From Haloferax sulfurifontis ATCC BAA-897 (GTDB lineage Archaea; Halobacteriota; Halobacteria; Halobacteriales; Haloferacaceae), in assembly GCF_000337835.1 (NCBI RefSeq), contig NZ_AOLM01000020.1, positions 1-64,000 on the forward strand: a DNA stretch of 64,000 nt, in the 5' to 3' direction. How positions within the stretch are numbered: the stretch's first letter is position 1; every line of letters starts with the position of its first letter. Below, in pieces: positions 1 through 64,000 of the stretch. A program made the position numbers and the translations under genes. A model generated the notes under the pieces. It saw only the letters and a program-made list of their open reading frames with translations, searched no databases and had not been told where the DNA came from.

Positions 1-567
1 GCGCTCGCGACGTCACCGGGGTCGGTCGCGCGGAGCGTCGCCGCGGGGACCGGCGGCGGCGCGTTCGTCGGCTACCTCCCCGGGGTCTCGGCCGGCGTCG
101 CCGGCACGCTCGCGCTGGCCGCCCTCCCCAGAACCGACCCTGACGAATCGGCGCGGGCCTACGTCACCGCGACCAGCGCGGCCACGACGGCGACGACGGT
201 GTTCGCGCTGTTCGCGCTCGCCGGGTTGGGGACGCCCAGAACGGGGGCGCTCGTCGCGCTCACCGAGGCGGAGCTCCCGACCGGACTCGGCCTCGCGGTG
301 CCGGTGACGGTCGTCTCGGGGCTCTGTGGGGCGGCGTTGGTGCCGGTCGTCGGCGACCGGGCGCTCGGGGTCGTTGGGCGGCTCGACCAGCGCCGGCTCG
401 TCACCGCCGTCTGCGCCCTCCTCGTCGTTCTCTCGTGGGCGTTCGCTGGCGTCGGCGGCGTCGCCGTCCTCGCGGTCGCCGGCGTCGTCGGTCACGTCCC
501 CGTCCGATTCGGCTGTCGGCGCGTCCACCTGATGTGCGTTCTCATGGGGCCGCTGATACTCGGATGA
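1..567 (+). CDS. TctA/DUF112-family tricarboxylate transporter permease, C-terminal part
   Basis: The window opens inside this gene; 188 codons are visible and the start lies upstream. The visible protein is almost wholly hydrophobic, with several membrane segments. It contains a glycine-rich [12 protein letters not shown] loop near its start, resembling the conserved PG loops of the TctA large membrane subunit of tripartite tricarboxylate transporters. It ends in [15 protein letters not shown], a tail I associate with haloarchaeal members. The role would be membrane transport of an organic anion, but the substrate cannot be read from this fragment and no TctB or TctC partner is in view. An alternative is another polytopic permease. 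Confidence 0.6.
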
Positions 568-620
568 GGCGTGTCCACGCGGGCCACGGATTTCCCCCGC
601 GGGAACCCGGAAAGACAACG

Positions 621-630
621 GTTAAAAGTC
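621..630 (+). promoter_or_regulatory. TATA box of the zinc-finger/aEF-1beta operon
   Basis: The element gttaaaagtc is centred about 27 nt upstream of the ATG at 651. That is the spacing expected when transcription begins at the start codon, and it also supports choosing 651 rather than an upstream in-frame codon. Confidence 0.6.
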
Positions 631-650
631 GCGCGCCGGTTTATGAGCGT

Positions 651-830
651 ATGAGCGAGTCCGAACAGCGACACGCGCACCAGTGTGTGTCCTGTGGCAT
701 CAACATCGCCGGCATGAGCGCGGCGACGTTCAAGTGCCCCGACTGTGGCCAGGAGATTTCGCGTTGTTCCAAGTGCCGCAAGCAGAGCAACCTCTACGAG
801 TGCCCCGACTGCGGGTTCATGGGTCCATAA
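651..830 (+). CDS. Two-zinc-finger micro-protein, HVO_2753-like
   Basis: A 59-residue protein with four CxxC knuckles (CVSC, CPDC, CSKC, CPDC), which is enough for two zinc-ribbon folds. I recognise the sequence from memory as the H. volcanii zinc-finger micro-protein HVO_2753. Published work describes it as folding around zinc and as needed for normal swarming and biofilm formation. The reading frame stays open upstream, but the TATA box about 27 nt before this ATG fixes the start. The aEF-1beta gene begins 2 nt after the stop, so the two are almost certainly co-transcribed. That suggests a translation-linked role, which is inference. The molecular target is unknown. Confidence 0.93.
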
Positions 831-832
831 TC

Positions 833-1099
833 ATGGGAAAAGTAGCCGCCAAAATCAAGGTCATGCCGAACAGCCCCGAGCTGGACCTCGATAACCTCGA
901 GGACGCGCTCGAAGACTCCCTGCCCGAGGGTGCGAAAATCAAGGGCTTCGAACGCGACGACGTCGCGTTCGGTCTCGTCGCCCTCCTGCCGACCGTCATC
1001 GTCCCCGACGACGCCGGTGGCACCGAGGCCGTCGAGGAAGCGTTCATCGAAGTCGAAGGCGTCGAGAGCGTCTCCGTCGAGAACGTCGGCCGTATCTGA
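833..1099 (+). CDS. aef1b: Translation elongation factor 1-beta
   Basis: An 88-residue protein of the usual archaeal aEF-1beta length, starting [19 protein letters not shown]. It corresponds to the C-terminal guanine-nucleotide-exchange domain of eukaryotic EF-1beta and should recharge aEF-1alpha with GTP in the cytoplasm. The acidic surface is typical of halophiles. It sits 2 nt downstream of the zinc-finger micro-protein gene with no room for a promoter of its own, so the pair forms one operon. The ORF track frame is open further upstream, but this ATG gives the family's normal length. Confidence 0.92.
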
Positions 1100-1156
1100 A
1101 CTGACGACCGACCTTTTTCGTAGGTTCGTCCCCGGAGCGGCCGCGCTCGCCCGCCG

Positions 1157-1414
1157 TCAGCGGCGCTCCATGAAGTAGACGCCGAGCACGACGCCGAACG
1201 TGAGCCCGAGCATCACGCCGATGGGCAGGGAGTTACCGATGACGCCCGCGATGCCGCCGAGCAGGAAGCCGATTGCCAGCCCGATTCCGAACTGCTCGGC
1301 GCTGTGGCTCGACCCCTCGTGGTCGTCGGAGTCGACCATCACGCGGTCGGTCGGTTCGGCGTAGCTCTGTCGCTGGGTGGACTCCGCGCTCAGGGAGAAC
1401 GTCTCTTGGGACAT
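1157..1414 (-). CDS. Small membrane protein with a glycine-rich hairpin
   Basis: An 85-residue protein. The first 40 residues are polar and acidic. The remainder forms two membrane segments rich in glycine (GIGLAIGFLLGGIAGVIGN and a second one near the C-terminus) and the protein ends in MERR. A TATA-like ggttattgaac on the minus strand (about 1434-1445) lies about 27 nt before the ATG, supporting a leaderless mRNA and this start. The function is not known to me. The Gly-xxx-Gly spacing suggests helix packing or self-association in the membrane. It converges with the aEF-1beta operon and is probably a single-gene unit. Confidence 0.7.
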   Translation of the reverse strand: MSQETFSLSAESTQRQSYAEPTDRVMVDSDDHEGSSHSAEQFGIGLAIGFLLGGIAGVIGNSLPIGVMLGLTFGVVLGVYFMERR

Positions 1415-1533
1415 ACCTCATTATTCATCGTGCTGTTCAATAACCCTTACTCGCGTTCCCAGTTTCCGGCAACGACCGGTGTGTGAGGGCGCACGAGAGC
1501 GCATGAGGCCGAGCAGGCGCGGAGTTCGACGGC

Positions 1534-2694
1534 TCAGAACGCCGCGTCGAACGCCCGCTGGAGGTCGGCCTTCATGTCGTCGATGTGCTCGATGCCGACG
1601 GAGACGCGAATGAGGCCGTCGGTGAGTCCGGCTTCGAGCCGTTCCTCGCGGGGGATGGCCGCGTGGGTCATCGCCGCGGGCTGTTCGATGAGGCTCTCGA
1701 CGCCGCCGAGACTCTCGGCGAGCGTGAACACCTCGGTCTCCTCGACGACGGTCGAGGCCTGTTCGAGCGAGCCGTCGAGTTCGAACGAGAGCATCCCGCC
1801 GAAGTCGTCCATCTGCTCGGCCGCGAGGTCGTGTTGCGGGTGGGAGTCGAGGCCGGGGTAGAACACCTCGGAAACCGCCTCGTGGTCGTCGAGCCACGCG
1901 GCGAGTTCGCGGGCGTTGTCGCAGTGGCGGTCCATCCGGACGGGGAGCGTCTTCGTCCCGCGGAGGACGAGAAAGCAGTCGAATGGCGAGGGCGTCGCGC
2001 CGACGGAGTTCTGGTAGAAGCCGATTTCCTCGTCTAACTCCGCGTCGTCGGTGACGAGTGCGCCGCCGACGACGTCGGAGTGGCCGCCGAGGTACTTCGT
2101 CAGCGAGTGCGAGACGATGTCCGCGCCGTGGTCGAGGGGGCGCTGGAGGTACGGCGTGGCGAAGGTGTTGTCGACGGCGCAGAGCGCGTCGACCTCGTGG
2201 GCGATGTCGGCGAGCGCGCCGATATCGTTGACGCGCATGAGGGGGTTCGTCGGCGTCTCGACCCACACGAGTTCGGTCTCCTCGCGGACGGCGTCGCGGA
2301 CGGCGTCGTGGTCGGTGGTGTCGACGAAGTCGAACTCGAGGTCGTACTTCTCGTACACCTGCGTGAAGATGCGGTGGGTGCCGCCGTAGACGTCGTTGCC
2401 GGCGACGACGTGGTCGCCCGCTTCGAGGAGGTTGAGCACGGTGTTTATCGACCCCATCCCCGAGGCGAAGGCGCGGCCGTGCGAGCCGTGTTCGAGCGCC
2501 GCGAGGTTCGATTCGAGGTCGGTTCGCGTCGGGTTGCCCGTGCGGGAGTACTCGTAGCCGCGGTGGTCGCCCGGTCCGTCTTGGGCGTACGTCGAGTTCG
2601 CGTAGATGGGCGTCATGAGCGCGCCCGTCTCCTCGTCGGGCTCCTGTCCCGCGTGGATGGCGCGCGTCTCGATGCGCCGCTCGTCTTCGGACAT
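1534..2694 (-). CDS. metB: Cystathionine gamma-synthase/lyase family PLP enzyme
   Basis: A 386-residue protein with the full length and signatures of the Cys/Met metabolism PLP-dependent family: an N-terminal [11 protein letters not shown], then [13 protein letters not shown] with the lysine that binds pyridoxal phosphate at about residue 200, and a C-terminal [17 protein letters not shown]. It would interconvert cystathionine, homocysteine and cysteine in the transsulfuration pathway. The sequence alone does not separate gamma-synthase from gamma-lyase, so the symbol is tentative. The start [17 protein letters not shown] was chosen because the family begins there. The frame extends upstream without homology. 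MetE-like genes lie about 4 kb away. Confidence 0.85.
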
Positions 2695-2817
2695 ACGAGA
2701 ATCGCCGCGCCGACTCGGGTTAAGTCCGTCCCTCCCGCGCGACCACGCGGGAGACACACACGCGCGGTTCGTAACGTGCAATTTATAATGGCGACGCAAG
2801 TATTCGTTCTCACGACT

Positions 2818-3108
2818 ATGCCGAGCTCCAACGGTCCGATGAAGGGGACGCGAGGAAAGCTCTCGAACAAGCCGCGCGAGCGCGGCACTTCGCCGCCGCA
2901 GCGCGCTATCGCGGAATTCGAGGAGGGCCAGAAGGTCCACCTCAACATCGACCCGAGCGTCCGCGAGGGTCGTTTCCACCCGCGCTTCAACGGTCTCACC
3001 GGTGAAGTCACCGGGAAGCAGGGCCGCGCGTTCAAGGTCCAGATTAACGACGGCGGCAAAGAGAAGACGGTCATCGTCCGTCCCGCTCACCTGCGCGCCC
3101 AGCAGTAA
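2818..3108 (+). CDS. rpl21e: 50S ribosomal protein L21e
   Basis: A 96-residue protein starting [20 protein letters not shown], the usual archaeal L21e N-terminus and length. It is a structural component of the large ribosomal subunit. A TATA box (tttataat, about 2782-2789) lies upstream, giving a transcript start a few nucleotides before the ATG. The RpoF gene follows after only 3 nt, an arrangement (L21e-RpoF-DUF655-KsgA) that is common in archaea and couples ribosome and RNA polymerase subunit synthesis. Confidence 0.95.
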
Positions 3109-3111
3109 GCG

Positions 3112-3468
3112 ATGACCATCTTCAAAGAAAAGCTCGACGAGGAGTATCTGACGACCTCCGAGGTCAAGGAACTGCTCGCCGAGGTTGAGGCGGAACGCGC
3201 CGCCGACGAAGAGCGCGAGATGCGCTACGAACTGGCCCGTGCGATAGAACACGTCAACCGGTTCGCCCACCTCGACCCCGAGGAGTCTCGCGAACTCGTC
3301 GAGGAGCTCGCCGAGCTCGAGAAGGTCGACGGTCCGACCGCCATCAAAATCGCGGACCTCCTCCCACAGTCGCGCGACGAACTCCGCGCGGTGTTCGCCC
3401 AACAGCGCTACGCGCTCTCGGGCGACGAACTCGACGAAATCCTCAACGTCGTCGCGAAGTACGTCTGA
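3112..3468 (+). CDS. rpoF: DNA-directed RNA polymerase subunit F (Rpb4-like)
   Basis: A 118-residue acidic helical protein with the family's N-terminal TTSEVKELLAEVEAERA segment and C-terminal HRDC-like half. RpoF (Rpo4) pairs with RpoE (Rpo7) to form the stalk of archaeal RNA polymerase, which contacts nascent RNA and initiation factors. It sits immediately after L21e with a 3-nt gap and is therefore co-transcribed with it. A separate TATA box for the next gene follows within 30 nt of the stop. Confidence 0.92.
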   Translation: MTIFKEKLDEEYLTTSEVKELLAEVEAERAADEEREMRYELARAIEHVNRFAHLDPEESRELVEELAELEKVDGPTAIKIADLLPQSRDELRAVFAQQRYALSGDELDEILNVVAKYV

Positions 3469-3489
3469 CCGCGTGACAGCGCGGCCAAC

Positions 3490-3500
3490 TATTTAAATAT
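3490..3500 (+). promoter_or_regulatory. TATA box before the DUF655-ksgA genes
   Basis: The AT-rich element tatttaaatat, in an otherwise GC-rich gap, is centred 27 nt before the ATG at 3522. It implies a leaderless transcript separate from the L21e-rpoF transcript. Confidence 0.65.
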
Positions 3501-3521
3501 CGGCTCGCCGTAACTACTGGT

Positions 3522-4115
3522 ATGACACGTACGGAGAGCGGTGACGCCGACGCCACGACCGAGTACGTCGTCGTACTCGACGTACTCCGCCACGGGCGTC
3601 AGGGAGACGACCGACGGCGCTTCGACGCGGCACCCATCGCGTACGCGCTCGGAGAGTCGGACTTCCGTCTCCTCGAGTTGACCCTCGTCGAAGACGCCGA
3701 CGTGAGCATCGGCGACCGACTCGTCGTCTCGCCGGTCGCCGACCGCGAGCTGATTCAGTCCGTCGAAGAACTCTCGTACGGCGACCTCTCGAACACGGCG
3801 ACGGCCGAAGTCGACTACGTCGTCGAGGACATCGTCGAGGCCGACGAACCGCGTTTCGTCGACTTCTACAACGACGCACAGCCCATCACTCTGCGGCTCC
3901 ACCAGCTCAACTTGCTCCCCGGCATCGGCAAGAAGCTCCGCGACAAGATTCTCGAATCGCGGAAGCGACAGGGGCCGTTCGAGTCGTTCGAGGACCTCGA
4001 AGAACGCGTCTCCGGGCTCCACCGCCCGAGGGAGGTCATCGTCGAGCGCATCCTCGACGAACTCCGCGACAACGACGTGAAGTACAAGACGTTCGTCGGA
4101 CGCGACGGGCAGTAG
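3522..4115 (+). CDS. DUF655 helix-hairpin-helix RNA-binding protein
   Basis: A 197-residue protein of the archaeal DUF655 family. The N-terminal two-thirds forms a beta-rich OB-like domain. The C-terminal part holds a helix-hairpin-helix motif (NLLPGIGKKLRDKILESRK, around residues 130-150), which points to nucleic-acid binding. The conserved position between rpoF and ksgA suggests a role in ribosome assembly or rRNA handling. That is context only and no reaction can be assigned. A clean TATA box 27 nt upstream supports the start. Confidence 0.85.
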   Translation: MTRTESGDADATTEYVVVLDVLRHGRQGDDRRRFDAAPIAYALGESDFRLLELTLVEDADVSIGDRLVVSPVADRELIQSVEELSYGDLSNTATAEVDYVVEDIVEADEPRFVDFYNDAQPITLRLHQLNLLPGIGKKLRDKILESRKRQGPFESFEDLEERVSGLHRPREVIVERILDELRDNDVKYKTFVGRDGQ

Positions 4116-4157
4116 CGGAACGGGACTTTTACCCGCTCCCGCACGATACCTCTCCCA

Positions 4158-5021
4158 ATGACGAGCGACGGTAGCGAACAGGTCCGCGGGACCGCCGCGC
4201 GCGACCCGGACGCACTCATCCGGCGGGCGGGCGCTCGCGGGAACCCGGACCACGACCAGCACTTCCTCGTCGACGACCGCGTCGTCGACCGAATCCCGAC
4301 GTATCTCCCCGAGGAGGCCGACCGCTCGCACGTCCTCGAAATCGGCGGCGGGCCGGGCGTCCTCACGGACCGACTGCTCGGCGTCGCCGACCGCGTGACC
4401 GTCGTCGAACAGGACCGAACGTTCGCAGACCACCTGCGACGCGAGTTCGCCGACGAGGTCGAGTCGGGGCGGCTCACGGTCGTCGAGGGCGACGCGCTCG
4501 ACGTCGACCTGCCCGAGTTCACGGCGTGCGTCTCGAACCTCCCGTACGGCATCTCCTCGGAGATTTCGTTCCGTCTGCTTCCCCGAGGCAAGCCGCTCGT
4601 GTTGATGTTCCAAAAGGAGTTCGGCGAGCGGATGGCCGCCGAGGCGGGCACCTCGGAGTACGGTCGCCTCTCGGTGAGCACCCAGCACTACGGCGACGTG
4701 GAGGTCTGCGAGCACGTCCCCCGCGAGGCGTTCGCCCCCAAGCCCGCGGTCCAGAGCGTCATCGTCCGCATCACGCCGCGCGAGCCGGACTACGAGGTCG
4801 ACGACGAGGCGTTCTTCCTCGACTTCGTGAAGGCGCTTTTCACCCAGCGGCGCAAGACCATCAGAAACGGCATCCGCAACACGGCGCACATCTCCGGGCT
4901 GTCGGACCCCGAGGCCGTCGTCGAGGCCGCGGACGAAGACGTCCTCCGAAAGCGCGCCGGCAACATGGCTCCCGCGGAGTTCGCCGAACTCGCGCAACTC
5001 GCCGCGTCGGTCGGCCTGTAA
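4158..5021 (+). CDS. ksgA: 16S rRNA dimethyladenosine transferase
   Basis: A 287-residue member of the KsgA/Dim1 family. Visible motifs are QHFLVDDRVVDRI near the N-terminus, the SAM-binding EIGGGPGVLT, and the catalytic NLPY tetrad (in ACVSNLPYGISSE). It dimethylates two adjacent adenines in the helix 45 loop near the 3' end of 16S rRNA, a late small-subunit assembly step. It follows DUF655 after 42 nt in the conserved archaeal cluster. The mechanosensitive channel gene starts 3 nt after its stop, so the operon probably continues. Confidence 0.93.
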   Translation: MTSDGSEQVRGTAARDPDALIRRAGARGNPDHDQHFLVDDRVVDRIPTYLPEEADRSHVLEIGGGPGVLTDRLLGVADRVTVVEQDRTFADHLRREFADEVESGRLTVVEGDALDVDLPEFTACVSNLPYGISSEISFRLLPRGKPLVLMFQKEFGERMAAEAGTSEYGRLSVSTQHYGDVEVCEHVPREAFAPKPAVQSVIVRITPREPDYEVDDEAFFLDFVKALFTQRRKTIRNGIRNTAHISGLSDPEAVVEAADEDVLRKRAGNMAPAEFAELAQLAASVGL

Positions 5022-5024
5022 TCC

Positions 5025-6266
5025 ATGACGCTCCCCGCATCCGCACTCGCCGCGGCGCTCCTCCGCCTCGCCTCGACGGAAACGCCCCTCCAGAGCGACG
5101 CCATCCTCGACATCGCGTCGCTGTTCCCGACGTTCGAACTCCGGGTCGTCGCGAGCGTCCTCGTGACCGTCGCCGTCGTCGCCGTCTGGCGACTCGGCGC
5201 GCGACTCCACGACAAGGAGGTCGAGGCCGTCTCGATGCCGGTGTGGCATCTCTCGGTGACGGTCCTCCGTCTCGTCGTCGTCGCCGGCGGCGGGGCGTTC
5301 GTCTTCGCGGTCTGGTCGCTGTCGGGCGACATCGGCACGATTTCGGCGCAGTACGACCTCAACAGACAGACGTTCGTCGGCATCGCGCTGTCGGCGGCGT
5401 TCGTCGTCGGCGCGTACGTCCTCACGAGCGTCCTCGGCCGGTTCATCGGCGAGATTGCGAGCACGCGCCCGGAGATTTCGGACCACCAGCGCGAGATCAT
5501 CTACCGCATCGCGCAGGTGACGACCTACCTCGCGACGCTCGCGGTCATCCTCGGCATCTGGCGGGCCGACCTCGGCGGCTTCCTCGTCGGTGCTGGCTTC
5601 CTCGGCATCGTGGTCGGGATGGCCGCGAGACAGACGCTCGGCGCGCTCATCGCGGGCTTCGTCATCATGTTCTCCCGGCCGTTCGAAATCGGCGACTGGG
5701 TCGAGGTCGGCGACCACGAGGGCATCGTCACCGAGATCACGGTCGTGAACACGCGCATCCAGACGTTCGACGGCGAGTTCGTGATGATTCCGAACGACGT
5801 GGTGAGTTCGGAGAGCCTCGTCAACCGGAGCCGAAAGGGGCGGCTCCGCCTCGACATCGAGGTCGGCGTCGACTACGACACCGACGTCGACCGCGCCGCC
5901 GAGGTGGCACAGGCGGCCGTCGAAGACCTCGACGAGGTGCTTTCGGTGCCGAAGCCGCAGGTCGTCGCCAAGCGGTTCGGCGACTCGGCGGTCGTTCTCG
6001 GGGTGCGCCCGTGGATAGACCGCCCGAGCGCCCGCCGGTGGTGGCGCGCGCGGACGGCGACCATCTCGGCCGTCAGCGAGGCGTTCGACGAGGAGGGCAT
6101 CACCATCCCGTTCCCCCAGCGCGCGCTGTCCGAGCGGAACCCCTCGGGGCCGATTCCGCTCACCGACCAGCCAGACGAGGTGAGTCCCGAAGCCGACGGC
6201 GGCGTCGAGAGCGGGGAGGGCGGCGATGGCGACGCCTCGTCCGGCTCCGGGGAGGCGGACCGATGA
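5025..6266 (+). CDS. mscS: MscS-family mechanosensitive channel
   Basis: A 413-residue protein with about five N-terminal membrane segments. These are followed by the pore helix and the conserved MscS beta domain (RPFEIGDWVEVGDHEGIVTEI, around residues 220-240, then IPNDVVSSESLVN). The last 45 residues are disordered and acidic, rich in Gly, Asp and Ser. It should open under membrane tension to release solutes during hypo-osmotic shock, an obvious need in a halophile. The gene starts 3 nt after ksgA and its stop overlaps the next start by four bases (ATGA). A second MscS homologue lies at 60108. Confidence 0.9.
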   Translation: MTLPASALAAALLRLASTETPLQSDAILDIASLFPTFELRVVASVLVTVAVVAVWRLGARLHDKEVEAVSMPVWHLSVTVLRLVVVAGGGAFVFAVWSLSGDIGTISAQYDLNRQTFVGIALSAAFVVGAYVLTSVLGRFIGEIASTRPEISDHQREIIYRIAQVTTYLATLAVILGIWRADLGGFLVGAGFLGIVVGMAARQTLGALIAGFVIMFSRPFEIGDWVEVGDHEGIVTEITVVNTRIQTFDGEFVMIPNDVVSSESLVNRSRKGRLRLDIEVGVDYDTDVDRAAEVAQAAVEDLDEVLSVPKPQVVAKRFGDSAVVLGVRPWIDRPSARRWWRARTATISAVSEAFDEEGITIPFPQRALSERNPSGPIPLTDQPDEVSPEADGGVESGEGGDGDASSGSGEADR

Positions 6267-6859
6267 CCGACCTCGCCGAGCGCCGCGGGATGAACACCTC
6301 GGTCTACCAGCCCGCGGAGGACTCGGGCCTGCTCGCGCAGGCCGCGGTGGGGCGCGTCTCGGGACGCGTCCTCGAAGTCGGCACCGGCTCGGGCTGGGTC
6401 GCAGAACAGCTCGCGACGAAGACCGACGCCGACGTGGTCGCCAGTGACCTCAATCCCCACGCCTGCCGGCAGGCCGCCGACCGCGCCGACGCCCTCCGGG
6501 CCGACGGCCACCGCGGCTTCGAGGTCGTCCGCGGGAGCCTCGTCGAACCGTTCCGCGACGACGCCTTCGACGCGGTGGCGTTCAACCCGCCGTACCTCCC
6601 CGAGGACCTCGAGGCCGCGCGCGACGACTGGATGGAAGTCGCCCTCACCGGCGGCGAGGACGGTCGCGAAATCATCGACCCCTTCCTCGACACCGTCGGG
6701 CGCGTCCTCAAACCCGGCGGCATCGTCTTCCTCCTCGTGAGTAGCTTCACCGGCTACGACGAGGTGCTCGCCCGCGCCGAGGCGAACGGCTTCGGCCACG
6801 AGGTCGTCGTGCAGGAGTCGTACCCCTACGAGACGCTCACGGTGCTCGCGTTGGGATAA
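6263..6859 (+). CDS. prmC: HemK/PrmC-family protein methyltransferase (Mtq2-like)
   Basis: A 198-residue class I SAM-dependent methyltransferase. Motif I reads VLEVGTGSGWVAEQL at about residue 34, and the catalytic NPPY motif (in AFNPPYLPED) lies at about 113. The short form, without the bacterial HemK N-terminal helical domain, matches archaeal and eukaryotic Mtq2. Mtq2 works with Trm112 to methylate the glutamine of the GGQ motif in class I release factor aRF1. The start codon overlaps the channel gene's stop, so it is co-transcribed with the ksgA cluster, consistent with a translation role. Confidence 0.88.
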   Translation: MTDLAERRGMNTSVYQPAEDSGLLAQAAVGRVSGRVLEVGTGSGWVAEQLATKTDADVVASDLNPHACRQAADRADALRADGHRGFEVVRGSLVEPFRDDAFDAVAFNPPYLPEDLEAARDDWMEVALTGGEDGREIIDPFLDTVGRVLKPGGIVFLLVSSFTGYDEVLARAEANGFGHEVVVQESYPYETLTVLALG

Positions 6860-6883
6860 CCAATGCGCATATGTTGATACAGG

Positions 6884-6895
6884 AAATATTATACA
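6884..6895 (+). promoter_or_regulatory. TATA box of the metE-like pair
   Basis: The AT-rich aaatattataca centred near 6889 is about 27 nt before the tandem gtg-atg start at 6916-6921. It implies an essentially leaderless mRNA for the two metE-like genes. Confidence 0.6.
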
Positions 6896-6918
6896 CCGTC
6901 ATTTCTTAGCCAGGAGTG

Positions 6919-7926
6919 ATGACTGAACTCGTCTCGACGACACCGGGACTGTATCCCCTCCCGGATTGGGCGAAACAGGAGCTTTCGGACCTCAAGGGCC
7001 ACCAGAAACACGACCTCATCTCCGGTAACGAGGGCGCAGACATCGTGGGTGCGTACGACCGCGCCCGCGAGGAAGTCGTCTCCGAGCAGACCGACGCCGG
7101 CCTCGACCGCGTCGTCGAGGGGCAACTCCGCTGGGACGACATGCTCGCGCACCCGCTGACGGTCCACGAGAACGTCGAGACCGGCGGCATCGTCCGCTAC
7201 TACGACAACAACAACTTCTACCGCGACCCGCAGGTCCGCGGCGAACTCACTTTCTCCGGCGACGTCGCGGCCGAGCTCGACGCCACCGCCGACCTCCTCG
7301 GCGACGAGTCGTTGCAGGCGGTCCTCCCCGGCCCGTACTCGCTTTCGGACCTCGCGACCGACGAGCACTACGGCGACGAGGCAGAGTTCCTCGACGCCGT
7401 CAGCGAGTTCCTCGCGGGCGAGGTCGACGCCTTCCCCGACCACGAGACGCTGTTCCTCCTCGAACCCTCGCTCGTGTTCTCGCCGCCGGGCGAGGACGTC
7501 GACGAGCGCGTCCCCGAGGCCATCTCGGCCGTCTCCGAGGCGACCGACGCCGACGTGGTCGTCCACACCTACTGGGGCGCGCTCGACGAGAAGGTCTACG
7601 CTCACCTCATGGACGCCGACGTCGACGCCATCGGCTTCGACTTCGTCGCCGGCGACCGCGACCAGACGCTCTACAACGTCAACGAGTACGGCACGAAAGA
7701 CGACATCGCCCTGGGCCTCGTCGACGGCCAGAACACGCTGGTCGAAGACCCCGAGACGGTCCGCGAGCGCGTCGAGTGGACCCTCGACAACGTCCAGAGC
7801 CAGACGTTCGACACCGCCTACGTGACCTCCAACACCGAACTGTTCTACCTGCCGGAGAACCGCGCGACGGAGAAACTCGCCGCCCTCGCGGCCGCCACCG
7901 AGGACGAACTGGAGGTGGAAGCATGA
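6919..7926 (+). CDS. MetE-like protein lacking the zinc ligands
   Basis: A 335-residue TIM-barrel protein related to cobalamin-independent methionine synthase (UROD/MetE superfamily), starting MTELVSTTPGLYPLPDWAK. It is a diverged paralogue of the next gene. At positions where that protein has the MetE zinc ligands (the His and Cys of HVCYG, and the Cys of SPDCGVKLL), this one reads HTYWG and TSNTELF, so both cysteines are gone. It therefore cannot bind the catalytic zinc in the usual way. It may form the folate- or methyl-donor-binding half of a two-subunit enzyme, much as long bacterial MetE has an inactive N-terminal half; this is inference. GTG at 6916 is an alternative start one codon earlier. 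Its stop overlaps the next ATG. Confidence 0.8.
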   Translation: MTELVSTTPGLYPLPDWAKQELSDLKGHQKHDLISGNEGADIVGAYDRAREEVVSEQTDAGLDRVVEGQLRWDDMLAHPLTVHENVETGGIVRYYDNNNFYRDPQVRGELTFSGDVAAELDATADLLGDESLQAVLPGPYSLSDLATDEHYGDEAEFLDAVSEFLAGEVDAFPDHETLFLLEPSLVFSPPGEDVDERVPEAISAVSEATDADVVVHTYWGALDEKVYAHLMDADVDAIGFDFVAGDRDQTLYNVNEYGTKDDIALGLVDGQNTLVEDPETVRERVEWTLDNVQSQTFDTAYVTSNTELFYLPENRATEKLAALAAATEDELEVEA

Positions 7927-8996
7927 GCCGCGACGCCGAGAACCGCGAGCAGTTCCGCCCCGAGAACCACGACAACGAGCACTTCCTGCTCACGACCGTC
8001 GTCGGTTCCTACCCGAAGCCCAAGTGGCTCAACCGCGCGAACGACCTCGCGGAGGACCCCGACTCCAAGTTCACTCAGGAGCACCTCCACGAGGCCCACG
8101 ACGACGCCTGTCGCGTCATCACGAACGAACACGAGCGCTCCGGCCTCGACACCGTCGTCGACGGCGAGATGCGCCGCGAGGAGATGGTCGAGTACTTCGC
8201 CCACCGCATCCCCGGCTACGAGTTCAACGGCCCGGTGAAGGTGTGGGGCCACAACTACTTCGACAAGCCCTCCGTCGTCGGCGAGGTCGAGTACGACGAG
8301 CCGTGGCTGGTCGACGAGTTCGAGTTCACGAGCGACGTGGCTTCCAAGCCCGTCAAGGTGCCCATCACGGGCCCGTACACGCTTGCGAGCTGGTCGTTCA
8401 ACGAGCACTACGACTCCGAGGCGGACCTCGCGTACGCGCTGGCCGACCTCGTCAACGAGGAGATCGAACAGCTCGTCGAGGCGGGCGCGACCTACATCCA
8501 GATCGACGAGCCCGCGCTGGCGACGACGCCGGACGACCACGCCATCGTCGGCGAGTGTCTCGAACGCATCGTCGCGGGCGTCCCCGACGAGGTCCGCATC
8601 GGCCTCCACGTCTGTTACGGCGACTACTCCCGCATCTACCCCGAACTCAACGACTACCCCATCGACGAGTTCGACGTGGAACTCTGCAACGGCGGCTACG
8701 AGCAGATAGACGTGTTCACCGACCCCGAGTTCGAGCCGGACCTCGCGCTCGGCGTCGTCGACGTTCACACCGCCGAAGTCGAGACCGTCGAGGAGATAAA
8801 GGAGAACATCAAGCAGGGCCTGAAGGTCGTTCCGCCGGAGAAGCTCACCGTCTCGCCCGACTGCGGCGTGAAGCTCCTCCCCCGCGAGGTCGCCTACCAG
8901 AAGATGGAGAACATGGTGCAGGCCGCCCGCGAGGTCGAAGCCGAACTCGACGCCGGCGAAATCGACCTCGACGCGCCCGTCCCGCAGGCCGACTGA
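7923..8996 (+). CDS. metE: Methionine synthase, cobalamin-independent (MetE core domain)
   Basis: A 357-residue protein equivalent to the catalytic C-terminal half of MetE. The zinc ligands are in place: His and Cys in GLHVCYGDY (around residue 225), Glu in DVELCNGG, and Cys in SPDCGVKLLPRE near residue 320. An early VGSYPKPKWL and IQIDEPAL are also typical. It would transfer a methyl group to homocysteine to make methionine. The methyl donor in archaea lacking the long MetE form may be a corrinoid protein or a folate. The ATGA overlap with the preceding degenerate paralogue argues for equimolar synthesis and a possible complex. A T-rich tract (gttctttttcg) just past the stop could terminate the transcript. 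Confidence 0.9.
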   Translation: MSRDAENREQFRPENHDNEHFLLTTVVGSYPKPKWLNRANDLAEDPDSKFTQEHLHEAHDDACRVITNEHERSGLDTVVDGEMRREEMVEYFAHRIPGYEFNGPVKVWGHNYFDKPSVVGEVEYDEPWLVDEFEFTSDVASKPVKVPITGPYTLASWSFNEHYDSEADLAYALADLVNEEIEQLVEAGATYIQIDEPALATTPDDHAIVGECLERIVAGVPDEVRIGLHVCYGDYSRIYPELNDYPIDEFDVELCNGGYEQIDVFTDPEFEPDLALGVVDVHTAEVETVEEIKENIKQGLKVVPPEKLTVSPDCGVKLLPREVAYQKMENMVQAAREVEAELDAGEIDLDAPVPQAD

Positions 8997-9144
8997 GCGA
9001 CTGACGCCGCGTTTCGTTCTTTTTCGTCCGTCTCGACCCGTGACCACAGAGCCGCGGGACCGCACCGCCTTCGGTCGCGTCTCGGTCGGTGGTGGTGACG
9101 CGACGACTTGAGGGCGTGACGACGTGACGACTCGCCGGCGCGAC

Positions 9145-9711
9145 TCAGGCGCGCTCGGTCTCGAACGAGCGACCGAGTGCGGCATCGTCGTCGCCCCGGC
9201 GGTGGCCGGAGGCGTCGCCGCTTCCGACGCGCCAGCCGCCGTCAGAACTGCGCACCAGCGGAAGCTCCGCGCCGACGGCGTCCGAAATCTCCTCGGGGAC
9301 CACGTCGCACGCCGCGGCGATGCGCTCGAACCGCGACCCGCCGGTCAGCGCCTCCGGAACCGGCACCCAGACCGCCGCGGTCCGGTCGTCGGGCGTCGCG
9401 AGCGCGAGGTCGAACCGCACGCCGTCCCGCCGGGAGAACCGAGCGAGGCCGCTCGCGCCGCGCCGCCGCTCGGGGACGACGTTCGTGACGACGCCGGAAT
9501 CGACGTGGTCGAGCGCGCGCAGGCCGGCCACGCGGAGTTCCACGTCGCGGATGTCTGTTGGGCCGAGGACGACCGGCCGCACGAGCGTCGAGAGCGTCGC
9601 CGCCAGTCGCGCGGTCGTCCACGCCGCAATCGCGGTCGCGCCGAGCATCGCCGCCGCGCCGCCGACGAACACCACCGCGAGCGCGAGGACCACGAGTTCC
9701 ACTTCGACCAT
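9145..9711 (-). CDS. Membrane-anchored protein of unknown function
   Basis: A 188-residue protein starting MVEVELVVLALAVVFVGGAA. One long hydrophobic segment (about residues 3-30) is followed by a soluble domain with a basic patch near residue 85 and a charged Gly/Asp tail. I do not recognise the family. The N-terminal anchor without a cleavage site suggests the rest faces one side of the membrane. The start was placed at the ATG at 9711 because the extra eight residues upstream (from 9735) add nothing hydrophobic. It stands alone, between metE and the ndk operon, both convergent or tail-to-tail with it. Confidence 0.6.
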   Translation of the reverse strand: MVEVELVVLALAVVFVGGAAAMLGATAIAAWTTARLAATLSTLVRPVVLGPTDIRDVELRVAGLRALDHVDSGVVTNVVPERRRGASGLARFSRRDGVRFDLALATPDDRTAAVWVPVPEALTGGSRFERIAAACDVVPEEISDAVGAELPLVRSSDGGWRVGSGDASGHRRGDDDAALGRSFETERA

Positions 9712-9926
9712 GTGACACGATTCGCCGGGCGACAAGAAAACCGTTGTTCGCCGCGCGGTGGACGGTCAGGCCGCGGTGAGGGTCGTCGCCGAGCGTGGAT
9801 GACCGATGGTAGAATCCCGCACACCGCCCCGACGAGAACGCCCTCTCGGCGGCTGGAGCGCGGACGAGAGGGGAGACGTGGCCGTCGCTCCTCTCGGAAG
9901 AAAGCGTGAGAACCGCGAGACGAGAC

Positions 9927-10391
9927 TTACTCGTAGAGCCAGGTCTCGTCGACGCGCTCGTAGTCGACGAGTTCGTCCTCGTCGAAGAAGAGCGCGATTT
10001 CGCGCTCGTTCGCGCCCTCGTCCTCGTGGTCGGAGCCGTGGATGACGTTCCGGCCGAGGTCGAGACCGTAGTCGCCGCGGATGGTTCCGGGGGCGGACTC
10101 CGCGGGGTCCGTCTCGCCCATCATGCGGCGGACCTGTCGCGTCGCGTCCTGTCCTTCCCAGACCATCGCGAAGACGGGACCGGACGTGATGAACTCGACG
10201 AGACCCTCGAAGAAGGGCTTGCCCTCGTGCTCGCCGTAGTGGTCGTGGGCGAGCTCCTCGTCGATCTGCATGAACTTGCCGGCGACCATCTTGAGACCGC
10301 GGTCCTCGAAGCGGGAGACGATGTCTCCGATGAGGCCGCGCTGGACGCCGTCGGGCTTGACCATCACGAAGGTTCGCTCAGCGTCGGACAT
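9927..10391 (-). CDS. ndk: Nucleoside-diphosphate kinase
   Basis: A 154-residue protein of normal Ndk length, starting [19 protein letters not shown]. Near the C-terminus is the family segment [17 protein letters not shown]-like (residues about 117-135 here), with the histidine that carries the phosphate. It equilibrates nucleoside di- and triphosphates in the cytoplasm using ATP. It is the last gene of the L7Ae-S28e-L24e-Ndk operon, and its ATG overlaps the L24e stop by one base. The frame continues upstream, but the family N-terminus fixes this start. Confidence 0.95.
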
Positions 10392-10591
10392 CAGTTGTCC
10401 TCCGACTTGCCGCTCGCGCGGCGGCCGGCCTCCGTCCACTCGAGGTCGCGGGCCTCGCGGCCGAGGAAGTAGTTCTTCTCGGCCTTCGAGTCCTTGAAGT
10501 GGAGGATGGTGCCGTCGGTCTTGACGTACATCGTGCCCGTGCCGGGCTCGATTTCGTCACCGCTGTAGTCGCACGTGCGCTTTTCGACCAT
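10391..10591 (-). CDS. rpl24e: 50S ribosomal protein L24e
   Basis: A 66-residue zinc-ribbon ribosomal protein starting [20 protein letters not shown]. Only one cysteine remains at the N-terminal knuckle position (CDYSG), where many archaeal L24e proteins have a CxxC pair with a second pair downstream. This halophile version has therefore lost most of the zinc site. That loss is visible in the sequence and common among haloarchaea to my knowledge. It sits in the conserved L7Ae-S28e-L24e-Ndk operon, 2 nt after S28e. Confidence 0.92.
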
Positions 10592-10593
10592 TG

Positions 10594-10818
10594 TTACTGC
10601 CCTCCGATGGAGTCGGCGTCACGCTGGGTCTCGCGGAGCTGGAGGATGTCGCCCTCGCGGACGGGACCCAGCACGTTTCGCGTGATGATACGGCCCTGGT
10701 TGGAGCCTTCGCGGATGCGGCACTTGACCTGCATGGCCTCGCCGTGCATCCCAGTCTTTCCAACGACTTCGATGACTTCGGCAGGCGTCGAGTCGCTGGC
10801 TTGTTCGTCCGCGCTCAT
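10594..10818 (-). CDS. rps28e: 30S ribosomal protein S28e
   Basis: A 74-residue protein with the S28e core ([21 protein letters not shown], then [18 protein letters not shown]). It is an OB-fold component of the small subunit near the mRNA exit. The first ten residues are acidic and variable, as usual in halophiles. It lies 6 nt after L7Ae and 2 nt before L24e. Confidence 0.95.
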
Positions 10819-10824
10819 GGTCGG

Positions 10825-11187
10825 TTATCGAAGGTCCTCGACCTTAGTCGCGATGTCCTCGACATCGTCGGACGCGTCGCCGGCGTCGACGATGGCGGCC
10901 GCGGCACTGCCGACTTCGAGGCCGGCGGCGTGGCCGATGTCGTCCTGCGTCTCGACGAAGATGAACGGAATGCCCTTCTCGTCGGCGAGTTCGGGCAGAT
11001 GCATGACGATCTCCTCGGGGGAGACGTCTTCCGCGATGAGGACGAGCTGGGCGTTGCCCCGCTCGATGGACTTGGTCGTTTCGTTGGTTCCTTTCTTCAC
11101 GATACCAGTATCTCGGGCGACCTCGAGCGCCTCGACGGCGCTGTCAGCGAGGTCGGCCGGTACGTCGAAGTCTACGTAAACAGCCAT
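10825..11187 (-). CDS. rpl7ae: 50S ribosomal protein L7Ae / k-turn-binding protein
   Basis: A 120-residue protein with the typical L7Ae start [20 protein letters not shown] and the RNA-contact segment [22 protein letters not shown]. It binds kink-turns in 23S rRNA, box C/D and H/ACA guide RNAs and RNase P, so one protein serves ribosome assembly, RNA modification and tRNA processing. It is first in its operon. Unlike most genes here, its mRNA seems to have a long leader: the nearest good TATA box is about 150 nt upstream. A GGTGA Shine-Dalgarno-like element lies 7 nt before the ATG. See the leader entry. Confidence 0.95.
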
Positions 11188-11340
11188 TGTTGTTCACCTA
11201 TATCCTGCTCGCGGGCTCGACTCCCTCGCCGGTATCACACCGGTCGGTCGGTCGCGACCGGTCAACGATTTCCCTACGGCGAGGAGGTTCATCAACCCCG
11301 GACAGGCTGTAACCATCCTTTGCTCCGGCCCCCATAAAAG
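11188..11340 (-). promoter_or_regulatory. Long structured 5' leader and promoter of the L7Ae operon
   Basis: On the minus strand a TATA-like cttttatgg (11340-11332) predicts a transcript start near 11310, about 120 nt before the L7Ae ATG. The leader contains the inverted repeat CCGGTCG/CGACCGG, a second hairpin CCGGT-N5-ACCGG, a box-C-like TGATGA (11294-11289) followed by ACCTCC, and AGGTGA (11199-11194) just before the start codon. ACCT and AGGT can pair and would mask the Shine-Dalgarno sequence. L7Ae is known to bind a kink-turn in its own mRNA leader in Sulfolobus. A similar feedback here is inference. A 40-codon reading frame (11316-11194) also spans the leader, but its ATG probably lies just upstream of the transcript start. 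Confidence 0.5.
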
Positions 11341-11561
11341 CGCTTTCAAAATCGTAGCGCCGTGCGAAGCGTCCGCACGACCCGCGAATCGCCCGATTTC
11401 CCGCCGACCGAAGCGCCCCGAACCTCCGTGTCGGTTGCTCACACGACGCACCTCTGGCGGGGTGTGACGCCCCATCAAAACTGGCTCTGTACCGACCGGA
11501 GCACGGGGGGCGCTCGAACCCGACCGAAGGAAGTGAATAGCCGCGCCAGCGTATCGCCTCT
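11188..11561. other. Divergent intergenic region between L7Ae and TmcA
   Basis: 374 nt without a protein gene. The left part is the L7Ae leader and promoter. The right part (about 11345-11561) has no clear structure apart from a weak TATA-like gtgaatagcc near 11535, 27 nt before tmcA. The same decamer precedes the DUF456 gene at 20395 at the same distance. Confidence 0.6.
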
Positions 11562-13826
11562 ATGACCGAACTCGGCGACGACCCCGACGTCGAGGCGCTC
11601 GCCGCCGCCCGCCGCGAGGAGGCGCTGGCGACGAACCAGCGACGCCTCATCGTCCTCGCCGGCGACCGGGACGCCGGCATCGACGCCGCCTTCGACGCGG
11701 TCCGCGGGGCCGACGTGCCCGACGACGAGGTGACGTTCGTCACCGCCCGCGAGGGCTTTCGCTTCCACCGCGTCGAACCGAAGCGCGCCTCGTCGCTCCT
11801 CGGGACGACCCGGTCGCTCGTCGTCCTCGACGCCCACGAGGACTTCTCGGCGAACGCGCTCGGCCGCGTCGCCGGCGCGGTCGACGGCGGCGGCCTGCTC
11901 GTTTTGCTCACCCCCGCTCTCGACGGCTGGCCGGCCCGCCGCGACTCGTTCGACGAGCGACTGGCCGTCCCGCCGTTTGCCGTCGGCGACGTGACGGGTC
12001 GCTTCCGCGGCCGACTCGTCTCGACGCTCCGGGACCACCCCGGCGTCGCCCTCGTGGACCTCGATTCGGGGACCGTCGAGCGCGACGGCGCGTACCGACA
12101 GGGAATCAGCTTCGACGCCGCCCCGCCGCGGGTGCCGAGAGAGGTGGACCGACGGTTCCCGCGGCGCGCCTACGAGGACTGCCTCACCGCCGACCAGTCC
12201 GAGGCGCTCGCCGCGCTCGAAGCCCTGACGGAACCGGGGACCGCCGTCGTCGTGGAGGCCGACCGCGGCCGCGGGAAATCGAGCGCGGCGGGCCTCGCCG
12301 CCGGGAGCCTCGCCGCCGAAGGTGCCGACGTGGTCGTGACCGCGCCCGGGAAGCGGAACGCCGCCGAGGTGTTCGCCCGCGCCGAGCGACTCCTCTCCGA
12401 ACTCGGCGCGCTCCGAGGCGGCGGCGCAGACGACTTCGACATCGCGGCCGACCGCGGCGGGCGCGTCCGCTACGTCCCGCCGATAGAAGCCGGCGCGGCC
12501 GGGGCCGACGCCGACGCACTCGTCGTGGACGAGGCGGCCGCCCTGCCCGTCAGGCTCCTCGAATCGTTCCTCGCCGCGCCCGCGGTCGCCTTCTGTACGA
12601 CCGTCCGCGGCTACGAGGGCGCGGGCCGCGGGTTCGCCGTCCGCTTCCGCGACCGCCTCGACGACGCGGCCCGCGAGGTGACCGACGCGCGCCTCGACGA
12701 CCCGATTCGCTACGCCGCCGGCGACCCCGTCGAGTCGTGGACGTTCCGCGCGCTCCTCCTCGACGCCCGGCCGCCGGTCGACCAACTCGTCGCGGACGCG
12801 ACGCCCGAGTCCGCCTCCTACCGGGCGCTTTCGCCCGACGACCTGCTGGCGGACGAGCACCTGCTCCGCGAGGCGTTCGGCCTGCTCGTCCTCGCGCACT
12901 ACCGGACCGAGCCGGACGACCTCGCCCGCCTCCTCGACGCCCCGAACCTGACGCTCCGTGCGCTCACCCACGAGGGTCGGGTCGTCTCGGTCGCGCTCCT
13001 CGCCCGCGAGGGCGGCCTCGACGCCGACACCCGCCGGCACATGTACGACGGCGGGCGGGTCCGCGGGAACATGCTCCCCGACGTGTTCACGAGCCAACTC
13101 CGGGACGAGGCGGCGGGAATCCCCGTCGGTTACCGCGTGATGCGCATCGCCACCCACCACGCCGTCCGGTCGTCCGGCCTCGGCTCGCGGCTCCTCTCGG
13201 AGGTACGCGACGAGTTCGCTGACGAGGCGGACTACCTCGGCGTCGGCTTCGGCGCGACCCCCGACCTCCTCTCGTTTTGGCGCGACAACGGCTACGGCAC
13301 GGTCCACCTCTCGACCACCAGAAACGACACCAGTGGCGAGTACTCCGCGCTCATGATGCGCCCGCTGTCGCCCGCCGGTCGCGACCTCCGCGACCGCCAC
13401 GCGAGGTGGTTCCTCGGCCGCGTCGGCGACGTGCTCGGCGACGCCCTCTCGGACCTCGACGCCGACGTGGCGCGGGCCGCCCTCGCCGCCGTCGACACCG
13501 CCGCCGAACCGGACCTCTCCGAGTACGAGTGGCGCGTCGTCGTCGGCGCGTCGTACGGGCCGGGACTCTACACGACCGCCCCCGGCGCGTTCCGGCGACT
13601 CGGCCTCGCGCACCTCACGAATCCGGACCGGGCCTCGCTTGCGCCCCGGGAGGAGCGACTGCTGGTCCGGAAGGTCTTCCAGACGCACCCGTGGGACGCC
13701 GTCGCCGACGAACTCGACTTCCACTCGACCGCGGGGGCCATGCGCGCGCTCGGCGACGCCTACGAACCGCTCGTGGACGAGTACGGCACCGACGCGGCCC
13801 ACGCCGAGCGCGAGCGGTTCCGGTGA
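11562..13826 (+). CDS. tmcA: tRNA(Met) cytidine acetyltransferase
   Basis: A 754-residue protein with the TmcA/Kre33 layout. There is an N-terminal DUF1726-like domain, then an ATP-dependent helicase-like module with a Walker A (EADRGRGKSSAAGL, around residue 230) and a Walker B (LVVDEAAALP, around 325). A GNAT acetyltransferase domain follows (ATHHAVRSSGLGSRLL, around 530), and last a C-terminal tRNA-binding region. It uses acetyl-CoA and ATP to make N4-acetylcytidine in RNA, classically at C34 of elongator tRNA-Met and, in some archaea, widely in rRNA. It is divergent from the L7Ae ribosomal operon. The length and motif order match the family. Confidence 0.93.
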   Translation: MTELGDDPDVEALAAARREEALATNQRRLIVLAGDRDAGIDAAFDAVRGADVPDDEVTFVTAREGFRFHRVEPKRASSLLGTTRSLVVLDAHEDFSANALGRVAGAVDGGGLLVLLTPALDGWPARRDSFDERLAVPPFAVGDVTGRFRGRLVSTLRDHPGVALVDLDSGTVERDGAYRQGISFDAAPPRVPREVDRRFPRRAYEDCLTADQSEALAALEALTEPGTAVVVEADRGRGKSSAAGLAAGSLAAEGADVVVTAPGKRNAAEVFARAERLLSELGALRGGGADDFDIAADRGGRVRYVPPIEAGAAGADADALVVDEAAALPVRLLESFLAAPAVAFCTTVRGYEGAGRGFAVRFRDRLDDAAREVTDARLDDPIRYAAGDPVESWTFRALLLDARPPVDQLVADATPESASYRALSPDDLLADEHLLREAFGLLVLAHYRTEPDDLARLLDAPNLTLRALTHEGRVVSVALLAREGGLDADTRRHMYDGGRVRGNMLPDVFTSQLRDEAAGIPVGYRVMRIATHHAVRSSGLGSRLLSEVRDEFADEADYLGVGFGATPDLLSFWRDNGYGTVHLSTTRNDTSGEYSALMMRPLSPAGRDLRDRHARWFLGRVGDVLGDALSDLDADVARAALAAVDTAAEPDLSEYEWRVVVGASYGPGLYTTAPGAFRRLGLAHLTNPDRASLAPREERLLVRKVFQTHPWDAVADELDFHSTAGAMRALGDAYEPLVDEYGTDAAHAERERFR

Positions 13827-13902
13827 CGTCGCCCGTGGGAACGGCCGCGGCGATCGCCCGCTCGCCGACACACCGATAGTCGTCGGCGCCGACGCTCCCC
13901 GT

Positions 13903-14067
13903 ATGGCCGAGTGTAGCGAACCCGACTGCGAGAACGTCGCGGCGGTCAGGCTCTACGTGCCGTGGGACGCCGACAGGAACGTCTGTACGGCCCACGCGAG
14001 GGCGCTCGTCCAGCGGGACGGCGTCGTCGCCGAGCCCCTCGACGGGGCCGCAGACGACTGGTCGTAA
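13903..14067 (+). CDS. 54-residue probable zinc-binding micro-protein
   Basis: A short protein starting MAECSEPDCENVAAVRLYVPW. Cysteines lie at positions 4 and 9, with a Cys-xx-His pair (VCTAHA) near residue 29, a spacing suited to a small CCCH zinc site. The reading frame is open upstream, but this ATG is the one that gives a compact zinc-finger-like protein. I do not know the family or its function. Such micro-proteins are abundant in haloarchaea. It follows tmcA by 76 nt in the same direction and may share its transcript. Confidence 0.6.
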   Translation: MAECSEPDCENVAAVRLYVPWDADRNVCTAHARALVQRDGVVAEPLDGAADDWS

Positions 14068-14179
14068 GCCGGTCGGGTGGTCGCGCGACCGGTCGCACGC
14101 GGGGCGGTCGCAGACCCACGCGTCGCTGGCGGGAGACGACGCGCAGAAAATCAGGGTCGGAGACGGAGCGAGTCCGCGC

Positions 14180-14914
14180 TCACCGGAGCGACACGGCCAT
14201 CATCACTTCGTCGACGTAGTCGCCGTCTATCTTGTAGTGGCCGTCGCGGACGGCTTCGGTCTCCCAGCCGTGGCCTTCGAGGAACGCGATGGCCTCCTCG
14301 TTGGTCGCCGGGATGCTGTTGTAGAGCTTCTCGAAGCCGCGCTCGCGCGCCCAGTCGACGCCGCGGTCGAGGAGTCTACTCCCGACGCCGTTACCGCGGA
14401 ACTCCGGTCGCGTGCCGACCGTCAGGACGGCGGTGTGGCTCAGCTTCTCCGCCTCGGGCAGGTCGAGGTGGACCCAGCCGGCGAGCTCGTCGCCGACGGT
14501 GGCGACGAACACCATCCGGGAGTTCACGTCGTTGTGCCGGAGGACGACCTCCTCGTGGTCGAGCAGGTCGGCGACCGTCTCGGCCTCGATGTACCGGCCC
14601 TCGTCCGCGACCTCGTGGATGGCGTCGACGAGGCTCTCCAAGTCGACGTTCTGGGCCATCCGAATCGTCACGTCGAGGTCGCCGAGTTCGACCGTCTCCG
14701 CCTCGCCGGGCGCGTACGCCACCTCGACGTGGTTGCCGACTTTTCGGATGTAGCCGTCGCGTCGCAGAACGGTCAGATGCGCCCCCAGCGCCGCCGGCTC
14801 GAAGTTGAGCGCCCGGCGTACCTCGTCCTCGCGGACGGTCCCGTTGCGCTCGATGTACTCGTAGATGTCTTTGCGGTCTTTGTGTCCGAAGTTGAGACTG
14901 TCAGTTACTTCCAT
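14180..14914 (-). CDS. GNAT acetyltransferase with an N-terminal winged helix
   Basis: A 244-residue two-domain protein. Residues about 10-65 (DRKDIYEYIERNGTVREDE through LTVLRRDGYIRKV) look like a winged helix-turn-helix DNA-binding domain. The rest is a GNAT fold with the acetyl-CoA signature VGTRPEFRGNGVGSRLLDR and a C-terminal FLEGHGWE. It would acetylate a small molecule or protein, perhaps acting as its own metabolite-responsive regulator, a combination I infer only from the domain pairing. A strong TATA box (ttataaatta, plus-strand 14935-14942) upstream supports the ATG at 14914. Confidence 0.75.
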   Translation of the reverse strand: MEVTDSLNFGHKDRKDIYEYIERNGTVREDEVRRALNFEPAALGAHLTVLRRDGYIRKVGNHVEVAYAPGEAETVELGDLDVTIRMAQNVDLESLVDAIHEVADEGRYIEAETVADLLDHEEVVLRHNDVNSRMVFVATVGDELAGWVHLDLPEAEKLSHTAVLTVGTRPEFRGNGVGSRLLDRGVDWARERGFEKLYNSIPATNEEAIAFLEGHGWETEAVRDGHYKIDGDYVDEVMMAVSLR

Positions 14915-15017
14915 GGTACACAATCACACTCATAATTTATAATTGTTGTTCGTGTTCGACTCGCCGACAGTCGGCTTCGCTGACGCCTGAAGCGGGACCG
15001 CGGGGCGCGGGCCGCCC

Positions 15018-15458
15018 TCAGCGCCGCTCGGGGACGCAGGTCAGGAGTTGGGCGGTGTCGACCACGTCGTGGGTCCGAAGCAGGACTTCGGCGGCCTCAC
15101 GCACCGTGAAGTCCGCGTCGAGGTCGACGCCGTAGCACCGGGCGTACATGGCGAGCCAGTCGTTCATCGCCCGGTGGAGGAGTTCGAACTCCTCGCCGGT
15201 GAAGGAGACCAGTCGGTCGCCCGTCCGCGCGCTGACGTAGAGCGAGACCGCCGGGCCGACGCCGTCGCGGGCGCATTCGAGCGCGCGCCGGCCCGCGGCC
15301 GACGACGGCGGCGGGTCGAACGACTCCCGCGCTTCCCGCGCCTCGGCGGCGAGGGCTCTGGCGCGCTCACCGAACCGCACGTCTTCCGGGTGACGCTCCT
15401 CGGCCCCGCGGCCGTCGGCGACGGGGCGAGAGGCCGGGTCGGTCGCGTCGCCGCTCAT
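15018..15458 (-). CDS. Conserved hypothetical protein downstream of fixC
   Basis: A 146-residue soluble protein. The first 55 residues are charged and probably disordered. A more ordered domain follows (AVSLYVSARTGDRLVSFTGEEF, then WLAMYARCYGVDLDADFTVREAAEVL) and the protein ends QLLTCVPERR. I do not recognise it. It starts 13 nt after the FixC stop in the same direction, so it is the last gene of the electron-transfer-flavoprotein operon and may support that complex. No cofactor motif is visible. Confidence 0.6.
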   Translation of the reverse strand: MSGDATDPASRPVADGRGAEERHPEDVRFGERARALAAEAREARESFDPPPSSAAGRRALECARDGVGPAVSLYVSARTGDRLVSFTGEEFELLHRAMNDWLAMYARCYGVDLDADFTVREAAEVLLRTHDVVDTAQLLTCVPERR

Positions 15459-15471
15459 CTTCGCACCCCCG

Positions 15472-17136
15472 TCACCCCCACTTGAACTCGACGCCCTTGT
15501 CGCCGCGCGGGTGGCTCCAGTCGGTGTCGGCGACGACGGCGCAGGTGCCGCACTCGACGCAGGGTTGGGTGTCGAGGCTGACGACGCGCTCCTCGGAGCC
15601 GTTGGTCCGGACGACCTCCTCGCGGTAACAGCCGCCGCCGAAGTCGACCGCCGAGACCGGACAGGCCGCCACCGCGGCCCCGCTCGCCTCGTAGGACTCG
15701 TCGCGGAGCGTGATGTGCGGGTTCCCGATGTCGGTGTCGTAGGTCAGCGCGCCGATACGGGCTTCGAGGTCCGGCGGCGTCACGGAGTTGGTCTCGCGCA
15801 CCCGCGTCCCCAACTCCTCGGCGATGACCGTCGGGAGCGTCACGTAGGGCGTCCGCGTGTCCGGCATCAGCGCCGACAGCGTCGGGACGTTGTAGAGGCG
15901 CTCGAGCCGCCCGGAGAGCGCGCGGACGCCGGCGCGCCCGACCGCCGAGGTGAGCACCGAATCGACCACGCTGGTCACGCCGTCGTCCTCGGCGACGCCG
16001 CGGAGCAGTTCGTAGCCGCGTGGCCGGAGCTTCTTCATCACGCCCTCGCTCCGGAGTTTGCGGGCGTAGCGGGTCCCCGCCTTCTCCGGTTCGTTGCGCG
16101 ATTTGGCCTGCGCGTACGACTCCGCGGCGAGCGCGCCGGCGGTGACGGCGTGGTTCATGCCCTTGATGATGGGACCCTGCGCCTGCATCTGGCCGGCCGC
16201 GTCGCCGACGAGGAGCAGGCGGCCGAAGTGCGGTTCGCGCAGTGCGACCTTCTTCGAGTCGGGCACGAGCTTCGCGCTGTACTCCAGTTCCGTGTAGTCG
16301 TCGCCGAGCCACTGCGCCAGAAGCGGGTGGGTCAAGAGCCCGTCCAGTAGCTCGTGTGGCTCCGCCTCCTCGGCGACGAGGCTGTCGAGGTGGAACACCG
16401 TCCCGAGCGACAGCGTGTCGCGGTTCGTGTAGAGGAAGCCGCCGCCGCGGACGCCCTCGAAGAGGTCGCCCGAGAACAGGTGGGCCGCGCCCTCGTCTTC
16501 CGCCACGTCGAACCGGTCGGCGATGGCGCCTTCCGGCATGTCGACGACGGCCTTGACGCCCTGGAACCACTCGTCTGGCTCGTCCCAGTCCATCAGGCCC
16601 GCGTCGCGGGCGAGTTCCGAGTTCACCCCGTCGGCGGCGACGATGATATCGGCCGTTATCGGGTCGAGTTCGTCGAGCGTGACGCCGACGATGCGGCCCT
16701 CCTCGCGGAGCAGGCCGTTGACGTGGACGCCCGTCAGGAGACCGCCGCCGGTCTCGCGGGTCCGCTCGTGGACGCGGTCTTCGAGCCACGAGTCCATCTT
16801 CCGCCGGAGGACCGAGTCGGACCACTCGGTGTCGTGTTCGTGGAGGTCCGTGAGGTCGAACGACTCCACCTTGTCGCCGGCGATGTTGTGGATGCGGTAC
16901 TTCGTGATGGGCCGCTCGGCGGCCGCCTCGCGGAAGCCCGGAAAGAGGTCGTCGATGGTGTAGGGCGCGGACTCCTCGGCGTAGATGAGCCCGCCCGAGA
17001 CGTTCTTCGACCCGGCCTCGACGCCGCGTTCGAGGACGAGCGTCTCGATGCCGTAGTTGGCGAACGTCGCGGCCGCCGCCGCGCCGCCGGGACCCGCCCC
17101 GACGACGAGCGCCTCGTAGTGCTCGTAGTCGCTCAT
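15472..17136 (-). CDS. fixC: FixC-type ETF:quinone oxidoreductase with a FixX-like C-terminus
   Basis: A 554-residue flavoprotein with an N-terminal Rossmann FAD motif (VVGAGPGGAAAAATF, about residues 11-25) and a second FAD motif (LLVGDAAGQMQAQGP, near 305). The last 70 residues resemble FixX: cysteines in ACPVSAV, GGGCYRE and QPCVECGTCAVV, followed by WSHPRGDKGVEFKWG. These could hold one [4Fe-4S] cluster. It would pass electrons from EtfAB to the membrane quinone pool. Thus FixC and FixX appear fused here, while a separate two-cluster ferredoxin lies upstream. The start overlaps the EtfA stop (ATGA). Possible donors include the acyl-CoA dehydrogenase at 31803. Confidence 0.88.
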   Translation of the reverse strand: MSDYEHYEALVVGAGPGGAAAAATFANYGIETLVLERGVEAGSKNVSGGLIYAEESAPYTIDDLFPGFREAAAERPITKYRIHNIAGDKVESFDLTDLHEHDTEWSDSVLRRKMDSWLEDRVHERTRETGGGLLTGVHVNGLLREEGRIVGVTLDELDPITADIIVAADGVNSELARDAGLMDWDEPDEWFQGVKAVVDMPEGAIADRFDVAEDEGAAHLFSGDLFEGVRGGGFLYTNRDTLSLGTVFHLDSLVAEEAEPHELLDGLLTHPLLAQWLGDDYTELEYSAKLVPDSKKVALREPHFGRLLLVGDAAGQMQAQGPIIKGMNHAVTAGALAAESYAQAKSRNEPEKAGTRYARKLRSEGVMKKLRPRGYELLRGVAEDDGVTSVVDSVLTSAVGRAGVRALSGRLERLYNVPTLSALMPDTRTPYVTLPTVIAEELGTRVRETNSVTPPDLEARIGALTYDTDIGNPHITLRDESYEASGAAVAACPVSAVDFGGGCYREEVVRTNGSEERVVSLDTQPCVECGTCAVVADTDWSHPRGDKGVEFKWG

Positions 17137-18878
17137 CGCGACTCACCTCGGTCGTCCGCGGCCGCTCCAGCGCCATCGTCGGGTGCTCCGGCCGGCGGCG
17201 TCGATGCCGCGCGTCCCCCGTCGCTGGCGACCGCCGCCTCGAACCGGCCCTCCTTGAGCGCCGTCGTCAGCCTCGGCAACACCTCGAACAGGTCGCCCTC
17301 GATGAAGTAGTCCGAGAAGTCGCGGATGCGGGCGTCGGGGTCGGTGTTGACGGCGACGATGGTGTCCGACTCGTCCATGCCGACCTTGTGCTGGACCGCA
17401 CCGGAGATGCCCGCCGCGACGTAGAGTTTCGGCGCGACGACCTGCCCCGTCTCGCCTATCTGTCTGTCCTCGTGGGTGTACTGCTCGACGTGGCCGTCGA
17501 AGTTGAACGACCCCGTGACGATGCCGCGGGTGACGCCGACCTCGGCGTCCTCGAACTGGTCGGCGAGGTCCAAGGCGAGTTCGATGCCCTTCGTCGGGTC
17601 GTCGCCGATGCCGCGGCCGACCGCGACGATGACCTCGTGGCCGGTCAGGTCGATGCCCTCGTCCAGTCGGTCGAAGTCGGTGACGGTGACGCGGAACCAG
17701 TCGTCGTCGAGCGGGGCGTCGTGTTCGACCACGAGCCCCTCGCGGTCTGGGTCCGGGTCGGGCACGTCGAAGCTCCCGGGGATGACCGACGCGCCCTGCG
17801 GGTGGAACTCCCGCGTCGGGTTGTCGATACAGAGAATCGTCGAGTACTCGAAGCCCGAGAAGTCCGGGCGCTTCATGTGCAGGACGCGCTGGAACTCCTT
17901 TTTCTCGCCGGCGACGCCGGTCTTGACCGGGTTCGAGATGACCTCTTCTGTGATGTACAGCCCCGAGCAGTCGCTGGCGAGGCCGGAGTCGAGTTCGGCC
18001 TGCACGAGCGCCGAGAGGTCCCGGCCGTTGTTCGTCGCCGGGAACAGCACGTACCGCGGCTTGTCGTAGTCGCGCCACGACTCGTCGCGGCCGTCCGTGA
18101 CCTCGAAGTTCTGGTGGGTGGCCCCCACGCGGGCCATGTCGCAGAATATCTCGGTGTACGGCTTGTGCTGGAAGCGTTCGAGCCGGGCGTCCTCGCGGAC
18201 GACGACCACGTCCGCGCCGTGGGCGATGACGTCCTCGACGTGTTTCGACACGTCGGAGCCGATGAGCACCGCGACGACCCGCTCGTCGGTCGTGTAGTCG
18301 TCGTTGTAGGTGTCCATCAGCTCGCGGGCCTTCCCGAGCATCTCCTTGGACACGTCCACGAGTTCGCCCGCCTGCGTCTCGCAGTAGACCCACATGTCGC
18401 GGTAGGTCCCCCCGTGGAGCGACCGGACGTGTCGCTTGTCGCGGGTCGGGTGGTCGAGGTCGGGGTGGCGCTCCTCTGGCGTCCGGTCGTCCACCTCGAC
18501 TTCCGTGTCCTCCTCGTCACTTCCCTTCACCGAGTCGATGCGGTTGCTGATGAGTCGCTTCACCGGGTCGCGGTCCTCACCGGCCTCCTCGCGTTCGAGG
18601 AGCGCTTCGAGTTGCGAGACCTCCTCGACGCTCTGGAGGGTGTTCCCGATTTCTGCGGTACTCATCGACGCGAGGTCCAGTTCGCCCGCGTCCGCCGGCT
18701 CCTCGTCGTCCTCGGAGAACTTCTCGATGCGGCTCTCGATGAGCGCGACGGCCGGCGCGCGGTTCTGCCCGCGGTGTTCGGCCTGTAGAATCTCCTCTAG
18801 CTCGCCGAGGTCGTCGATGTCCTTGATGGCCGGGCCGAGCTCCGAAATCTCGTAGTCGCCGGGGTCGAAGTCGGTCAC
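17133..18878 (-). CDS. etfA: Electron transfer flavoprotein alpha subunit with an N-terminal extension
   Basis: A 581-residue protein, much longer than the usual 310-330. The ETF alpha core starts at about residue 150 (RDMWVYCETQAGELVDVSKEML). The C-terminal FAD-binding segment (KLYVAAGISGAVQHKVGMD, around 505) is complete. Residues 10-54 and 73-117 are two related helical motifs, each with an LEEIL/LEALL helix, a charged loop and a final LI-xx-RI helix, joined by acidic linkers. The extension is conserved in haloarchaea as far as I know; its job is unknown. With EtfB it takes electrons from dehydrogenases. Start overlap and a 2-nt gap place it in the etfB-etfA-fixC operon. Confidence 0.9.
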   Translation of the reverse strand: MTDFDPGDYEISELGPAIKDIDDLGELEEILQAEHRGQNRAPAVALIESRIEKFSEDDEEPADAGELDLASMSTAEIGNTLQSVEEVSQLEALLEREEAGEDRDPVKRLISNRIDSVKGSDEEDTEVEVDDRTPEERHPDLDHPTRDKRHVRSLHGGTYRDMWVYCETQAGELVDVSKEMLGKARELMDTYNDDYTTDERVVAVLIGSDVSKHVEDVIAHGADVVVVREDARLERFQHKPYTEIFCDMARVGATHQNFEVTDGRDESWRDYDKPRYVLFPATNNGRDLSALVQAELDSGLASDCSGLYITEEVISNPVKTGVAGEKKEFQRVLHMKRPDFSGFEYSTILCIDNPTREFHPQGASVIPGSFDVPDPDPDREGLVVEHDAPLDDDWFRVTVTDFDRLDEGIDLTGHEVIVAVGRGIGDDPTKGIELALDLADQFEDAEVGVTRGIVTGSFNFDGHVEQYTHEDRQIGETGQVVAPKLYVAAGISGAVQHKVGMDESDTIVAVNTDPDARIRDFSDYFIEGDLFEVLPRLTTALKEGRFEAAVASDGGRAASTPPAGAPDDGAGAAADDRGESR

Positions 18879-18880
18879 GC

Positions 18881-19765
18881 TCAGTCACCCCCAGCGGCCG
18901 CGGCGTCGCCGCCGTCGCCGTCGCCCACCGCCGACTGCATCGCGGTCAGCACGTCCTGCATGGCTCCCGTATCGTCCGGGTCGACCATCGTGGCCTCCCG
19001 CTCCGCCGGGGCCTTCGGAATCGGGTCGACCGACGAGACGATGGTCGGCGAGCCGTCGAGGCCGATGTAGTCCGGGTCGACGTTGATGTCGGCGTGGTCC
19101 CGCACCGTCAGGTGCTCCTCGTAGTTTTCGGCGCGTGCCTTCGTCTCCTCGCGTAAGTCCTTCAGCGTCAGGCGCTCGCCCGCCGTCCGATACGACGGCT
19201 CGAACTCGGGGTCCGCGACGACGAACGCCGGAAGCTCCGTCTCGACGGTCTCTATCTCCTCGATGTCGCCTTCGACCAGTCGCTTGGCGCGCAGGGTCCC
19301 CGCCTCCTCGTCGATGTCGAGGGAGACGACGTGGGTGACGAGCGGCATGTCGAGACACCAGTTCGTCTGCGGGCCGGTGTGGCCCGTCTCTCCGTCGGCG
19401 GTCTTGAACCCGGCGAACACCACGTCCGGCTCGCCGAGCGTCTCGATGCCCGCGCTGAGGGTGATGGCCGTCGCCCACGTGTCGGCGGCCGCCATCTCGC
19501 GGTCCGAGACGAGGTGGAGGTCGTCGGCGTACACCGTCTCCATCGCCTCCTGTAACACCTCCTTGTACCCCGGCGGCCCCATGCTCATCACGCTCACCCG
19601 TCCGCCGTGTCGAACCCGCGTCTGGAGCGCCGCCTCCAGCGCGAAGCGGTCGTTCGGATTCATCACCGTGGGCGTCTTCCCCCGTTCGAGGTGCCCGTCC
19701 TCGTCAAACGATACCTGGCCCTCCCGGAAGTCGGGAACGCCTTTGGTAAGTACCACCATGTGCAT
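18881..19765 (-). CDS. etfB: Electron transfer flavoprotein beta subunit
   Basis: A 294-residue protein with the ETF beta/FixA fold. Its start MHMVVLTKGVPDFREGQVSF matches haloarchaeal homologues, and an AMP/FAD-binding region (FAGFKTADGETGHTGPQ, around residue 120) is present. The last 20 residues are a Gly/Asp/Ala tail. ATG at 19759 is an alternative start two codons in. An AT-rich promoter-like patch (attattatgaatat on the minus strand, about 19797-19810) lies roughly 27-30 nt before the likely transcript start. It leads the operon etfB-etfA-fixC-hypothetical. Confidence 0.9.
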   Translation of the reverse strand: MHMVVLTKGVPDFREGQVSFDEDGHLERGKTPTVMNPNDRFALEAALQTRVRHGGRVSVMSMGPPGYKEVLQEAMETVYADDLHLVSDREMAAADTWATAITLSAGIETLGEPDVVFAGFKTADGETGHTGPQTNWCLDMPLVTHVVSLDIDEEAGTLRAKRLVEGDIEEIETVETELPAFVVADPEFEPSYRTAGERLTLKDLREETKARAENYEEHLTVRDHADINVDPDYIGLDGSPTIVSSVDPIPKAPAEREATMVDPDDTGAMQDVLTAMQSAVGDGDGGDAAAAGGD

Positions 19766-19895
19766 TGAGAACACTCTCCAGTTAATGCTAGCTCATATTC
19801 ATAATAATCTTTTGTACTAGGTGGCCGGAACGTCTGCGCCGCTCGGCGGCGTCGCTGGCGGCGGCGTCACCCGCAAAAAATCGGGGTTTCTTCCC

Positions 19896-20315
<420 letters not shown>

Positions 20316-20394
20316 TTACACACACCGTTTCCCGCCGCAGTCTCGACGCGCCCACTCGGTGGGGTGAATAGCCCCCGGCCCGAACCACCCCGGT

Positions 20395-20874
20395 ATGGAC
20401 GTGTTCCTCTGGATTGCGCTCGCCCTCCTGGTCCTCGGCGTCGTCGGGAGCGTGCTCCCGCTTCTCCCCGGCGCGCTCCTGTCCGTGCTCGGTGTGGTCG
20501 TCTACTGGGTGGCGTCCGGCTTTTCGGACCCAGGTCCCATCGCGTTCGTCGGGCTGACCCTCGTCGGCCTCGTCGCGCTCGTCACCGACTACGCCGGCGG
20601 GATGGTCGCCGCGCGGTTCGGTGGCGCGTCGACCCGAACGTCGATTATCGCCGGCGTCGTCGGCTTCCTGCTCATGTTCCTCATCGGCCCGCTCGGCATC
20701 TTCGTCGGCGTCGCGGGCACGGTCTTCGCCCTCGAATACTTCGAACACCAAGACGCGGAAGAGAGCGGTCGGCGCGCCCTCGTCGCCACCGTCGGCGTCC
20801 TCGCCACCGCGGCGGTACAGGCGCTGTTGACGTTCTCGATGCTCGTCGGGTTCGTCCTGACCGTGGTGGTCTGA
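20395..20874 (+). CDS. DUF456 family membrane protein
   Basis: A 159-residue protein made of four or five membrane helices with a short polar loop near residue 120 (YFEHQDAEES). The pattern PLLPGALLSVLGVVVYW at about residues 21-38 and DYAGGMVAARFGGAS matches the widespread DUF456 family, whose function is unknown. A gtgaatagcc element 27-33 nt before the ATG is a plausible weak promoter and also precedes tmcA. It is monocistronic, divergent from the ferredoxin gene. Confidence 0.8.
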   Translation: MDVFLWIALALLVLGVVGSVLPLLPGALLSVLGVVVYWVASGFSDPGPIAFVGLTLVGLVALVTDYAGGMVAARFGGASTRTSIIAGVVGFLLMFLIGPLGIFVGVAGTVFALEYFEHQDAEESGRRALVATVGVLATAAVQALLTFSMLVGFVLTVVV

Positions 20875-20913
20875 GCGCCGACCGGTTTCGCGTTCCCCCC
20901 GGTTCCCGCCGAC

Positions 20914-21573
20914 TCACCGCTCGTCTCGACGCCGAATCAGCCCCGTCTCCGCGTCGGCGACGACCCGGGCGGGCGCGCCGTCGGCGTCCACCCGAAGCGG
21001 CATGACGTAGAGGTCGAACGTCCGGTCGGTCGGGAGCGCGTCCAACCCGCGGAGGTTCTCGACGACGAGGAGGCCCGCCCCGAGAATCGCGTGGTGGGCG
21101 GGCACGTCGTCGCCGCCGGTCGGGTCGGGGCTGAGCGCGTCGATACCGACAGACAGCCCCCGGTCCGCGCAGGCACGGGCTGTCTCCGGCGCGAGCGCCG
21201 GGTGGTCGGTCATGCGCTCGGTTCCCCACTCGTCGTCCCAGCCGGTCCGGAACACGAGGAAGTCCACACGCGGTTCGAGGTGTTCTGGAATCGCGTCCGG
21301 TCCGATTCGGCCGCGGGCCCCCGCGTCTCGGCAGTCGATGGCCCGAGCGGTGAACCGGAGGTCCTCGACCGGGAAGTCGTCGAGCGTCGCGCCGTCCGGC
21401 TCGGTGTGGGCGGGGGCATCGACGTGCGTGCCCGCGTGGGTTCCGAGTTCGAGCCGCGAGACGCGGTAGCCGTCGGCGTCGAAGTCGGCGTGCGACTCGA
21501 CTGTGACTGGCGGGTCGCCGGGGTACGTCGGCATCCCCGTTTCGACGCGGCGGGTGAGGTCGAGGAGGGTCAT
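20914..21573 (-). CDS. Cyclase family metal-dependent hydrolase
   Basis: A 219-residue protein with the family metal-binding signature HAGTHVDAPAH (around residues 46-56), preceded by PTYPGDPPVTVE. This cyclase/kynurenine-formamidase superfamily hydrolyses amide bonds such as N-formylkynurenine or closes polyketide rings. The substrate cannot be told. The C-terminus (PLRVDADGAPARVVADAET) is normal for the family. It is convergent with the DUF456 gene, and its start is 66 nt from the end of gltX on the same strand, so a shared transcript is unlikely but possible. Confidence 0.82.
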   Translation of the reverse strand: MTLLDLTRRVETGMPTYPGDPPVTVESHADFDADGYRVSRLELGTHAGTHVDAPAHTEPDGATLDDFPVEDLRFTARAIDCRDAGARGRIGPDAIPEHLEPRVDFLVFRTGWDDEWGTERMTDHPALAPETARACADRGLSVGIDALSPDPTGGDDVPAHHAILGAGLLVVENLRGLDALPTDRTFDLYVMPLRVDADGAPARVVADAETGLIRRRDER

Positions 21574-21639
21574 ACGACTCCTTAGGCGCGGGTGGGTAAA
21601 ACGAGTGTTCGTGTCGAGAGCGACTGTCCGTCGCTCGGC

Positions 21640-23352
21640 TTACTTGTGCGCGAAGTAGACGACCGTCTCGTCGTCGCCGCGGTCGTCCACGCGGACGAAG
21701 CCGACGCGCTCGAACTGGACGAGTTCGTCCTCGGGCACGTCGCCGAAGTCGGGCTCAGCGACGCCCGTCACGTCGCCGTCCATGGTGCGCATGCGGACCG
21801 AGACGCCGTCGGTCGGGACCCAGTGAATCACGGCCACGTCGCCCTCGCGGACCACGTCGAGGTCGTCGCCGGTGGCGACGAGCGAGTCGCCCTCGCGGCG
21901 GACCGCGCCGAAGCCCTTCAGCCAGACGCGCTCGCCCTCGGCGGGCACGTCGCCCGATTCGAGGCGGACGCTGTCGCCGACGGGGATGTCGCGGGTGCCG
22001 CGCTCCTCGAAGCTCGGGTGAAGCGGCGGGTGGGCGCTGTCGGGGCCGCCCTCGACGGCGAACTCCTCTCCATCTCGGACGAGGAAGTAGCGGTCCGTCT
22101 CGTCGTCAACGAGGTCGCGGTTGTTCGCGTAGACGGTCGACATCGAGAGGTCGACGTTCGACGTGGAGGTGCCGAGGCCGACCATCGCGTCCACGATGGC
22201 CTGCCCGCGGATGCCGCGGCGACGGAGGCTCTTGATGGTCGGCACGCGCGGGTCGTCCCAGCCTTCGACCTCGCCCGCGTCGATGAGCTCCTTGATGCTC
22301 GACGTGGACATCTTCACGTCGTAGGCGTCGACCTGCACGTGGCCCCAGTGGACGACCTCGGGGTAGTCCCAGTCGAAGTAGTCGTAGACGAACTGCTGGC
22401 GCTTCGCGGAGTCCTGCAGGTCGATGCCGCGGATGATGTGGGTGACGCCCGTGAGGTGGTCGTCGACGCCGGACTGGAAGTCGAGCATCGGCCACGCGCG
22501 GTAGTCGGCCGCCTCCTCGCGGGGGTGCGGCGTGTCTATCATGCGGAAGGCGACCCAGTCGCGGAGCGCGGGGTTCTTGTGTTCGATGTCGGTCTTGACG
22601 CGGAGGACCATCTCGCCCGAGCTGTACTCGCCTGCGACCATGTCCTCGAACTCCTCGCGGGTCGTCTCGGAGTCCTTGTCGCGGTGCGGACACGGCTTCC
22701 CGTCGTTCTTCAGGTTCGAGAACGCCTCGCCCGAACACGAGCAGGTGTACGCGCCGCCCATCTCGATGAGTTCGCGGGCGTAGTCGTAGTACGTCTCCAC
22801 ACGGTCCGAGGCGCGAATCACGTCGTCGGGCTCGAACCCGAGGTAGTCGATGTCGTCGAGGATGGCGTCGTACGCGGTCAGGTCCGGCCGCTTCGTCTCC
22901 GGGTCGGTGTCGTCGAACCGGACGATAAAGGAGCCGTCGTACATCTCCTTGTACGTCCCGATGACCGCGGGCATGCGGGCGTGGCCGAGGTGCCACGGGC
23001 CGTTGGGGTTCGGCGCGGCGCGCATGCGGACCTCGTCGTAGTCCTCGGCGTTCGGAAGGTCGGGAAGGAGCGAGTCGTCCGCTTCCTCCTCGGCTTCCAT
23101 CTCGGCGAGTTCCTCGGGCGCGAGCTCTTCGAGTCGCTCGCGCTTTTCGCCCGCCGACAGCCGATTGACCTCGGCGACGACGGGGCCGATGAGGCCCGGA
23201 ATCTCGCCGCCGTGCTGTCGGAAGTCGGGGTTCTCGCCCATCAGCGGGCCCATAATCGCGCCCACGTCGGCGTCGCTGTCGTGTTTGACCGCGTTGAGAA
23301 GCGCGTGCTTCTCGGCCTCTCGCTCGATGCGCTCTCGAAGCTCGTCGTCCAT
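21640..23352 (-). CDS. gltX: Glutamyl-tRNA synthetase, archaeal type
   Basis: A 570-residue class I synthetase. It has an N-terminal helical extension of about 100 residues, then the HIGH-type motif in PNPNGPWHLGHARMP (around 117) and the KMSKS-type motif KMSTSS (around 350), followed by a beta-barrel anticodon-binding region. It charges tRNA-Glu and, in an archaeon without GlnRS, probably also tRNA-Gln for later amidation. A zinc-type CSCSGEAF near residue 205 is visible. The AT-poor gap carries ggcctgtttttaggc about 27 nt upstream, consistent with a leaderless start at 23352. Confidence 0.93.
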   Translation of the reverse strand: MDDELRERIEREAEKHALLNAVKHDSDADVGAIMGPLMGENPDFRQHGGEIPGLIGPVVAEVNRLSAGEKRERLEELAPEELAEMEAEEEADDSLLPDLPNAEDYDEVRMRAAPNPNGPWHLGHARMPAVIGTYKEMYDGSFIVRFDDTDPETKRPDLTAYDAILDDIDYLGFEPDDVIRASDRVETYYDYARELIEMGGAYTCSCSGEAFSNLKNDGKPCPHRDKDSETTREEFEDMVAGEYSSGEMVLRVKTDIEHKNPALRDWVAFRMIDTPHPREEAADYRAWPMLDFQSGVDDHLTGVTHIIRGIDLQDSAKRQQFVYDYFDWDYPEVVHWGHVQVDAYDVKMSTSSIKELIDAGEVEGWDDPRVPTIKSLRRRGIRGQAIVDAMVGLGTSTSNVDLSMSTVYANNRDLVDDETDRYFLVRDGEEFAVEGGPDSAHPPLHPSFEERGTRDIPVGDSVRLESGDVPAEGERVWLKGFGAVRREGDSLVATGDDLDVVREGDVAVIHWVPTDGVSVRMRTMDGDVTGVAEPDFGDVPEDELVQFERVGFVRVDDRGDDETVVYFAHK

Positions 23353-23542
23353 TACCGTTCGCTTCCGCGGCGCGCCTAAAAACAGGCCCGGATTGCGGGG
23401 ACGGGTCCTCGCGCGGGCAGGGGTACGTCATATGTTAGCACTTCGGAGTAGATATGAGTTACGGCGGGGCTCGGGGACCGAACGGGTCGAAGAGAAAACC
23501 GCACGGCCGGCGTCCGCGGTTCGCGGCGGGCGCGCCGCGCGC

Positions 23543-24589
23543 TCAGTAGCCGCGGGTGATGAGGTAGTCCGCGATGTCGCACAGCAGGTCGCGGGCCTCG
23601 TTGTCCGGGAGGACGTCGAGCCGCGACTTGGCCTGCTCGGTGAGGTCTTCGGCCATCTCGCGGGCGTAGTCGATGCTTCCCGCCTCGTTCAGTTCGGCGA
23701 CAGCGGCTTCAACGGCGTCTTCGGTGAGTTCCTCGGCCGTCTCGGCGTCGACGAGGTCGTCCACGTCGATGCCCTGCTGGCGCGCGTGAAGCGAGATGAT
23801 GGTCTCTTTGTTCTCCACGAGGTCCGAGCCGCGCTGTTTGCCGAGCTGGTCGGACGGCACGGTCAGGTCGAGCACGTCGTCCTGAATCTGGAACGCGCTC
23901 CCGGACTCGATGCCGTACTGGTAGAGCGCCTCGACGACCTCGTCGTCGGCGCCCATGATGACCGCCGGGACGGCGGCGGCGGTCCCGTAGAGAACCGCCG
24001 TCTTCAGCTCGACCATCTGGAGGTACTCGTCGGGGAGCACCTCGGTGCGGCGCTCGAACTCGATGTCGAGCGCCTGCCCCTCGCAGATCTGCGTGCAGGT
24101 GGTCGCGAGCCGGCGGACGGCTTCGAGGCCGTCGGCGGGGTCCGCGCCCGTCTTCGTCAGGAGTTCGAACGCCTTGGCGTACAGCGTGTCGCCGGCGAGG
24201 ATGGCGGTCGAGGTGTCGTACTCCTTGTGGACCGCCGGAACGCCGCGACGGAGGTCGTCGTCGTCCATGATGTCGTCGTGGATGAGCGTGAACGACTGGA
24301 TGACCTCGATGCTCACGGCGGCGACCAGCACGTCGATGGCGTCGCCCGCGAGCGTCGGGAACGCCCGGTAGTCCTCCGACATCGGTTCGACGTCCGCGAG
24401 GGACTCCGCGGTCAGGAGGGAGACGGTCGGCCGGAGGCGCTTGCCGCCGGCTTTCAGGAGGTACCGGGTGGCCTCGTAGAGCCGTTCGGGCTCGGCCATC
24501 GGCACGTCCTCGTCGAGCGCGTCGTTGACGAGCTCGCGTCGCTCGCGAATCGCCTCGAGCACCCGCTTTTCCGTCGCGTCGGGAGTCAT
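23543..24589 (-). CDS. idsA: Geranylgeranyl/farnesyl diphosphate synthase
   Basis: A 348-residue trans-prenyltransferase. Seen are GGKRLRP (around residue 48), the first aspartate-rich motif in LIHDDIMDDDDLRRG, and the second, FQIQDDVLDL (around 235). It condenses isopentenyl diphosphate with allylic diphosphates to make the C15-C20 chains of archaeal membrane lipids and carotenoids. Its ATG overlaps the RNase J stop by one base, so the two are in one operon. A GTG one codon earlier is the alternative start. The same rnj-idsA order occurs in several haloarchaea to my knowledge. Confidence 0.92.
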   Translation of the reverse strand: MTPDATEKRVLEAIRERRELVNDALDEDVPMAEPERLYEATRYLLKAGGKRLRPTVSLLTAESLADVEPMSEDYRAFPTLAGDAIDVLVAAVSIEVIQSFTLIHDDIMDDDDLRRGVPAVHKEYDTSTAILAGDTLYAKAFELLTKTGADPADGLEAVRRLATTCTQICEGQALDIEFERRTEVLPDEYLQMVELKTAVLYGTAAAVPAVIMGADDEVVEALYQYGIESGSAFQIQDDVLDLTVPSDQLGKQRGSDLVENKETIISLHARQQGIDVDDLVDAETAEELTEDAVEAAVAELNEAGSIDYAREMAEDLTEQAKSRLDVLPDNEARDLLCDIADYLITRGY

Positions 24590-25941
24590 CACTCCACCAG
24601 CTGGATCATGTTGCCGTTCCGCGTGACGTGGAGGTCGCGACCGAGGGCGTAGCCCTGACTCTCCGCGAGGTCCACGTACGGAGCGAAGCCTTTCAGGTTC
24701 TGGTGAGCCGGGATGACGTGCTGGGGCTGGAGCGCCTGCAACATCTCGTAGTGGCCCTCCTCGCGGAGGTGGCCCGAGACGTGAATCTCGTCGTAGATGC
24801 GCGCGCCCTGCATGCGCAGGAGGCGCTCGGACTGGTAGCGCTGGCCCTCGTTCGTCGGCTCCGGGATGACCCGCGCCGAGAAGATGACCTTGTCGCCGTC
24901 GTCGATCTCGTACGGCGTCTCGCCGCGGCCCATGCGGGTGAGCATCGCGCGCGGCTCGCCTTGGTGGCCCGTGACGATGGGCAGGTAGTTCTCCTTGCCC
25001 TCCTTCATGATTCGCTTGAAGGTGCGGTCGACGGACTTGCGGTGGCCGTACATCCCGAGGTCGTCGGGGAGGTCGACGAAGCCGAGGCGCTCGGCGGTGC
25101 CGGAGTACTTCTCCATCGAGCGGCCGAGGAGGACCGGCTGGCGGCCGATGTCCTTGGCGAACTCGACGAGCGAGGAGACCCGGGAGATGTGCGACGAGAA
25201 CGTCGTCGCCACGATGCCGCCGTCGTAGTCCTCGACGGAGGTCATCACGTCTTTGAGGTGGCGGCGCGCGACGGACTCGGAGGGCGTGCGGCCCTTCCGG
25301 CCGGCGTTCGTACAGTCTTCGATGTACGCGAGCACGCCGTTGCCCTCCCGGCCGATCTCGCGGAAGCGCTTCATGTCGATGGGGTCTTCGAGGACCGGCG
25401 AGTGGTCCATGCGCTTGTCGAGACCGTAGACGATTGCGCCCTCGGGCGTGTGGATGACCGGGTTGATGGCGTCGATGATGGAGTGGGTGACGTGGACGAA
25501 TTCGAGTTCGACCTGTCCGGAGTCACCGATGGACATCGTCGACCCGGCTTCCATCTTGACGAGGTCGTTGTTGACGTTGAACTTGTTCTCGCCTTCGATC
25601 TGCTGTTTCACCAGTTCGATGGTGAAGGGCGTGGCGACGACGGGGGCGTCGTAGCGGTGGGCGAGCTTGGAGATGGCCCCGATGTGGTCGAGGTGGCCGT
25701 GCGTGGGGACGATGGCCTGCACGTCTCCTTCGAGGTCGCTCATGACCCGGTCGTCCGGGATAGCGCCCATGTCGATGAGGTCGAGGCTGTGCATCTTTTC
25801 GGTCTCGACGTTGTCGTGGATGAGGACCTGCGACAGGTTGAGACCCATGTCGAAGACGACGACGTCGTCTCCGGCACGGACGGCCGTCATCTGACGGCCG
25901 ACTTCTTCGTATCCGCCTATGGTTGCGATTTCGATTTCCAT
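24589..25941 (-). CDS. rnj: Ribonuclease J
   Basis: A 450-residue metallo-beta-lactamase/beta-CASP nuclease. Visible are [10 protein letters not shown] (zinc ligands, around residue 80), a further catalytic histidine region near 150 (FVHVTHSI), and the C-terminal [15 protein letters not shown] and VIPAHQN motifs. It is a 5'-to-3' exoribonuclease that degrades or trims RNA. The start [15 protein letters not shown] is supported by a TATA-like ggaatatcg 27 nt upstream. The frame stays open for 27 more codons, without homology. A second TATA-like element lies about 180 nt further upstream. Confidence 0.93.
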
Positions 25942-26321
25942 GGTTTGTGTCTCGATATTCCGAGCATCGAAAGCCACGATGTGGCGAAGGTGCTCACGGA
26001 AAGACGGGTGTCTGGGGGCCACCGGCCCCGGCGTCTTGCAGCTCGTCGGTCGAATGACCCCGCGTGCGAGACGGCCCGAATCGGTCGAACTGGGCGCGCC
26101 CGCACTTACCCGCGGGTTTCTGGTACTGAGTTCTACTCACGGGGGGACTAAAAACTACGTGGGTTCACCGCGTCCGTACGCTCGCACCCGTGCGAGTCCC
26201 TCGCGCGATTCGCGGTCACCCGTCTGTTCGACGACGATTTCGCCCCCGAACGACCGGGTTCGAAGCGATTTCGCACTGTCGGTCCGGCACATTTAAGACA
26301 ACTACGAGACGGATTTGATGC
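25942..26321. other. Divergent intergenic region between RNase J and Lsm
   Basis: 380 nt. The RNase J TATA (25962-25971) and the Lsm TATA (catttaagac, 26290-26299) account for the edges. In the middle, a minus-strand TATA-like gtttttagtcc (26144-26154) predicts transcription from about 26122 toward RNase J. A GC-rich hairpin GGGGCC-ACC-GGCCCC lies near 26015-26030. No protein-coding frame looks real here. A long RNase J leader or a small RNA of 100-180 nt is possible. Confidence 0.4.
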
Positions 26322-26552
26322 ATGAGCGGCCGACCCCTCGACGTCCTCGAAGCGTCACTCGACGAGCCGGTGACGGTTCTCCTCAAGGACGGAAACGCGT
26401 ACTTCGGCGTCCTCGCTGGTTACGACCAGCACATGAACGTCGTACTCGAAGAAGCGCTGGACGAAGACACCGTGCCCGGGGATATCGAACTCGAGCAAGT
26501 CCAAGACACAACCATTATACGCGGCGATAACGTCGTCACCATCAAAGCATGA
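26322..26552 (+). CDS. lsm: Sm-like RNA-binding protein
   Basis: A 76-residue protein with the Sm fold motifs: [30 protein letters not shown] (Sm1, given by its key residues G-x-L-x-GYDxHMN) and [11 protein letters not shown] (Sm2). It should form a heptameric ring that binds U-rich RNA and small RNAs. In H. volcanii the single Lsm protein is reported to be co-transcribed with L37e. Here the stop and the L37e start overlap (ATGA), matching that. A TATA box 27 nt upstream gives a leaderless mRNA. Confidence 0.95.
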
Positions 26553-26725
26553 CGGGTGCAGGAACCCCCAGCCAAGGAAAGAAGAACAAGACGACGCACG
26601 TCAAGTGCCGTCGCTGCGGCGAGAAGTCCTACCACGTGAAGAAGAAGGTCTGCTCGTCTTGCGGCTTCGGTAAGTCGAAGAAGCGTCGGAGCTACGCCTG
26701 GCAGTCGAAGTCCGGCGACAACTAA
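26549..26725 (+). CDS. rpl37e: 50S ribosomal protein L37e
   Basis: A 58-residue basic zinc-ribbon protein starting [20 protein letters not shown]. The two CxxC pairs (CRRCG and CSSCGF) hold one zinc, and the C-terminus [15 protein letters not shown] is typical. It is a component of the large ribosomal subunit. The start overlaps the Lsm stop by four bases. It is followed within 10 nt by two hairpins that look like a terminator. Confidence 0.95.
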
Positions 26726-26733
26726 CGACTCTC

Positions 26734-26780
26734 GACGGTCTCCGACCGTCTCTGTCTTCTCTCTCGCCGTCTGCGGCGAG
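26734..26780 (+). terminator. Tandem hairpins after lsm-rpl37e
   Basis: Two perfect inverted repeats follow each other: GACGGTC-TCC-GACCGTC (26734-26750) and CTCGCCG-TCTG-CGGCGAG (26763-26780). They are separated by the pyrimidine-rich tctgtcttctct. This hairpin/T-rich pattern just after L37e suggests a terminator or an mRNA 3'-end stabiliser. Confidence 0.5.
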
Positions 26781-27115
26781 AACGAACCCGCGTTCCTGAC
26801 TCCCGGTTCGTCCTCGCGTCCGTGACACTCGCTAGCACCGAGTACGTGTCCTCGACACTCGCCGACTGCGTGCGCTCTTCCTCGCGTGTCGTCGCCGCCG
26901 CGGTCGCCTTCGTCACTGTCTCTCCGACGAGCGCTGTCGTCATCTCTGCGACTACCAGCGTCGCCGTGGCTGTCGTCATCGCGCTTCCCCGCGTCGTCGC
27001 CCGCAGTTCCGTCGCACGCTGAGATGTGCACTCATGTGCATACTTTCCGGTTTCGGAACCCGTCGTTACTGCATAAGGACGGGTTTTTTACCCCCTCGAC
27101 TCTCTATCATCTTCC
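26781..27115. other. Non-coding stretch and purF upstream region
   Basis: About 335 nt with no convincing gene. From 26781 to 27020 the plus strand is pyrimidine-rich with many gtc/ctc triplets. A 66-codon frame there (26822-27022, GTG start) lacks the usual acidic composition, so I do not call it. From 27024 the sequence becomes AT-richer. Direct copies of ATGTGCA start at 27024 and 27034, exactly one helical turn apart. They are followed by TTCCG-GTTT-CGGAA (27045-27058) and a TATA-like ttttttacc (about 27084-27092) upstream of purF. The repeats are good candidates for a regulator-binding site. Confidence 0.45.
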
Positions 27116-28597
27116 ATGGTAACTGGGCGGGACGACTCCCACCACCACATCGGCGGACCGACCGAGAAGTGCGGTGTCGTCGGCGTCGCACTCGGCGGTC
27201 GAGACGCCGCACGGCCCCTCTACTACTCGCTGTACGCCCTCCAGCACCGGGGCCAAGAGTCGGCAGGCATCGTCACCCACGACGGGTTCCAACAGCACAG
27301 TCACGTCCAGATGGGTCTCGTCGGCGACGCGTTCGACGCCGACGACCTCGACGGCCTGAAGGGCGAGGCCGGCATCGGTCACGTCCGCTACCCCACCGCG
27401 GGCGACGTGTCGAAGTCGTGCGCCCAGCCGTTCGCCGTCTCCTTTAAGTCGGGGTCGCTCGGCCTCGCGCACAACGGCAACCTCGTCAACGCCGACGAAC
27501 TCCGCGACGAACTGGAGAACTTCGGCCACGCCTTCACCTCCACGGGCGACACCGAGGTCATCGCCCACGACCTCGCGCGCAACCTCCTCGAAGAGGACCT
27601 CGTCCGCGCCGTCAAGCGGACCATGGAGCGCATCCACGGCTCGTACGCGCTCACCATCATGCACGACGAGACGGTCCTCGGCGTGCGTGACCCCGAAGGG
27701 AACCGTCCGCTCTGTATCGGGAAAGTCGACGACGGCTACGTGCTCGCCTCCGAGTCTGCCGCCATCGACACGCTCGACGGCGAGCTCGTCCGCGACGTGA
27801 AACCGGGCGAGCTCGTCGTCCTCGACCCCGACGGAAGCGGCTTCGACTCGTATCAACTGGTCGAACGCGACAACACGGCCCACTGCTTTTTCGAACACAT
27901 CTACTTCGCCCGCCCGGACTCCGTGATGAACGACACCCTCGTCTACGAGGTCCGCCGCGGGCTCGGCCGGAAGCTCTGGGACGAAAACGGCGTCGACACC
28001 GACGTGGTCATGCCCGTGCCCGACTCGGGCCGCGCGTTCGCCTCCGGCTACGCCGAGGCCGCACAGGAGGACGACGCGACGGTCGAGTTCGCCGAGGGGC
28101 TGATGAAGAACCGCTACGTCGGCCGGACGTTCATCATGCCGACCCAAGACGAACGCGAGCGCGCCGTCCGCCTCAAGCTCAACCCCATCAAGAGCACCGT
28201 CGAGGGGAAGTCCGTGACGCTCATCGACGACAGCATCGTCCGCGGGACGACGTCGAACCAGCTCGTCCAACTGCTGTACGACGCCGGCGCGACCGAGGTC
28301 CACATGCGCATCGGCGCGCCGCCCATCGTCGCGCCCTGCTACATGGGCATCAACATGGCCACCCGCGAGGAACTCATCGCCTCGGACAAGTCCGTCGAGG
28401 AGGTCCGCGACACCATCGACGCCGACAGCCTCGGCTACCTCTCTATCGACGCCGTCGCCGAGGTGCTCGAAAAGTCCCGCGCCGACCTCTGTCTCGGCTG
28501 TGTCACCGGCGAGTACCCCTACGACATCGACGGCGAGGAGACCGACCGCGACGTGAGTCGCCCCGTCGTCGGTGCCGAAGCGCCGCTGAGCGACTGA
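27116..28597 (+). CDS. purF: Amidophosphoribosyltransferase
   Basis: A 493-residue protein with an N-terminal glutamine amidotransferase (class II) domain. The nucleophile Cys19 in EKCGVVGVAL is preceded by an 18-residue propeptide that must be removed. A C-terminal phosphoribosyltransferase domain carries the PRPP loop (VTLIDDSIVRGTT, around residue 365). It catalyses the first committed step of purine synthesis, PRPP plus glutamine to phosphoribosylamine. Cysteines near the end (DLCLGCVTGEYP) and in APCYMG could hold the Fe-S cluster found in some PurF proteins. Candidate operator repeats lie upstream. Confidence 0.94.
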   Translation: MVTGRDDSHHHIGGPTEKCGVVGVALGGRDAARPLYYSLYALQHRGQESAGIVTHDGFQQHSHVQMGLVGDAFDADDLDGLKGEAGIGHVRYPTAGDVSKSCAQPFAVSFKSGSLGLAHNGNLVNADELRDELENFGHAFTSTGDTEVIAHDLARNLLEEDLVRAVKRTMERIHGSYALTIMHDETVLGVRDPEGNRPLCIGKVDDGYVLASESAAIDTLDGELVRDVKPGELVVLDPDGSGFDSYQLVERDNTAHCFFEHIYFARPDSVMNDTLVYEVRRGLGRKLWDENGVDTDVVMPVPDSGRAFASGYAEAAQEDDATVEFAEGLMKNRYVGRTFIMPTQDERERAVRLKLNPIKSTVEGKSVTLIDDSIVRGTTSNQLVQLLYDAGATEVHMRIGAPPIVAPCYMGINMATREELIASDKSVEEVRDTIDADSLGYLSIDAVAEVLEKSRADLCLGCVTGEYPYDIDGEETDRDVSRPVVGAEAPLSD

Positions 28598-28931
28598 GTT
28601 CCACTCGTCTCGTCCCCCCGACCTATCGCTCCGCCTGACAGTCACCGAGAGCCTCGATAGCATAATCAACGCGGCCTTTCTTTTCTCTCGCGCCCGTCGT
28701 TCGAACCGTACTCCGACTCGCCGAGGACCGGGTTGCGAGCGGAGTACGGAGTGCGAATCGACGGGGTGGTGTAACACCGCGGGAGGGCCCGCACATCCTG
28801 TCTCTGTGACCTGCCGGTCGCACCGCGTACTACCGCCCGTCCGCACCGGCCCTCGGGCCGCGCGCCCGCCGCGGGCGTCGGACGGGTACTCCCTTTGAAC
28901 GGCCGAGCGGCGGTGCTCGCCGACTCCCGCC
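28598..28931. other. Highly structured intergenic region between purF and DUF420
   Basis: 334 nt without a supported protein gene, between the ends of two convergent genes. It contains a TATA-like cataatc (28661-28667) and a dense series of inverted repeats from 28693 to about 28889, described in the ncRNA entry. Confidence 0.6.
28692..28890 (+). ncRNA. Candidate structured non-coding RNA
   Basis: A TATA-like cataatc at 28661-28667 predicts a transcript start near 28692. Exactly there a 73-nt hairpin begins (28693-28765) with about 26 base pairs: CCCGTCG, TTCG, CCGTACTCCG and CTCGC on the left arm pair with GCGAG, CGGAGTACGG, CGAA and CGACGGG on the right arm, interrupted only by small bulges. 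Further hairpins follow: GCGGG-AGGG-CCCGC (about 28779-28792), and CCCGTCCG (28835-28842) pairing with CGGACGGG near 28880, enclosing GGCCC-TC-GGGCC. This density is far above its surroundings. The strand is assigned from the TATA position only. No family is recognised. An RNA-processing signal for the convergent mRNAs is an alternative. Confidence 0.4.
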
Positions 28932-29492
28932 TCAGTAGACGACGTAAAGGAGGGCGTAGACGACGTTTCCGAGGACGAACGAGACGAGCCACAGCGAGGC
29001 GGCGACGCGGCCGAACCGGGCGTGCTCGGTGCCGAAGACCTCCGTTATCGGCCGCGTCAGCGCCAACAGCAGGACGTAGTAGACGACGGGAACGCAGACG
29101 ACGGCGAGGAGGATGTGAATCGCCAGCGTCGGGAGGTAGACGAACTGGTAGACCGCGTCGGGGCCGGGGAACTCCGCGGTCCCCTGCACGACGACCTTGT
29201 AGAGATAGAGGACGAGGAACGTCGCAAAGAGGAGAAAGGAGGCGAGCATCATGCGCCGGTGGCGCTCGATTTCGCCGCGGCGGACGAACCGGACGCCGGC
29301 GAGGATGGTGACGATGGCGACGGTGCTGATGACCGCGTTGACGTGCGGAATCGCGTTCAGCGCGGCCGCCGGCGCGGTCGGAATCGCGGCGCGGGGAATC
29401 GCGCCGAGCGCCGCGCCGAAGACGAGCGCGAGCGACAGCACCGAGAGGAGAGCGGTCAGTCCGCGGACGTGGTCGCGTGCTCGGAACTCCAT
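28932..29492 (-). CDS. DUF420 family membrane protein
   Basis: A 186-residue protein with five or six membrane helices, starting MEFRARDHVRGLTALLSVLS. Conserved histidines lie within the helices (IPHVNAVIS, ERHRRMMLASF, LAIHILLAVV), and YKVVVQGTAEFPGP falls in a loop. This pattern matches DUF420, found near haem/cytochrome oxidase assembly genes in other genomes. A haem-related role is inference from that and not from this window. The ATG at 29492 is supported by a TATA-like element (gattttgg on the minus strand) about 27 nt upstream; the frame runs further upstream without hydrophobic content. Confidence 0.8.
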   Translation of the reverse strand: MEFRARDHVRGLTALLSVLSLALVFGAALGAIPRAAIPTAPAAALNAIPHVNAVISTVAIVTILAGVRFVRRGEIERHRRMMLASFLLFATFLVLYLYKVVVQGTAEFPGPDAVYQFVYLPTLAIHILLAVVCVPVVYYVLLLALTRPITEVFGTEHARFGRVAASLWLVSFVLGNVVYALLYVVY

Positions 29493-29590
29493 GGGCGTAT
29501 TCCGGGGCCGCGAGGCCAAAATCGTTCTGTCGGCCGCCCGCGGCACGACGCCTGCAAACGCCCGACATTGCCGAGTCGAAAGGAAAGTCA

Positions 29591-29600
29591 TTTAAATTAC
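29591..29600 (+). promoter_or_regulatory. TATA box of the tRNA-Leu gene
   Basis: The element tttaaattac is centred about 27 nt before position 29622, so the precursor tRNA would carry a 5' leader of about 14 nt. It is the only AT-rich patch in this gap. Confidence 0.6.
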
Positions 29601-29635
29601 CGCGGGGTAACGGAGAGTGCAGTAAGACACAGCGA

Positions 29636-29720
29636 GCGTGGGTAGCCAAGCCAGGCCAACGGCGCAGCGTTGAGGGCGCTGTCCTGTAGAGGTCCGCCGG
29701 TTCAAATCCGGTCCCACGCA
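29636..29720 (+). tRNA. tRNA-Leu (anticodon GAG)
   Basis: An 85-nt class II tRNA. The acceptor stem GCGTGGG pairs with CCCACGC. The D stem GCC/GGC follows, then the anticodon stem CAGCG/CGCTG enclosing the seven-base loop TTGAGGG, which gives anticodon GAG (reads CUC and CUU). A long variable arm (TCCTGTAGAGGTCC region) and a T arm with loop TTCAAAT complete it. The discriminator base is A, as required for leucine. No intron and no encoded CCA are seen. A small GCATC-GCAA-GATGC hairpin overlaps the 3' end and may aid processing. Confidence 0.95.
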
Positions 29721-29952
29721 TCGCAAGATGCAGGTGACGTCCCTACACGGACATCACCCACGCACAATCCTTCCACGAAACTACACCCCGAGAGGTGTGC
29801 CTCTCTGGATTTCTCTGAACTGCTTCCTGGTAGGAATATCTCTCCGAGCGACTCGCTATTCACCGACCAGCGACCGCATCGGCTCCGACTTCGGACACCC
29901 GCAGTCGCCCCCGTGCCGCGAGTTTAAAAGGGTCGAACGAGTAACACGGGGC

Positions 29953-30474
29953 ATGGCCAAGTACTCGACGAACCGGGGCGGTGGCGGCGGTGACGGCGAC
30001 AGCTGCGAACTCTGCGGCCGAAGCACCGCGAAGCTCCGGCGCGCGAACGTGGCCGGCGCGGACCTGTTGGTCTGTCCGGACTGCGCGCCGCACGGCGAGA
30101 ACCGCCACGCCGACCGAAAGAGCGGGTCGAGTGACTCCTCCCGGGACGGTTCCTCGGGGAACCGAAAGAAGCGCGCCGCCCAGCGGACGGCGAAGATGTA
30201 CGACAGCGCGAAGGGCGACTCCAAGCACTGGGAGGAGAAAGGGACGAACTACGAGAAAGACCGGCTTCCCTACCTCGTTTCCGGCTACGGCGGCGTCGTC
30301 GAATCCGCCCGGCAGGACGCCGGCCTCCAACTCGCCGAGCTCGCCGACGAACTCGACCTCGACGAGAAGCAACTGCTCGCCATCGAGCAGGGCCGCGCCA
30401 CGCGGGCGAACGTCGGCGGGTCGGCCATCCGCGCGCTCGAAGAGCGCCTCGACGTGACCCTCGTCGACGAGTAG
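29953..30474 (+). CDS. mbf1: Multiprotein bridging factor 1-like transcription factor
   Basis: A 173-residue protein with three parts: an N-terminal zinc ribbon (CELCG at about 16-20 and CPDCA near 40), a basic, flexible middle rich in Ser, Lys and Arg, and a C-terminal Cro/C1-type helix-turn-helix (VVESARQDAGLQLAELADEL through NVGGSAIRALEERLDV). This is the archaeal MBF1 layout. The protein is thought to link regulators with TBP or to act on ribosomes. A TATA box (gtttaaaag, 29922-29930) 27 nt before the ATG fixes the start, although the frame is open upstream. The 230 nt between the tRNA and this gene are noticeably less GC-rich and otherwise empty. Confidence 0.9.
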   Translation: MAKYSTNRGGGGGDGDSCELCGRSTAKLRRANVAGADLLVCPDCAPHGENRHADRKSGSSDSSRDGSSGNRKKRAAQRTAKMYDSAKGDSKHWEEKGTNYEKDRLPYLVSGYGGVVESARQDAGLQLAELADELDLDEKQLLAIEQGRATRANVGGSAIRALEERLDVTLVDE

Positions 30475-30509
30475 CACGATTTTTCTCGGTCGGGCGTCTC
30501 GACGCGCAC

Positions 30510-31706
30510 ATGTCCGACTCACTCGCACCCGAGTCGCCGACGGTCCGGGCGTTCGACGCGACGGTGACGCGCGTCGACGGTCGGTCGGTCACTCTCGACG
30601 AGACGTACTTCTACCCCGAAGGCGGCGGCCAGCCCGCGGACCGGGGCGTTCTCGGCGGCGTCGATATCGAACACGTCCGCACGGACGCCGACGGCGCGGT
30701 CGTCCACGACCTCGCGGCGGACCCCGATTTCGGCGTCGGCGACGAGGTGACGGGCGTCGTCGACGACGACCTCCGAACGTACTGCATGCGGGCCCACACC
30801 GCCAGTCACGTCCTCTACGGCGCGGGTCGCCGTATCTTCGACGACCTCGGCTACGGCGGCTTCGACATCTCCGCGGAGAAGGTCCGCGTCGACTTCGAGA
30901 CCTCGACCGAGGTCGACGACGACGCGCTCGTCGAACTGGAGCGCCTCGTCAACCGGGCGGTGTGGGACAGCCGCGAGGTGTCGTGGGAGGAGATTCCCGT
31001 CGCGGAGGCCCGCGAGCGCGAGGAAATCGCGTTCAACGTCAAGACCGAGGAGGGGGTCTTCGCCGACGCTGACGAGGTCCGCGTCGTCTCCATCGACGGC
31101 TGGGACTGGGCGGCCTGCGGCGGAACGCACGTCTCGAACACCGTCGAAATAGGACCGGTCGAGGTGCTCGGTCGGTCGAACCCCGGCGAGGGACTCACCC
31201 GGGTCGAGTTCGCGGTCGGTCCGTCGGCCATCGACCGCCGCGCCGAGGTCCGAACGTCCGCCTACGAGGCCGCCCGAGCGCTCGGGACGAACCTCGGTGG
31301 GCTGGGGGAGTCGGCCGCCGGAACCGCGGCCGCCCGCGAGGAACTGGAGTCCGAACTCGCCGACCTGAAATCCGAAGTCCTGCGCGCTCGCCTCGCGGAC
31401 TTCGAGACGGTCGAGTGCGACGGGCTGACGTGGAACGTCGGCGCGGTCTCCGGCTTCGACGCGAACGAGGTCGGCGAGGCCGCCAAGGAGGCCCGCGACG
31501 GAGCCGACGTAGACGTGTTCGTCGCCGTCGGCGAGTCCGACGCGCCGTTCGTCGTCGTCGCCAGCGCCGGCGACGCGGCCGCCGGGGACGTCGTCGCCGA
31601 GGTGACAGACGAGTTCGGCGGCGGTGGCGGCGGTGGGCCGACCTTCGCGCAGGGCGGCGGCCTCGGCGCGTCGGCCGACGAGGTGCTGGCGTACCTGCGC
31701 GACTGA
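30510..31706 (+). CDS. alaX: Alanyl-tRNA editing protein AlaX-L
   Basis: A 398-residue protein homologous to the editing half of alanyl-tRNA synthetase. It has zinc ligands HTASH (around residue 95) and CGGTH (around 208), a predicted coiled coil near 270-300, and a C-terminal DHHA1-like domain with the glycine run before PTFAQGGG. It would hydrolyse Ser-tRNA-Ala or Gly-tRNA-Ala in trans. The N-terminal YFYPEGGGQPADRG is the usual signature. It follows mbf1 by 35 nt on the same strand and may share its transcript. Confidence 0.92.
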   Translation: MSDSLAPESPTVRAFDATVTRVDGRSVTLDETYFYPEGGGQPADRGVLGGVDIEHVRTDADGAVVHDLAADPDFGVGDEVTGVVDDDLRTYCMRAHTASHVLYGAGRRIFDDLGYGGFDISAEKVRVDFETSTEVDDDALVELERLVNRAVWDSREVSWEEIPVAEAREREEIAFNVKTEEGVFADADEVRVVSIDGWDWAACGGTHVSNTVEIGPVEVLGRSNPGEGLTRVEFAVGPSAIDRRAEVRTSAYEAARALGTNLGGLGESAAGTAAAREELESELADLKSEVLRARLADFETVECDGLTWNVGAVSGFDANEVGEAAKEARDGADVDVFVAVGESDAPFVVVASAGDAAAGDVVAEVTDEFGGGGGGGPTFAQGGGLGASADEVLAYLRD

Positions 31707-31767
31707 ATACGCCCGTAGAGCGGCCGGTCTGCGCCGTGCTGACGCCCGGCGGACGACCGGCGGTTCA

Positions 31768-31785
31768 ATCATCTTTTTCAATGAT
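31768..31785 (+). promoter_or_regulatory. Promoter with a flanking inverted repeat before acd
   Basis: The inverted repeat ATCAT-CTTTTTCA-ATGAT sits with its T-rich centre 27 nt upstream of the acyl-CoA dehydrogenase ATG (31803), at the TATA position. A dimeric repressor bound here would block TBP. The regulator is not known; FadR-like or TetR-type proteins are possibilities. Confidence 0.45.
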
Positions 31786-31802
31786 GGTCCGTACTCATCA
31801 CC

Positions 31803-32948
31803 ATGGAAACCGTAGGGTCTGCCACGGGTCTGACCGACGAGCAACGGGCCATCCGCGACGTGGTCCACGAGTTCGCCGTCGAGGAGATTCGCCCGACCGC
31901 ACGCGAGGCCGACGAGACGGAGACGTTCCCGGAGGACGTGTGGGACGGTCTCGCCGAACTCGACCTGACCGGGCTGACCGTCCCCGAGGAGTACGGCGGG
32001 TTCGGCGCGGACCGCGCCACCTACGCCGTCGTCAACGAGGAGGTCGCCTACGGCCAACTCGCCGTCGCCACGGCGCTTTCCGTGCACTGTCTCGCCACCG
32101 AGTGCATCGCTGAGTTCGCCACTGACGAGCAGAAAGAGACGTGGCTCCCCGAGATGGCCCGCGGCCGGCCGGTCGGCATGTTCGCCCTCTCCGAACCGGA
32201 CGCCGGGTCGAACCCGGCGGAGATGTCGACAGTCGCCCGGCGTGAGGGTGACGAGTACGTCATCAACGGGAAAAAGCAGTGGATAACGAACGGCCAGCGC
32301 GGCGGCGTCTGCGTCCTCTTCGCCAAGACCGACCCCGACGACCCCTCGTCGGTCACGCAGTTCCTCGTCCCGGAGTCGGCCGGCTACGAGGTCGGCAAGA
32401 AAGAGGAGAAACTCGGTCTCCGCGCGTCCGACACGACGGCGCTCCGCTTCGACGACGTGCGCATCCCGGCCGAAAACCGGCTCACCGAGGAGGGCAAGGG
32501 CCTCTCTGCGGCCTTCCGAATCCTGACCGGCGGCCGCATCGGCATCGCCTCGCAGGCCGTGGGACTCGCGCAGGCCGCGCTCGACGACGCCATCGACTAC
32601 GCGAACGAGCGCGAGCAGTTCGACAAGCCCATCTCGAAGATTCAGGCGATTCGCCACAAAATTGCCGACATGGGCACGCAGGTCCACGCCTCGCGGATGC
32701 TCGTCCGCGAGGCCGCCCGCGTCGCCGACGCCGGTGACGACCCGCGGACCGCGGCGTCTATCGCGAAGTACTTCGCCAGCGAGGCCGCGGTCGACGTGAC
32801 CAACGAGGCCGTGCAGGTCCACGGCGGCTACGGCTACACGACCGACTTCGACGTGGAGCGTTACTACCGCGACTCGAAGATTACGACCATCTACGAGGGG
32901 ACCAGCGAGATTCAAAAGGAAATCATCGCGCGGTCGCTCCTCGACTGA
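31803..32948 (+). CDS. acd: Acyl-CoA dehydrogenase
   Basis: A 381-residue protein of standard length and domain order for the family: helical N-terminal domain, beta-domain (FALSEPDAGSNPAEM and KKQWITNG around residues 125-160), and helical C-terminal domain with the QVHGGYGYTTDFDVERYYRD motif. The catalytic base is the glutamate of IYEGTSEIQ near residue 363, as in short/branched-chain and butyryl-type enzymes. It oxidises an acyl-CoA to the enoyl-CoA and hands electrons to EtfAB, encoded at 17-20 kb. The chain-length preference cannot be read. The promoter carries an inverted repeat. Confidence 0.93.
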   Translation: METVGSATGLTDEQRAIRDVVHEFAVEEIRPTAREADETETFPEDVWDGLAELDLTGLTVPEEYGGFGADRATYAVVNEEVAYGQLAVATALSVHCLATECIAEFATDEQKETWLPEMARGRPVGMFALSEPDAGSNPAEMSTVARREGDEYVINGKKQWITNGQRGGVCVLFAKTDPDDPSSVTQFLVPESAGYEVGKKEEKLGLRASDTTALRFDDVRIPAENRLTEEGKGLSAAFRILTGGRIGIASQAVGLAQAALDDAIDYANEREQFDKPISKIQAIRHKIADMGTQVHASRMLVREAARVADAGDDPRTAASIAKYFASEAAVDVTNEAVQVHGGYGYTTDFDVERYYRDSKITTIYEGTSEIQKEIIARSLLD

Positions 32949-32981
32949 ACCGACGGCCCGACCTGCTTTTTCACCTGTCGC

Positions 32982-33395
32982 TCACGGACTCCGAGCGACC
33001 GTCGGGAGCCCTCGCTCGCGGACCACGTCGACGGCGGCGACGCCCGCGAGGAGGACGCATCCGAGAAGCGTCACCCACGCGCCGGCCGCCGAGACGAACG
33101 TCTCGTCCCACAGCTGGATGAACCGCAGGACCGCGACGGTGCCGACGACGCCGACGACGAGTTCCGCGCGGCGGGAGCGCCGTCCGGCGAGCGCGGCGAG
33201 AGAAAGCACGACGACCGTCGGGAGGAGGACGATGCCGTGAACGAGTTCCAGCCCGTTTCCCATGCCGCCGTAGTAGACTGAGATGACCGGCCCCTCGTGG
33301 GCCGGGTCGACCTGTATCCACGGGAGGAAGACGCCGGCCGCGACGACGAGCGACGGGAGGACCGGCGCGAGGCGTTCGCGGAACGGGGATGCCAT
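32982..33395 (-). CDS. Small polytopic membrane protein
   Basis: A 137-residue protein with four predicted membrane segments, starting MASPFRERLAPVLPSLVVAAGVF. The loop PWIQVDPAHEGPVISVYYGGMG between the first two helices is a pattern I have seen in haloarchaeal proteins of unknown function. No catalytic motif is visible. It faces the HAD gene divergently with a 75-nt gap and converges on acd. Confidence 0.6.
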   Translation of the reverse strand: MASPFRERLAPVLPSLVVAAGVFLPWIQVDPAHEGPVISVYYGGMGNGLELVHGIVLLPTVVVLSLAALAGRRSRRAELVVGVVGTVAVLRFIQLWDETFVSAAGAWVTLLGCVLLAGVAAVDVVRERGLPTVARSP

Positions 33396-33470
33396 ATCGG
33401 AGGCGACGCCGGGTTTCCGTATAGGCCTTCTCCCGAAGCGTCTTTTCCCCGCGGCGCCCTACTGCGGGCA

Positions 33471-34025
33471 ATGACGCTCCCCGACCTCTCGGCGTTCGAC
33501 GCGGTCGTCTACGACCTCGACGGGACGCTCGTCGACCTCCGCGTCGACTGGAACGACACCGCCCGCGACGCCGCGGCCGTCCTGCGAGACGCCGGCGTCG
33601 ACGCCGACTCGATGGACCTCTGGAAGATGCTCGACGCGGCCGACGAGGCGGGCGTCCGCGACGAACTGGAGCGGGAAATCGCGGCGCACGAGCGCGAGGG
33701 TGCGTGGGTTTCCGACCGCCTCCCACTTGCGGACCTCCTCGCCGAGGACGGCGTTCCCTCCGGCGTCTGCTCGCTCAACGCCGAGGACGCCTGCCGGGTC
33801 GCGCTCGACGTGCACGACCTCGCGGCCCACGTCGACGCCGTCGTCGGCCGCGACACCGTGGCGATGCAGAAGCCCGACCCGGAGCCGTTGCTCACGACGC
33901 TCGAACGCATGGCGGTCGGCCCCGACTCGGCCGTGTTCGTCGGCGACTCGGCCCGCGACGAGGTGACGGCCGACCGCGCGGGCGTCGCGTTCAGATACGT
34001 CGACGGCGGTCCATCCGGCGTCTGA
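33471..34025 (+). CDS. HAD-superfamily phosphatase
   Basis: A 184-residue hydrolase with the HAD motifs: DLDGTLVD (nucleophile Asp and general acid, around residues 15-22), a lysine in AMQKPDPEP (around 138), and FVGDSARDE (around 160). The cap is small, near residues 25-85. It probably dephosphorylates a sugar phosphate or nucleotide such as phosphoglycolate; the exact substrate is open. The start MTLPDLSAFDAVVYDLDGT was selected because the HAD motif follows at the normal distance. The frame is open for 58 codons before it. Confidence 0.85.
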   Translation: MTLPDLSAFDAVVYDLDGTLVDLRVDWNDTARDAAAVLRDAGVDADSMDLWKMLDAADEAGVRDELEREIAAHEREGAWVSDRLPLADLLAEDGVPSGVCSLNAEDACRVALDVHDLAAHVDAVVGRDTVAMQKPDPEPLLTTLERMAVGPDSAVFVGDSARDEVTADRAGVAFRYVDGGPSGV

Positions 34026-34204
34026 GCGGAGTGGCAGAACGAAACGGGGCGAACAGGCGGCACGGCCGCTCCGCCGGGCGGCGTGCCGCGCTCCCGCGTC
34101 TCGCCCGGCGGCGATGCTCAACGCACGGGGACGCTGGCCGCGGCATTCGAGATAAACCTCCGTTTCGGCGCGGGCGTTAAGCCCGCCGAGTCCTACGCTC
34201 ACCC

Positions 34205-34645
34205 ATGGGATTTCCGGTCTCGTACTACTGTCCGCACTGCGGCGCGGTCGTCGAACTCGAACGCGACGGCTACCTGGCCGACAAGTCGGTGACGCCGTAC
34301 CCCCTCGAAGGCTGGGCGTACGCCGACCCGACCGACGACTTCGAAGACACCGAGGGCGTCCGGTTCGTCTGCGGCGAGGGCGAGCGTGAAGGTGAGGGCG
34401 AAGGAGAGAGCGATTCGCCCCTGTCGTGGACCGGCGACGTGGTCGACGCCGACGACGTGGAGCGCCCCGGATTGGCGTCGCCGTGCGGCCGCGAGTTCTA
34501 CCTCTCGTTCGTCAGGTACGAAGACGGCCGCGAGGTCGAGGCGGTCCCCGAAAGGGACTACGTCGTCATCGGCGGGCGAGGGCCCTCTGGGCCGGCCGGA
34601 CCCGGCGGCCCGAACGCGGGGCCGCGCGGTCCCGGCGGGTTCTGA
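34205..34645 (+). CDS. Zinc-ribbon protein with a collagen-like Gly-Pro tail
   Basis: A 146-residue protein. It opens with a zinc knuckle (YYCPHCG, residues 8-12). Two further cysteines lie in FVCGEGE (about 59) and SPCGREF (about 96), so a split four-cysteine site is likely. The acidic insert between them is low-complexity (Gly-Glu repeats, about 60-75). The last 25 residues are almost entirely Gly-Pro-X triplets (GPSGPAGPGGPNAGPRGPGG), which resemble a short collagen-like stretch. I do not recognise the family and can assign no role. Confidence 0.65.
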   Translation: MGFPVSYYCPHCGAVVELERDGYLADKSVTPYPLEGWAYADPTDDFEDTEGVRFVCGEGEREGEGEGESDSPLSWTGDVVDADDVERPGLASPCGREFYLSFVRYEDGREVEAVPERDYVVIGGRGPSGPAGPGGPNAGPRGPGGF

Positions 34646-34749
34646 ACTTTCGGCGCGACTCGCGCACCCGTGCGCTCCGAGACGATGTCTTCGTGTCGTG
34701 CGAACGCGCGTCCCTCCGTATTCAATAGCTCACGCGTCGACTATCAACC

Positions 34750-35097
34750 ATGGTTCCCATTCAGTCCTCCTTCGGCCTCGGCGACGTGCTGTTCTTCGTG
34801 CCGTTCGTCGCCCTCGCCGTCGTCGTCTTCGCGTTCGCCGCCGCGGTGGTCTACCTCGAACACAGAAAGGAGATGGCGCTCATCGAGAGCGGCCACTACG
34901 ACGAGGTCGACCGCGACCCGCGGGCGTGGATTCTCGGCGGCGGCCTGCTCGTCCTCGCTATCGGCCTCGGGAGCGTCGTCTCGGCGCTCCTCTCGGGGGG
35001 CGCGGTCGGCGACGGCGCGACCGCGGTGTTCGTCGGCCTCGCGGCGCTCGCGTACTACTTCTACAAGCGCCGCGCGGTCGGGACGACCGTCGCCTGA
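34750..35097 (+). CDS. Small membrane protein of unknown function
   Basis: A 115-residue protein with three membrane segments. The first (about 10-38) is followed by a polar loop YLEHRKEMALIESGHYDEVDR. The second and third (about 57-105) end in YYFYKRRAVGTTVA. The loop with a conserved-looking IESGHYDE resembles small haloarchaeal membrane proteins annotated as hypothetical. It is transcribed toward rtcB (convergent) and separated from the zinc-ribbon gene by 104 nt. Confidence 0.65.
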   Translation: MVPIQSSFGLGDVLFFVPFVALAVVVFAFAAAVVYLEHRKEMALIESGHYDEVDRDPRAWILGGGLLVLAIGLGSVVSALLSGGAVGDGATAVFVGLAALAYYFYKRRAVGTTVA

Positions 35098-35139
35098 GCC
35101 GCGGACACGGGTCAGGTCGGGCCGTGTCGGGTCGGCGAC

Positions 35140-36600
35140 TCAGCCCTTGATGTTGCAGACGGGGAACGTCCGCGCGACCTTGTCGCCGATGCCCAGTTCG
35201 TCGGAGACGCGGACGACTTCGTCGACGTCCTTGTAGACGCCCGGCGCTTCTTCGGCGACCGTCGCGCCCGACTGGGCCTTCACGTATATCTTCTCCTGCT
35301 CGCGGAGTTCGTCTCGCACCGTCTCGCCCCAGTACTCCTGTTTCGCCTTGGTTCGGCTCATGAGCCGGCCCGCGCCGTGGGCCGTCGAGCCGAAGGTGAG
35401 GTCGAGCGACCGGTCGCCGCCGCGGAGGACGTAGCTCCCCGCGCCCATGCTCCCGGGGATGATGACCGGCTGGCCCACGTCGGCGTAGGCGGGCGGGAGT
35501 TCGGGTCGGCCCGCGGGGAACGCCCGCGTCGCGCCCTTCCGGTGGACGTAGAGTTCGCGCTCCTCGCCGTCGACTTCGTGGACCTCCTTCTTGGCGATGT
35601 TGTGGGCGACGTCGTACAACAGGCGCATCTCCATGTCGCGCCAGTCGCGGTCGAACACGTCGGCGAACACCTCGCGCGTGCGGTGCATGATGAGCTGTCG
35701 GTTCACCCACGCGAAGTTGATGGCGGCGCACATCGCGCCGTAGTACTCCTCTGCGAGTTCGGAGCCGGCGGGCGCGGCCGCGAGCTCCTTGTCCGGCAGG
35801 TCGTCGAGCAGGTCCTTGTGTTCCTTCTCGATGCGCCGGAGGTAGTCGGTGCAGGTCTGGTGGCCGAGCCCGCGCGAGCCGCAGTGGATGAGCACGACGA
35901 TTTGGTCGGCTTCGAGGCCGAACGACTCGGCCACGTCGTCGCGGTAGATGTCGGTGACGCGCTGGACTTCGAGGAAGTGGTTTCCGGAGCCGAGACTGCC
36001 GATTTGGTTGCGGCCGCGGTCTTTCGCCTTCTGGGAGACGAACTCGGGGCGGGCGTCGTCGCGGAAGCCCTCGTCCTCGCAGTGGGCGAGGTCGTCGTCC
36101 GTGGCGTAGCCGGCGTCGACCGCCCAGCGCATCCCGCGGGCGAGGATGTCCTCGATGGTCTCGGCGTCGCCCTTGACGACGCCGCCGCCGCCGAGGCCAG
36201 AGGGGACGGCCTCGAACAGGGCGTCGACCAGTTCCTCCTCGTGGCCCCGGAGGTCCTCGTAGGTGAGGTTCGTCGTCATCATGCGCACGCCGCAGTTGAT
36301 GTCGTAGCCGACCGCGCCGGGCGAGATACAGCCGTCCGTGGTGTCGGTCGCGCCGACGCCGCCGACGGGGAAGCCGTAGCCCTGGTGGCCGTCGGGCATA
36401 CAGATGGCGTGGTTGGCGATGCCCGGCAGGTGGGTCGCGTTCCGGAGCTGTTCGAGCGTCTTGTCGTCGCCGATGTGGTCGAGCAACGCCTCGGAGGCCA
36501 GCACCCGCGCGGGGGCATTCATCTCGCCCTCCTGCGGAATCTCCCAGACGTGCTCGCGAACCCGTCGCAGTTCGATGTCGCCGAACTCGCGCGTTTCCAT
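35140..36600 (-). CDS. rtcB: RNA-splicing ligase RtcB
   Basis: A 486-residue protein of the normal RtcB length. Metal-site motifs are GYDINCGVRMM (Cys ligand, around residue 95) and IHCGSRGLGHQ (around 235). The C-terminal STAHGAGRLMSR (around 400) contains the histidine that becomes guanylylated. It joins 2',3'-cyclic-phosphate and 5'-OH RNA ends using GTP, completing tRNA intron splicing in archaea. The ATG at 36600 gives METREFGDIELRRV. Archease, its activating partner, is encoded 87 nt upstream on the same strand, so the ligation system is complete here. Confidence 0.95.
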   Translation of the reverse strand: METREFGDIELRRVREHVWEIPQEGEMNAPARVLASEALLDHIGDDKTLEQLRNATHLPGIANHAICMPDGHQGYGFPVGGVGATDTTDGCISPGAVGYDINCGVRMMTTNLTYEDLRGHEEELVDALFEAVPSGLGGGGVVKGDAETIEDILARGMRWAVDAGYATDDDLAHCEDEGFRDDARPEFVSQKAKDRGRNQIGSLGSGNHFLEVQRVTDIYRDDVAESFGLEADQIVVLIHCGSRGLGHQTCTDYLRRIEKEHKDLLDDLPDKELAAAPAGSELAEEYYGAMCAAINFAWVNRQLIMHRTREVFADVFDRDWRDMEMRLLYDVAHNIAKKEVHEVDGEERELYVHRKGATRAFPAGRPELPPAYADVGQPVIIPGSMGAGSYVLRGGDRSLDLTFGSTAHGAGRLMSRTKAKQEYWGETVRDELREQEKIYVKAQSGATVAEEAPGVYKDVDEVVRVSDELGIGDKVARTFPVCNIKG

Positions 36601-36687
36601 ACGCGGACAATCGACGCGGCGACTCAATAGGATTCCGTCACGCCGCGAGCGCCCGCGGCGCGCCGCGCGGCCGTCGGCGACGACGAC

Positions 36688-37098
36688 TCACACGTCGAAG
36701 ACGACGTACGCCTCCCAGCCGGCGTCGGTCTCCGCCAGCCGCATCTCGGAGTAGGTGACGGCCTTCACGTCGCGGGCGTCCACGTCGGCGAACGGGACGC
36801 CCCGCGCGGACGCCTCGACGACCCACTCGTCGCCCTCCCGCCGGACGGTCGCCTCGTGGGCCGCGGGGAGGACGCCGCGCACGTCGCGCTCGTAGATGAG
36901 TTGGTCGAGGTAGTCGAACAACAGCGCCTCGCGGCCCTCCGCGCGGACGGAAAACGAAAAGCGGTCGCCCGTCTCGGCGGGGTCGTCGCACATCGCGGCG
37001 GTGAGCCCGTCGGCGACGGCGGCGAAGACGCCACCGAGGCTCTCGCCGTCGGCCTCGACGGCCACGTCGGCGGTGTGGTCGCGGAGCGTGAATCCCAT
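36688..37098 (-). CDS. Archease
   Basis: A 136-residue protein starting MGFTLRDHTADVAVEADGES. The motif HTADVAVEA holds the metal-binding Asp and the usual C-terminus YSEMRLAETDAGWEAYVVFDV is present. Archease lets RtcB turn over repeatedly and accept GTP or other nucleotides. The gene lies just upstream of rtcB, which supports its assignment. It may also serve as a chaperone for tRNA methyltransferases, as reported elsewhere. Confidence 0.93.
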   Translation of the reverse strand: MGFTLRDHTADVAVEADGESLGGVFAAVADGLTAAMCDDPAETGDRFSFSVRAEGREALLFDYLDQLIYERDVRGVLPAAHEATVRREGDEWVVEASARGVPFADVDARDVKAVTYSEMRLAETDAGWEAYVVFDV

Positions 37099-37273
37099 AG
37101 CTGAGTGAGTGCGGCCGCCGACCCTCGTCCTTTCGGTCGCCGACGACTGTGCGTCCGGCGGCCGCTGACCCGCGCGCTTCGTGTCGGAAAGCTATCGAGT
37201 CGGCCGGCGGCGACTGCGTCCGGACGTCCGTACGGACGGTGGAGTTATATTCTCGCTCCGGTTACGACGGGAT

Positions 37274-37750
37274 GTGAGCGTCAACGTGGAGATGCGGGTC
37301 GACGCCCCCGGCCAGCGCGAGTACGCCGAGGAGGCGTGGGACCTGAAAGAGCGGATTCGGGTCGAAGAAGGCCTCCTGAAACAGCGACGGGGCTTTTTCA
37401 TGGACGCCTACCGCCGGTCGAACACGTATCTCCTCTACGAGAACGACGCGCTCGTCGCGTTCGCCTCCACGCGGCGCGACGGCTACATCCTCTTTCTCGC
37501 GGTCTCGCCCGACGCCCGCGGCGAGGGCTACGGCAAGCGCCTCGTCGCCGAGGTCGCGGACGAACACCCGGTCGTGACCTGTCACGCCCGGACGACGAAC
37601 ACGAACGCCCTCGACTTCTACGAGCGGATGGGCTTCGAGGTCCGCCGCCGCATCGACAACTACTACGAGGACGGCGGGGCCGCGTTCTACCTCCGACTGG
37701 GCGAGGAAGCCGGCCTCAGAGAGAAGCTTTCGGAGTTCCTCCGCCGGTAG
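37274..37750 (+). CDS. GNAT-family N-acetyltransferase, GTG start
   Basis: A 158-residue GNAT protein beginning GTG at 37274 (MSVNVEMRVDAPGQREYAEEA). A TATA box (gttatatt, 37244-37251) lies exactly 27 nt upstream, so the mRNA is leaderless and starts with this GTG. The longer upstream frame is rejected. Acetyl-CoA signature: VSPDARGEGYGKRLVAE (around residue 80), then TNTNALDFYERMGFEV. It resembles RimI-like enzymes. The substrate is unknown. The gene is divergent from archease. Confidence 0.8.
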   Translation: MSVNVEMRVDAPGQREYAEEAWDLKERIRVEEGLLKQRRGFFMDAYRRSNTYLLYENDALVAFASTRRDGYILFLAVSPDARGEGYGKRLVAEVADEHPVVTCHARTTNTNALDFYERMGFEVRRRIDNYYEDGGAAFYLRLGEEAGLREKLSEFLRR

Positions 37751-37857
37751 TCGACCGACTGCGACCGTTCGACGCCGATTCGAGAGCGGCCGCGCCGGCC
37801 TTGCTCCCCTTGCGCGTATCCTTAATTTTTATTCACTTCCTAGTATATATGGGTGAT

Positions 37858-38826
37858 ATGTACATCGGAGTGCTCACCGTCCCGCTCGGAGACGAACCCC
37901 TCGACGACGCGCTCGACTATCTGTCGGGTATCGGCGTCGACGGCGTCGAACTCGGCGTCGGCGGCTGGCCCGGCGAGGACCACGTCGACCGAAGCGCCCT
38001 CGTCGCGGACGAGGACGCACAGGCCGCCCTCCTCGATTCGGTCGAGAGCCGAGACCTGCAAATCAGCGCGCTCGCCACGCACAACAACCCGCTCCACCCC
38101 GACGAGGAGACGGCCGCCGAGGCCGACACCGAACTCCGCGAGGCAATCGAACTCGCGGACGCCCTCGACGTGAACACCGTCACCTGTTTCTCGGGGCTCC
38201 CCGCCGGCGGGCCGAACGACGAGGTGCCGAACTGGATTACCGCGCCGTGGCCGACCGAGCACGCCGACGCCCACGACTACCAGTGGGAGGTCGCCGTCGA
38301 CTACTGGTCCGACCTCGCCGCCTTCGCCGACGACCACGGCGTCGACATCGCCATCGAGATGCACCCGAACATGCTCGTCTACGAGCCGACGGGGATGCTG
38401 AAACTCCGCGAGGCGACGAACGAGCGCGTCGGCGCGAACTTCGACCCCTCGCACCTCTACTGGCAGGACATCTCCATCACCGACGCGATTCGGTTCCTCG
38501 GCGAGGAGGACGCCATCCACCACTTCCACGCGAAGGACACGAAGGTCTACGAGTCCGAGTCGCGCATCAAGGGCGTCCTCGACACGACCTCCTACGCGGA
38601 CACCGCCGACCGCTCGTGGCTGTTCCGCTCTATCGGCTACGGCCACGACGAGGGCCACTGGAAGGACGTGGTCTCGACGCTCCGGATGGTCGGCTACGAG
38701 GGCGCGCTCTCCATCGAACACGAGGACGCGCTCACGTCGTCTAAGGAGGGCCTCGAAAAGGCCGTCGACGTGCTCTCGCGCGCCGTCTTCGAGACGCAAC
38801 CCGGCGACGCCTACTGGGCGGAGTAA
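37858..38826 (+). CDS. Sugar phosphate isomerase/epimerase (TIM-barrel, IolE-like)
   Basis: A 322-residue AP-endonuclease-2-fold protein starting MYIGVLTVPLGDEPLDDALDY. Metal-site elements include GVELGVGG, ALATHNNPLHPD, IEMHPNMLVY, ANFDPSHLYWQ and FHAKDTKV, as in xylose isomerase-like IolE/IolI proteins. With the Gfo/Idh oxidoreductase that follows it, this suggests a sugar or inositol catabolic step. An AT-rich promoter (cttaatttttattc, about 37821-37834) lies 27-30 nt upstream. ATG at 37849 is an in-frame alternative three codons earlier. Confidence 0.82.
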   Translation: MYIGVLTVPLGDEPLDDALDYLSGIGVDGVELGVGGWPGEDHVDRSALVADEDAQAALLDSVESRDLQISALATHNNPLHPDEETAAEADTELREAIELADALDVNTVTCFSGLPAGGPNDEVPNWITAPWPTEHADAHDYQWEVAVDYWSDLAAFADDHGVDIAIEMHPNMLVYEPTGMLKLREATNERVGANFDPSHLYWQDISITDAIRFLGEEDAIHHFHAKDTKVYESESRIKGVLDTTSYADTADRSWLFRSIGYGHDEGHWKDVVSTLRMVGYEGALSIEHEDALTSSKEGLEKAVDVLSRAVFETQPGDAYWAE

Positions 38827-38829
38827 TTC

Positions 38830-39003
38830 ATGACTGACAAACTTTCCGTCGGCGTCCTCGGTTACCGCTTCAGGCCCACCTTTTTCCGGTTCGGGGCCGC
38901 GTCGCGACCCGCTCACCCCAAAAATATGGACCAAAAACTGCCGCGAGACTCGGCCTCCGGCCTCGCTCGCGGTACCGCATCGGGCACGGAGGTGGCGCAA
39001 TGA
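38830..39003 (+). pseudogene. Vestigial copy of the oxidoreductase gene start (57-codon remnant)
   Basis: Starts 3 nt after the isomerase stop with MTDKLSVGVLGYRF, then loses homology (RPTFFRFGAASRP) and runs on to a TGA that overlaps the real oxidoreductase ATG at 39000. The real gene begins MTEPLTVGVLGYRF. Twenty-two bases (38848-38869 against 39018-39039) are identical. So about 15 codons of a former start remain, followed by a T-tract (38878-38885), a TATA-like aaaatatgg (38921-38929) and a strong GGAGGTG Shine-Dalgarno sequence (38988-38994) five bases before the new ATG. A translated 57-residue peptide coupled to the next gene is an alternative, but the lost homology makes a remnant more likely. 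Confidence 0.6.
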
Positions 39004-40118
39004 CTGAACCACTCACCGTCGGCGTCCTCGGTTACCGATTCATGGGGAAGGCGCACTCCAACGCGCTCGCCCGCCTGCCGATGTTCTTCCCCGACGCGCC
39101 CGACGTGGAGCGCTCGGTCATCGTCGGCCGCGACGAGGAGGCGCTTTCCGACGCCGCCGACCGCTTCGGCTTCGAATCGACGGCGACCGACTGGCGCGAC
39201 GTGGTCGACGACGTGGACGTGTTCTACAACCTCGGGCCGAACCACCTCCACGCCGAGCCCTCTATCGCCGCGCTCGAAGCCGGTGCCAGCGTCTTCTGCG
39301 AGAAGCCGCTCGCGCCGACGCTCGACGAGGCCGAGGCGATGCGCGACGCCGCCCGCGCGGCCGACGGCGTCGCCGGCTGTGCGTTCAACTACCGGTTCGT
39401 GCCCGCAATCCGGTACGCGAAGGGACTCATCGAGGACGGCGAACTCGGCGATATTCGACACGTCCGCGGGCGCTACTTACAGGACTGGCTCGTCGACGCC
39501 GACGCGCCGTGGACGTGGCGCATGGACGAAGACGCCGCCGGCTCCGGCGCGCTCGGCGACCTCGGCGCGCACACGGTCGACCTCGTTCGGTTCCTCGTCG
39601 GCGACCGCGCCGGCGACATCGAACGCCTCTCGGGGCATCTCCAGACGTTCGTCGACGAGCGACCCGTCCCCGGCACGGACGAGTACAAGCCCGTCACCGT
39701 CGACGACGCCTACACCGCGCAGGCCGAGTTCGAAAACGGCGCGGTCGGGAGCTTCGAGGCGTCTCGATTCGCCGACGGCCACAAGAACGACCACACCATC
39801 GAGATTCACGGCTCCGAGGGAAGCCTGCAGTTCTCGCTCGAACGCCTCAACGAACTGGAGGTGAAAACCGGCGACGCCCGCGGCTACGAGACGGTGCTCG
39901 TCACCGACGAGACCGACCCCTACCTCGACCACTGGTGGCCGCCGGGCCACGTCCTCGGCTGGGAGCACACGTTCGTCCACGAGAACTACGAGTTCCTGTC
40001 GACGGTCGCCGAGGGCGGCGACTTCTCGCCGTCGTTCGAGGACGGCTACGAGGTCCAGAAAATCCTCGACGCCATCGAGCGCTCCGACGAGGCCGGCGAG
40101 TGGGTCAGCCTCGGCTGA
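39000..40118 (+). CDS. Gfo/Idh/MocA family oxidoreductase
   Basis: A 372-residue NAD(P)-dependent dehydrogenase. It has an N-terminal nucleotide-binding motif in VGVLGYRFMGKAHSNAL, the EKPLAPTLDEA signature (around residue 101), and a C-terminal domain with GSGALGDLGAHTVDLVRFL. The family oxidises or isomerises sugars and cyclitols such as inositol and glucose-fructose. The gene probably acts in a pathway with the IolE-like isomerase just upstream. A clear Shine-Dalgarno GGAGGTG, rare in this mostly leaderless region, precedes its ATG. The duplicated gene start immediately upstream is described separately. Confidence 0.88.
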   Translation: MTEPLTVGVLGYRFMGKAHSNALARLPMFFPDAPDVERSVIVGRDEEALSDAADRFGFESTATDWRDVVDDVDVFYNLGPNHLHAEPSIAALEAGASVFCEKPLAPTLDEAEAMRDAARAADGVAGCAFNYRFVPAIRYAKGLIEDGELGDIRHVRGRYLQDWLVDADAPWTWRMDEDAAGSGALGDLGAHTVDLVRFLVGDRAGDIERLSGHLQTFVDERPVPGTDEYKPVTVDDAYTAQAEFENGAVGSFEASRFADGHKNDHTIEIHGSEGSLQFSLERLNELEVKTGDARGYETVLVTDETDPYLDHWWPPGHVLGWEHTFVHENYEFLSTVAEGGDFSPSFEDGYEVQKILDAIERSDEAGEWVSLG

Positions 40119-40169
40119 CGGGGCGGACGGAAGGAAATCGACCCGAACCGCGGGCGACCCGCCGCCCGC

Positions 40170-41018
40170 TCAGAACTCGATGACGCCCTCGTCGGTGATG
40201 ACCTCGTCGATGAGGTCGACCGGCGTGGCGTCGTAGGCGGGGTTCTCCAGTTCGATGCCCTCGACGGGTTCGAGCATGACCTCGCTGGGCGAGCGAATCT
40301 CGTTTTCGAAGCGGAAGCCGCCGTCGACGACCTTCGCGCCCGAGCCGACGACCGTGACCGGCACGCCGACCTCGTTGGCGGCGGCGACGAGCGGGAACGT
40401 CCCGATGCGGTTGTAGAGCGTCTCTTCGACGATGCAGTCCATGCCGATGATGACGCGGTCGCACTTCGGGAGGAACATCCCCGACGCGCCGTCGACCATC
40501 AGGTGCGGCTCGACGTCGTCGATGGCGGCGAGTTCGCGCGCGAACTTCCGGCCGAGGAAGCGCGGGCGGGCCTCCGTCACGTAGGCGGTGAGTTCCGCCC
40601 CGTCGGCGACGGCGAGTTCGACGGCCTCCATGACCGTCGAGGAGTAGTCGTGGGTGAGGAACGTCTGGCCGTCCTCGATGGTCGCGGCCGCCTGTTGGGC
40701 GGCGCGGCGCTTGCCCGTCTCGACGTTCTCGACCACGCGGTCGATGGTCGACAGGGTGAGCTCCCGCGCCTCGTCGAGGTCGTCGACCTCGCCTTGGACG
40801 CTGTGAAGCACGTCCTGCAGGGCGTTGTACAACGACGCGTGCGACGGGTTCGCCCGCTTGAGCGCGCTGACGTTGCGTTCGAGGTCGCGTTCGAACTCCT
40901 CGACGGTCGCGTAGTCGCGCTCGGTCAGTTCCGCGAGCGCCCGCGTGGCCTTGACGGCGACGACCGAGGAGCTGTGCGTCTGCATCTCGCGAATCTCCTC
41001 GATGGTCTCGTCTATCAT
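40170..41018 (-). CDS. eIF-2B alpha-like / ribose-1,5-bisphosphate isomerase family protein
   Basis: A 282-residue member of the eIF-2B alpha/beta/delta, MtnA and R15P isomerase superfamily, with an N-terminal helical bundle and a C-terminal Rossmann-like domain (GMFLPKCDRVIIGMDCIVEETLYNRIGTF). In ribose-1,5-bisphosphate isomerase and MtnA the loop reads THCN with a catalytic cysteine. Here it is THDYSS (around residue 120), closer to eukaryotic eIF-2B alpha. An isomerase role is thus doubtful. It might bind a nucleotide or sugar phosphate as a regulator. No partner gene is adjacent; it converges with the oxidoreductase. Confidence 0.75.
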   Translation of the reverse strand: MIDETIEEIREMQTHSSSVVAVKATRALAELTERDYATVEEFERDLERNVSALKRANPSHASLYNALQDVLHSVQGEVDDLDEARELTLSTIDRVVENVETGKRRAAQQAAATIEDGQTFLTHDYSSTVMEAVELAVADGAELTAYVTEARPRFLGRKFARELAAIDDVEPHLMVDGASGMFLPKCDRVIIGMDCIVEETLYNRIGTFPLVAAANEVGVPVTVVGSGAKVVDGGFRFENEIRSPSEVMLEPVEGIELENPAYDATPVDLIDEVITDEGVIEF

Positions 41019-41123
41019 ACGAGAACGTCGCCGTATCGTGTGAAAGAGTTTCCGGGAGCGGACGACGCCGCCGACACCGTCGCCGTTGCGGGCGCGGCCC
41101 CGCGGTCGGCCCGCGGGTCGGCC

Positions 41124-41411
41124 TCAGTCCTCCGCGTCGATGTCGGTGTCCAACTCGGCTTCGGGGGGCGTCCCGCCGTCGCCCGCGTTGGTCCGCTTTG
41201 CGTAGACGAACAGGGCGACGGCGGTGACGAACCAGATGACTGCGCCGACGCGGACCGCGAACTCGGCGCGCGCGCCCCACGTCTGGAGCCCGGCGTTAAT
41301 CGAGAGGACCGCGACGATGGGCGAGCCGACGAGAATCGTCGTGACGAACGTCATCTGCATGACCCACCCGTAATCGACGCCGTCCGGATTCGAGCGCTCG
41401 ACTGGTTGCAC
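41124..41411 (-). CDS. Small membrane protein (DUF5822-like), GTG start
   Basis: A 95-residue protein beginning at GTG 41411 (MQPVERSNPDGVDYGWVMQMTF). Two membrane segments follow and the C-terminus is acidic (ELDTDIDAED). A TATA-like cattagcc on the minus strand, about 27 nt upstream, supports this start over a GTG five codons earlier. The opening ERSNPDGVDYGWVMQ is what I remember of haloarchaeal DUF5822. No function is known. Confidence 0.65.
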   Translation of the reverse strand: MQPVERSNPDGVDYGWVMQMTFVTTILVGSPIVAVLSINAGLQTWGARAEFAVRVGAVIWFVTAVALFVYAKRTNAGDGGTPPEAELDTDIDAED

Positions 41412-41492
41412 GGGTAGCAGTATCACGGCGACGGCTAATGCGTGCCGGTTCCCGCTCGCGGCGCGCGGGTCCGACGCCCCGACCGTCGGCGC

Positions 41493-41999
41493 TCAGCAGG
41501 CGGCGCTCGTCGAGGTGGGGTCGGTCGGAATCTCGTAGTCGACGAGGACGCTCGACGACCCGTCTTCGTGTTCGATGACGACCCGGTAGTGCTGGCCCGC
41601 CTCGCAGATGGGCCGGAGCGCGCTGTCGGAGCCGGCACCGTCGATGTGGGCGTACTCGCCCGCGGGACCGACCGTCTCGCCGCCGGTCCACACGTCCTCC
41701 CACGCGATGCGGTTGTTGGCGTCGTCGGCGACGAACACCCGACTGCCGTCTTCGATACTGCCGAACTCGTGGGTGATGTTGATGTACGCGCCGTTCGCGC
41801 CGTTGCCCGGGCCGTCGGGGTGGTAGGCGACGTCGAACGACACTTGCGGTTGCGGCTCGGAGAGCACGTCTTCGAACCCCATCACCATCACGCCGACCAT
41901 CGCGGCGAGGAGGACGACGATGACGACGAGAAGCGAGACGCCGACGACCGGGGAGATGCCGCGGGACGAGCGGCGTCCGGAGGGTGACAAAGCGGGCAT
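41493..41999 (-). CDS. Archaeal type IV pilin-like protein
   Basis: A 168-residue protein with a class III signal: a basic N-terminus (SPSGRRSSRG) followed by ISPVVGVSLLVVIVVLLAAM, the hydrophobic segment typical of haloarchaeal pilins (DUF1628 type). The prepilin peptidase PibD would cut just before the hydrophobic stretch. The remainder is an exported beta-rich domain ending in a lone cysteine (TSTSAAC). It likely contributes to adhesion pili or acts as a minor pilin. A TATA-like actttactta (about 42027-42036, minus strand) lies at the right distance for a leaderless mRNA. The long upstream frame is antisense to panB and rejected. Confidence 0.85.
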   Translation of the reverse strand: MPALSPSGRRSSRGISPVVGVSLLVVIVVLLAAMVGVMVMGFEDVLSEPQPQVSFDVAYHPDGPGNGANGAYINITHEFGSIEDGSRVFVADDANNRIAWEDVWTGGETVGPAGEYAHIDGAGSDSALRPICEAGQHYRVVIEHEDGSSSVLVDYEIPTDPTSTSAAC

Positions 42000-42155
42000 G
42001 CGTCGTTCGCACAGGCGCGTTCCTCTAAGTAAAGTGTTACTTCGACCGCAGGTCGGGGCGGCCCGCGCGGACGCCGCGGGCTGACGCGGGCCGGACGACC
42101 CGCGTTCGGCGACGCGCAAGGGTAACCTGATAACGCGGACGCGCGAACGGCACGC

Positions 42156-42965
42156 ATGGTCACGGTACGGTCCATTCGGGCGAAGGCTGGTAGCGAGCCC
42201 ATCACGATGCTCACGGCGTACGACGCGCCGACCGCGGGCGTCGTCGACGAGGCGGGCGTCGACGTCATCCTCGTCGGCGACAGCATGGGCAACACGGCGC
42301 TCGGTTACGACTCGACGCTCCCGGTGACCGTCGAGGACGTGGCGAGCCGGACCGCCGCGGTGGCGCGCGCGGCCGACGACGCCCTCGTCGTCGCCGACAT
42401 GCCCTTCCTCTCGGTCGGCGTGGACGAGGCGTCGAGCGTCGAACACTGCGGCCGGATGCTCAAGGAGGCCGACGCCGACGCCGTCAAACTCGAATCCGGC
42501 CCGCACACGGTCGAGCTGACCGAACACCTCGTCCGGCTCGGCGTCCCCGTGATGGCCCACCTCGGGCTGACGCCCCAGCGCGTCAAGGAGGTCGGCTACG
42601 GCAGGCAGGGCACCGACCGCGACGACGCGCGGGAGATTCTCGACCTCGCGAAGGCCCACGCCGACGCGGGCGCGTTCTCGCTCGTCCTCGAACACGTCCC
42701 GGCGAACCTCGCGAAACAGGTCACGGCGGCCATCGACATCCCGACAATCGGCATCGGCGCGGGCCCCGACTGCGACGGGCAGGTGCTCGTCGTCGACGAC
42801 GTGGTCGGCATGAGCGACCGCACCCCGCCCTTCGCGGCCCGGTTCGGCGACGTGAAATCGGAGATGGAGAAGGCGGTCGGCGCGTACAGAGAGGCCGTCG
42901 AGACCGGCGAGTTCCCGGCCGACGAACACAGCCACGTCGAAGACGACCTCGACGAACTGTACTGA
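42156..42965 (+). CDS. panB: 3-methyl-2-oxobutanoate hydroxymethyltransferase
   Basis: A 269-residue protein with PanB motifs: MLTAYDAPTAGVVDEAGVD, then VGDSMGNTALGYDST, MPFLSVG, and AHLGLTPQRVKEVGYGRQG. It transfers a hydroxymethyl group from methylene-tetrahydrofolate (in archaea possibly a pterin) to ketoisovalerate, giving ketopantoate for coenzyme A synthesis. Divergent from the pilin gene with a TATA-like gataac near 42129. Confidence 0.92.
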   Translation: MVTVRSIRAKAGSEPITMLTAYDAPTAGVVDEAGVDVILVGDSMGNTALGYDSTLPVTVEDVASRTAAVARAADDALVVADMPFLSVGVDEASSVEHCGRMLKEADADAVKLESGPHTVELTEHLVRLGVPVMAHLGLTPQRVKEVGYGRQGTDRDDAREILDLAKAHADAGAFSLVLEHVPANLAKQVTAAIDIPTIGIGAGPDCDGQVLVVDDVVGMSDRTPPFAARFGDVKSEMEKAVGAYREAVETGEFPADEHSHVEDDLDELY

Positions 42966-43020
42966 GGAGGACCGTCACCGACACCCCCGCTCGCGCCCGG
43001 TTGCGGCGACCGGTGACGAC

Positions 43021-43803
43021 CTACGCGACGCGGCGGTCGAGGAACGACTTCACGGCCTCGTTGAACGCCGCCGGCCGTTCGAGCATCGCCAGATGCGCGG
43101 CGTCCCCGACCGTTTCGAGTTCGCAGTCGGGCATCGTCTCCGCGAGGTACTCGTGGTACGACGGCGGCGTGAGGCGGTCGTACTCACCGACGAGCGCGAG
43201 CGTCGGAACCGAAATCTCGCCCACCTCGTCGCGCACGTCGAAGGTGTGACACGACAGGAAGTCGCGGCGGGTGACGGCCTGCCCGGCGTCGTACATCGCC
43301 GCTTTTGAGCCCTCGACGAGTCGCTCGTCGTCGGCGTGGAACAGTTTGTCCTCGCCGTGGAGGAAGGAGACGGCGCGGTCGAAGTCGTCGTCGAGCCAGT
43401 TCAGCAGGTCCGAGAGCACGGCGAGTTTCGCGCCCGTGCCCGCGAGGACCAGCGCGTCGAGGTCGAGGTCGCGTTCGAGCGCGAGCGTCAGGGCGACCGC
43501 GCCGCCGAGCGAGTTGCCGACGAGGACGCTCGCGTCCGTCGCCTCGGCCACGGCGACCACGTCGTCGACGTAGGCCGACAGCGCCTCGTAGCCGGCGTCG
43601 GCGTCCACGTCGTCGCTGTCGCCGTGGCCGCTCAGGTCGAGCGCGACCGTCGGGTAGTCGCTCGCGAGGCGGAACTGACCGCGCCAGACCCCGTGCGCGC
43701 CGCCGCTACCGTGCACACAGAGGACCGTCGGTCCCTCTCCCCCCGCGTCGCGGTATCGATAGGCTGTCTCCCGTCCGTGGTGGTCCACCGAAGCCGTCTC
43801 CAT
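43021..43803 (-). CDS. Alpha/beta-fold hydrolase
   Basis: A 260-residue protein with the alpha/beta-hydrolase elements: oxyanion segment CVHGSGGAHGVW (around residue 28), nucleophile elbow GNSLGGA (around 95), acid in GEYDRLTPP (around 207), and the histidine in GDAAHLAM (around 235). The ester, lactone or other substrate is undetermined. A TATA-like tttattgg on the minus strand 27 nt upstream supports the ATG at 43803 over an earlier GTG. It converges on panB. Confidence 0.85.
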   Translation of the reverse strand: METASVDHHGRETAYRYRDAGGEGPTVLCVHGSGGAHGVWRGQFRLASDYPTVALDLSGHGDSDDVDADAGYEALSAYVDDVVAVAEATDASVLVGNSLGGAVALTLALERDLDLDALVLAGTGAKLAVLSDLLNWLDDDFDRAVSFLHGEDKLFHADDERLVEGSKAAMYDAGQAVTRRDFLSCHTFDVRDEVGEISVPTLALVGEYDRLTPPSYHEYLAETMPDCELETVGDAAHLAMLERPAAFNEAVKSFLDRRVA

Positions 43804-44015
43804 GCCTCGAAACTGGTCGCCGCGAGCCAATAAACCCCCACGCCGGCACCGAGTTTCGGGGACGGGGCGAAGCGGCCGACCGTGCGGCCCCCTGCCGAGG
43901 CCACTAGTTTGACGTTACTCCGCCGCGAACTGTACGGTGAGGCGTGGCGACTGTGAACCGCAATTCAACCGAAACGCGAGATATCGGTGTCGTCACCCGA
44001 TTTGCTGGGAAAAGA

Positions 44016-44047
44016 CTTATATACTTAAAACGCTAACTTTAGGTTAG
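44016..44047 (+). promoter_or_regulatory. Promoter and inverted repeat before hsp20-like/cdc48
   Basis: A strong TATA box (cttatatac, 44016-44024) precedes the perfect inverted repeat CTAAC-TTTAG-GTTAG (44033-44047). The repeat covers the expected transcript start about 27 nt downstream of the TATA. A repressor bound here would block the polymerase. Heat-shock control is a natural guess given the genes, but no regulator is shown. Confidence 0.6.
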
Positions 44048-44054
44048 ACTTACA

Positions 44055-44306
44055 ATGAGCATGCAACAGTTCGCCGGCGGGAACGAGCGGTTCATTCGCC
44101 GGTACGAATACGAAGACAGCTGGGTCATCGCGGCCGACGTGGGTCTCTCGGAAGACGAGATCGACGTGGACATCGTCGGGTCGACGGCCATCGTCGTGGC
44201 CGACACCGGCGACCGCGTGACCGAGACGGAGTTCGAACTCCCCGCCGGCGGCGACGCCGACGTGTCGGTTCGAAACGGCGTGCTCACCATCACCCTCACC
44301 AAGTAA
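44055..44306 (+). CDS. Small Hsp20-like (CS-domain) protein next to Cdc48
   Basis: An 83-residue protein, predicted all-beta: YEYEDSWVIAADVGLSEDEIDV, then ELPAGGDADVSVRNGVLTITLTK. The last part matches the alpha-crystallin/CS fold (NGVLTITLTK) but the usual Hsp20 C-terminal IXI motif is missing, so it is shorter than a normal small heat-shock protein. The Cdc48 ATG directly follows its stop with no gap, so the two are translated from one mRNA. A substrate-delivery adaptor for Cdc48 is plausible, since eukaryotic p97 uses CS-domain partners. That is inference. Confidence 0.75.
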   Translation: MSMQQFAGGNERFIRRYEYEDSWVIAADVGLSEDEIDVDIVGSTAIVVADTGDRVTETEFELPAGGDADVSVRNGVLTITLTK

Positions 44307-46571
44307 ATGAAACTCATCGTCAAACCCCTCAAGCAGAAGGACGCCGGCCGCGGGCTCGCCGCCATCGACCGAGCCGCGGCCGCGGAACTCGACCTCGAAG
44401 GCGGGGATTTCATCCGCATCGACGGTCCGAACGACGGGACCGCCATCGCCCGCGTCTGGCCCGGCTACCCCGAAGATCAGGGGACGGGCATCATCCGCAT
44501 CGACGGCCGCCTCCGCCAGCAGGCCGGCGTCGGCATCGACGAGCGCGTCGACGTGGAGAAAGCGGACGTGAAGCCCGCAAAGCGCGTCACCATCGCGCTC
44601 CCGCAGAGCCTCCGCATCGGCGGCAACATCGGGACGTACATCCGCGACAAGCTCTCGGGCCAGCCGGTCGCGCAGGGCCAGAGCGTCCAGCTCCCGCTGG
44701 GCTTCGGCTTCATGAGCGCGTCGAACCAGTCGGTGCCCATCAAAATCGCGTCGACGGACCCCGACGGGACCGTCGTCGTCACCGACAACACCGAGTTCCA
44801 AGTGAGCCAGAAGCCCGCCGAGCAGATTACGGACGCCGCGCCGGGCGACGACGGCGGCCCCTCCGTCACCTACGAGGACATCGGCGGCCTCGACAAGGAG
44901 CTCGAACAGGTCCGGGAGATGATCGAACTCCCGATGCGACACCCCGAACTGTTCAAGCGCCTCGGCATCGAGCCGCCGAAAGGCGTCCTCCTGCACGGCC
45001 CGCCGGGCACGGGGAAGACCCTCATCGCGAAGGCCGTCGCCAACGAAATCGACGCCTCGTTCCACACCATCTCCGGCCCGGAGATCATGTCGAAGTACTA
45101 CGGGGAGTCCGAAGAACAGCTCCGCGAAATCTTCGAGGAGGCCACGGAGAACTCGCCGGCCATCGTCTTCATCGACGAGATAGACTCCATCGCGCCCAAG
45201 CGGAGCGAGGCCGGCGGTGACGTGGAACGCCGCGTCGTCGCCCAACTGCTGTCGCTCATGGACGGACTCGACGAGCGCGGCGAGGTCGTCGTCATCGGCG
45301 CGACCAACCGCGTGGACGCCATCGACAACGCGCTCCGCCGCGGCGGCCGCTTCGACCGCGAAATCGAAATCGGCGTGCCGGACCGCGACGGCCGCAAGGA
45401 GATCATGCAGGTCCACACGCGGAACATGCCGCTGACCGACGACGTCGACCTCGACGAATACGCCGACAGCACCCACGGCTTCGTCGGGGCCGACCTCGAG
45501 TCGCTGGCCAAGGAGTCGGCGATGCACGCCCTGCGGCGCATCCGGCCACAGCTCGACCTCGACGCCGAGGAGATAGACGCCGAGGTGCTGGAGGGCCTCA
45601 AAGTCACGGAAGACGACTTCAAGCAGGCGCTCAAGAGCATCGAACCCTCGGCGCTCCGCGAGGTGTTCGTCGAGGTCCCCGACGTGACGTGGGAGGACGT
45701 GGGCGGACTCGAACCCACCAAAGAGCGCCTCCGCGAGACCATCCAGTGGCCCCTCGAATACCCCGAGGTGTTCCAGCAGATGGACATGGACGCCGCCAAG
45801 GGCGTCCTGATGTACGGCCCGCCGGGCACGGGGAAGACCCTGCTGGCGAAGGCCGTCGCCAACGAGGCGGAGTCGAACTTCATCTCCATCAAGGGCCCCG
45901 AACTCCTGAACAAGTTCGTCGGCGAGTCCGAGAAGGGCGTCCGCGAGGTGTTCAAGAAGGCCCGCGAGAACGCCCCGACGGTGGTGTTCTTCGACGAAAT
46001 CGACTCCATCGCGACCGAGCGCGGCCGCGACTCGTCGAGTTCGGGCGTCACCGAGCGCGTCGTCTCCCAACTCCTCACCGAACTCGACGGTCTCGAAGCG
46101 CTCGAAGACGTGGTCGTCATCGCGACGACCAACCGGCCGGACCTCATCGACTCGGCGCTCCTGCGCCCCGGTCGCCTCGACCGCCACGTCCACGTGCCCG
46201 TGCCCGACGAGGAGGCCCGCCGCGCCATCCTCGACGTGCACACCCGCAACAAGCCGCTCGCGGACGACGTGAACCTCGACAAAATCGCGTCGAAGACCGA
46301 CGGCTACGTCGGTGCCGACCTCGAAGCGCTCGCCCGCGAGGCGTCGATGAACGCCTCCCGCGAGTTCATCCGGAGCGTCGAGAAAGAGGACATCGGCGAG
46401 AGCGTCGGCAACGTCCGCGTGACGATGGAGCACTTCGAGGACGCCCTCGACGAAATCGGCGCGAGCGTCACCGACGACGTGCGCCGCCGCTACGAGGAAA
46501 TCGAAGAGCGCTTCCAGAAGAGCGAGGTCGAACGCGACCGCGAGACGGAAGTCGGCCGCACCTTCCAGTAA
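44307..46571 (+). CDS. cdc48: Cdc48/p97-type AAA+ ATPase
   Basis: A 754-residue protein with the p97 layout. An N-domain (residues about 1-190, beginning [16 protein letters not shown]) is followed by D1 with Walker [14 protein letters not shown] (around 233) and Walker [10 protein letters not shown], and D2 with Walker [14 protein letters not shown] (around 506) and Walker [10 protein letters not shown]. Arginine-finger regions ([21 protein letters not shown]) are present. It forms a hexameric unfoldase that feeds proteins to the 20S proteasome. It abuts the small Hsp20-like gene upstream. All catalytic elements appear intact in both rings. Confidence 0.96.
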
Positions 46572-46949
46572 GTCTCTCGGGGGCGTCGATCGGCCCGCGC
46601 GAACTCCCGCGCGGCCCGTACGACGCCACGGTTCCGACGATTTTTCGAACTCGACCCGTCGAGCGGCGGCGCTGTCGACGGCGAATCGGCCGCGGTCCCC
46701 GGCCAGTCCGTCGGTTAGTTCGCGGCGACTGTTCGAGCGCCGCCCGCCCGACAGGGCACCGCGACCGTCACGTTCATATCACTCCCGTCTGCTACGTAGT
46801 GGTACGCGGTTCTCGTGATACGAAATAATCAACGAGTTCTACGTTCATTTCATCGGAAATGCGGTGTGTCTCCCGTCGTTTGTAAAGAATGTACTCGGTC
46901 GGTAGTTGTCAGTTGGGCGCGAGGGGGCGAGGAGTGACCGGCCGACCGC
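46572..46949. other. Convergent intergenic region after cdc48
   Basis: 378 nt between two convergent genes. The first 200 nt are GC-rich and featureless. From about 46790 to 46900 the sequence turns AT-rich, an unusual feature where no flanking promoter is needed. It has TATA-like patches on both strands (gaaataatc, gattatttcg) and two inverted repeats: CTCGT/ACGAG (46812-46836) and ATTTC-ATCG-GAAAT (46847-46860). No open frame longer than 20 codons is convincing on either strand. A small RNA gene is possible. Confidence 0.4.
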
Positions 46950-47408
46950 TCAGCCGTCGAGGTCGGCGAGGATTTCGTCGGCGTGGCCGTCGGGCGAGAC
47001 GCCCTCGTAGACCCGTTCGACGGTTCCGTCGGGGCCGACGAGGTAGGAGTTGCGGAAGACGCCGTCGAACGTCTTGCCGAACATGTTCTTTTCGCCGTAG
47101 GAGTCGTACGCCGAGGAGACGCTTCCGTCTTCGTCCGATAGGAGCGTGAACGGGAGGTCGTACTTCTCGGCGAACGAGTCGAGGTCCGAGACGGGGTCGT
47201 CGCTGATGCCGAGGACCGTCGCGTCGCGGTCTTCGAACTCGTCCCACGAGTCGCGGAAGCCGCAGGCCTCGGTGGTACAGCCCGGCGTGTCGGCGCGCGG
47301 GTAGAAGTAGACCACGACGTGCTCGCCGCGGAAGTCGGACAGCGAGACGAGGTCGCCGTGCTGGTCGGGCAGTTCGAAGTCGGGGGCGTCGTCGCCGGGT
47401 TCGAGCAT
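46950..47408 (-). CDS. bcp: Peroxiredoxin, Bcp/PrxQ family
   Basis: A 152-residue thiol peroxidase starting MLEPGDDAPDFELPDQHGDL. The peroxidatic cysteine is in DTPGCTTEACGF (around residue 44) with a second cysteine five residues on, the typical PrxQ spacing for an intramolecular disulfide. It reduces peroxides with thioredoxin-type donors. It is 36 nt downstream of the GINS gene on the same strand, so may be co-transcribed with replication genes. Confidence 0.93.
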   Translation of the reverse strand: MLEPGDDAPDFELPDQHGDLVSLSDFRGEHVVVYFYPRADTPGCTTEACGFRDSWDEFEDRDATVLGISDDPVSDLDSFAEKYDLPFTLLSDEDGSVSSAYDSYGEKNMFGKTFDGVFRNSYLVGPDGTVERVYEGVSPDGHADEILADLDG

Positions 47409-47444
47409 AGCCACCAGTTCAGGCGGCGGGGAGAAGGGTCTTTC

Positions 47445-48425
47445 TCAGTCGAGTTTCTCGGCCGCGCCGCGCTCGACCAGCGGGTCGGCGTTGGCCGCCG
47501 GGAGCGTCACCACGTCCTCGGTGGCGAGGTCGTACTCGCGGTCGTCGACGCCGAGGATGGTCCCCACGTCGGCGGTGATGCGCACCGTCTCGCGCTCGTC
47601 GGCGAGGCCGGAAAGCGGGTCGTCCGCGGACGGCTCCACCGCGTCGGCGTCGCCCGCCGATGGGGCCGTGGTCTCCGAGTCGGGTTCGTCCGGCGGAATC
47701 GCGGGGTCGGAGTCCGTCGGATTGGAATCCACGGACTCGGAATCGGCGGAGACCGCGGCGGCCTCCGGGGCCGGTCGGTCGGCCCCCGTCTGCGTCGCCG
47801 ACTGCGCGTCCGAGGCGTCGTCGCCGGTCCCGCCGCCCATCGCGTCAGCGAGCACGTCGCCCGCGGCCGAGTCGGCGGTGGCGGCCTCAGGGCCGTTGGC
47901 GTCGGCTCCGGTGCCAGCCGGCGCGGTCTCCGGGTCGGGTTCGTCCGGCGGAATCGCCGGGCCGGAATCGCCGGGCGCGTCCGGCTCCGCGGTCGTCACG
48001 TCGGTCGCCGACACGGCGTCGCGCGGGGAGTCGGCGGCCGACACGTCTTCGAGCGCGGACAGCACCGTCCCGCGGTTCTCCTCGATGCGGTCGACGAGGT
48101 CGTCGAACAGCCGCTTTTCCTCGCGGGTCAGCCCGTCCGTCTCGGAGGACATCCCCGCGGCCGCGAAGCTCGCGGCCTTGACGACCTTGCCGACGCGGCG
48201 CTCGTAGATGGAGGTGACGACCTCCTCTGCCGTCTCAATTTCGTCCGTGAGCCGCCGGATCTCCGGCGAGTAGTGGGTGCCGAGCTGTTCGGCCTTCTCC
48301 TCGCGTGTCGCCTTCTGCTCGGCGATGAACTCCGCGACGTCCTCGTAAAACGACTCGCGGAGGTGCTGTAAGCTGTCTTTCTGTCGCTCCGTCCGAAGCA
48401 CGCTCCTGAGGTCGTCTACGTTCAT
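47445..48425 (-). CDS. DNA replication factor GINS (Gins51-type)
   Basis: A 326-residue protein. Residues 1-125 form the helical GINS A domain ([19 protein letters not shown] through [15 protein letters not shown]). About 275-326 is the small beta-rich B domain ([21 protein letters not shown]). The 150-residue acidic, Pro/Ala-rich linker between them is far longer than in other archaea and contains two near-identical copies of PAIPPDEPD (156-164 and 241-249, each followed by P/S-E-T). GINS links the MCM helicase to other replisome proteins. The stop-start overlap (ATGA) with PriS supports a shared operon and the assignment. Confidence 0.88.
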
Positions 48426-49579
48426 TCTGTCACCTTCTCGGCTCGACCGCGAGTCATGAGAAACACGCCGAGGCTCTCGTCTACCGACTGCACGCCGGAG
48501 TCGAGTGTAAAGCTATCGCCGTCGAACTCGACCGCGCCGGGGTCGGTCACTCTCACGGCGATGTCGCGGCCGCGGAAGCGGTCCGGCACCGCGTCGGAAA
48601 GCGGGTCGAAGTCGTCGATATCGTCGCGGTCGAGCGGTTCGACGACGAGTCCCGACCCGCCGTGGAGGCTCTTGGGGAGACGAATCAGCCGCTTCGTGTC
48701 GGTCGTTACGGGTTCGTCTATCGGCGAGGTCTCGTCTTCGACGGTCTCGTGTGCGAGCGCCTCGACCAGCGTCCGGACGCCCGGGCCGCCGGCCTCGACG
48801 TTGCCCTCGCGGACGGCGTCGGGGTTGGTGCGGAACGCGCCGAGAATCGTCTTCGCGCGCCCGTCGCCGATGCCGTCGAGTTCCTTCAGCCGCGAGAGCG
48901 CGGCGTCTTCTTCCATCTCCAACAGCGCGTCCACGAACTCGAGGAGTCGCTCGTGGGTCCGCCGCCCCCACCCGCCTTCGGTCCGGAGGACGCGCTGGGT
49001 CGTCGTCCCGTGCTGTCGCGTCTCGATGAGCGCGTCGAAGTCGAGGTCGATGGCGCGGATGTAGTCGACCACCTCGCGGCGGGCCTCGCTGTCGAGGCCG
49101 CGGACCGACTCGTCGCGCACGTGGACGTGGTAGCCGCGGCCGCCGGAGAACACCGCCTGCATCTCTTCGAACGCGAAGTCGTCTTCGAGGAGGTCCAAGA
49201 GGTCCAACAGGGCTTCCTTCCCGGCGTCGAGCATGTCGGCGTAGCCCGTCGTCTCGGGGTCGACGCCGGGGAGGTGGTCCGCGTCGATGTCGAACACGAG
49301 GTCCGCCTCGCGCCAGCCTTTGTCGTCCATCGACCCCGCGCCGGGGTCCGCAAACCGGGCCGACGAGAAGTAGACGTGCCGGGGCGCGCTCCGGGCGAGG
49401 TAGTCCGAGAGGTCGCCGAGGTCGAGAAGCGACTGGTGGCGGTGCATCCGCGTGCCGCCGGCCGACCACGGGATGACGCCCCACTCGCGTTCGCCCGGGG
49501 CGGGCGGGAGCGGAACGTCGGTGCTCCGGTAGTAATCGCCGAAGCGACCTTCGAGGTACTCGCGAGTGCGCCCGTCCAT
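48422..49579 (-). CDS. priS: DNA primase small subunit PriS
   Basis: A 385-residue archaeo-eukaryotic primase. Catalytic acidic motif VFDIDADH (around residues 95-102), then a basic [13 protein letters not shown] (around 147), and the conserved C-terminal segment around 300 ([15 protein letters not shown]), which is the primase signature with His and Gly. It makes RNA/DNA primers with PriL. Its stop overlaps the GINS ATG, a pairing seen in many archaea. The start [17 protein letters not shown] is the family norm. Confidence 0.95.
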
Positions 49580-49695
49580 ACACCTCGGGTTCCGGAGGCG
49601 CGGGTAAAGCGATTACGTCTCCGCGCGTCCGTGGTCGTTTCTCTCACCGTCGTCGCGTGCGTATGCTTATCATTGTCGTTCGTGTATGAACCGGT

Positions 49696-50682
49696 ATGAC
49701 CGACATGGAGTACACCTATCTCGGCGACACCGGCCTCGAAGTCTCGCGGCTCTGTCTGGGCTGTATGAACTTCGGCTCCAGCGCGGAGTGGATGATGAAC
49801 GACAGGCAGGCGAGCCTCGACCTCCTCGACAGCGCGCTCGACGCCGGCATCAACTTCCTCGACACGGCGAACGCCTACTCCCGCGGGGAGTCGGAGGAAA
49901 TCGTCGGCGAGGCCATCGCCGAGCGCGACCGCGAGGAACTCGCCATCGCCACGAAGGTCTACTTCCCGATGGGCGACGGGCCGAACAAGTCCGGGCTCTC
50001 GCGCAAGCACATCATCGACCAGGCGCACGCGAGTCTCGACCGCCTCGGCACCGACTACATCGACCTCTACCAGATTCACCGCTGGGACGACGGCGTCCCA
50101 ATCGAGGAGACGCTGTCGGCGCTCGACTACCTCGTCGAGGAGGGCCTCGTCAGGTACGTCGGCGCGTCCACGATGTCGTCGTACCAGTTCACGAGGGCGC
50201 TGTACACGGCCGACGTGGAGAACCTCGAACGCTTCGCCTGCATGCAACCGGAGTACAACGCGGTCGACCGCCACGAGGAGGCGAACCTGCTTCCGGTCTG
50301 CGAGGGCGAGGGCGTCGGCGTCATCCCGTGGTCGCCGCTCGCGGGCGGCTTCCTCACGGGCAAGTACGAGCGCGACGCCGAGGTACCCGCGGACACGCGC
50401 GCGAACTCGGACGAGTACACGTCGGGCCGCTTTACCGACGAGAACTGGGCCGTCCTCGACGCGATTCGGTCGCTCGCCGAGGAGAAAGACGCCACGCCCG
50501 CGCAGGTGTCGCTCGCGTGGCTCCTCCACAAGCCCGTCGTGGACGCGCCCATCATCGGGCCGCGTCGGCTCGACCACCTCGAAGAGAACGTCGGCGCGCT
50601 CGACGTCGACCTGAGCGACGACGACGTCGAGCGAATCGAGGCGCCGAAGTCGCCGACGTGGCCCGCGCCGGGAAAGGACTAA
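49696..50682 (+). CDS. Aldo/keto reductase
   Basis: A 328-residue TIM-barrel oxidoreductase with the catalytic tetrad: Asp and Tyr in FLDTANAYSRGES (around residues 53-60), Lys in IATKVYFP (around 84), and His in YQIHRWDDG (around 125). NADPH-binding residues are suggested by IIGPRRLDHLEEN near the end. It reduces aldehydes or ketones of unknown identity. ATG at 49705 is a possible later start. The proximity of a sugar ABC transporter downstream suggests carbohydrate use. Confidence 0.9.
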   Translation: MTDMEYTYLGDTGLEVSRLCLGCMNFGSSAEWMMNDRQASLDLLDSALDAGINFLDTANAYSRGESEEIVGEAIAERDREELAIATKVYFPMGDGPNKSGLSRKHIIDQAHASLDRLGTDYIDLYQIHRWDDGVPIEETLSALDYLVEEGLVRYVGASTMSSYQFTRALYTADVENLERFACMQPEYNAVDRHEEANLLPVCEGEGVGVIPWSPLAGGFLTGKYERDAEVPADTRANSDEYTSGRFTDENWAVLDAIRSLAEEKDATPAQVSLAWLLHKPVVDAPIIGPRRLDHLEENVGALDVDLSDDDVERIEAPKSPTWPAPGKD

Positions 50683-50763
50683 GCGCCCGGCGGCCTATTC
50701 TTCACAGACAATAGTTACAGACTCGGGGACGATTGAATTTCGGAGTCGGGTAATTAGTATCAT

Positions 50764-50826
50764 GTAGTTTACTACAACAGCGGTAGTGGCCAGCACCAAA
50801 ACTATAAATAATCACTAATTGTAGTG
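50764..50826 (+). promoter_or_regulatory. Promoter with paired inverted repeats upstream of the ABC transporter
   Basis: An AT-rich promoter with a TATA box (actataaata, 50801-50810) predicts a transcript start near 50831, 7 nt before the ATG. Two related inverted repeats flank the TATA: GTAGT-TT-ACTAC (50764-50775) upstream and CACTA-ATTG-TAGTG (50813-50826) between the TATA and the start. A single regulator using both arms would act as a repressor. The sequence does not match the TrmB box seen at 59179. Confidence 0.55.
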
Positions 50827-50837
50827 TACAAACTGTA

Positions 50838-52385
50838 ATGGTTGATGCTGACTCACGCAAGGGCAAGCGTACTGGCGTCTCTCGACGCAGTTTTGTGAAG
50901 GCGGCCGGCGCATCGGGCGTCGCCGTCGGACTGGCCGGATGCATTAGCACCGGCGGCGGCGACGGTAACGGCGGCAACGGCGGCACGGACGCCGACACCG
51001 ACACGCCGATTAACACCGAAGAGACCACCGACGAAATCACGCTTCAGTGGGCCGCCGACACCCGCGTCGCGGAGGCGGAGGCGGAAGTCGTGCAGGCGCT
51101 CCGGGACGCGGGCCTCCCGGAGAACATCGATATCGACATCCTCGCCGGTTCGCAGGTAACCGACAACAGGCAGGCGCAGTATCAGCAGTGGCTCTCCGGC
51201 GGTCGCTCGGAGCCGACACTGCTCATGATGGACAGCGGGTGGACGATTCCCTTCATCGCCCGCAACCAACTGCAGAACCTCTCGCAGTCGCTCCCCTCGG
51301 AGCTGACGTCGACCATCCAAGAGGAGTACTTCGAGGCCAGCGTCTCGACGGCGACGGGGCCGAACGGCGACCTCTACGGTCAGCCGCTGTTCCCCGACTT
51401 CCCGACGGTCCAGTACCGAAAGGACCTGCTCCGAAACGCGGGCTACACCGACGAGGACTTCTCGACGTGGGCGACCGAGTCGATGTCGTGGGAGGACTTC
51501 TCGCGCGTCACGAAGGAGGCGCTCGACGCCAACCCCGACATCGAGAACGGCTTTACGTTCCAGGCGAACGTCTACGAGGGCCTGTCGTGCTGTGACTTCA
51601 ACGAGTTCATGACCTCGTACGGCGGCGCGTACTTCGGCGGCCGCGAGAACCTGTTCGGCCCCATCGGCGACCGCCCCATCACCGTCGAAGAGGAGCCGGT
51701 CATCAACGCGATTCGGATGGTTCGGACGCTCATCCACGGCGAGGACGACGAGTACGCCCTCGACGGCATCACGGGCGGCATCTCGCCCGAGGCGGTCCTC
51801 CAGTGGACCGAAGACCCGTCCCGACAGCCCTTCACGACGGGCAACGCGGTCATGCACCGGAACTGGCCGTACTCCATCGTCATCAACGGCGCGGAGCCGT
51901 CGGAGGAAAACGACCAGACCGGCTTCGGCGAGGACCTCGGCGTCATGCCGATTCCGTACGGCGTCACCGCCGACGAGGCCCAGTACGAGGGCACCGGCGG
52001 CCCCGTCGCCGCCCTCGGCGGCTGGCACATGACGATGAACCCGAACTCCTCGGACGAACAGAAGCAGGCCGCGGTGCAGGTGCTTCGGACGATGCAGACC
52101 GAGCAGTTCCAGCTCGACATGTTCCGCATCATCGGCTGGATTCCGCCGCGCCCGTCGCTGCTGGAATCCGACCAGGCCGCCGAGGTGCCCATCATCGGCC
52201 GCTACCTCGACGCCCTGAAGGTCGCCGGCGAGAACGCGATTCCGCGCCCGGTCACCGTCGTCTGGCCCCAGCAGTCCGGCCGCATCTCACAGGAGGTCAA
52301 CGCCGCGTTCGCCCAGGAGAAATCCCCCGAACAGGCGATGTCCGACCTCGCATCACAGCTCGAACAGATCGAGCAGAACGCGTAG
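50838..52385 (+). CDS. ABC transporter substrate-binding lipoprotein (sugar type), Tat-exported
   Basis: A 515-residue protein. The N-terminus carries a twin-arginine signal (SRRSFVKAAGASG, Arg16-Arg17) and a lipobox LAGC with Cys35. It is therefore exported folded and lipid-anchored, the usual route in haloarchaea. A glycine-rich linker and a solute-binding fold of the MalE/UgpB type follow. Two adjacent Cys (SCCDF, near residue 255) might form a disulfide or metal site. It captures a sugar or glycerol-phosphate-like ligand; the specificity is open. First gene of a four-gene importer operon. Confidence 0.88.
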   Translation: MVDADSRKGKRTGVSRRSFVKAAGASGVAVGLAGCISTGGGDGNGGNGGTDADTDTPINTEETTDEITLQWAADTRVAEAEAEVVQALRDAGLPENIDIDILAGSQVTDNRQAQYQQWLSGGRSEPTLLMMDSGWTIPFIARNQLQNLSQSLPSELTSTIQEEYFEASVSTATGPNGDLYGQPLFPDFPTVQYRKDLLRNAGYTDEDFSTWATESMSWEDFSRVTKEALDANPDIENGFTFQANVYEGLSCCDFNEFMTSYGGAYFGGRENLFGPIGDRPITVEEEPVINAIRMVRTLIHGEDDEYALDGITGGISPEAVLQWTEDPSRQPFTTGNAVMHRNWPYSIVINGAEPSEENDQTGFGEDLGVMPIPYGVTADEAQYEGTGGPVAALGGWHMTMNPNSSDEQKQAAVQVLRTMQTEQFQLDMFRIIGWIPPRPSLLESDQAAEVPIIGRYLDALKVAGENAIPRPVTVVWPQQSGRISQEVNAAFAQEKSPEQAMSDLASQLEQIEQNA

Positions 52386-52433
52386 AGCAACGTCTTTACC
52401 GAGACGTAACTAACATACACGTTATCATTTGAC

Positions 52434-53459
52434 ATGGCTACCGAACAACAATCAGGGGAGACATTTTCCGACACCCGGAGGAGCGGTCCGTACGCCTCGG
52501 CCGTCAACTGGATGGAGTCGCTTTCCGAGACGCAGTTCGCGTACCTGCTTTTGACGCCCGCGCTCGTCCTCTTGGGGGTAATCGCCGTCTACCCGCTGGT
52601 CTCGACGTTCAGCATGTCGCTGTTCGCCGACCAGCTGACTGGGAGCGCGCGGCTCGGCGAGTTCGTCGGACTGCAGAACTACGTGGACCTGTTCACCGGC
52701 GCGCGCAACTACGCGCTCCCGTCGCAGTTCCTCCCGACGTTCTCCTCGGAGTTCCCCTTCGTCACGAACATCTACGCCAGCGCGCTCGCGGTGACGCTCA
52801 TCTTCACCGTCTTCAGCGTGCTGTTCGAAACGCTCATCGGCTTCGGTCAGGCGCTCATCTTAGACCAGGACTTCCGCGGGCGGCGGTGGGTCCGCGTCGC
52901 CATCATCATCCCGTGGGCCGTTCCCATCGTCATTCAGGGGATGATATGGTACCTGATGTTCCAACCGAACATCGGCTTCCTCGTCGGGACGAGCCAGAAT
53001 CCGGCGCTGTTGAACCAACTCGGTCTCATCGGCACGACGCCGCTTCGGAACACCGCCGACGCGCTGTTCCTCATCATCGTGGCCGACGTGTGGAAGACCT
53101 CGGCGTTCATGGCGCTTCTCATCCTCGCGGGGATGCAGAGCATCGACCGGTCTTTGTACGACGTGGCGAAGGTCGCCGGCGCGTCGCGCTGGCAACAGTT
53201 CAAGCTCATCACCTTCCCGCTCATCCTGCCGACGGTGCTCGTGGCGATGCTGTTCCGCACCATCGACGCGATGCGCGTCTACGGCATCATCCAGACGATG
53301 GCCGGCTGTCAGACGGTTCCGTCGCTGTCGTGTCTCGTCGTCACGACGTTCAACACGCCACTGTACGGGACGTCTGCGACCGTGGCGTTCGTCACCGCCG
53401 GTATCATCGCCGTCGTGGTCTCGGTGTACATCGTGAACTTCGCCAGTGAGGGTCTCTGA
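52434..53459 (+). CDS. ABC transporter permease, MalF/UgpA type
   Basis: A 341-residue protein with six to seven membrane helices after a polar N-terminus. The EAA loop reads YDVAKVAGASRWQQFKLITFP (around residues 235-255), which docks onto the ATPase. Together with the next permease it forms the channel. The gap to the substrate-binding gene is 48 nt, and the next gene starts 1 nt after the stop. Confidence 0.9.
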   Translation: MATEQQSGETFSDTRRSGPYASAVNWMESLSETQFAYLLLTPALVLLGVIAVYPLVSTFSMSLFADQLTGSARLGEFVGLQNYVDLFTGARNYALPSQFLPTFSSEFPFVTNIYASALAVTLIFTVFSVLFETLIGFGQALILDQDFRGRRWVRVAIIIPWAVPIVIQGMIWYLMFQPNIGFLVGTSQNPALLNQLGLIGTTPLRNTADALFLIIVADVWKTSAFMALLILAGMQSIDRSLYDVAKVAGASRWQQFKLITFPLILPTVLVAMLFRTIDAMRVYGIIQTMAGCQTVPSLSCLVVTTFNTPLYGTSATVAFVTAGIIAVVVSVYIVNFASEGL

Positions 53460-53460
53460 G

Positions 53461-54417
53461 ATGTCCAACGAAACTCCGGGAGCCGGCCTCGGCTCCGACG
53501 ACGAGATGGAACGCGGGCCGCTCGGCCGCTGGGTCGACTCGGCCATCAAGAACCCGGACAGAGTCTACCGCGCGATGTTCTACGTGGCGATGCTGTTCTT
53601 CCTCGTCACGACGCTGTTCCCGTTCTACTGGCTTCTCGTGCTCGCGCTCACGCCGAACAACCTCATCGCCAACATGGGGCTCGTGCCGAAGGGGTTCAAC
53701 CCCGAGGTGTTCGTCGCGATGTTCGAGCGGGTGCCGTTCCACCTGTACATGTTCAACAGCTTCGTGCTGGGCATCACGACCACCGTGCTCGTGTTGCTCA
53801 TCGCCAGCCTCGCGGGGTACGTCTTCGGCCGGCTCCGCTTCCCCGGCAAGGGCGTGCTGATGCTCGGCATCCTCGCCATCAGCTACTTCCCGCCGGCGGC
53901 GTTCCTCATCCCGCTTTTCGAGCTGTTCACCGGGAACACGGCGATTAGCATCGGGATGGTGACGATATCGACGCCGGACCTGTTCAACACGCCGGCACCG
54001 ATGGTGTTCCCGTTCAGCGCGCTGTTCCTCCCGCTGTCGATATTCATCCTCACGACCTTCTACGGGCAGATTCCCGACGGGTTGGAGGACGCGGCGCGGG
54101 TGGAGGGGACGACCCGACTGGGCGCGCTGTTCCGCGTCATCGTGCCGCTTTCGGCACCCGGCGTGGCGACCGCGGGCGTCCTCACGTTCATCAGCGTCTA
54201 CAACGAGTTCTTCTTCTCGTTCCTGATGAACAACGGCGAGGCCGACTCGTGGGCGCCCATCGTCGCGGGTATCCTGAAGTATCAGGGGCAGTTCGACACC
54301 CCGTACAACCTGATGGCCGCCGCCTCCATCGTGGGAGTCTTACCCGTGGCCATCCTTGTCATCATCGCACAGGAACGCATCGTGAGTGGACTGACCGCAG
54401 GAGCGCTGAAGGAGTAA
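53461..54417 (+). CDS. ABC transporter permease, MalG/UgpE type
   Basis: A 318-residue protein with six membrane helices. The EAA loop LEDAARVEGTTRLGALFRVIVP (around residues 207-228) is typical of MalG/UgpE partners. The ATG at 53461 follows the first permease's stop by one base. An in-frame codon five residues earlier overlaps that gene and is less likely. It forms the translocation pore with the preceding permease. Confidence 0.9.
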   Translation: MSNETPGAGLGSDDEMERGPLGRWVDSAIKNPDRVYRAMFYVAMLFFLVTTLFPFYWLLVLALTPNNLIANMGLVPKGFNPEVFVAMFERVPFHLYMFNSFVLGITTTVLVLLIASLAGYVFGRLRFPGKGVLMLGILAISYFPPAAFLIPLFELFTGNTAISIGMVTISTPDLFNTPAPMVFPFSALFLPLSIFILTTFYGQIPDGLEDAARVEGTTRLGALFRVIVPLSAPGVATAGVLTFISVYNEFFFSFLMNNGEADSWAPIVAGILKYQGQFDTPYNLMAAASIVGVLPVAILVIIAQERIVSGLTAGALKE

Positions 54418-54419
54418 TC

Positions 54420-55607
54420 ATGGGAGACGTAACACTCGAACACGTAAGCAAGCACTACGACGACGTAACGGCGGTCGACGACATGAACCTCGACATCGAC
54501 GACGGAGAATTCATCTGTCTCGTCGGTCCGTCGGGGTGCGGAAAGTCGACGACCATGGAGATGATCGCGGGGCTCACCATCCCCTCGGAGGGGAAGGTGT
54601 TCATCGGCGACCGCGAGGTGACGAACCTCCCGCCGAAGGACCGCGGGGTGGCGATGGTGTTCCAGAACATCGCGCTGTTCCCCCACATGGACGTCTACGA
54701 CAACATCTCCTTCGGGCTCCGCCTCCGCAACTACGACAAGGAGGAGATCGAGCGCCGCGTCGAGCGCGCCGCCGAAATCGTCCAGCTACAGGGGATGCTC
54801 GAACGCATGCCCGACGAGATGTCCGGCGGACAGCGACAACGCGTCGCCATCGCCCGCGCCATCGTCCGCAACCCCGGCGTCTTCCTGATGGACGAGCCGC
54901 TTGCGAACCTCGACGCGAAGCTCCGGGTCCACATGCGGACCGAACTCCAGCGCCTCCACAAGGAACTGGACACGACCATCATCTACGTCACCCACGACCA
55001 GGCGGAGGCGATGACGATGTCCGACCGCATCGCGGTCATCGACTCCGGCCAACTCCAGCAGATCGACCCGCCGCTTGTCTGTTACAACGAGCCGTCGAAC
55101 CTGTTCGTCGCGGGCTTCATCGGCTCGCCCTCGATGAACTTCCTCGACGGCGAAGTCACCGACGACGGCTTCGTCTCGACCAACATCGACGTGGAGTTCG
55201 ACCCCGCTGACCTCGGCGTCGAGCCGGGGGCGGACGTCACGATGGGCATCCGCCCCGAAGACGTGTACCTCGTCGGCGACGAGGCGCTCGTGTCGAACCC
55301 CAGCCGCCGCATCGATGCCGTCACGGACGTGCTCGAACCGATGGGCGACGAGATATTCGTCTACCTGAAGCTCTCGGAGACGACCGAGACGGACCTCGAA
55401 GACACGAGCGGCGTCGCCAACGACCAACTGCTGATGAGCGTCGCCCCCGACAGCGACATCGAGGAAGACGAGGACGTAACGGTCGTGCTCGACCGCTCGC
55501 GCGTCCACCTCTTCGACACGGAGACGGGCGAGGCCATCAGCCACGGCATCGAGACGCCCGTCCAGACGAGCGGCGCGCCCGGCACGGAAGCCGAAAGCGA
55601 CGACTGA
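54420..55607 (+). CDS. ABC transporter ATPase, MalK/UgpC type
   Basis: A 395-residue ATPase. Walker A is GPSGCGKST (around residue 38), the signature MSGGQRQRV (around 135), and Walker B VFLMDEPLANLD (around 157). The C-terminal OB-like regulatory domain contains MGIRPEDVYLV. It powers the importer and starts 2 nt after the second permease. The long acidic C-terminal end (after about 375) is a halophile feature. Confidence 0.93.
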   Translation: MGDVTLEHVSKHYDDVTAVDDMNLDIDDGEFICLVGPSGCGKSTTMEMIAGLTIPSEGKVFIGDREVTNLPPKDRGVAMVFQNIALFPHMDVYDNISFGLRLRNYDKEEIERRVERAAEIVQLQGMLERMPDEMSGGQRQRVAIARAIVRNPGVFLMDEPLANLDAKLRVHMRTELQRLHKELDTTIIYVTHDQAEAMTMSDRIAVIDSGQLQQIDPPLVCYNEPSNLFVAGFIGSPSMNFLDGEVTDDGFVSTNIDVEFDPADLGVEPGADVTMGIRPEDVYLVGDEALVSNPSRRIDAVTDVLEPMGDEIFVYLKLSETTETDLEDTSGVANDQLLMSVAPDSDIEEDEDVTVVLDRSRVHLFDTETGEAISHGIETPVQTSGAPGTEAESDD

Positions 55608-55713
55608 CGCGGCCGTACCGCGGCCCGCGTCGGCTCGTCCTCCCTCGCAAACTCGCGGCTCGCACCGCCCGCACACCGCTTTCCGAACCAACCCACAGCA
55701 CACACTCACACCA

Positions 55714-55917
55714 ATGGTCAACGAACTCGGCCTGTTCTACCTCGGCGGGATGACCGTCCTGTTTTTCTTCTGGGCCTACGGCATCGTCTCGTTCCTGCTC
55801 GACCTGAAGAACAAGTTCATCCCGAAGGGCAAGCAGTACCTCCGCGGACGGCGTCGGCTCAAGGAAGAAAAGCGACGCGAAGAAGAGCGCAAGGAGCGAG
55901 AAGAACAGCTCTACTGA
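55714..55917 (+). CDS. 67-residue single-span membrane protein with a charged tail
   Basis: A short protein (MVNELGLFYLGGMTVLFFFW) with one membrane helix at about 6-30 and then a very charged helix rich in Lys, Arg and Glu (residues 38-65). It follows the ABC transporter ATPase gene by 106 nt on the same strand. It may be part of the transporter unit or an assembly factor. Function unknown. Confidence 0.65.
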   Translation: MVNELGLFYLGGMTVLFFFWAYGIVSFLLDLKNKFIPKGKQYLRGRRRLKEEKRREEERKEREEQLY

Positions 55918-56040
55918 ACGCCAACTCGACCCGTGTTCCTCGCCGCTCCCCGACGCTATTGCGCGCCACCCGCCACAGTGAGAACGCTTGCTAACCGGAG
56001 TCTCGCGGTCGATTCTGCCGAATCCACCCAAAGAACGTGA

Positions 56041-56050
56041 AACTTAACAT
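56041..56050 (+). promoter_or_regulatory. TATA box of the second Gfo/Idh oxidoreductase
   Basis: The sequence aacttaacat is centred about 28 nt before the ATG at 56074, so the mRNA is leaderless and separate from the upstream transporter operon. Confidence 0.55.
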
Positions 56051-56073
56051 CACCTGTAGTTAATCATCGAATC

Positions 56074-57168
56074 ATGAGTACGGAATCATCGGTCCGAGTC
56101 GGCATCGTCGGCCTCGGAAACATCGGGCACCACCACGCAGACCGCCTCGTCGACCTCGGCGCGACCCTCGTCGGCGGCCTCGACATTCAGGCGGACGCCC
56201 GTCGTCGCTTCGCGGAGAAGTACGACGTGAACACCTACGAGGAGAAGACGGCGCTGTTCGAGAAGGTCGACGCGGTCGTCATCACCACGCCGAACCGCTT
56301 CCACGAGGAGTACGCCGTCGCCGCGCTCGACGCCGGCCTCGACGTCCTGCTCGAAAAGCCGCTGGCGCACTCGCTCGAATCGGCCGAGCGAATCGCCGAG
56401 GCGGCCGAATCGGCCGACGGCTTCTGCATGGTCGGCTTCAACAACCGCTTTGCCAACCCCGTCGAGGTCGTCCGCCACCACTACGAGGAGGGCCGCTTCG
56501 GCGACGTCACCCACGTCGAGGCCAACTACGTCCGCCGCCGCGGCATCCCCGGCCGCGGGTCGTGGTTCACCTCTAAGGAAATCGCGGGCGGCGGCTCGCT
56601 CATCGACATCGGCGTCCACGCCATCGACCTCGCGCTCTACTTCCTCGACTTCCCCGAGGTCGTCGAGGTCTCCGGCGTCACCCGCTCGGAGTTCGGCGAC
56701 CGCGACGACTACACGTTCGTCGAGATGTGGGGCGAGGACGTGGGCCCGGAGGCCTTCGACGTGGACGACTCCGCGAGCGCCTTCATCCGCACCGACGAGG
56801 GCACGACCATCTCCCTCGAAGTCGCGTGGGCGACGAACCGCCCGACCAACGACGAGTTCTTCCTCCGCGGCACGGAGGGCGGCGTGCGCTTCGACCGCGC
56901 GAGCCACGACCTCCAGTTCTACGAGGACGGCGTCGGCGGCGGCAACCACCTCTCGACGACGGACGTGGAGACCCAGGACAACGACACCCACAAGACCGAA
57001 CAGGAGGCGTTCCTCGCGGCCGTCGCCGAGGGCGAACACCCCGGCCGCAACACGGTCGAACAGGGCCTCGCCGTCCAGCGCGTCATCGACGCCATCTACC
57101 GCTCGTCGGAGACGGGCGAGGCGATTCGCCTCGATACGGCCGAGACAGAGACGCCGCCGGCGAACTGA
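56074..57168 (+). CDS. Gfo/Idh/MocA family oxidoreductase
   Basis: A 364-residue NAD(P)-dependent dehydrogenase. The nucleotide-binding motif is VGIVGLGNIGHHHADRL (around residue 8), then EKPLAHSLESA (around 91), and a C-terminal GGGSLIDIGVHAIDLALYFL. It is a distant paralogue of the one at 39000 and lies just after the ABC importer, so it probably oxidises the imported sugar or cyclitol. Confidence 0.9.
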   Translation: MSTESSVRVGIVGLGNIGHHHADRLVDLGATLVGGLDIQADARRRFAEKYDVNTYEEKTALFEKVDAVVITTPNRFHEEYAVAALDAGLDVLLEKPLAHSLESAERIAEAAESADGFCMVGFNNRFANPVEVVRHHYEEGRFGDVTHVEANYVRRRGIPGRGSWFTSKEIAGGGSLIDIGVHAIDLALYFLDFPEVVEVSGVTRSEFGDRDDYTFVEMWGEDVGPEAFDVDDSASAFIRTDEGTTISLEVAWATNRPTNDEFFLRGTEGGVRFDRASHDLQFYEDGVGGGNHLSTTDVETQDNDTHKTEQEAFLAAVAEGEHPGRNTVEQGLAVQRVIDAIYRSSETGEAIRLDTAETETPPAN

Positions 57169-57207
57169 CCACCGCGAACGCACACCCCAAGCCCCACGTC
57201 TCACACC

Positions 57208-58008
57208 ATGTCCGTCATCGACTCACTCAAGCGCCCGGAACACACCGGCGAGAACCGCTGTCTGCCGTGTACCGCCGTCAACGTCGCCATCGTCGTCGTC
57301 GTCGGTCTCGCGGTCAGCGTGCTCTCGCCGGTCGCCGGTCTCGCCGTCCTCGTCGGCGGCGCGCTCTCGGTGTACCTCCGGGGCTACGTCGTCCCCGGCA
57401 CGCCCTCGTTCGCGCCGCGGTTGGTCGCGGCCGTCGGCCTCGCTGGCGTCTTCGACCACGGCGGCGAGGGGTCGGCTCCCGACCGGCGCTCGGAATCGCT
57501 CGACGCCGACGTCGACCCCGACGCGATGCTGTCGACGCTCCTGAACGCCGGGGTGCTCGTCGAGGAAGAAGACGGGCTGTTCCTCGCCGACGACGCCCGC
57601 GAGGAGTGGGAGTCGACGATGGCGACGCTCCGGAAGACCACGGACGAGGAACTCGCCGAGGCCGTCGCCAACGCGGTCCCGTTCGAGGCGGCGGTCGACG
57701 CCGAGTTCGGCGGCATCTCGCTCGACGGCCCCTCGATGTCCGTGTGGATTTCGCGGCCGCAGGCCATCGCCGACGTGGCGACGCTCTACACGGTCGTCGA
57801 GCGCGGAGTCGACCCGACGGTCGCGCTCGCCGCCACGGAGCCGATGCGGATGTTCGTCGAGGTCTGTCCGGACTGCGGCGGCCCGGTCGAGGAGACGACG
57901 ACGCGAAACTGCTGTGGCGGCACCGCGGGGCTGTACGACTCGCCGGACCACGAGGTGCTCGGCTGTGCGGACTGCGGCGCGGTCGTCTACGAGTTCCCCG
58001 ACGAGTAG
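57208..58008 (+). CDS. Membrane protein with a C-terminal zinc ribbon
   Basis: A 266-residue protein. A CLPCT pair sits just before two membrane helices (residues about 27-60). A helical soluble domain (about 95-215) follows. The C-terminal ribbon has CPDCGG and CADCG pairs, with an extra NCCGG between them. The last motif gives a likely zinc site near residues 222-260. I do not recognise the family. It follows the oxidoreductase by 39 nt. Confidence 0.75.
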   Translation: MSVIDSLKRPEHTGENRCLPCTAVNVAIVVVVGLAVSVLSPVAGLAVLVGGALSVYLRGYVVPGTPSFAPRLVAAVGLAGVFDHGGEGSAPDRRSESLDADVDPDAMLSTLLNAGVLVEEEDGLFLADDAREEWESTMATLRKTTDEELAEAVANAVPFEAAVDAEFGGISLDGPSMSVWISRPQAIADVATLYTVVERGVDPTVALAATEPMRMFVEVCPDCGGPVEETTTRNCCGGTAGLYDSPDHEVLGCADCGAVVYEFPDE

Positions 58009-58083
58009 CCGTCGCTGGCGGGGCACGGCCGAGCGGAAAGGACGAGCGCCGAAAAGACGAGCGCGGAAACTGACGACGCGGCC

Positions 58084-59145
58084 TCAGACGATTTCGTCGC
58101 GGTTCGGAACCTCGTCGCGGCCGAGCAGAATCTCCTGTCCCTCCACGTCTTCGAGCGCGGCGACCAGCCCGCCGACCTCGACGACGCCTTCTTCGGTATC
58201 GATGTGGAGCGACGCGACCTCTTCGGTGTCTTCGAACGCCGTCTCGATGACGCGCCCTTCGACCACGATGGGGTCGCCCGTCTCGATGTCGCGGCCGGAG
58301 ACGGAGGCGTAGAAGTCGCCGTCTATCTCGCGGATGTCCTTGACGGCCCGGCGGATGGAGGCGTAGCGGCGGGGGAACGGCCGGCGCTTGCCGTTGGCGA
58401 CGATGGTCTCGGCGGTGCTCCAGAGGACGGTCCCGAAGAAGCCGCTGACGAGGAAGCCGAGCGCGGAGCGGTTGAAGATGACGCCGTAGCGGTCGCGGTC
58501 GTCGCGGAGGGCGTCCTGCGTCGCGTAGATGGAGTACTCGCCGTCGGCGACCGCGAGGACGGGCGAGGTGATGCCGCGGCGGGCGCGGGCGATGGTCGCC
58601 ACGTCGAGGTAGTTGAACTCGTCGGGGTCGGGCGCGCGGGAGGCGGGCGTGACGAGCAGGTCGATGCTGACGCCGCTGTCGATGGCCGCCGCGAGGTCGT
58701 CGCGGAAGCGACGGAGCAGGTCGGGCGTCAACGAGAGCACGAGTTCGTACTCGGCGGCCTCGATGATTTCCTCGATGTAGCGGAGGATGGTCGACCGCGA
58801 CTTGACGAGCGAGACGGCCTCGGTGTCGCGGGCGGGGGCGGTGTAGCGCGCCTCCAGTTCCTCGATGAGCTCCTCAAGCGAGGTCTTGACGTTCGCGAAG
58901 GCGTCGTCGGGGTCGACGGCGACGATTTTCATCGGGCGCGACTCGCGGAGCTCGACGAGGCCGCGGTCAGACAGGCTCCGGACCGTGTCGTACACCCGCG
59001 GCTGGGGGATGCTGGTTCGGTCGGCGATTTCGCTCGCCGTCAACTGTCCGTGTTCGAGGACGGCCAGATACGCGTCTATCTCGTACTCGCCGAGGTTGAA
59101 GCGCTCACCGACTCGCTCCATGGTGAGCCGCAGTTCGTCAGCCAT
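58084..59145 (-). CDS. trmB: TrmB family transcriptional regulator
   Basis: A 353-residue protein. The N-terminal winged helix ([21 protein letters not shown], around residues 34-54) is followed by a coiled coil near 75-100 and a C-terminal sugar-sensing domain with a PLD-like part ([13 protein letters not shown]). It matches TrmB regulators, which control glycolysis and gluconeogenesis in Halobacterium and, as I recall, in H. volcanii. The ATG at 59145 is exactly 27 nt from a TATA-like gatttagg (minus strand), a leaderless start. A match to the TrmB box lies just upstream (59179). Confidence 0.9.
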
Positions 59146-59178
59146 AGTCGTGACGTGTACGGCATCACCTAAATCATT

Positions 59179-59194
59179 TACTGAAATCCGAGTA
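59179..59194. promoter_or_regulatory. TrmB-type operator upstream of trmB
   Basis: The sequence TACT-GAAATCC-GAGTA fits the published Halobacterium TrmB consensus TACT-N7/8-GAGTA exactly. It lies 34 to 49 nt upstream of the trmB start codon, on the upstream side of the TATA/BRE. In Halobacterium, TrmB bound upstream of the TATA box activates and bound downstream represses. Here it would suggest positive autoregulation or competition with TFB. This is a match to a remembered motif, not a scan. Confidence 0.65.
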
Positions 59195-59274
59195 GCACGA
59201 AATTCCGAAAACAAGTGGCACAACTGATAGCAGGGCGGCCGTCGAGCATCGCGGGACGGCGACCGAATCGCCCC

Positions 59275-60015
59275 TCACATGTACATCCGGTCTTCCGGGA
59301 GGTCGGCCTCGCTGTCGTGGAGTCGCTCTGCGAGTTCGGCGTAGTACTGCTGGACCTCGGCCGCAAAGGACTCCAGCGGGGAGGAGTCGACGCCGAGGTC
59401 GTACACGTCGTCGGCGGCGTCGACGAGGCGGATTGCCGCCTCCACGTCGGGGACCTGCGCGTGGACGGGCGTGACGTAGACGCCGACGCCGAGGGGCGAG
59501 CCGATGCCGCGCTCGACGAGCGCCGCGTTGGTGCCGTCGAAGAACCCCCGTCCCATCGGCGTGATGTCGCTGTCGGCGAGTCGCGCCTCGCGGTAGTCGT
59601 CGGTGGCGATGTAGAACACGCGGTGTTCGTCGGGGCCGTGGGCCATCGGAATCCCCGAGAGGACGGCGAGCTCCTCGACCTGATTTCGTTCGGTCCAGTC
59701 GAGGATGGCGTTTCCGAACTGCGTGCCGTGGACCGAGGGGACGAACAGCTCGCCGACGAGCACGGTCACGTCGAGGTCCTCGCGGGAGAACAGCCGCGTG
59801 TGGTGTCGGGGGCGACCGTCCTCGAAGGGCGTCACCGCCGGGAGCCCCTCAACGGTGAGGTGGCCGGTCTGTTCGAGGCCGAGGTGGTCGACGATGAAGT
59901 CGACGGCGGTGAGTCCGGCGAGTCCGAACGACGAGAAGCCGCAGAGGAGCGCTCGGCTCGGGGCGGTGTCGTGTGTAATCCGGAAGTCGGGACGGGTGGG
60001 CGTCGCGTTGGCCAT
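59275..60015 (-). CDS. PAC2-family protein
   Basis: A 246-residue protein of the archaeal PAC2 (proteasome assembly chaperone 2-like) family: ALLCGFSSFGLAGLTAVDFIVDHLGLEQTGHL at the N-terminus, with the key FGLAG and a later VLSGIPMAHGPDEHRVFY. Archaeal homologues are linked to proteasome assembly, but their role is not firmly shown. The start MANATPTRPDF was preferred over one eight codons upstream. Monocistronic, with a divergent MscS gene upstream. Confidence 0.82.
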   Translation of the reverse strand: MANATPTRPDFRITHDTAPSRALLCGFSSFGLAGLTAVDFIVDHLGLEQTGHLTVEGLPAVTPFEDGRPRHHTRLFSREDLDVTVLVGELFVPSVHGTQFGNAILDWTERNQVEELAVLSGIPMAHGPDEHRVFYIATDDYREARLADSDITPMGRGFFDGTNAALVERGIGSPLGVGVYVTPVHAQVPDVEAAIRLVDAADDVYDLGVDSSPLESFAAEVQQYYAELAERLHDSEADLPEDRMYM

Positions 60016-60107
60016 ACTAACACTGCGACGCCCCGACACTTAGCCGTTCACCGCGCGCGAATCCCGCAGTAACAACCCTTTTTTCGCCGCTCCCCGTTGC
60101 GGGTTCC

Positions 60108-61292
60108 ATGCACGGAGTCGAGGGGGTCGCCGACGCGTCGGCCGCAGTAGGCGGGGCGCTGACCGCTGTGAGCCACCTCGCGGTCGCCCCGCTCCAGTCC
60201 ACGGCGCTCACGCCGCCGACGTTCGTGCCGGAGTACCTCCTGTTCCCGGGGTGGCGAATCATCGTCGCGCTCGTCATCGCCGCCCTGTCGGTCGGGCTCT
60301 CGAAGTACGTCGTCCGCCTGCTCGGTCGGCCGGTCGCCCGGCAGTTCCGCCGTCAGAGCGTCGCCCAGACCGTGCTTCGAATCGTTCGCCTCGCCATCGT
60401 TCTCGTCGGCGTCGGCGTCGGGGCGAACGTCCTCGGCCTCGAACTCGGCGACATCGTCCTCTCGGTGACGGTGTTTTCGGCGGTGCTCGGTATCGTCCTC
60501 GCGCCCATCGTCGGGAGCATCATCAACGGGGTGTTCGTCCTCTCGGACCAGCCGTTCGAAATCGGCGACATGATAGAGCTCGACGACGGCACGAAGGGCT
60601 TCATCGACGAGATAACCCTGAGCTACACGAAGATATTCACCCTCGACAACACCTTTCTCGTGATGTCGAACTCGAACATCCGCGACCGCGACGTCATCAA
60701 CTACTCCGCGGAGGACGAGCGGACCCGCCTGTCGCTCGACGTGCTCGTCACCTACGAGTCCGACATCGACGCCGCCCGCGACCTCGTCGAGCGCGCCGCC
60801 CGCGACTGCGATTCGGTGGTCGAAGGCGGCCCCGACATCCGCATCGGGAGCGCCCGCTACCCGGCGAAGCCGACCGCCTACATCAACTCCTACGCCGACA
60901 ACGGCGTCCTCCTGCGGCTCCGCTACTGGGCGCTGAAACCGTACAAAATCGGCCGCATCCAGTCGGAGGTCCAGACGCGGCTCTGGACGCTCGTCGAGGA
61001 GTCCGAGGCGACCGTCGAGTTCGCCTACCCGCACACCCACCTCGTCTTCGACGAGACCAGCGGGAGCCTGCACGTCACCAGCGACGAGGCCGCGAACCGG
61101 CGTCACGCCACCGCGTCGCCGGCCCCGGGAGCGCCCGTCCAGTCGGTCTCTGACGGCGAAGGCGCTGAAGCCCCGGTCGATGCGACCGACGCGGCCGACG
61201 TGAGCAACGGGGGCGACCCGGCCGATACCCCGAGTTCGGCGGACGCGGAGCCAACAGACAACGATTCGACAGACGCCACCGGCGGCGACTGA
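60108..61292 (+). CDS. mscS: MscS-family mechanosensitive channel, second copy
   Basis: A 394-residue protein with four N-terminal membrane segments and the MscS beta domain (DQPFEIGDMIELDDGTKGFIDEI). The C-terminal 55 residues are acidic and Ala/Asp-rich. It differs substantially from the homologue at 5025, so the two are not recent duplicates. Same role in osmotic release. Confidence 0.88.
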   Translation: MHGVEGVADASAAVGGALTAVSHLAVAPLQSTALTPPTFVPEYLLFPGWRIIVALVIAALSVGLSKYVVRLLGRPVARQFRRQSVAQTVLRIVRLAIVLVGVGVGANVLGLELGDIVLSVTVFSAVLGIVLAPIVGSIINGVFVLSDQPFEIGDMIELDDGTKGFIDEITLSYTKIFTLDNTFLVMSNSNIRDRDVINYSAEDERTRLSLDVLVTYESDIDAARDLVERAARDCDSVVEGGPDIRIGSARYPAKPTAYINSYADNGVLLRLRYWALKPYKIGRIQSEVQTRLWTLVEESEATVEFAYPHTHLVFDETSGSLHVTSDEAANRRHATASPAPGAPVQSVSDGEGAEAPVDATDAADVSNGGDPADTPSSADAEPTDNDSTDATGGD

Positions 61293-61377
61293 CCGGGAAG
61301 CCCCCGAGACGGTCGGCACTGGGGCGGCGTCGAAAACGGAAACCCGAACCCGAACCCGAGAGCCGAGCGTCGCCGGC

Positions 61378-61785
61378 TCAGTCGTCCGCGCGGACGGTGA
61401 TGACCGTGCAGTCGAGCTTTTCGCGGAGGAACACGTCGATGTCGGGGTCGTCGAGGAACCGCCGGAGCATCCGCCGCCAGCGGCTCGCCTGTTTCGACCC
61501 GATGACGACGATGTCGGCCTCCTCGGCGGCGACCTCTTCGAGAATCGTCTCCTCGACGAGGAAGCCCCGGCGGACGACGTAGCGCGCGCGGACGAGCGGG
61601 CCGAACTCGGCTTCGACCGCCCGCTTGAGTTCGGTTCGCGTCACGCCGCGGTTCGACTGGTAGAGGTCGACGTGGAGGACCGTCAGTTCGGCGTCGCGCT
61701 CTCTCGCGACGCGGACGGCCTCGTCGAGCGTCGCCCGGGAGTGCTTCGAGAGGGGGTACCGAACCGGGACCACGACCCGTGTCAT
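61378..61785 (-). CDS. Universal stress protein, UspA family
   Basis: A 135-residue UspA-fold protein starting MTRVVVPVRYPLSKHSRATL. The nucleotide-binding region reads VIGSKQASRWRRMLRRF near residue 95, where the usual ATP-binding Gly-2x-Gly-9x-Gly-Ser/Thr pattern is not evident. It may be a non-ATP-binding form. Its role in stress response is a family guess. Convergent with the MscS gene. Confidence 0.82.
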   Translation of the reverse strand: MTRVVVPVRYPLSKHSRATLDEAVRVARERDAELTVLHVDLYQSNRGVTRTELKRAVEAEFGPLVRARYVVRRGFLVEETILEEVAAEEADIVVIGSKQASRWRRMLRRFLDDPDIDVFLREKLDCTVITVRADD

Positions 61786-61888
61786 ACTCCGAAGCCACTC
61801 GCCGGGCGTGCGTGAACCTTTCCCTCTCGGACGGGTTCGCCGGCGGCCGCGTCGTCGTTGCCCCCGTTTCTCCCTTCCCCTCGCCGCC

Positions 61889-63268
61889 TCAGTCGTCGGC
61901 GCGGCTGGCCGACCGGCGCTCGATGCGGCCCTCGACGGCGGCGTCGAACCCGACTTCGCGGGCGTACCGCGCCAGCGCGTCGTGTTGAATCTGGAACTCG
62001 CCGACGCGGTGGGCCTGCGTGATGGCCGGGAACTCCTGCGTGCTGTGGAGCAGGTAGTCGCTCGTGGCGACGGTGTAGCGCGCCTCCGGGTCGATCGGCT
62101 CGCCGCCGACGAACGCCCCGACGACCTCGTCGCGGTCGTCGTCCCAGACGATGCGCGCGCCGCTGACGTGGGCGTGCCACCAGTCGGGTTCGCCGAAGCC
62201 CATCTCGGCCCCGCGGGCGGCCCCGAACGCCGCGAGCAACTCCGTGCCGGTCACCTCGGCGACGACGAGGTGCTCCTCGAAGGGGACGAGGCTCACGAGG
62301 TCGGCGTGGCTCACGTCGGGGCCGACGGGCGGGCCGGAGCGGATGCCGCCGCTGTTCTGGAGTCCCACGTCCGCGCCGGTCGCCCAGCGGTAGGCGTCGG
62401 CGATGGCGTTGCCGACGCGGCACTCGCCGGCCGCGACGGTCTCCTCGGCGCGGTCCATCGGGCGGTCGATGCGGCAGAGCACCTCGTCGAGCCCGGCGGC
62501 GTCGACTCGCCCCTCCAGCGCCGCCACCAGTCCCTCGTCGGGTCGGTACTCGGCGGTCCGGTGGCGGACCGTCTCGATTCGGTCGGCGGCGACGCGGACC
62601 TCCCAGACGACGTGGCCGTTCGCGCCGGGGCGGACGATTGGCACGCCGTCGACCACGTCGTCGCGCTCGGCGTGGACGTGACCGCCGAGGACGAGGTCCA
62701 CGTCGCACCGGGCGACGAGTTCGTCGTCGCCGCTCCCGAGGTGCGAGAGCGCCACGACGAGGTCCGCGCCGTCGGCCCTGAGCGCGTCGGCGGCGTCTGA
62801 CGCGACCGCGTAGGGGTCGGCGAAGTCGAGGTCGGTCGCCTCGGGGTTGATAGAGCCGGTCGCGGGGTCGGTGACGCCGAAGAACCCGAGCGTCAGGCCG
62901 TCTATCTCGCGGGTCGTCCGCGGGACGCTTCCCTCGGCGGCGGCGAACCGACCGCCGCCCTCGCCGCGGACGTTGCTCGTGACCCACGTCGGCCGGCTCG
63001 CGGCGACGAGTTCCCGGGTCCGGGTGGCCCCGTAGTCGAAGTCGTGGTTGCCGAACGTCTCGAGGTCGGCGTCCACGGCGTCGTAGAAGTCGAGCGCCTG
63101 CCCGCCGCGCTCGACGAGAGAAAGGACGCCCGGCGCGGTGTTGTCGCCGGTGCCGACCACGAGGGTGTCGTCGCCGTCGAGGGCGCGGACACAGCCCGCG
63201 AGACGGCCGGCGCGCTCGGTGTCGTCGAAGACGTTCTCGATGTCGGAGTAGTGGAGGAGCCGAGGCAT
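61889..63268 (-). CDS. 5'-nucleotidase / metallophosphoesterase
   Basis: A 459-residue protein. The N-terminal calcineurin-like domain has metal motifs GTGDNTAP, GNHDFDYG, SHLGSGDDE and GGHVHAE. The first family motif, usually DxH, is DIE here (HYSDIENVFDD), so one metal ligand is changed. The C-terminal 5'-nucleotidase domain has the IADAYRWATGADVGLQNSGGIRSG motif. No signal peptide is seen, so it is probably cytoplasmic. It hydrolyses nucleoside monophosphates or cyclic nucleotides. Confidence 0.85.
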   Translation of the reverse strand: MPRLLHYSDIENVFDDTERAGRLAGCVRALDGDDTLVVGTGDNTAPGVLSLVERGGQALDFYDAVDADLETFGNHDFDYGATRTRELVAASRPTWVTSNVRGEGGGRFAAAEGSVPRTTREIDGLTLGFFGVTDPATGSINPEATDLDFADPYAVASDAADALRADGADLVVALSHLGSGDDELVARCDVDLVLGGHVHAERDDVVDGVPIVRPGANGHVVWEVRVAADRIETVRHRTAEYRPDEGLVAALEGRVDAAGLDEVLCRIDRPMDRAEETVAAGECRVGNAIADAYRWATGADVGLQNSGGIRSGPPVGPDVSHADLVSLVPFEEHLVVAEVTGTELLAAFGAARGAEMGFGEPDWWHAHVSGARIVWDDDRDEVVGAFVGGEPIDPEARYTVATSDYLLHSTQEFPAITQAHRVGEFQIQHDALARYAREVGFDAAVEGRIERRSASRADD

Positions 63269-63332
63269 TCGCTTCTCGAATGTGGCGGTGCGGGCGGATA
63301 AGAAGCCGTCGGGACGGCCCGCGACGTCGACG

Positions 63333-63361
63333 CGGACCGAACCGAATCGGACCGAACCGAA
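63333..63361. repeat. Tandem 14-bp direct repeat
   Basis: Two perfect copies of CGGACCGAACCGAA, separated by a single T, lie in the gap between the 5'-nucleotidase start and the dodecin stop. They could be a regulatory site for the nucleotidase or simple slippage. Confidence 0.6.
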
Positions 63362-63374
63362 ACGGTTGCCGCGG

Positions 63375-63587
63375 TTACTCGCCGCCTTCTCCTTCGAGTT
63401 CGAACGCGACTTCGACCTCGGCTTGGTACTCCCGCGTCTCGACGGACGCGAGTTCGACGCCGAGCTCCTTTACTTCGACCCAGTGGACGCCCGCGAGCGT
63501 CTCCTCCGCGCGGTTAATCGCGTCGTCGACGGCGGCGTCGAAACTCTCTGCACTCCGACCGACGAGGGTGATTTTCTTGAACACCAT
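63375..63587 (-). CDS. Dodecin (flavin-binding)
   Basis: A 70-residue protein of normal dodecin length, starting [20 protein letters not shown]. The core segment [15 protein letters not shown] contains the tryptophan that stacks on flavin. It forms a dodecameric storage shell for riboflavin or FMN, well described in Halobacterium. A TATA-like gattatttg on the minus strand 27 nt upstream supports the ATG. Confidence 0.93.
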
Positions 63588-63649
63588 CTCGTCGGACCCT
63601 TCGTCTTACTATCACAAATAATCGTCCCCGGCTCGGCGACTCGGCGACG

Positions 63650-63705
63650 GGGAGGTCGGGGCGGTTGGAGCGGTCGGGGCGGTCGGGGCGGTCGGAGCGA
63701 CCCCC
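63650..63705. repeat. Simple G-rich repeat
   Basis: Repeated units of GGTCGGGGC or GGTCGGAGC lie between dodecin and the truncated gene at the window end. Likely replication slippage; the plus-strand G-runs could form a quadruplex. Confidence 0.6.
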
Positions 63706-63723
63706 GACGCGCCGTCGCGGGAC

Positions 63724-64000
63724 TCACTCGTCGGGGCGGTACGGGCGCGCGGTCTCGGCCCACGCCGCGACGAGCGTCCGCCCCCACGCCACGGCCGAGG
63801 GGTCGTAGCTCACGACCAGCGCCTCGGGGCCGCCCATGTGGTCGTAGACGACGAGCGTGACCGAGGCCGTCGTCGGGCGGTTCATCACCACGACGCCGAA
63901 CTCCGGTTCGTCGTCGACCGCGGACACGCGGACGCCGGCGTCGACTATGGCGTCGAGGCCGTCGGGATAACGGTTCGAGAGCCAGTCGAGCGACTCCGCG
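63724..64000 (-). CDS. C-terminal part of a probable transcriptional regulator (FilR1-like)
   Basis: The gene runs off the window; 91 codons are visible. The visible sequence, AESLDWLSNRYPDGLDAIVD at its upstream end through ALVVSYDPSAVAWGRTLVAAW, resembles the C-terminal FilR1-type output domain of haloarchaeal winged-helix regulators. The DNA-binding half would lie outside. The assignment rests on pattern similarity only. Confidence 0.45.
   Translation of the reverse strand, partial: AESLDWLSNRYPDGLDAIVDAGVRVSAVDDEPEFGVVVMNRPTTASVTLVVYDHMGGPEALVVSYDPSAVAWGRTLVAAWAETARPYRPDE

Follow-up and report, generated by a model that had tools for sequence, protein, structure and literature searches.

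Introduction

Most haloarchaeal small RNAs (sRNAs) are entries in RNA-Seq listings and are unconserved. Of 27 sRNAs studied in Haloferax volcanii, 22 are confined to that species and have no homologue elsewhere (PMC3956466). Examples such as H. volcanii sRNA132, sRNA194 and sRNA479 (PMC3956466 and later papers) are free-standing, non-coding, intergenic and 100–200 nt long. HM13_V, an intergenic sRNA of 72 nt in Haloferax mediterranei, has HFX_2731 (purF) and HFX_2730 as its neighbours and is read from the + strand; a homologous sRNA of H. volcanii led to its prediction, RNA-Seq confirmed it (PMC5852579), and it is reported with no conserved structure, family or function. Archaeal H/ACA guide RNAs are also built of hairpins, and two such hairpins, both conserved in halobacteria, have been predicted to serve three pseudouridines of 23S rRNA (PMC2584109).

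The locus described here is a 334-nt gap (28598–28931) separating convergent purF and DUF420 genes in the window, the whole 64-kb stretch of DNA that was analysed, which comes from a 3.8-Mb Haloferax genome. The gap carries a conserved, folded, non-coding + strand RNA element that is restricted to the genus Haloferax, as established by its conservation, synteny, compensatory changes and strand bias. Like the intergenic sRNAs above, it is a free-standing non-coding gene, here between purF and DUF420, and it differs from those of H. volcanii in being kept genus-wide with a covarying fold. The parts of the element and its two neighbours are listed in Table 1.

Table 1. Features of the purF-DUF420 locus and of the RNA element in the gap
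Feature	Coordinates	Strand	Remarks
purF	27116–28597	+	Amidotransferase domain and weak phosphoribosyltransferase domain
Block TCACC...CGATAG	28641–28660	+	Moderately conserved; directly 5' of the box; possible BRE region
Promoter-like box CATA[AG]TCAACGCG	28661–28673	+	Invariant; 47 nt 5' of P1
T-rich stretch TTTCTTTTCTCT	28677–28688	+	Conserved; TTTCTT nearly invariant
5' leader	28690–28707	+	Variable; one invariant CGT triplet (28695–28697)
Hairpin P1	28708–28747	+	Invariant apical loop ACCGGGT (28727–28733)
GGAGTGCG	28748–28755	+	Nearly invariant; 5' strand of tentative P0 (with 28826–28831) or PX (with tail ACTCC)
Helix P2	28760–28768 with 28794–28802	+	Two-sided changes
Inner hairpin P2b	28779–28783 with 28788–28792	+	Within P2
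Hairpin P3	28806–28821	+	GUGACC-UGCC-GGUCRC
CACC[AG]CG[TC]ACY	28821–28831	+	Conserved single strand or 3' strand of P0
Terminal hairpin P4	28836–28886	+	Interior variable; closing stem in every genome (per-genome folds)
Tail ACTCCCTT	28888–28895	+	Conserved; predicted 3' end region
DUF420 protein gene	28932–29591	-	Converges on purF

Genomic location and distribution

The initial annotation of this DNA, made from the letters alone, had placed a candidate structured RNA between two convergent genes. This location is confirmed, with purF on the + strand and DUF420 on the - strand, and all sequence strings that the annotation named are present at the positions it assigned to them. Just 5' of purF, the region 24589–26725 encodes an apparent RNase J orthologue and an lsm-L37e pair, the RNase J assignment being based on the position beside lsm (compare HVO_2724). 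A tRNA-Leu (GAG) at 29636–29720 is detected by ARAGORN and by a permissive Rfam scan (44 bits) but escapes a fast Rfam scan of the whole window at the gathering threshold, so that fast scans of this kind are liable to miss haloarchaeal tRNAs. A second DUF420 protein, 44% identical, is encoded elsewhere in the genome (C19:108596-109147), and most genomes of the family have two.

A DNA search finds the gap with its element in 15 of 15 Haloferax genomes, always between purF and DUF420; the named species carrying it are H. denitrificans, H. massiliensis, H. marisrubri, H. larsenii, H. elongans, H. profundi, H. mucosum, H. prahovense, H. marinum and H. gibbonsii. The 15 sequences, eight of them near-identical and seven divergent, make up the alignment sample. 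Identity to the seven divergent species is 85–100% in the CATA box and 79–89% in P3 with the strand that follows (28804–28831), compared with 50–71% at purF four-fold sites, 2–49% in the spacer after purF and 10–24% in the tail before DUF420. The block directly 5' of the box reaches 45–75%, against the 2–49% of the spacer preceding it. Core lengths across the genus are 127, 130, 132, 136 and 139 nt, and since these differ by numbers that are not multiples of 3, there is no conserved coding frame, in agreement with the initial annotation.

A covariance model built from the core finds a single copy in every Haloferax genome searched. Its matches comprise 15 of 170 genomes of the family and 15 of 391 of the class, all of them Haloferax, with the proviso that very diverged relatives could escape the model. 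No homologue was found in other genera among relatives of the order when the model was run on them with permissive filters, and the purF-DUF420 gaps of other genera, which measure 31–106 nt where the genes are adjacent, contain no such element. There are no paralogous copies in the source genome. Viral contigs likewise gave no match to the element, and a virus origin was rejected on this ground. Across 84,980 genomes, a pattern scan returned Haloferax and one acidobacterial metagenome bin (L076:2069-2099), where the exact match to the P1 pattern is probably due to chance. From this sequence distribution, the element appears to have arisen in, or to have been retained only by, the genus Haloferax.

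Conserved secondary structure and covariation

Five helices (P1, P2, P2b, P3 and P4) are maintained across the genus. In a model of 49 pairs, which adds the tentative helix P0, 93.1% of the cells in the 15-sequence alignment are paired. Compensatory changes in the stems among relatives, proposed as a check when the locus was first annotated, are present: two-sided changes occur at 12 of the 49 pairs in 30 cells, a level reached by none of 500 shuffles, although the shuffle control ignores sequence relatedness and, with 8 of the 15 sequences near-identical, the cell counts overstate the number of independent events. Two-sided changes are also found with the core alone. The covariation score is 0.189, compared with 0.131 +/- 0.007 for shuffled alignments (0 of 500 as high) and at most 0.079 when the partners are slid, and the signal stems from a few clades.

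P1 contains five pairs with two-sided changes, its main helix is paired in 90.8% of cells and its invariant loop is 7 nt long. P2 together with P2b (28760–28802) contributes six such pairs and P4, with 90.4% of cells paired, contributes one. P3 is paired in 98.9% of cells, with + strand G-U at two pairs and no A-C cells. Support for P3, as for P0 and the long-range helix PX, comes mostly from invariance rather than covariation.

Unconstrained RNAalifold recovers P1, P2, P2b, P3 and P4 and adds PX (GGAGU/ACUCC), which joins two invariant segments: the tail ACTCCCTT is complementary to the invariant GGAGT at 28748–28752. The bases of PX overlap those of P0. Neither helix has any two-sided change, the near-invariance of GGAGTGCG giving no covariation in either direction, and adding PX yields folds 0–6.5 kcal/mol worse than P1, P2 and P3 without it. 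The closing helix, whether P0 or PX, is accordingly given as tentative. The segment 28741–28754 is a tandem of GGAGTAC and GGAGTGC, with a copy of GTACTCC in the 3' tail (28886–28892); in close relatives, the 5' strand of P1 has the same sequence as this tail GTACTCC, and the strands could swap partners.

The alignment also favours the + strand as the one that folds, since + strand cells hold 59 G-U against 20 A-C, and A-C would read as G-U on the - strand. An RNA from the - strand was rejected on this asymmetry; the free energies of the two strands are not clearly different.

Folding energy and the 73-nt hairpin

The initial annotation centred on a cluster of long hairpins led by one of 73 nt (28693–28765). 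This hairpin folds with -43.8 kcal/mol, its stability relative to G+C places it ahead of all 5116 other 73-nt windows (both strands, 64 kb), and additional hairpins are present 3' of it. The cluster is real in the source sequence, but the outer 11 bp of the leading hairpin (28693–28703 with 28754–28765) are not kept as a helix across the genus. An inner CGU/ACG of this outer stem is nearly invariant, the flanking pairs are broken in divergent species, and the 3' strand pairs within P2 instead; the inner part of the hairpin is P1 and is a genuine helix. In the seven divergent species, forcing five core pairs of the outer stem costs ~5–17 kcal/mol relative to the unconstrained fold, compared with a penalty of 0–7 kcal/mol for forcing P2. 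In the source sequence, the hairpin form has a lead of at most ~5 kcal/mol over the P2 form, which accounts for its striking appearance there. The 26-bp hairpin was also considered as a conserved alternative fold and rejected, being near-isoenergetic in the eight close genomes only and ~5–17 kcal/mol worse in the other seven.

The 231-nt region that spans the hairpins has a z score of -3.27 against its own shuffles and of -1.29 against the rest of the 64-kb window, in which 194 of 2126 windows are lower; overall, it is not unusually stable for such a G+C-rich genome. Because the region is unexceptional by this measure, folding energy alone is insufficient to call a structured RNA, and the case is made by conservation and covariation. 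Among the strongest-folding 231-nt windows of the 64 kb are 9841–10190 and 40561–40800, both overlapping with long open reading frames and probably protein-coding.

Putative promoter and predicted transcript

The box CATA[AG]TCAAC stands exactly 47 nt 5' of P1 in 15 of 15 genomes. As for the proposed TATA box of the RNA itself, the TATA-like string is real, invariant and at fixed spacing, but it departs from the TTWT of the haloarchaeal promoter consensus TTWT/CGAAA (PMC4983044). A second candidate TATA-like string, the T-rich TTTCTTTTC (28677–28685), lies in the stretch TTTCTTTTCTCT, which may itself signal the end of purF or provide a TATA-like alternative to the box. A genome search at one mismatch or fewer found no further copy of the promoter-like box, and its use as a regulon marker was rejected on this single occurrence.

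Transcription on the + strand from the putative promoter would start near 28690, or within 28690–28692, and end near 28895, these ends and the identity of the promoter being read from sequence features. HM13_V occupies the same gap, and its strand should equal that of purF, as the neighbouring locus tags in PMC5852579 are ordered as in the window; with 72 nt it is shorter than the predicted RNA of ~200 nt, and the two are matched by gap and strand, not by sequence. The locus is already among the listed expressed sRNAs of a sister species, H. mediterranei. This agreement of gap and strand, with the synteny, the two-sided changes, the strand-specific G-U pairs and the invariant box at fixed spacing, supports the call of a structured RNA with its own putative promoter.

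Comparison with H/ACA guides and other RNA families

An H/ACA guide RNA had been put forward from an 8-nt match to the peptidyl-transferase part of 23S rRNA. The string concerned is indeed present in the 23S rRNA of this genome, where GAGACAGG directly precedes a known pseudouridine (GAGACAGG-U-CGGCTGC), and the element's CCTGTCTC (28797–28804) matches these eight bases before the target U. The match is limited to this genome. Others read CCCGTCTC, CTCGTCTT or similar, CCCGTCTC is already the reading in a sister genome of 98% identity, and one Haloferax genome lacks GTCT altogether. Moreover, the bases of CCTGTCTC belong to the 3' strand of P2 and covary with the 5' strand of this helix. A proper left guide arm is missing, the sole loose candidate, GUAAC at 28771, being mismatched. 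There is no ANA (ACA) box within 30 nt after the arm, and inspection of the alignments of 15 sequences by eye revealed no conserved GA/UGA arrangement of a kink-turn or kink-loop in any hairpin. The two hairpins of PMC2584109 are predicted to serve this very pseudouridine among their three targets. Scanning this genome for further H/ACA hairpins that carry CAGCC...CCTGTCT returned four candidates, none of them convincing, against 29 from a backward control. The likeness to archaeal H/ACA guides is thus one of hairpins and chance complementarity to 23S rRNA; the element lacks the ANA box and kink-turn, its candidate guide arm is paired and its fold is multi-branched. A guide for the pseudouridine next to GAGACAGG was rejected as the identity of the element and is highly improbable.

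The Infernal search suggested alongside that idea is also negative: the element matches no family of Rfam 15, including RNase P, SRP and archaeal sRNAs, either at gathering score or at E <= 10. Neither of the box C/D strings RUGAUGA and CUGA occurs in 28690–28895, and the complement of the P1 loop (ACCCGGT) is absent from the 23S rRNA locus.

Discussion

The reading favoured here, with a probability of roughly 0.58, is that the gap encodes a structured non-coding sRNA of ~200 nt on the + strand, genus-specific, transcribed from its own promoter and acting in trans. The RNA would fold into P1 with its ACCGGGU loop, followed by a branched domain of P2/P2b and P3, then P4 and the tail ACUCCCU. 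This rigid fold would present the invariant P1 loop together with the conserved strand around P3. Its most likely mode of action would be in trans, by base pairing with putative target RNAs or by protein binding, and the Lsm protein encoded near purF is a natural candidate partner for a neighbouring sRNA.

Alternatively, such an RNA would serve as a scaffold or decoy for a protein, for example an RNA-binding regulator, rather than as a base-pairing regulator. The conservation resembles that of RNPs, with an invariant P3 and P1 loop set in a conserved fold of several helices, but the fold contains no known binding motif (kink-turn, box C/D or a long U-rich single strand inside it), and this role is considered doubtful. 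Somewhat less probable is a structured element of the purF 3' UTR that belongs to purF read-through transcripts or derives from them by processing, and affects purF mRNA stability or feedback in cis. Such an element would account for the shared strand and the position directly downstream of purF in all 15 genomes, and processing could have yielded the published RNA of 72 nt; however, the invariant promoter-like box at fixed spacing counts against it, the T-rich stretch between purF and the fold could terminate purF transcription, and other genera with purF beside DUF420 do without the element.

A bidirectional stop or insulator, in which stable hairpins (P1 and P4) act in both convergent transcripts, is improbable. 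Palindromic stems fold on both strands, the position between convergent genes is suitable and CCCTTT follows P4, yet there are no long T runs after the hairpins, very short gaps suffice in sister genera, and neither invariant loop and strand sequences nor a one-strand G-U bias is expected of a mere stop. About equally a long shot is a new genus-specific RNA family that is an RNP core or a bistable regulator. In its bistable form, the GGAGUAC and GGAGUGC repeat, both copies of CGUAC and the ACUCC of the tail would swap partners between P1, P0 and PX; if true, such a switchable structured RNA would be the first of its kind described in archaea.

For the favoured trans-acting sRNA, what is new is the genus-wide family with its fold and covariation, which is absent from Rfam and from the literature searched. 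The combined sequence, synteny and covariation evidence across the genus indicates that the element is under selection. It comes from one locus in a group that includes a tractable genetic model, H. volcanii, and the covariance model of the element could become a new Rfam family.
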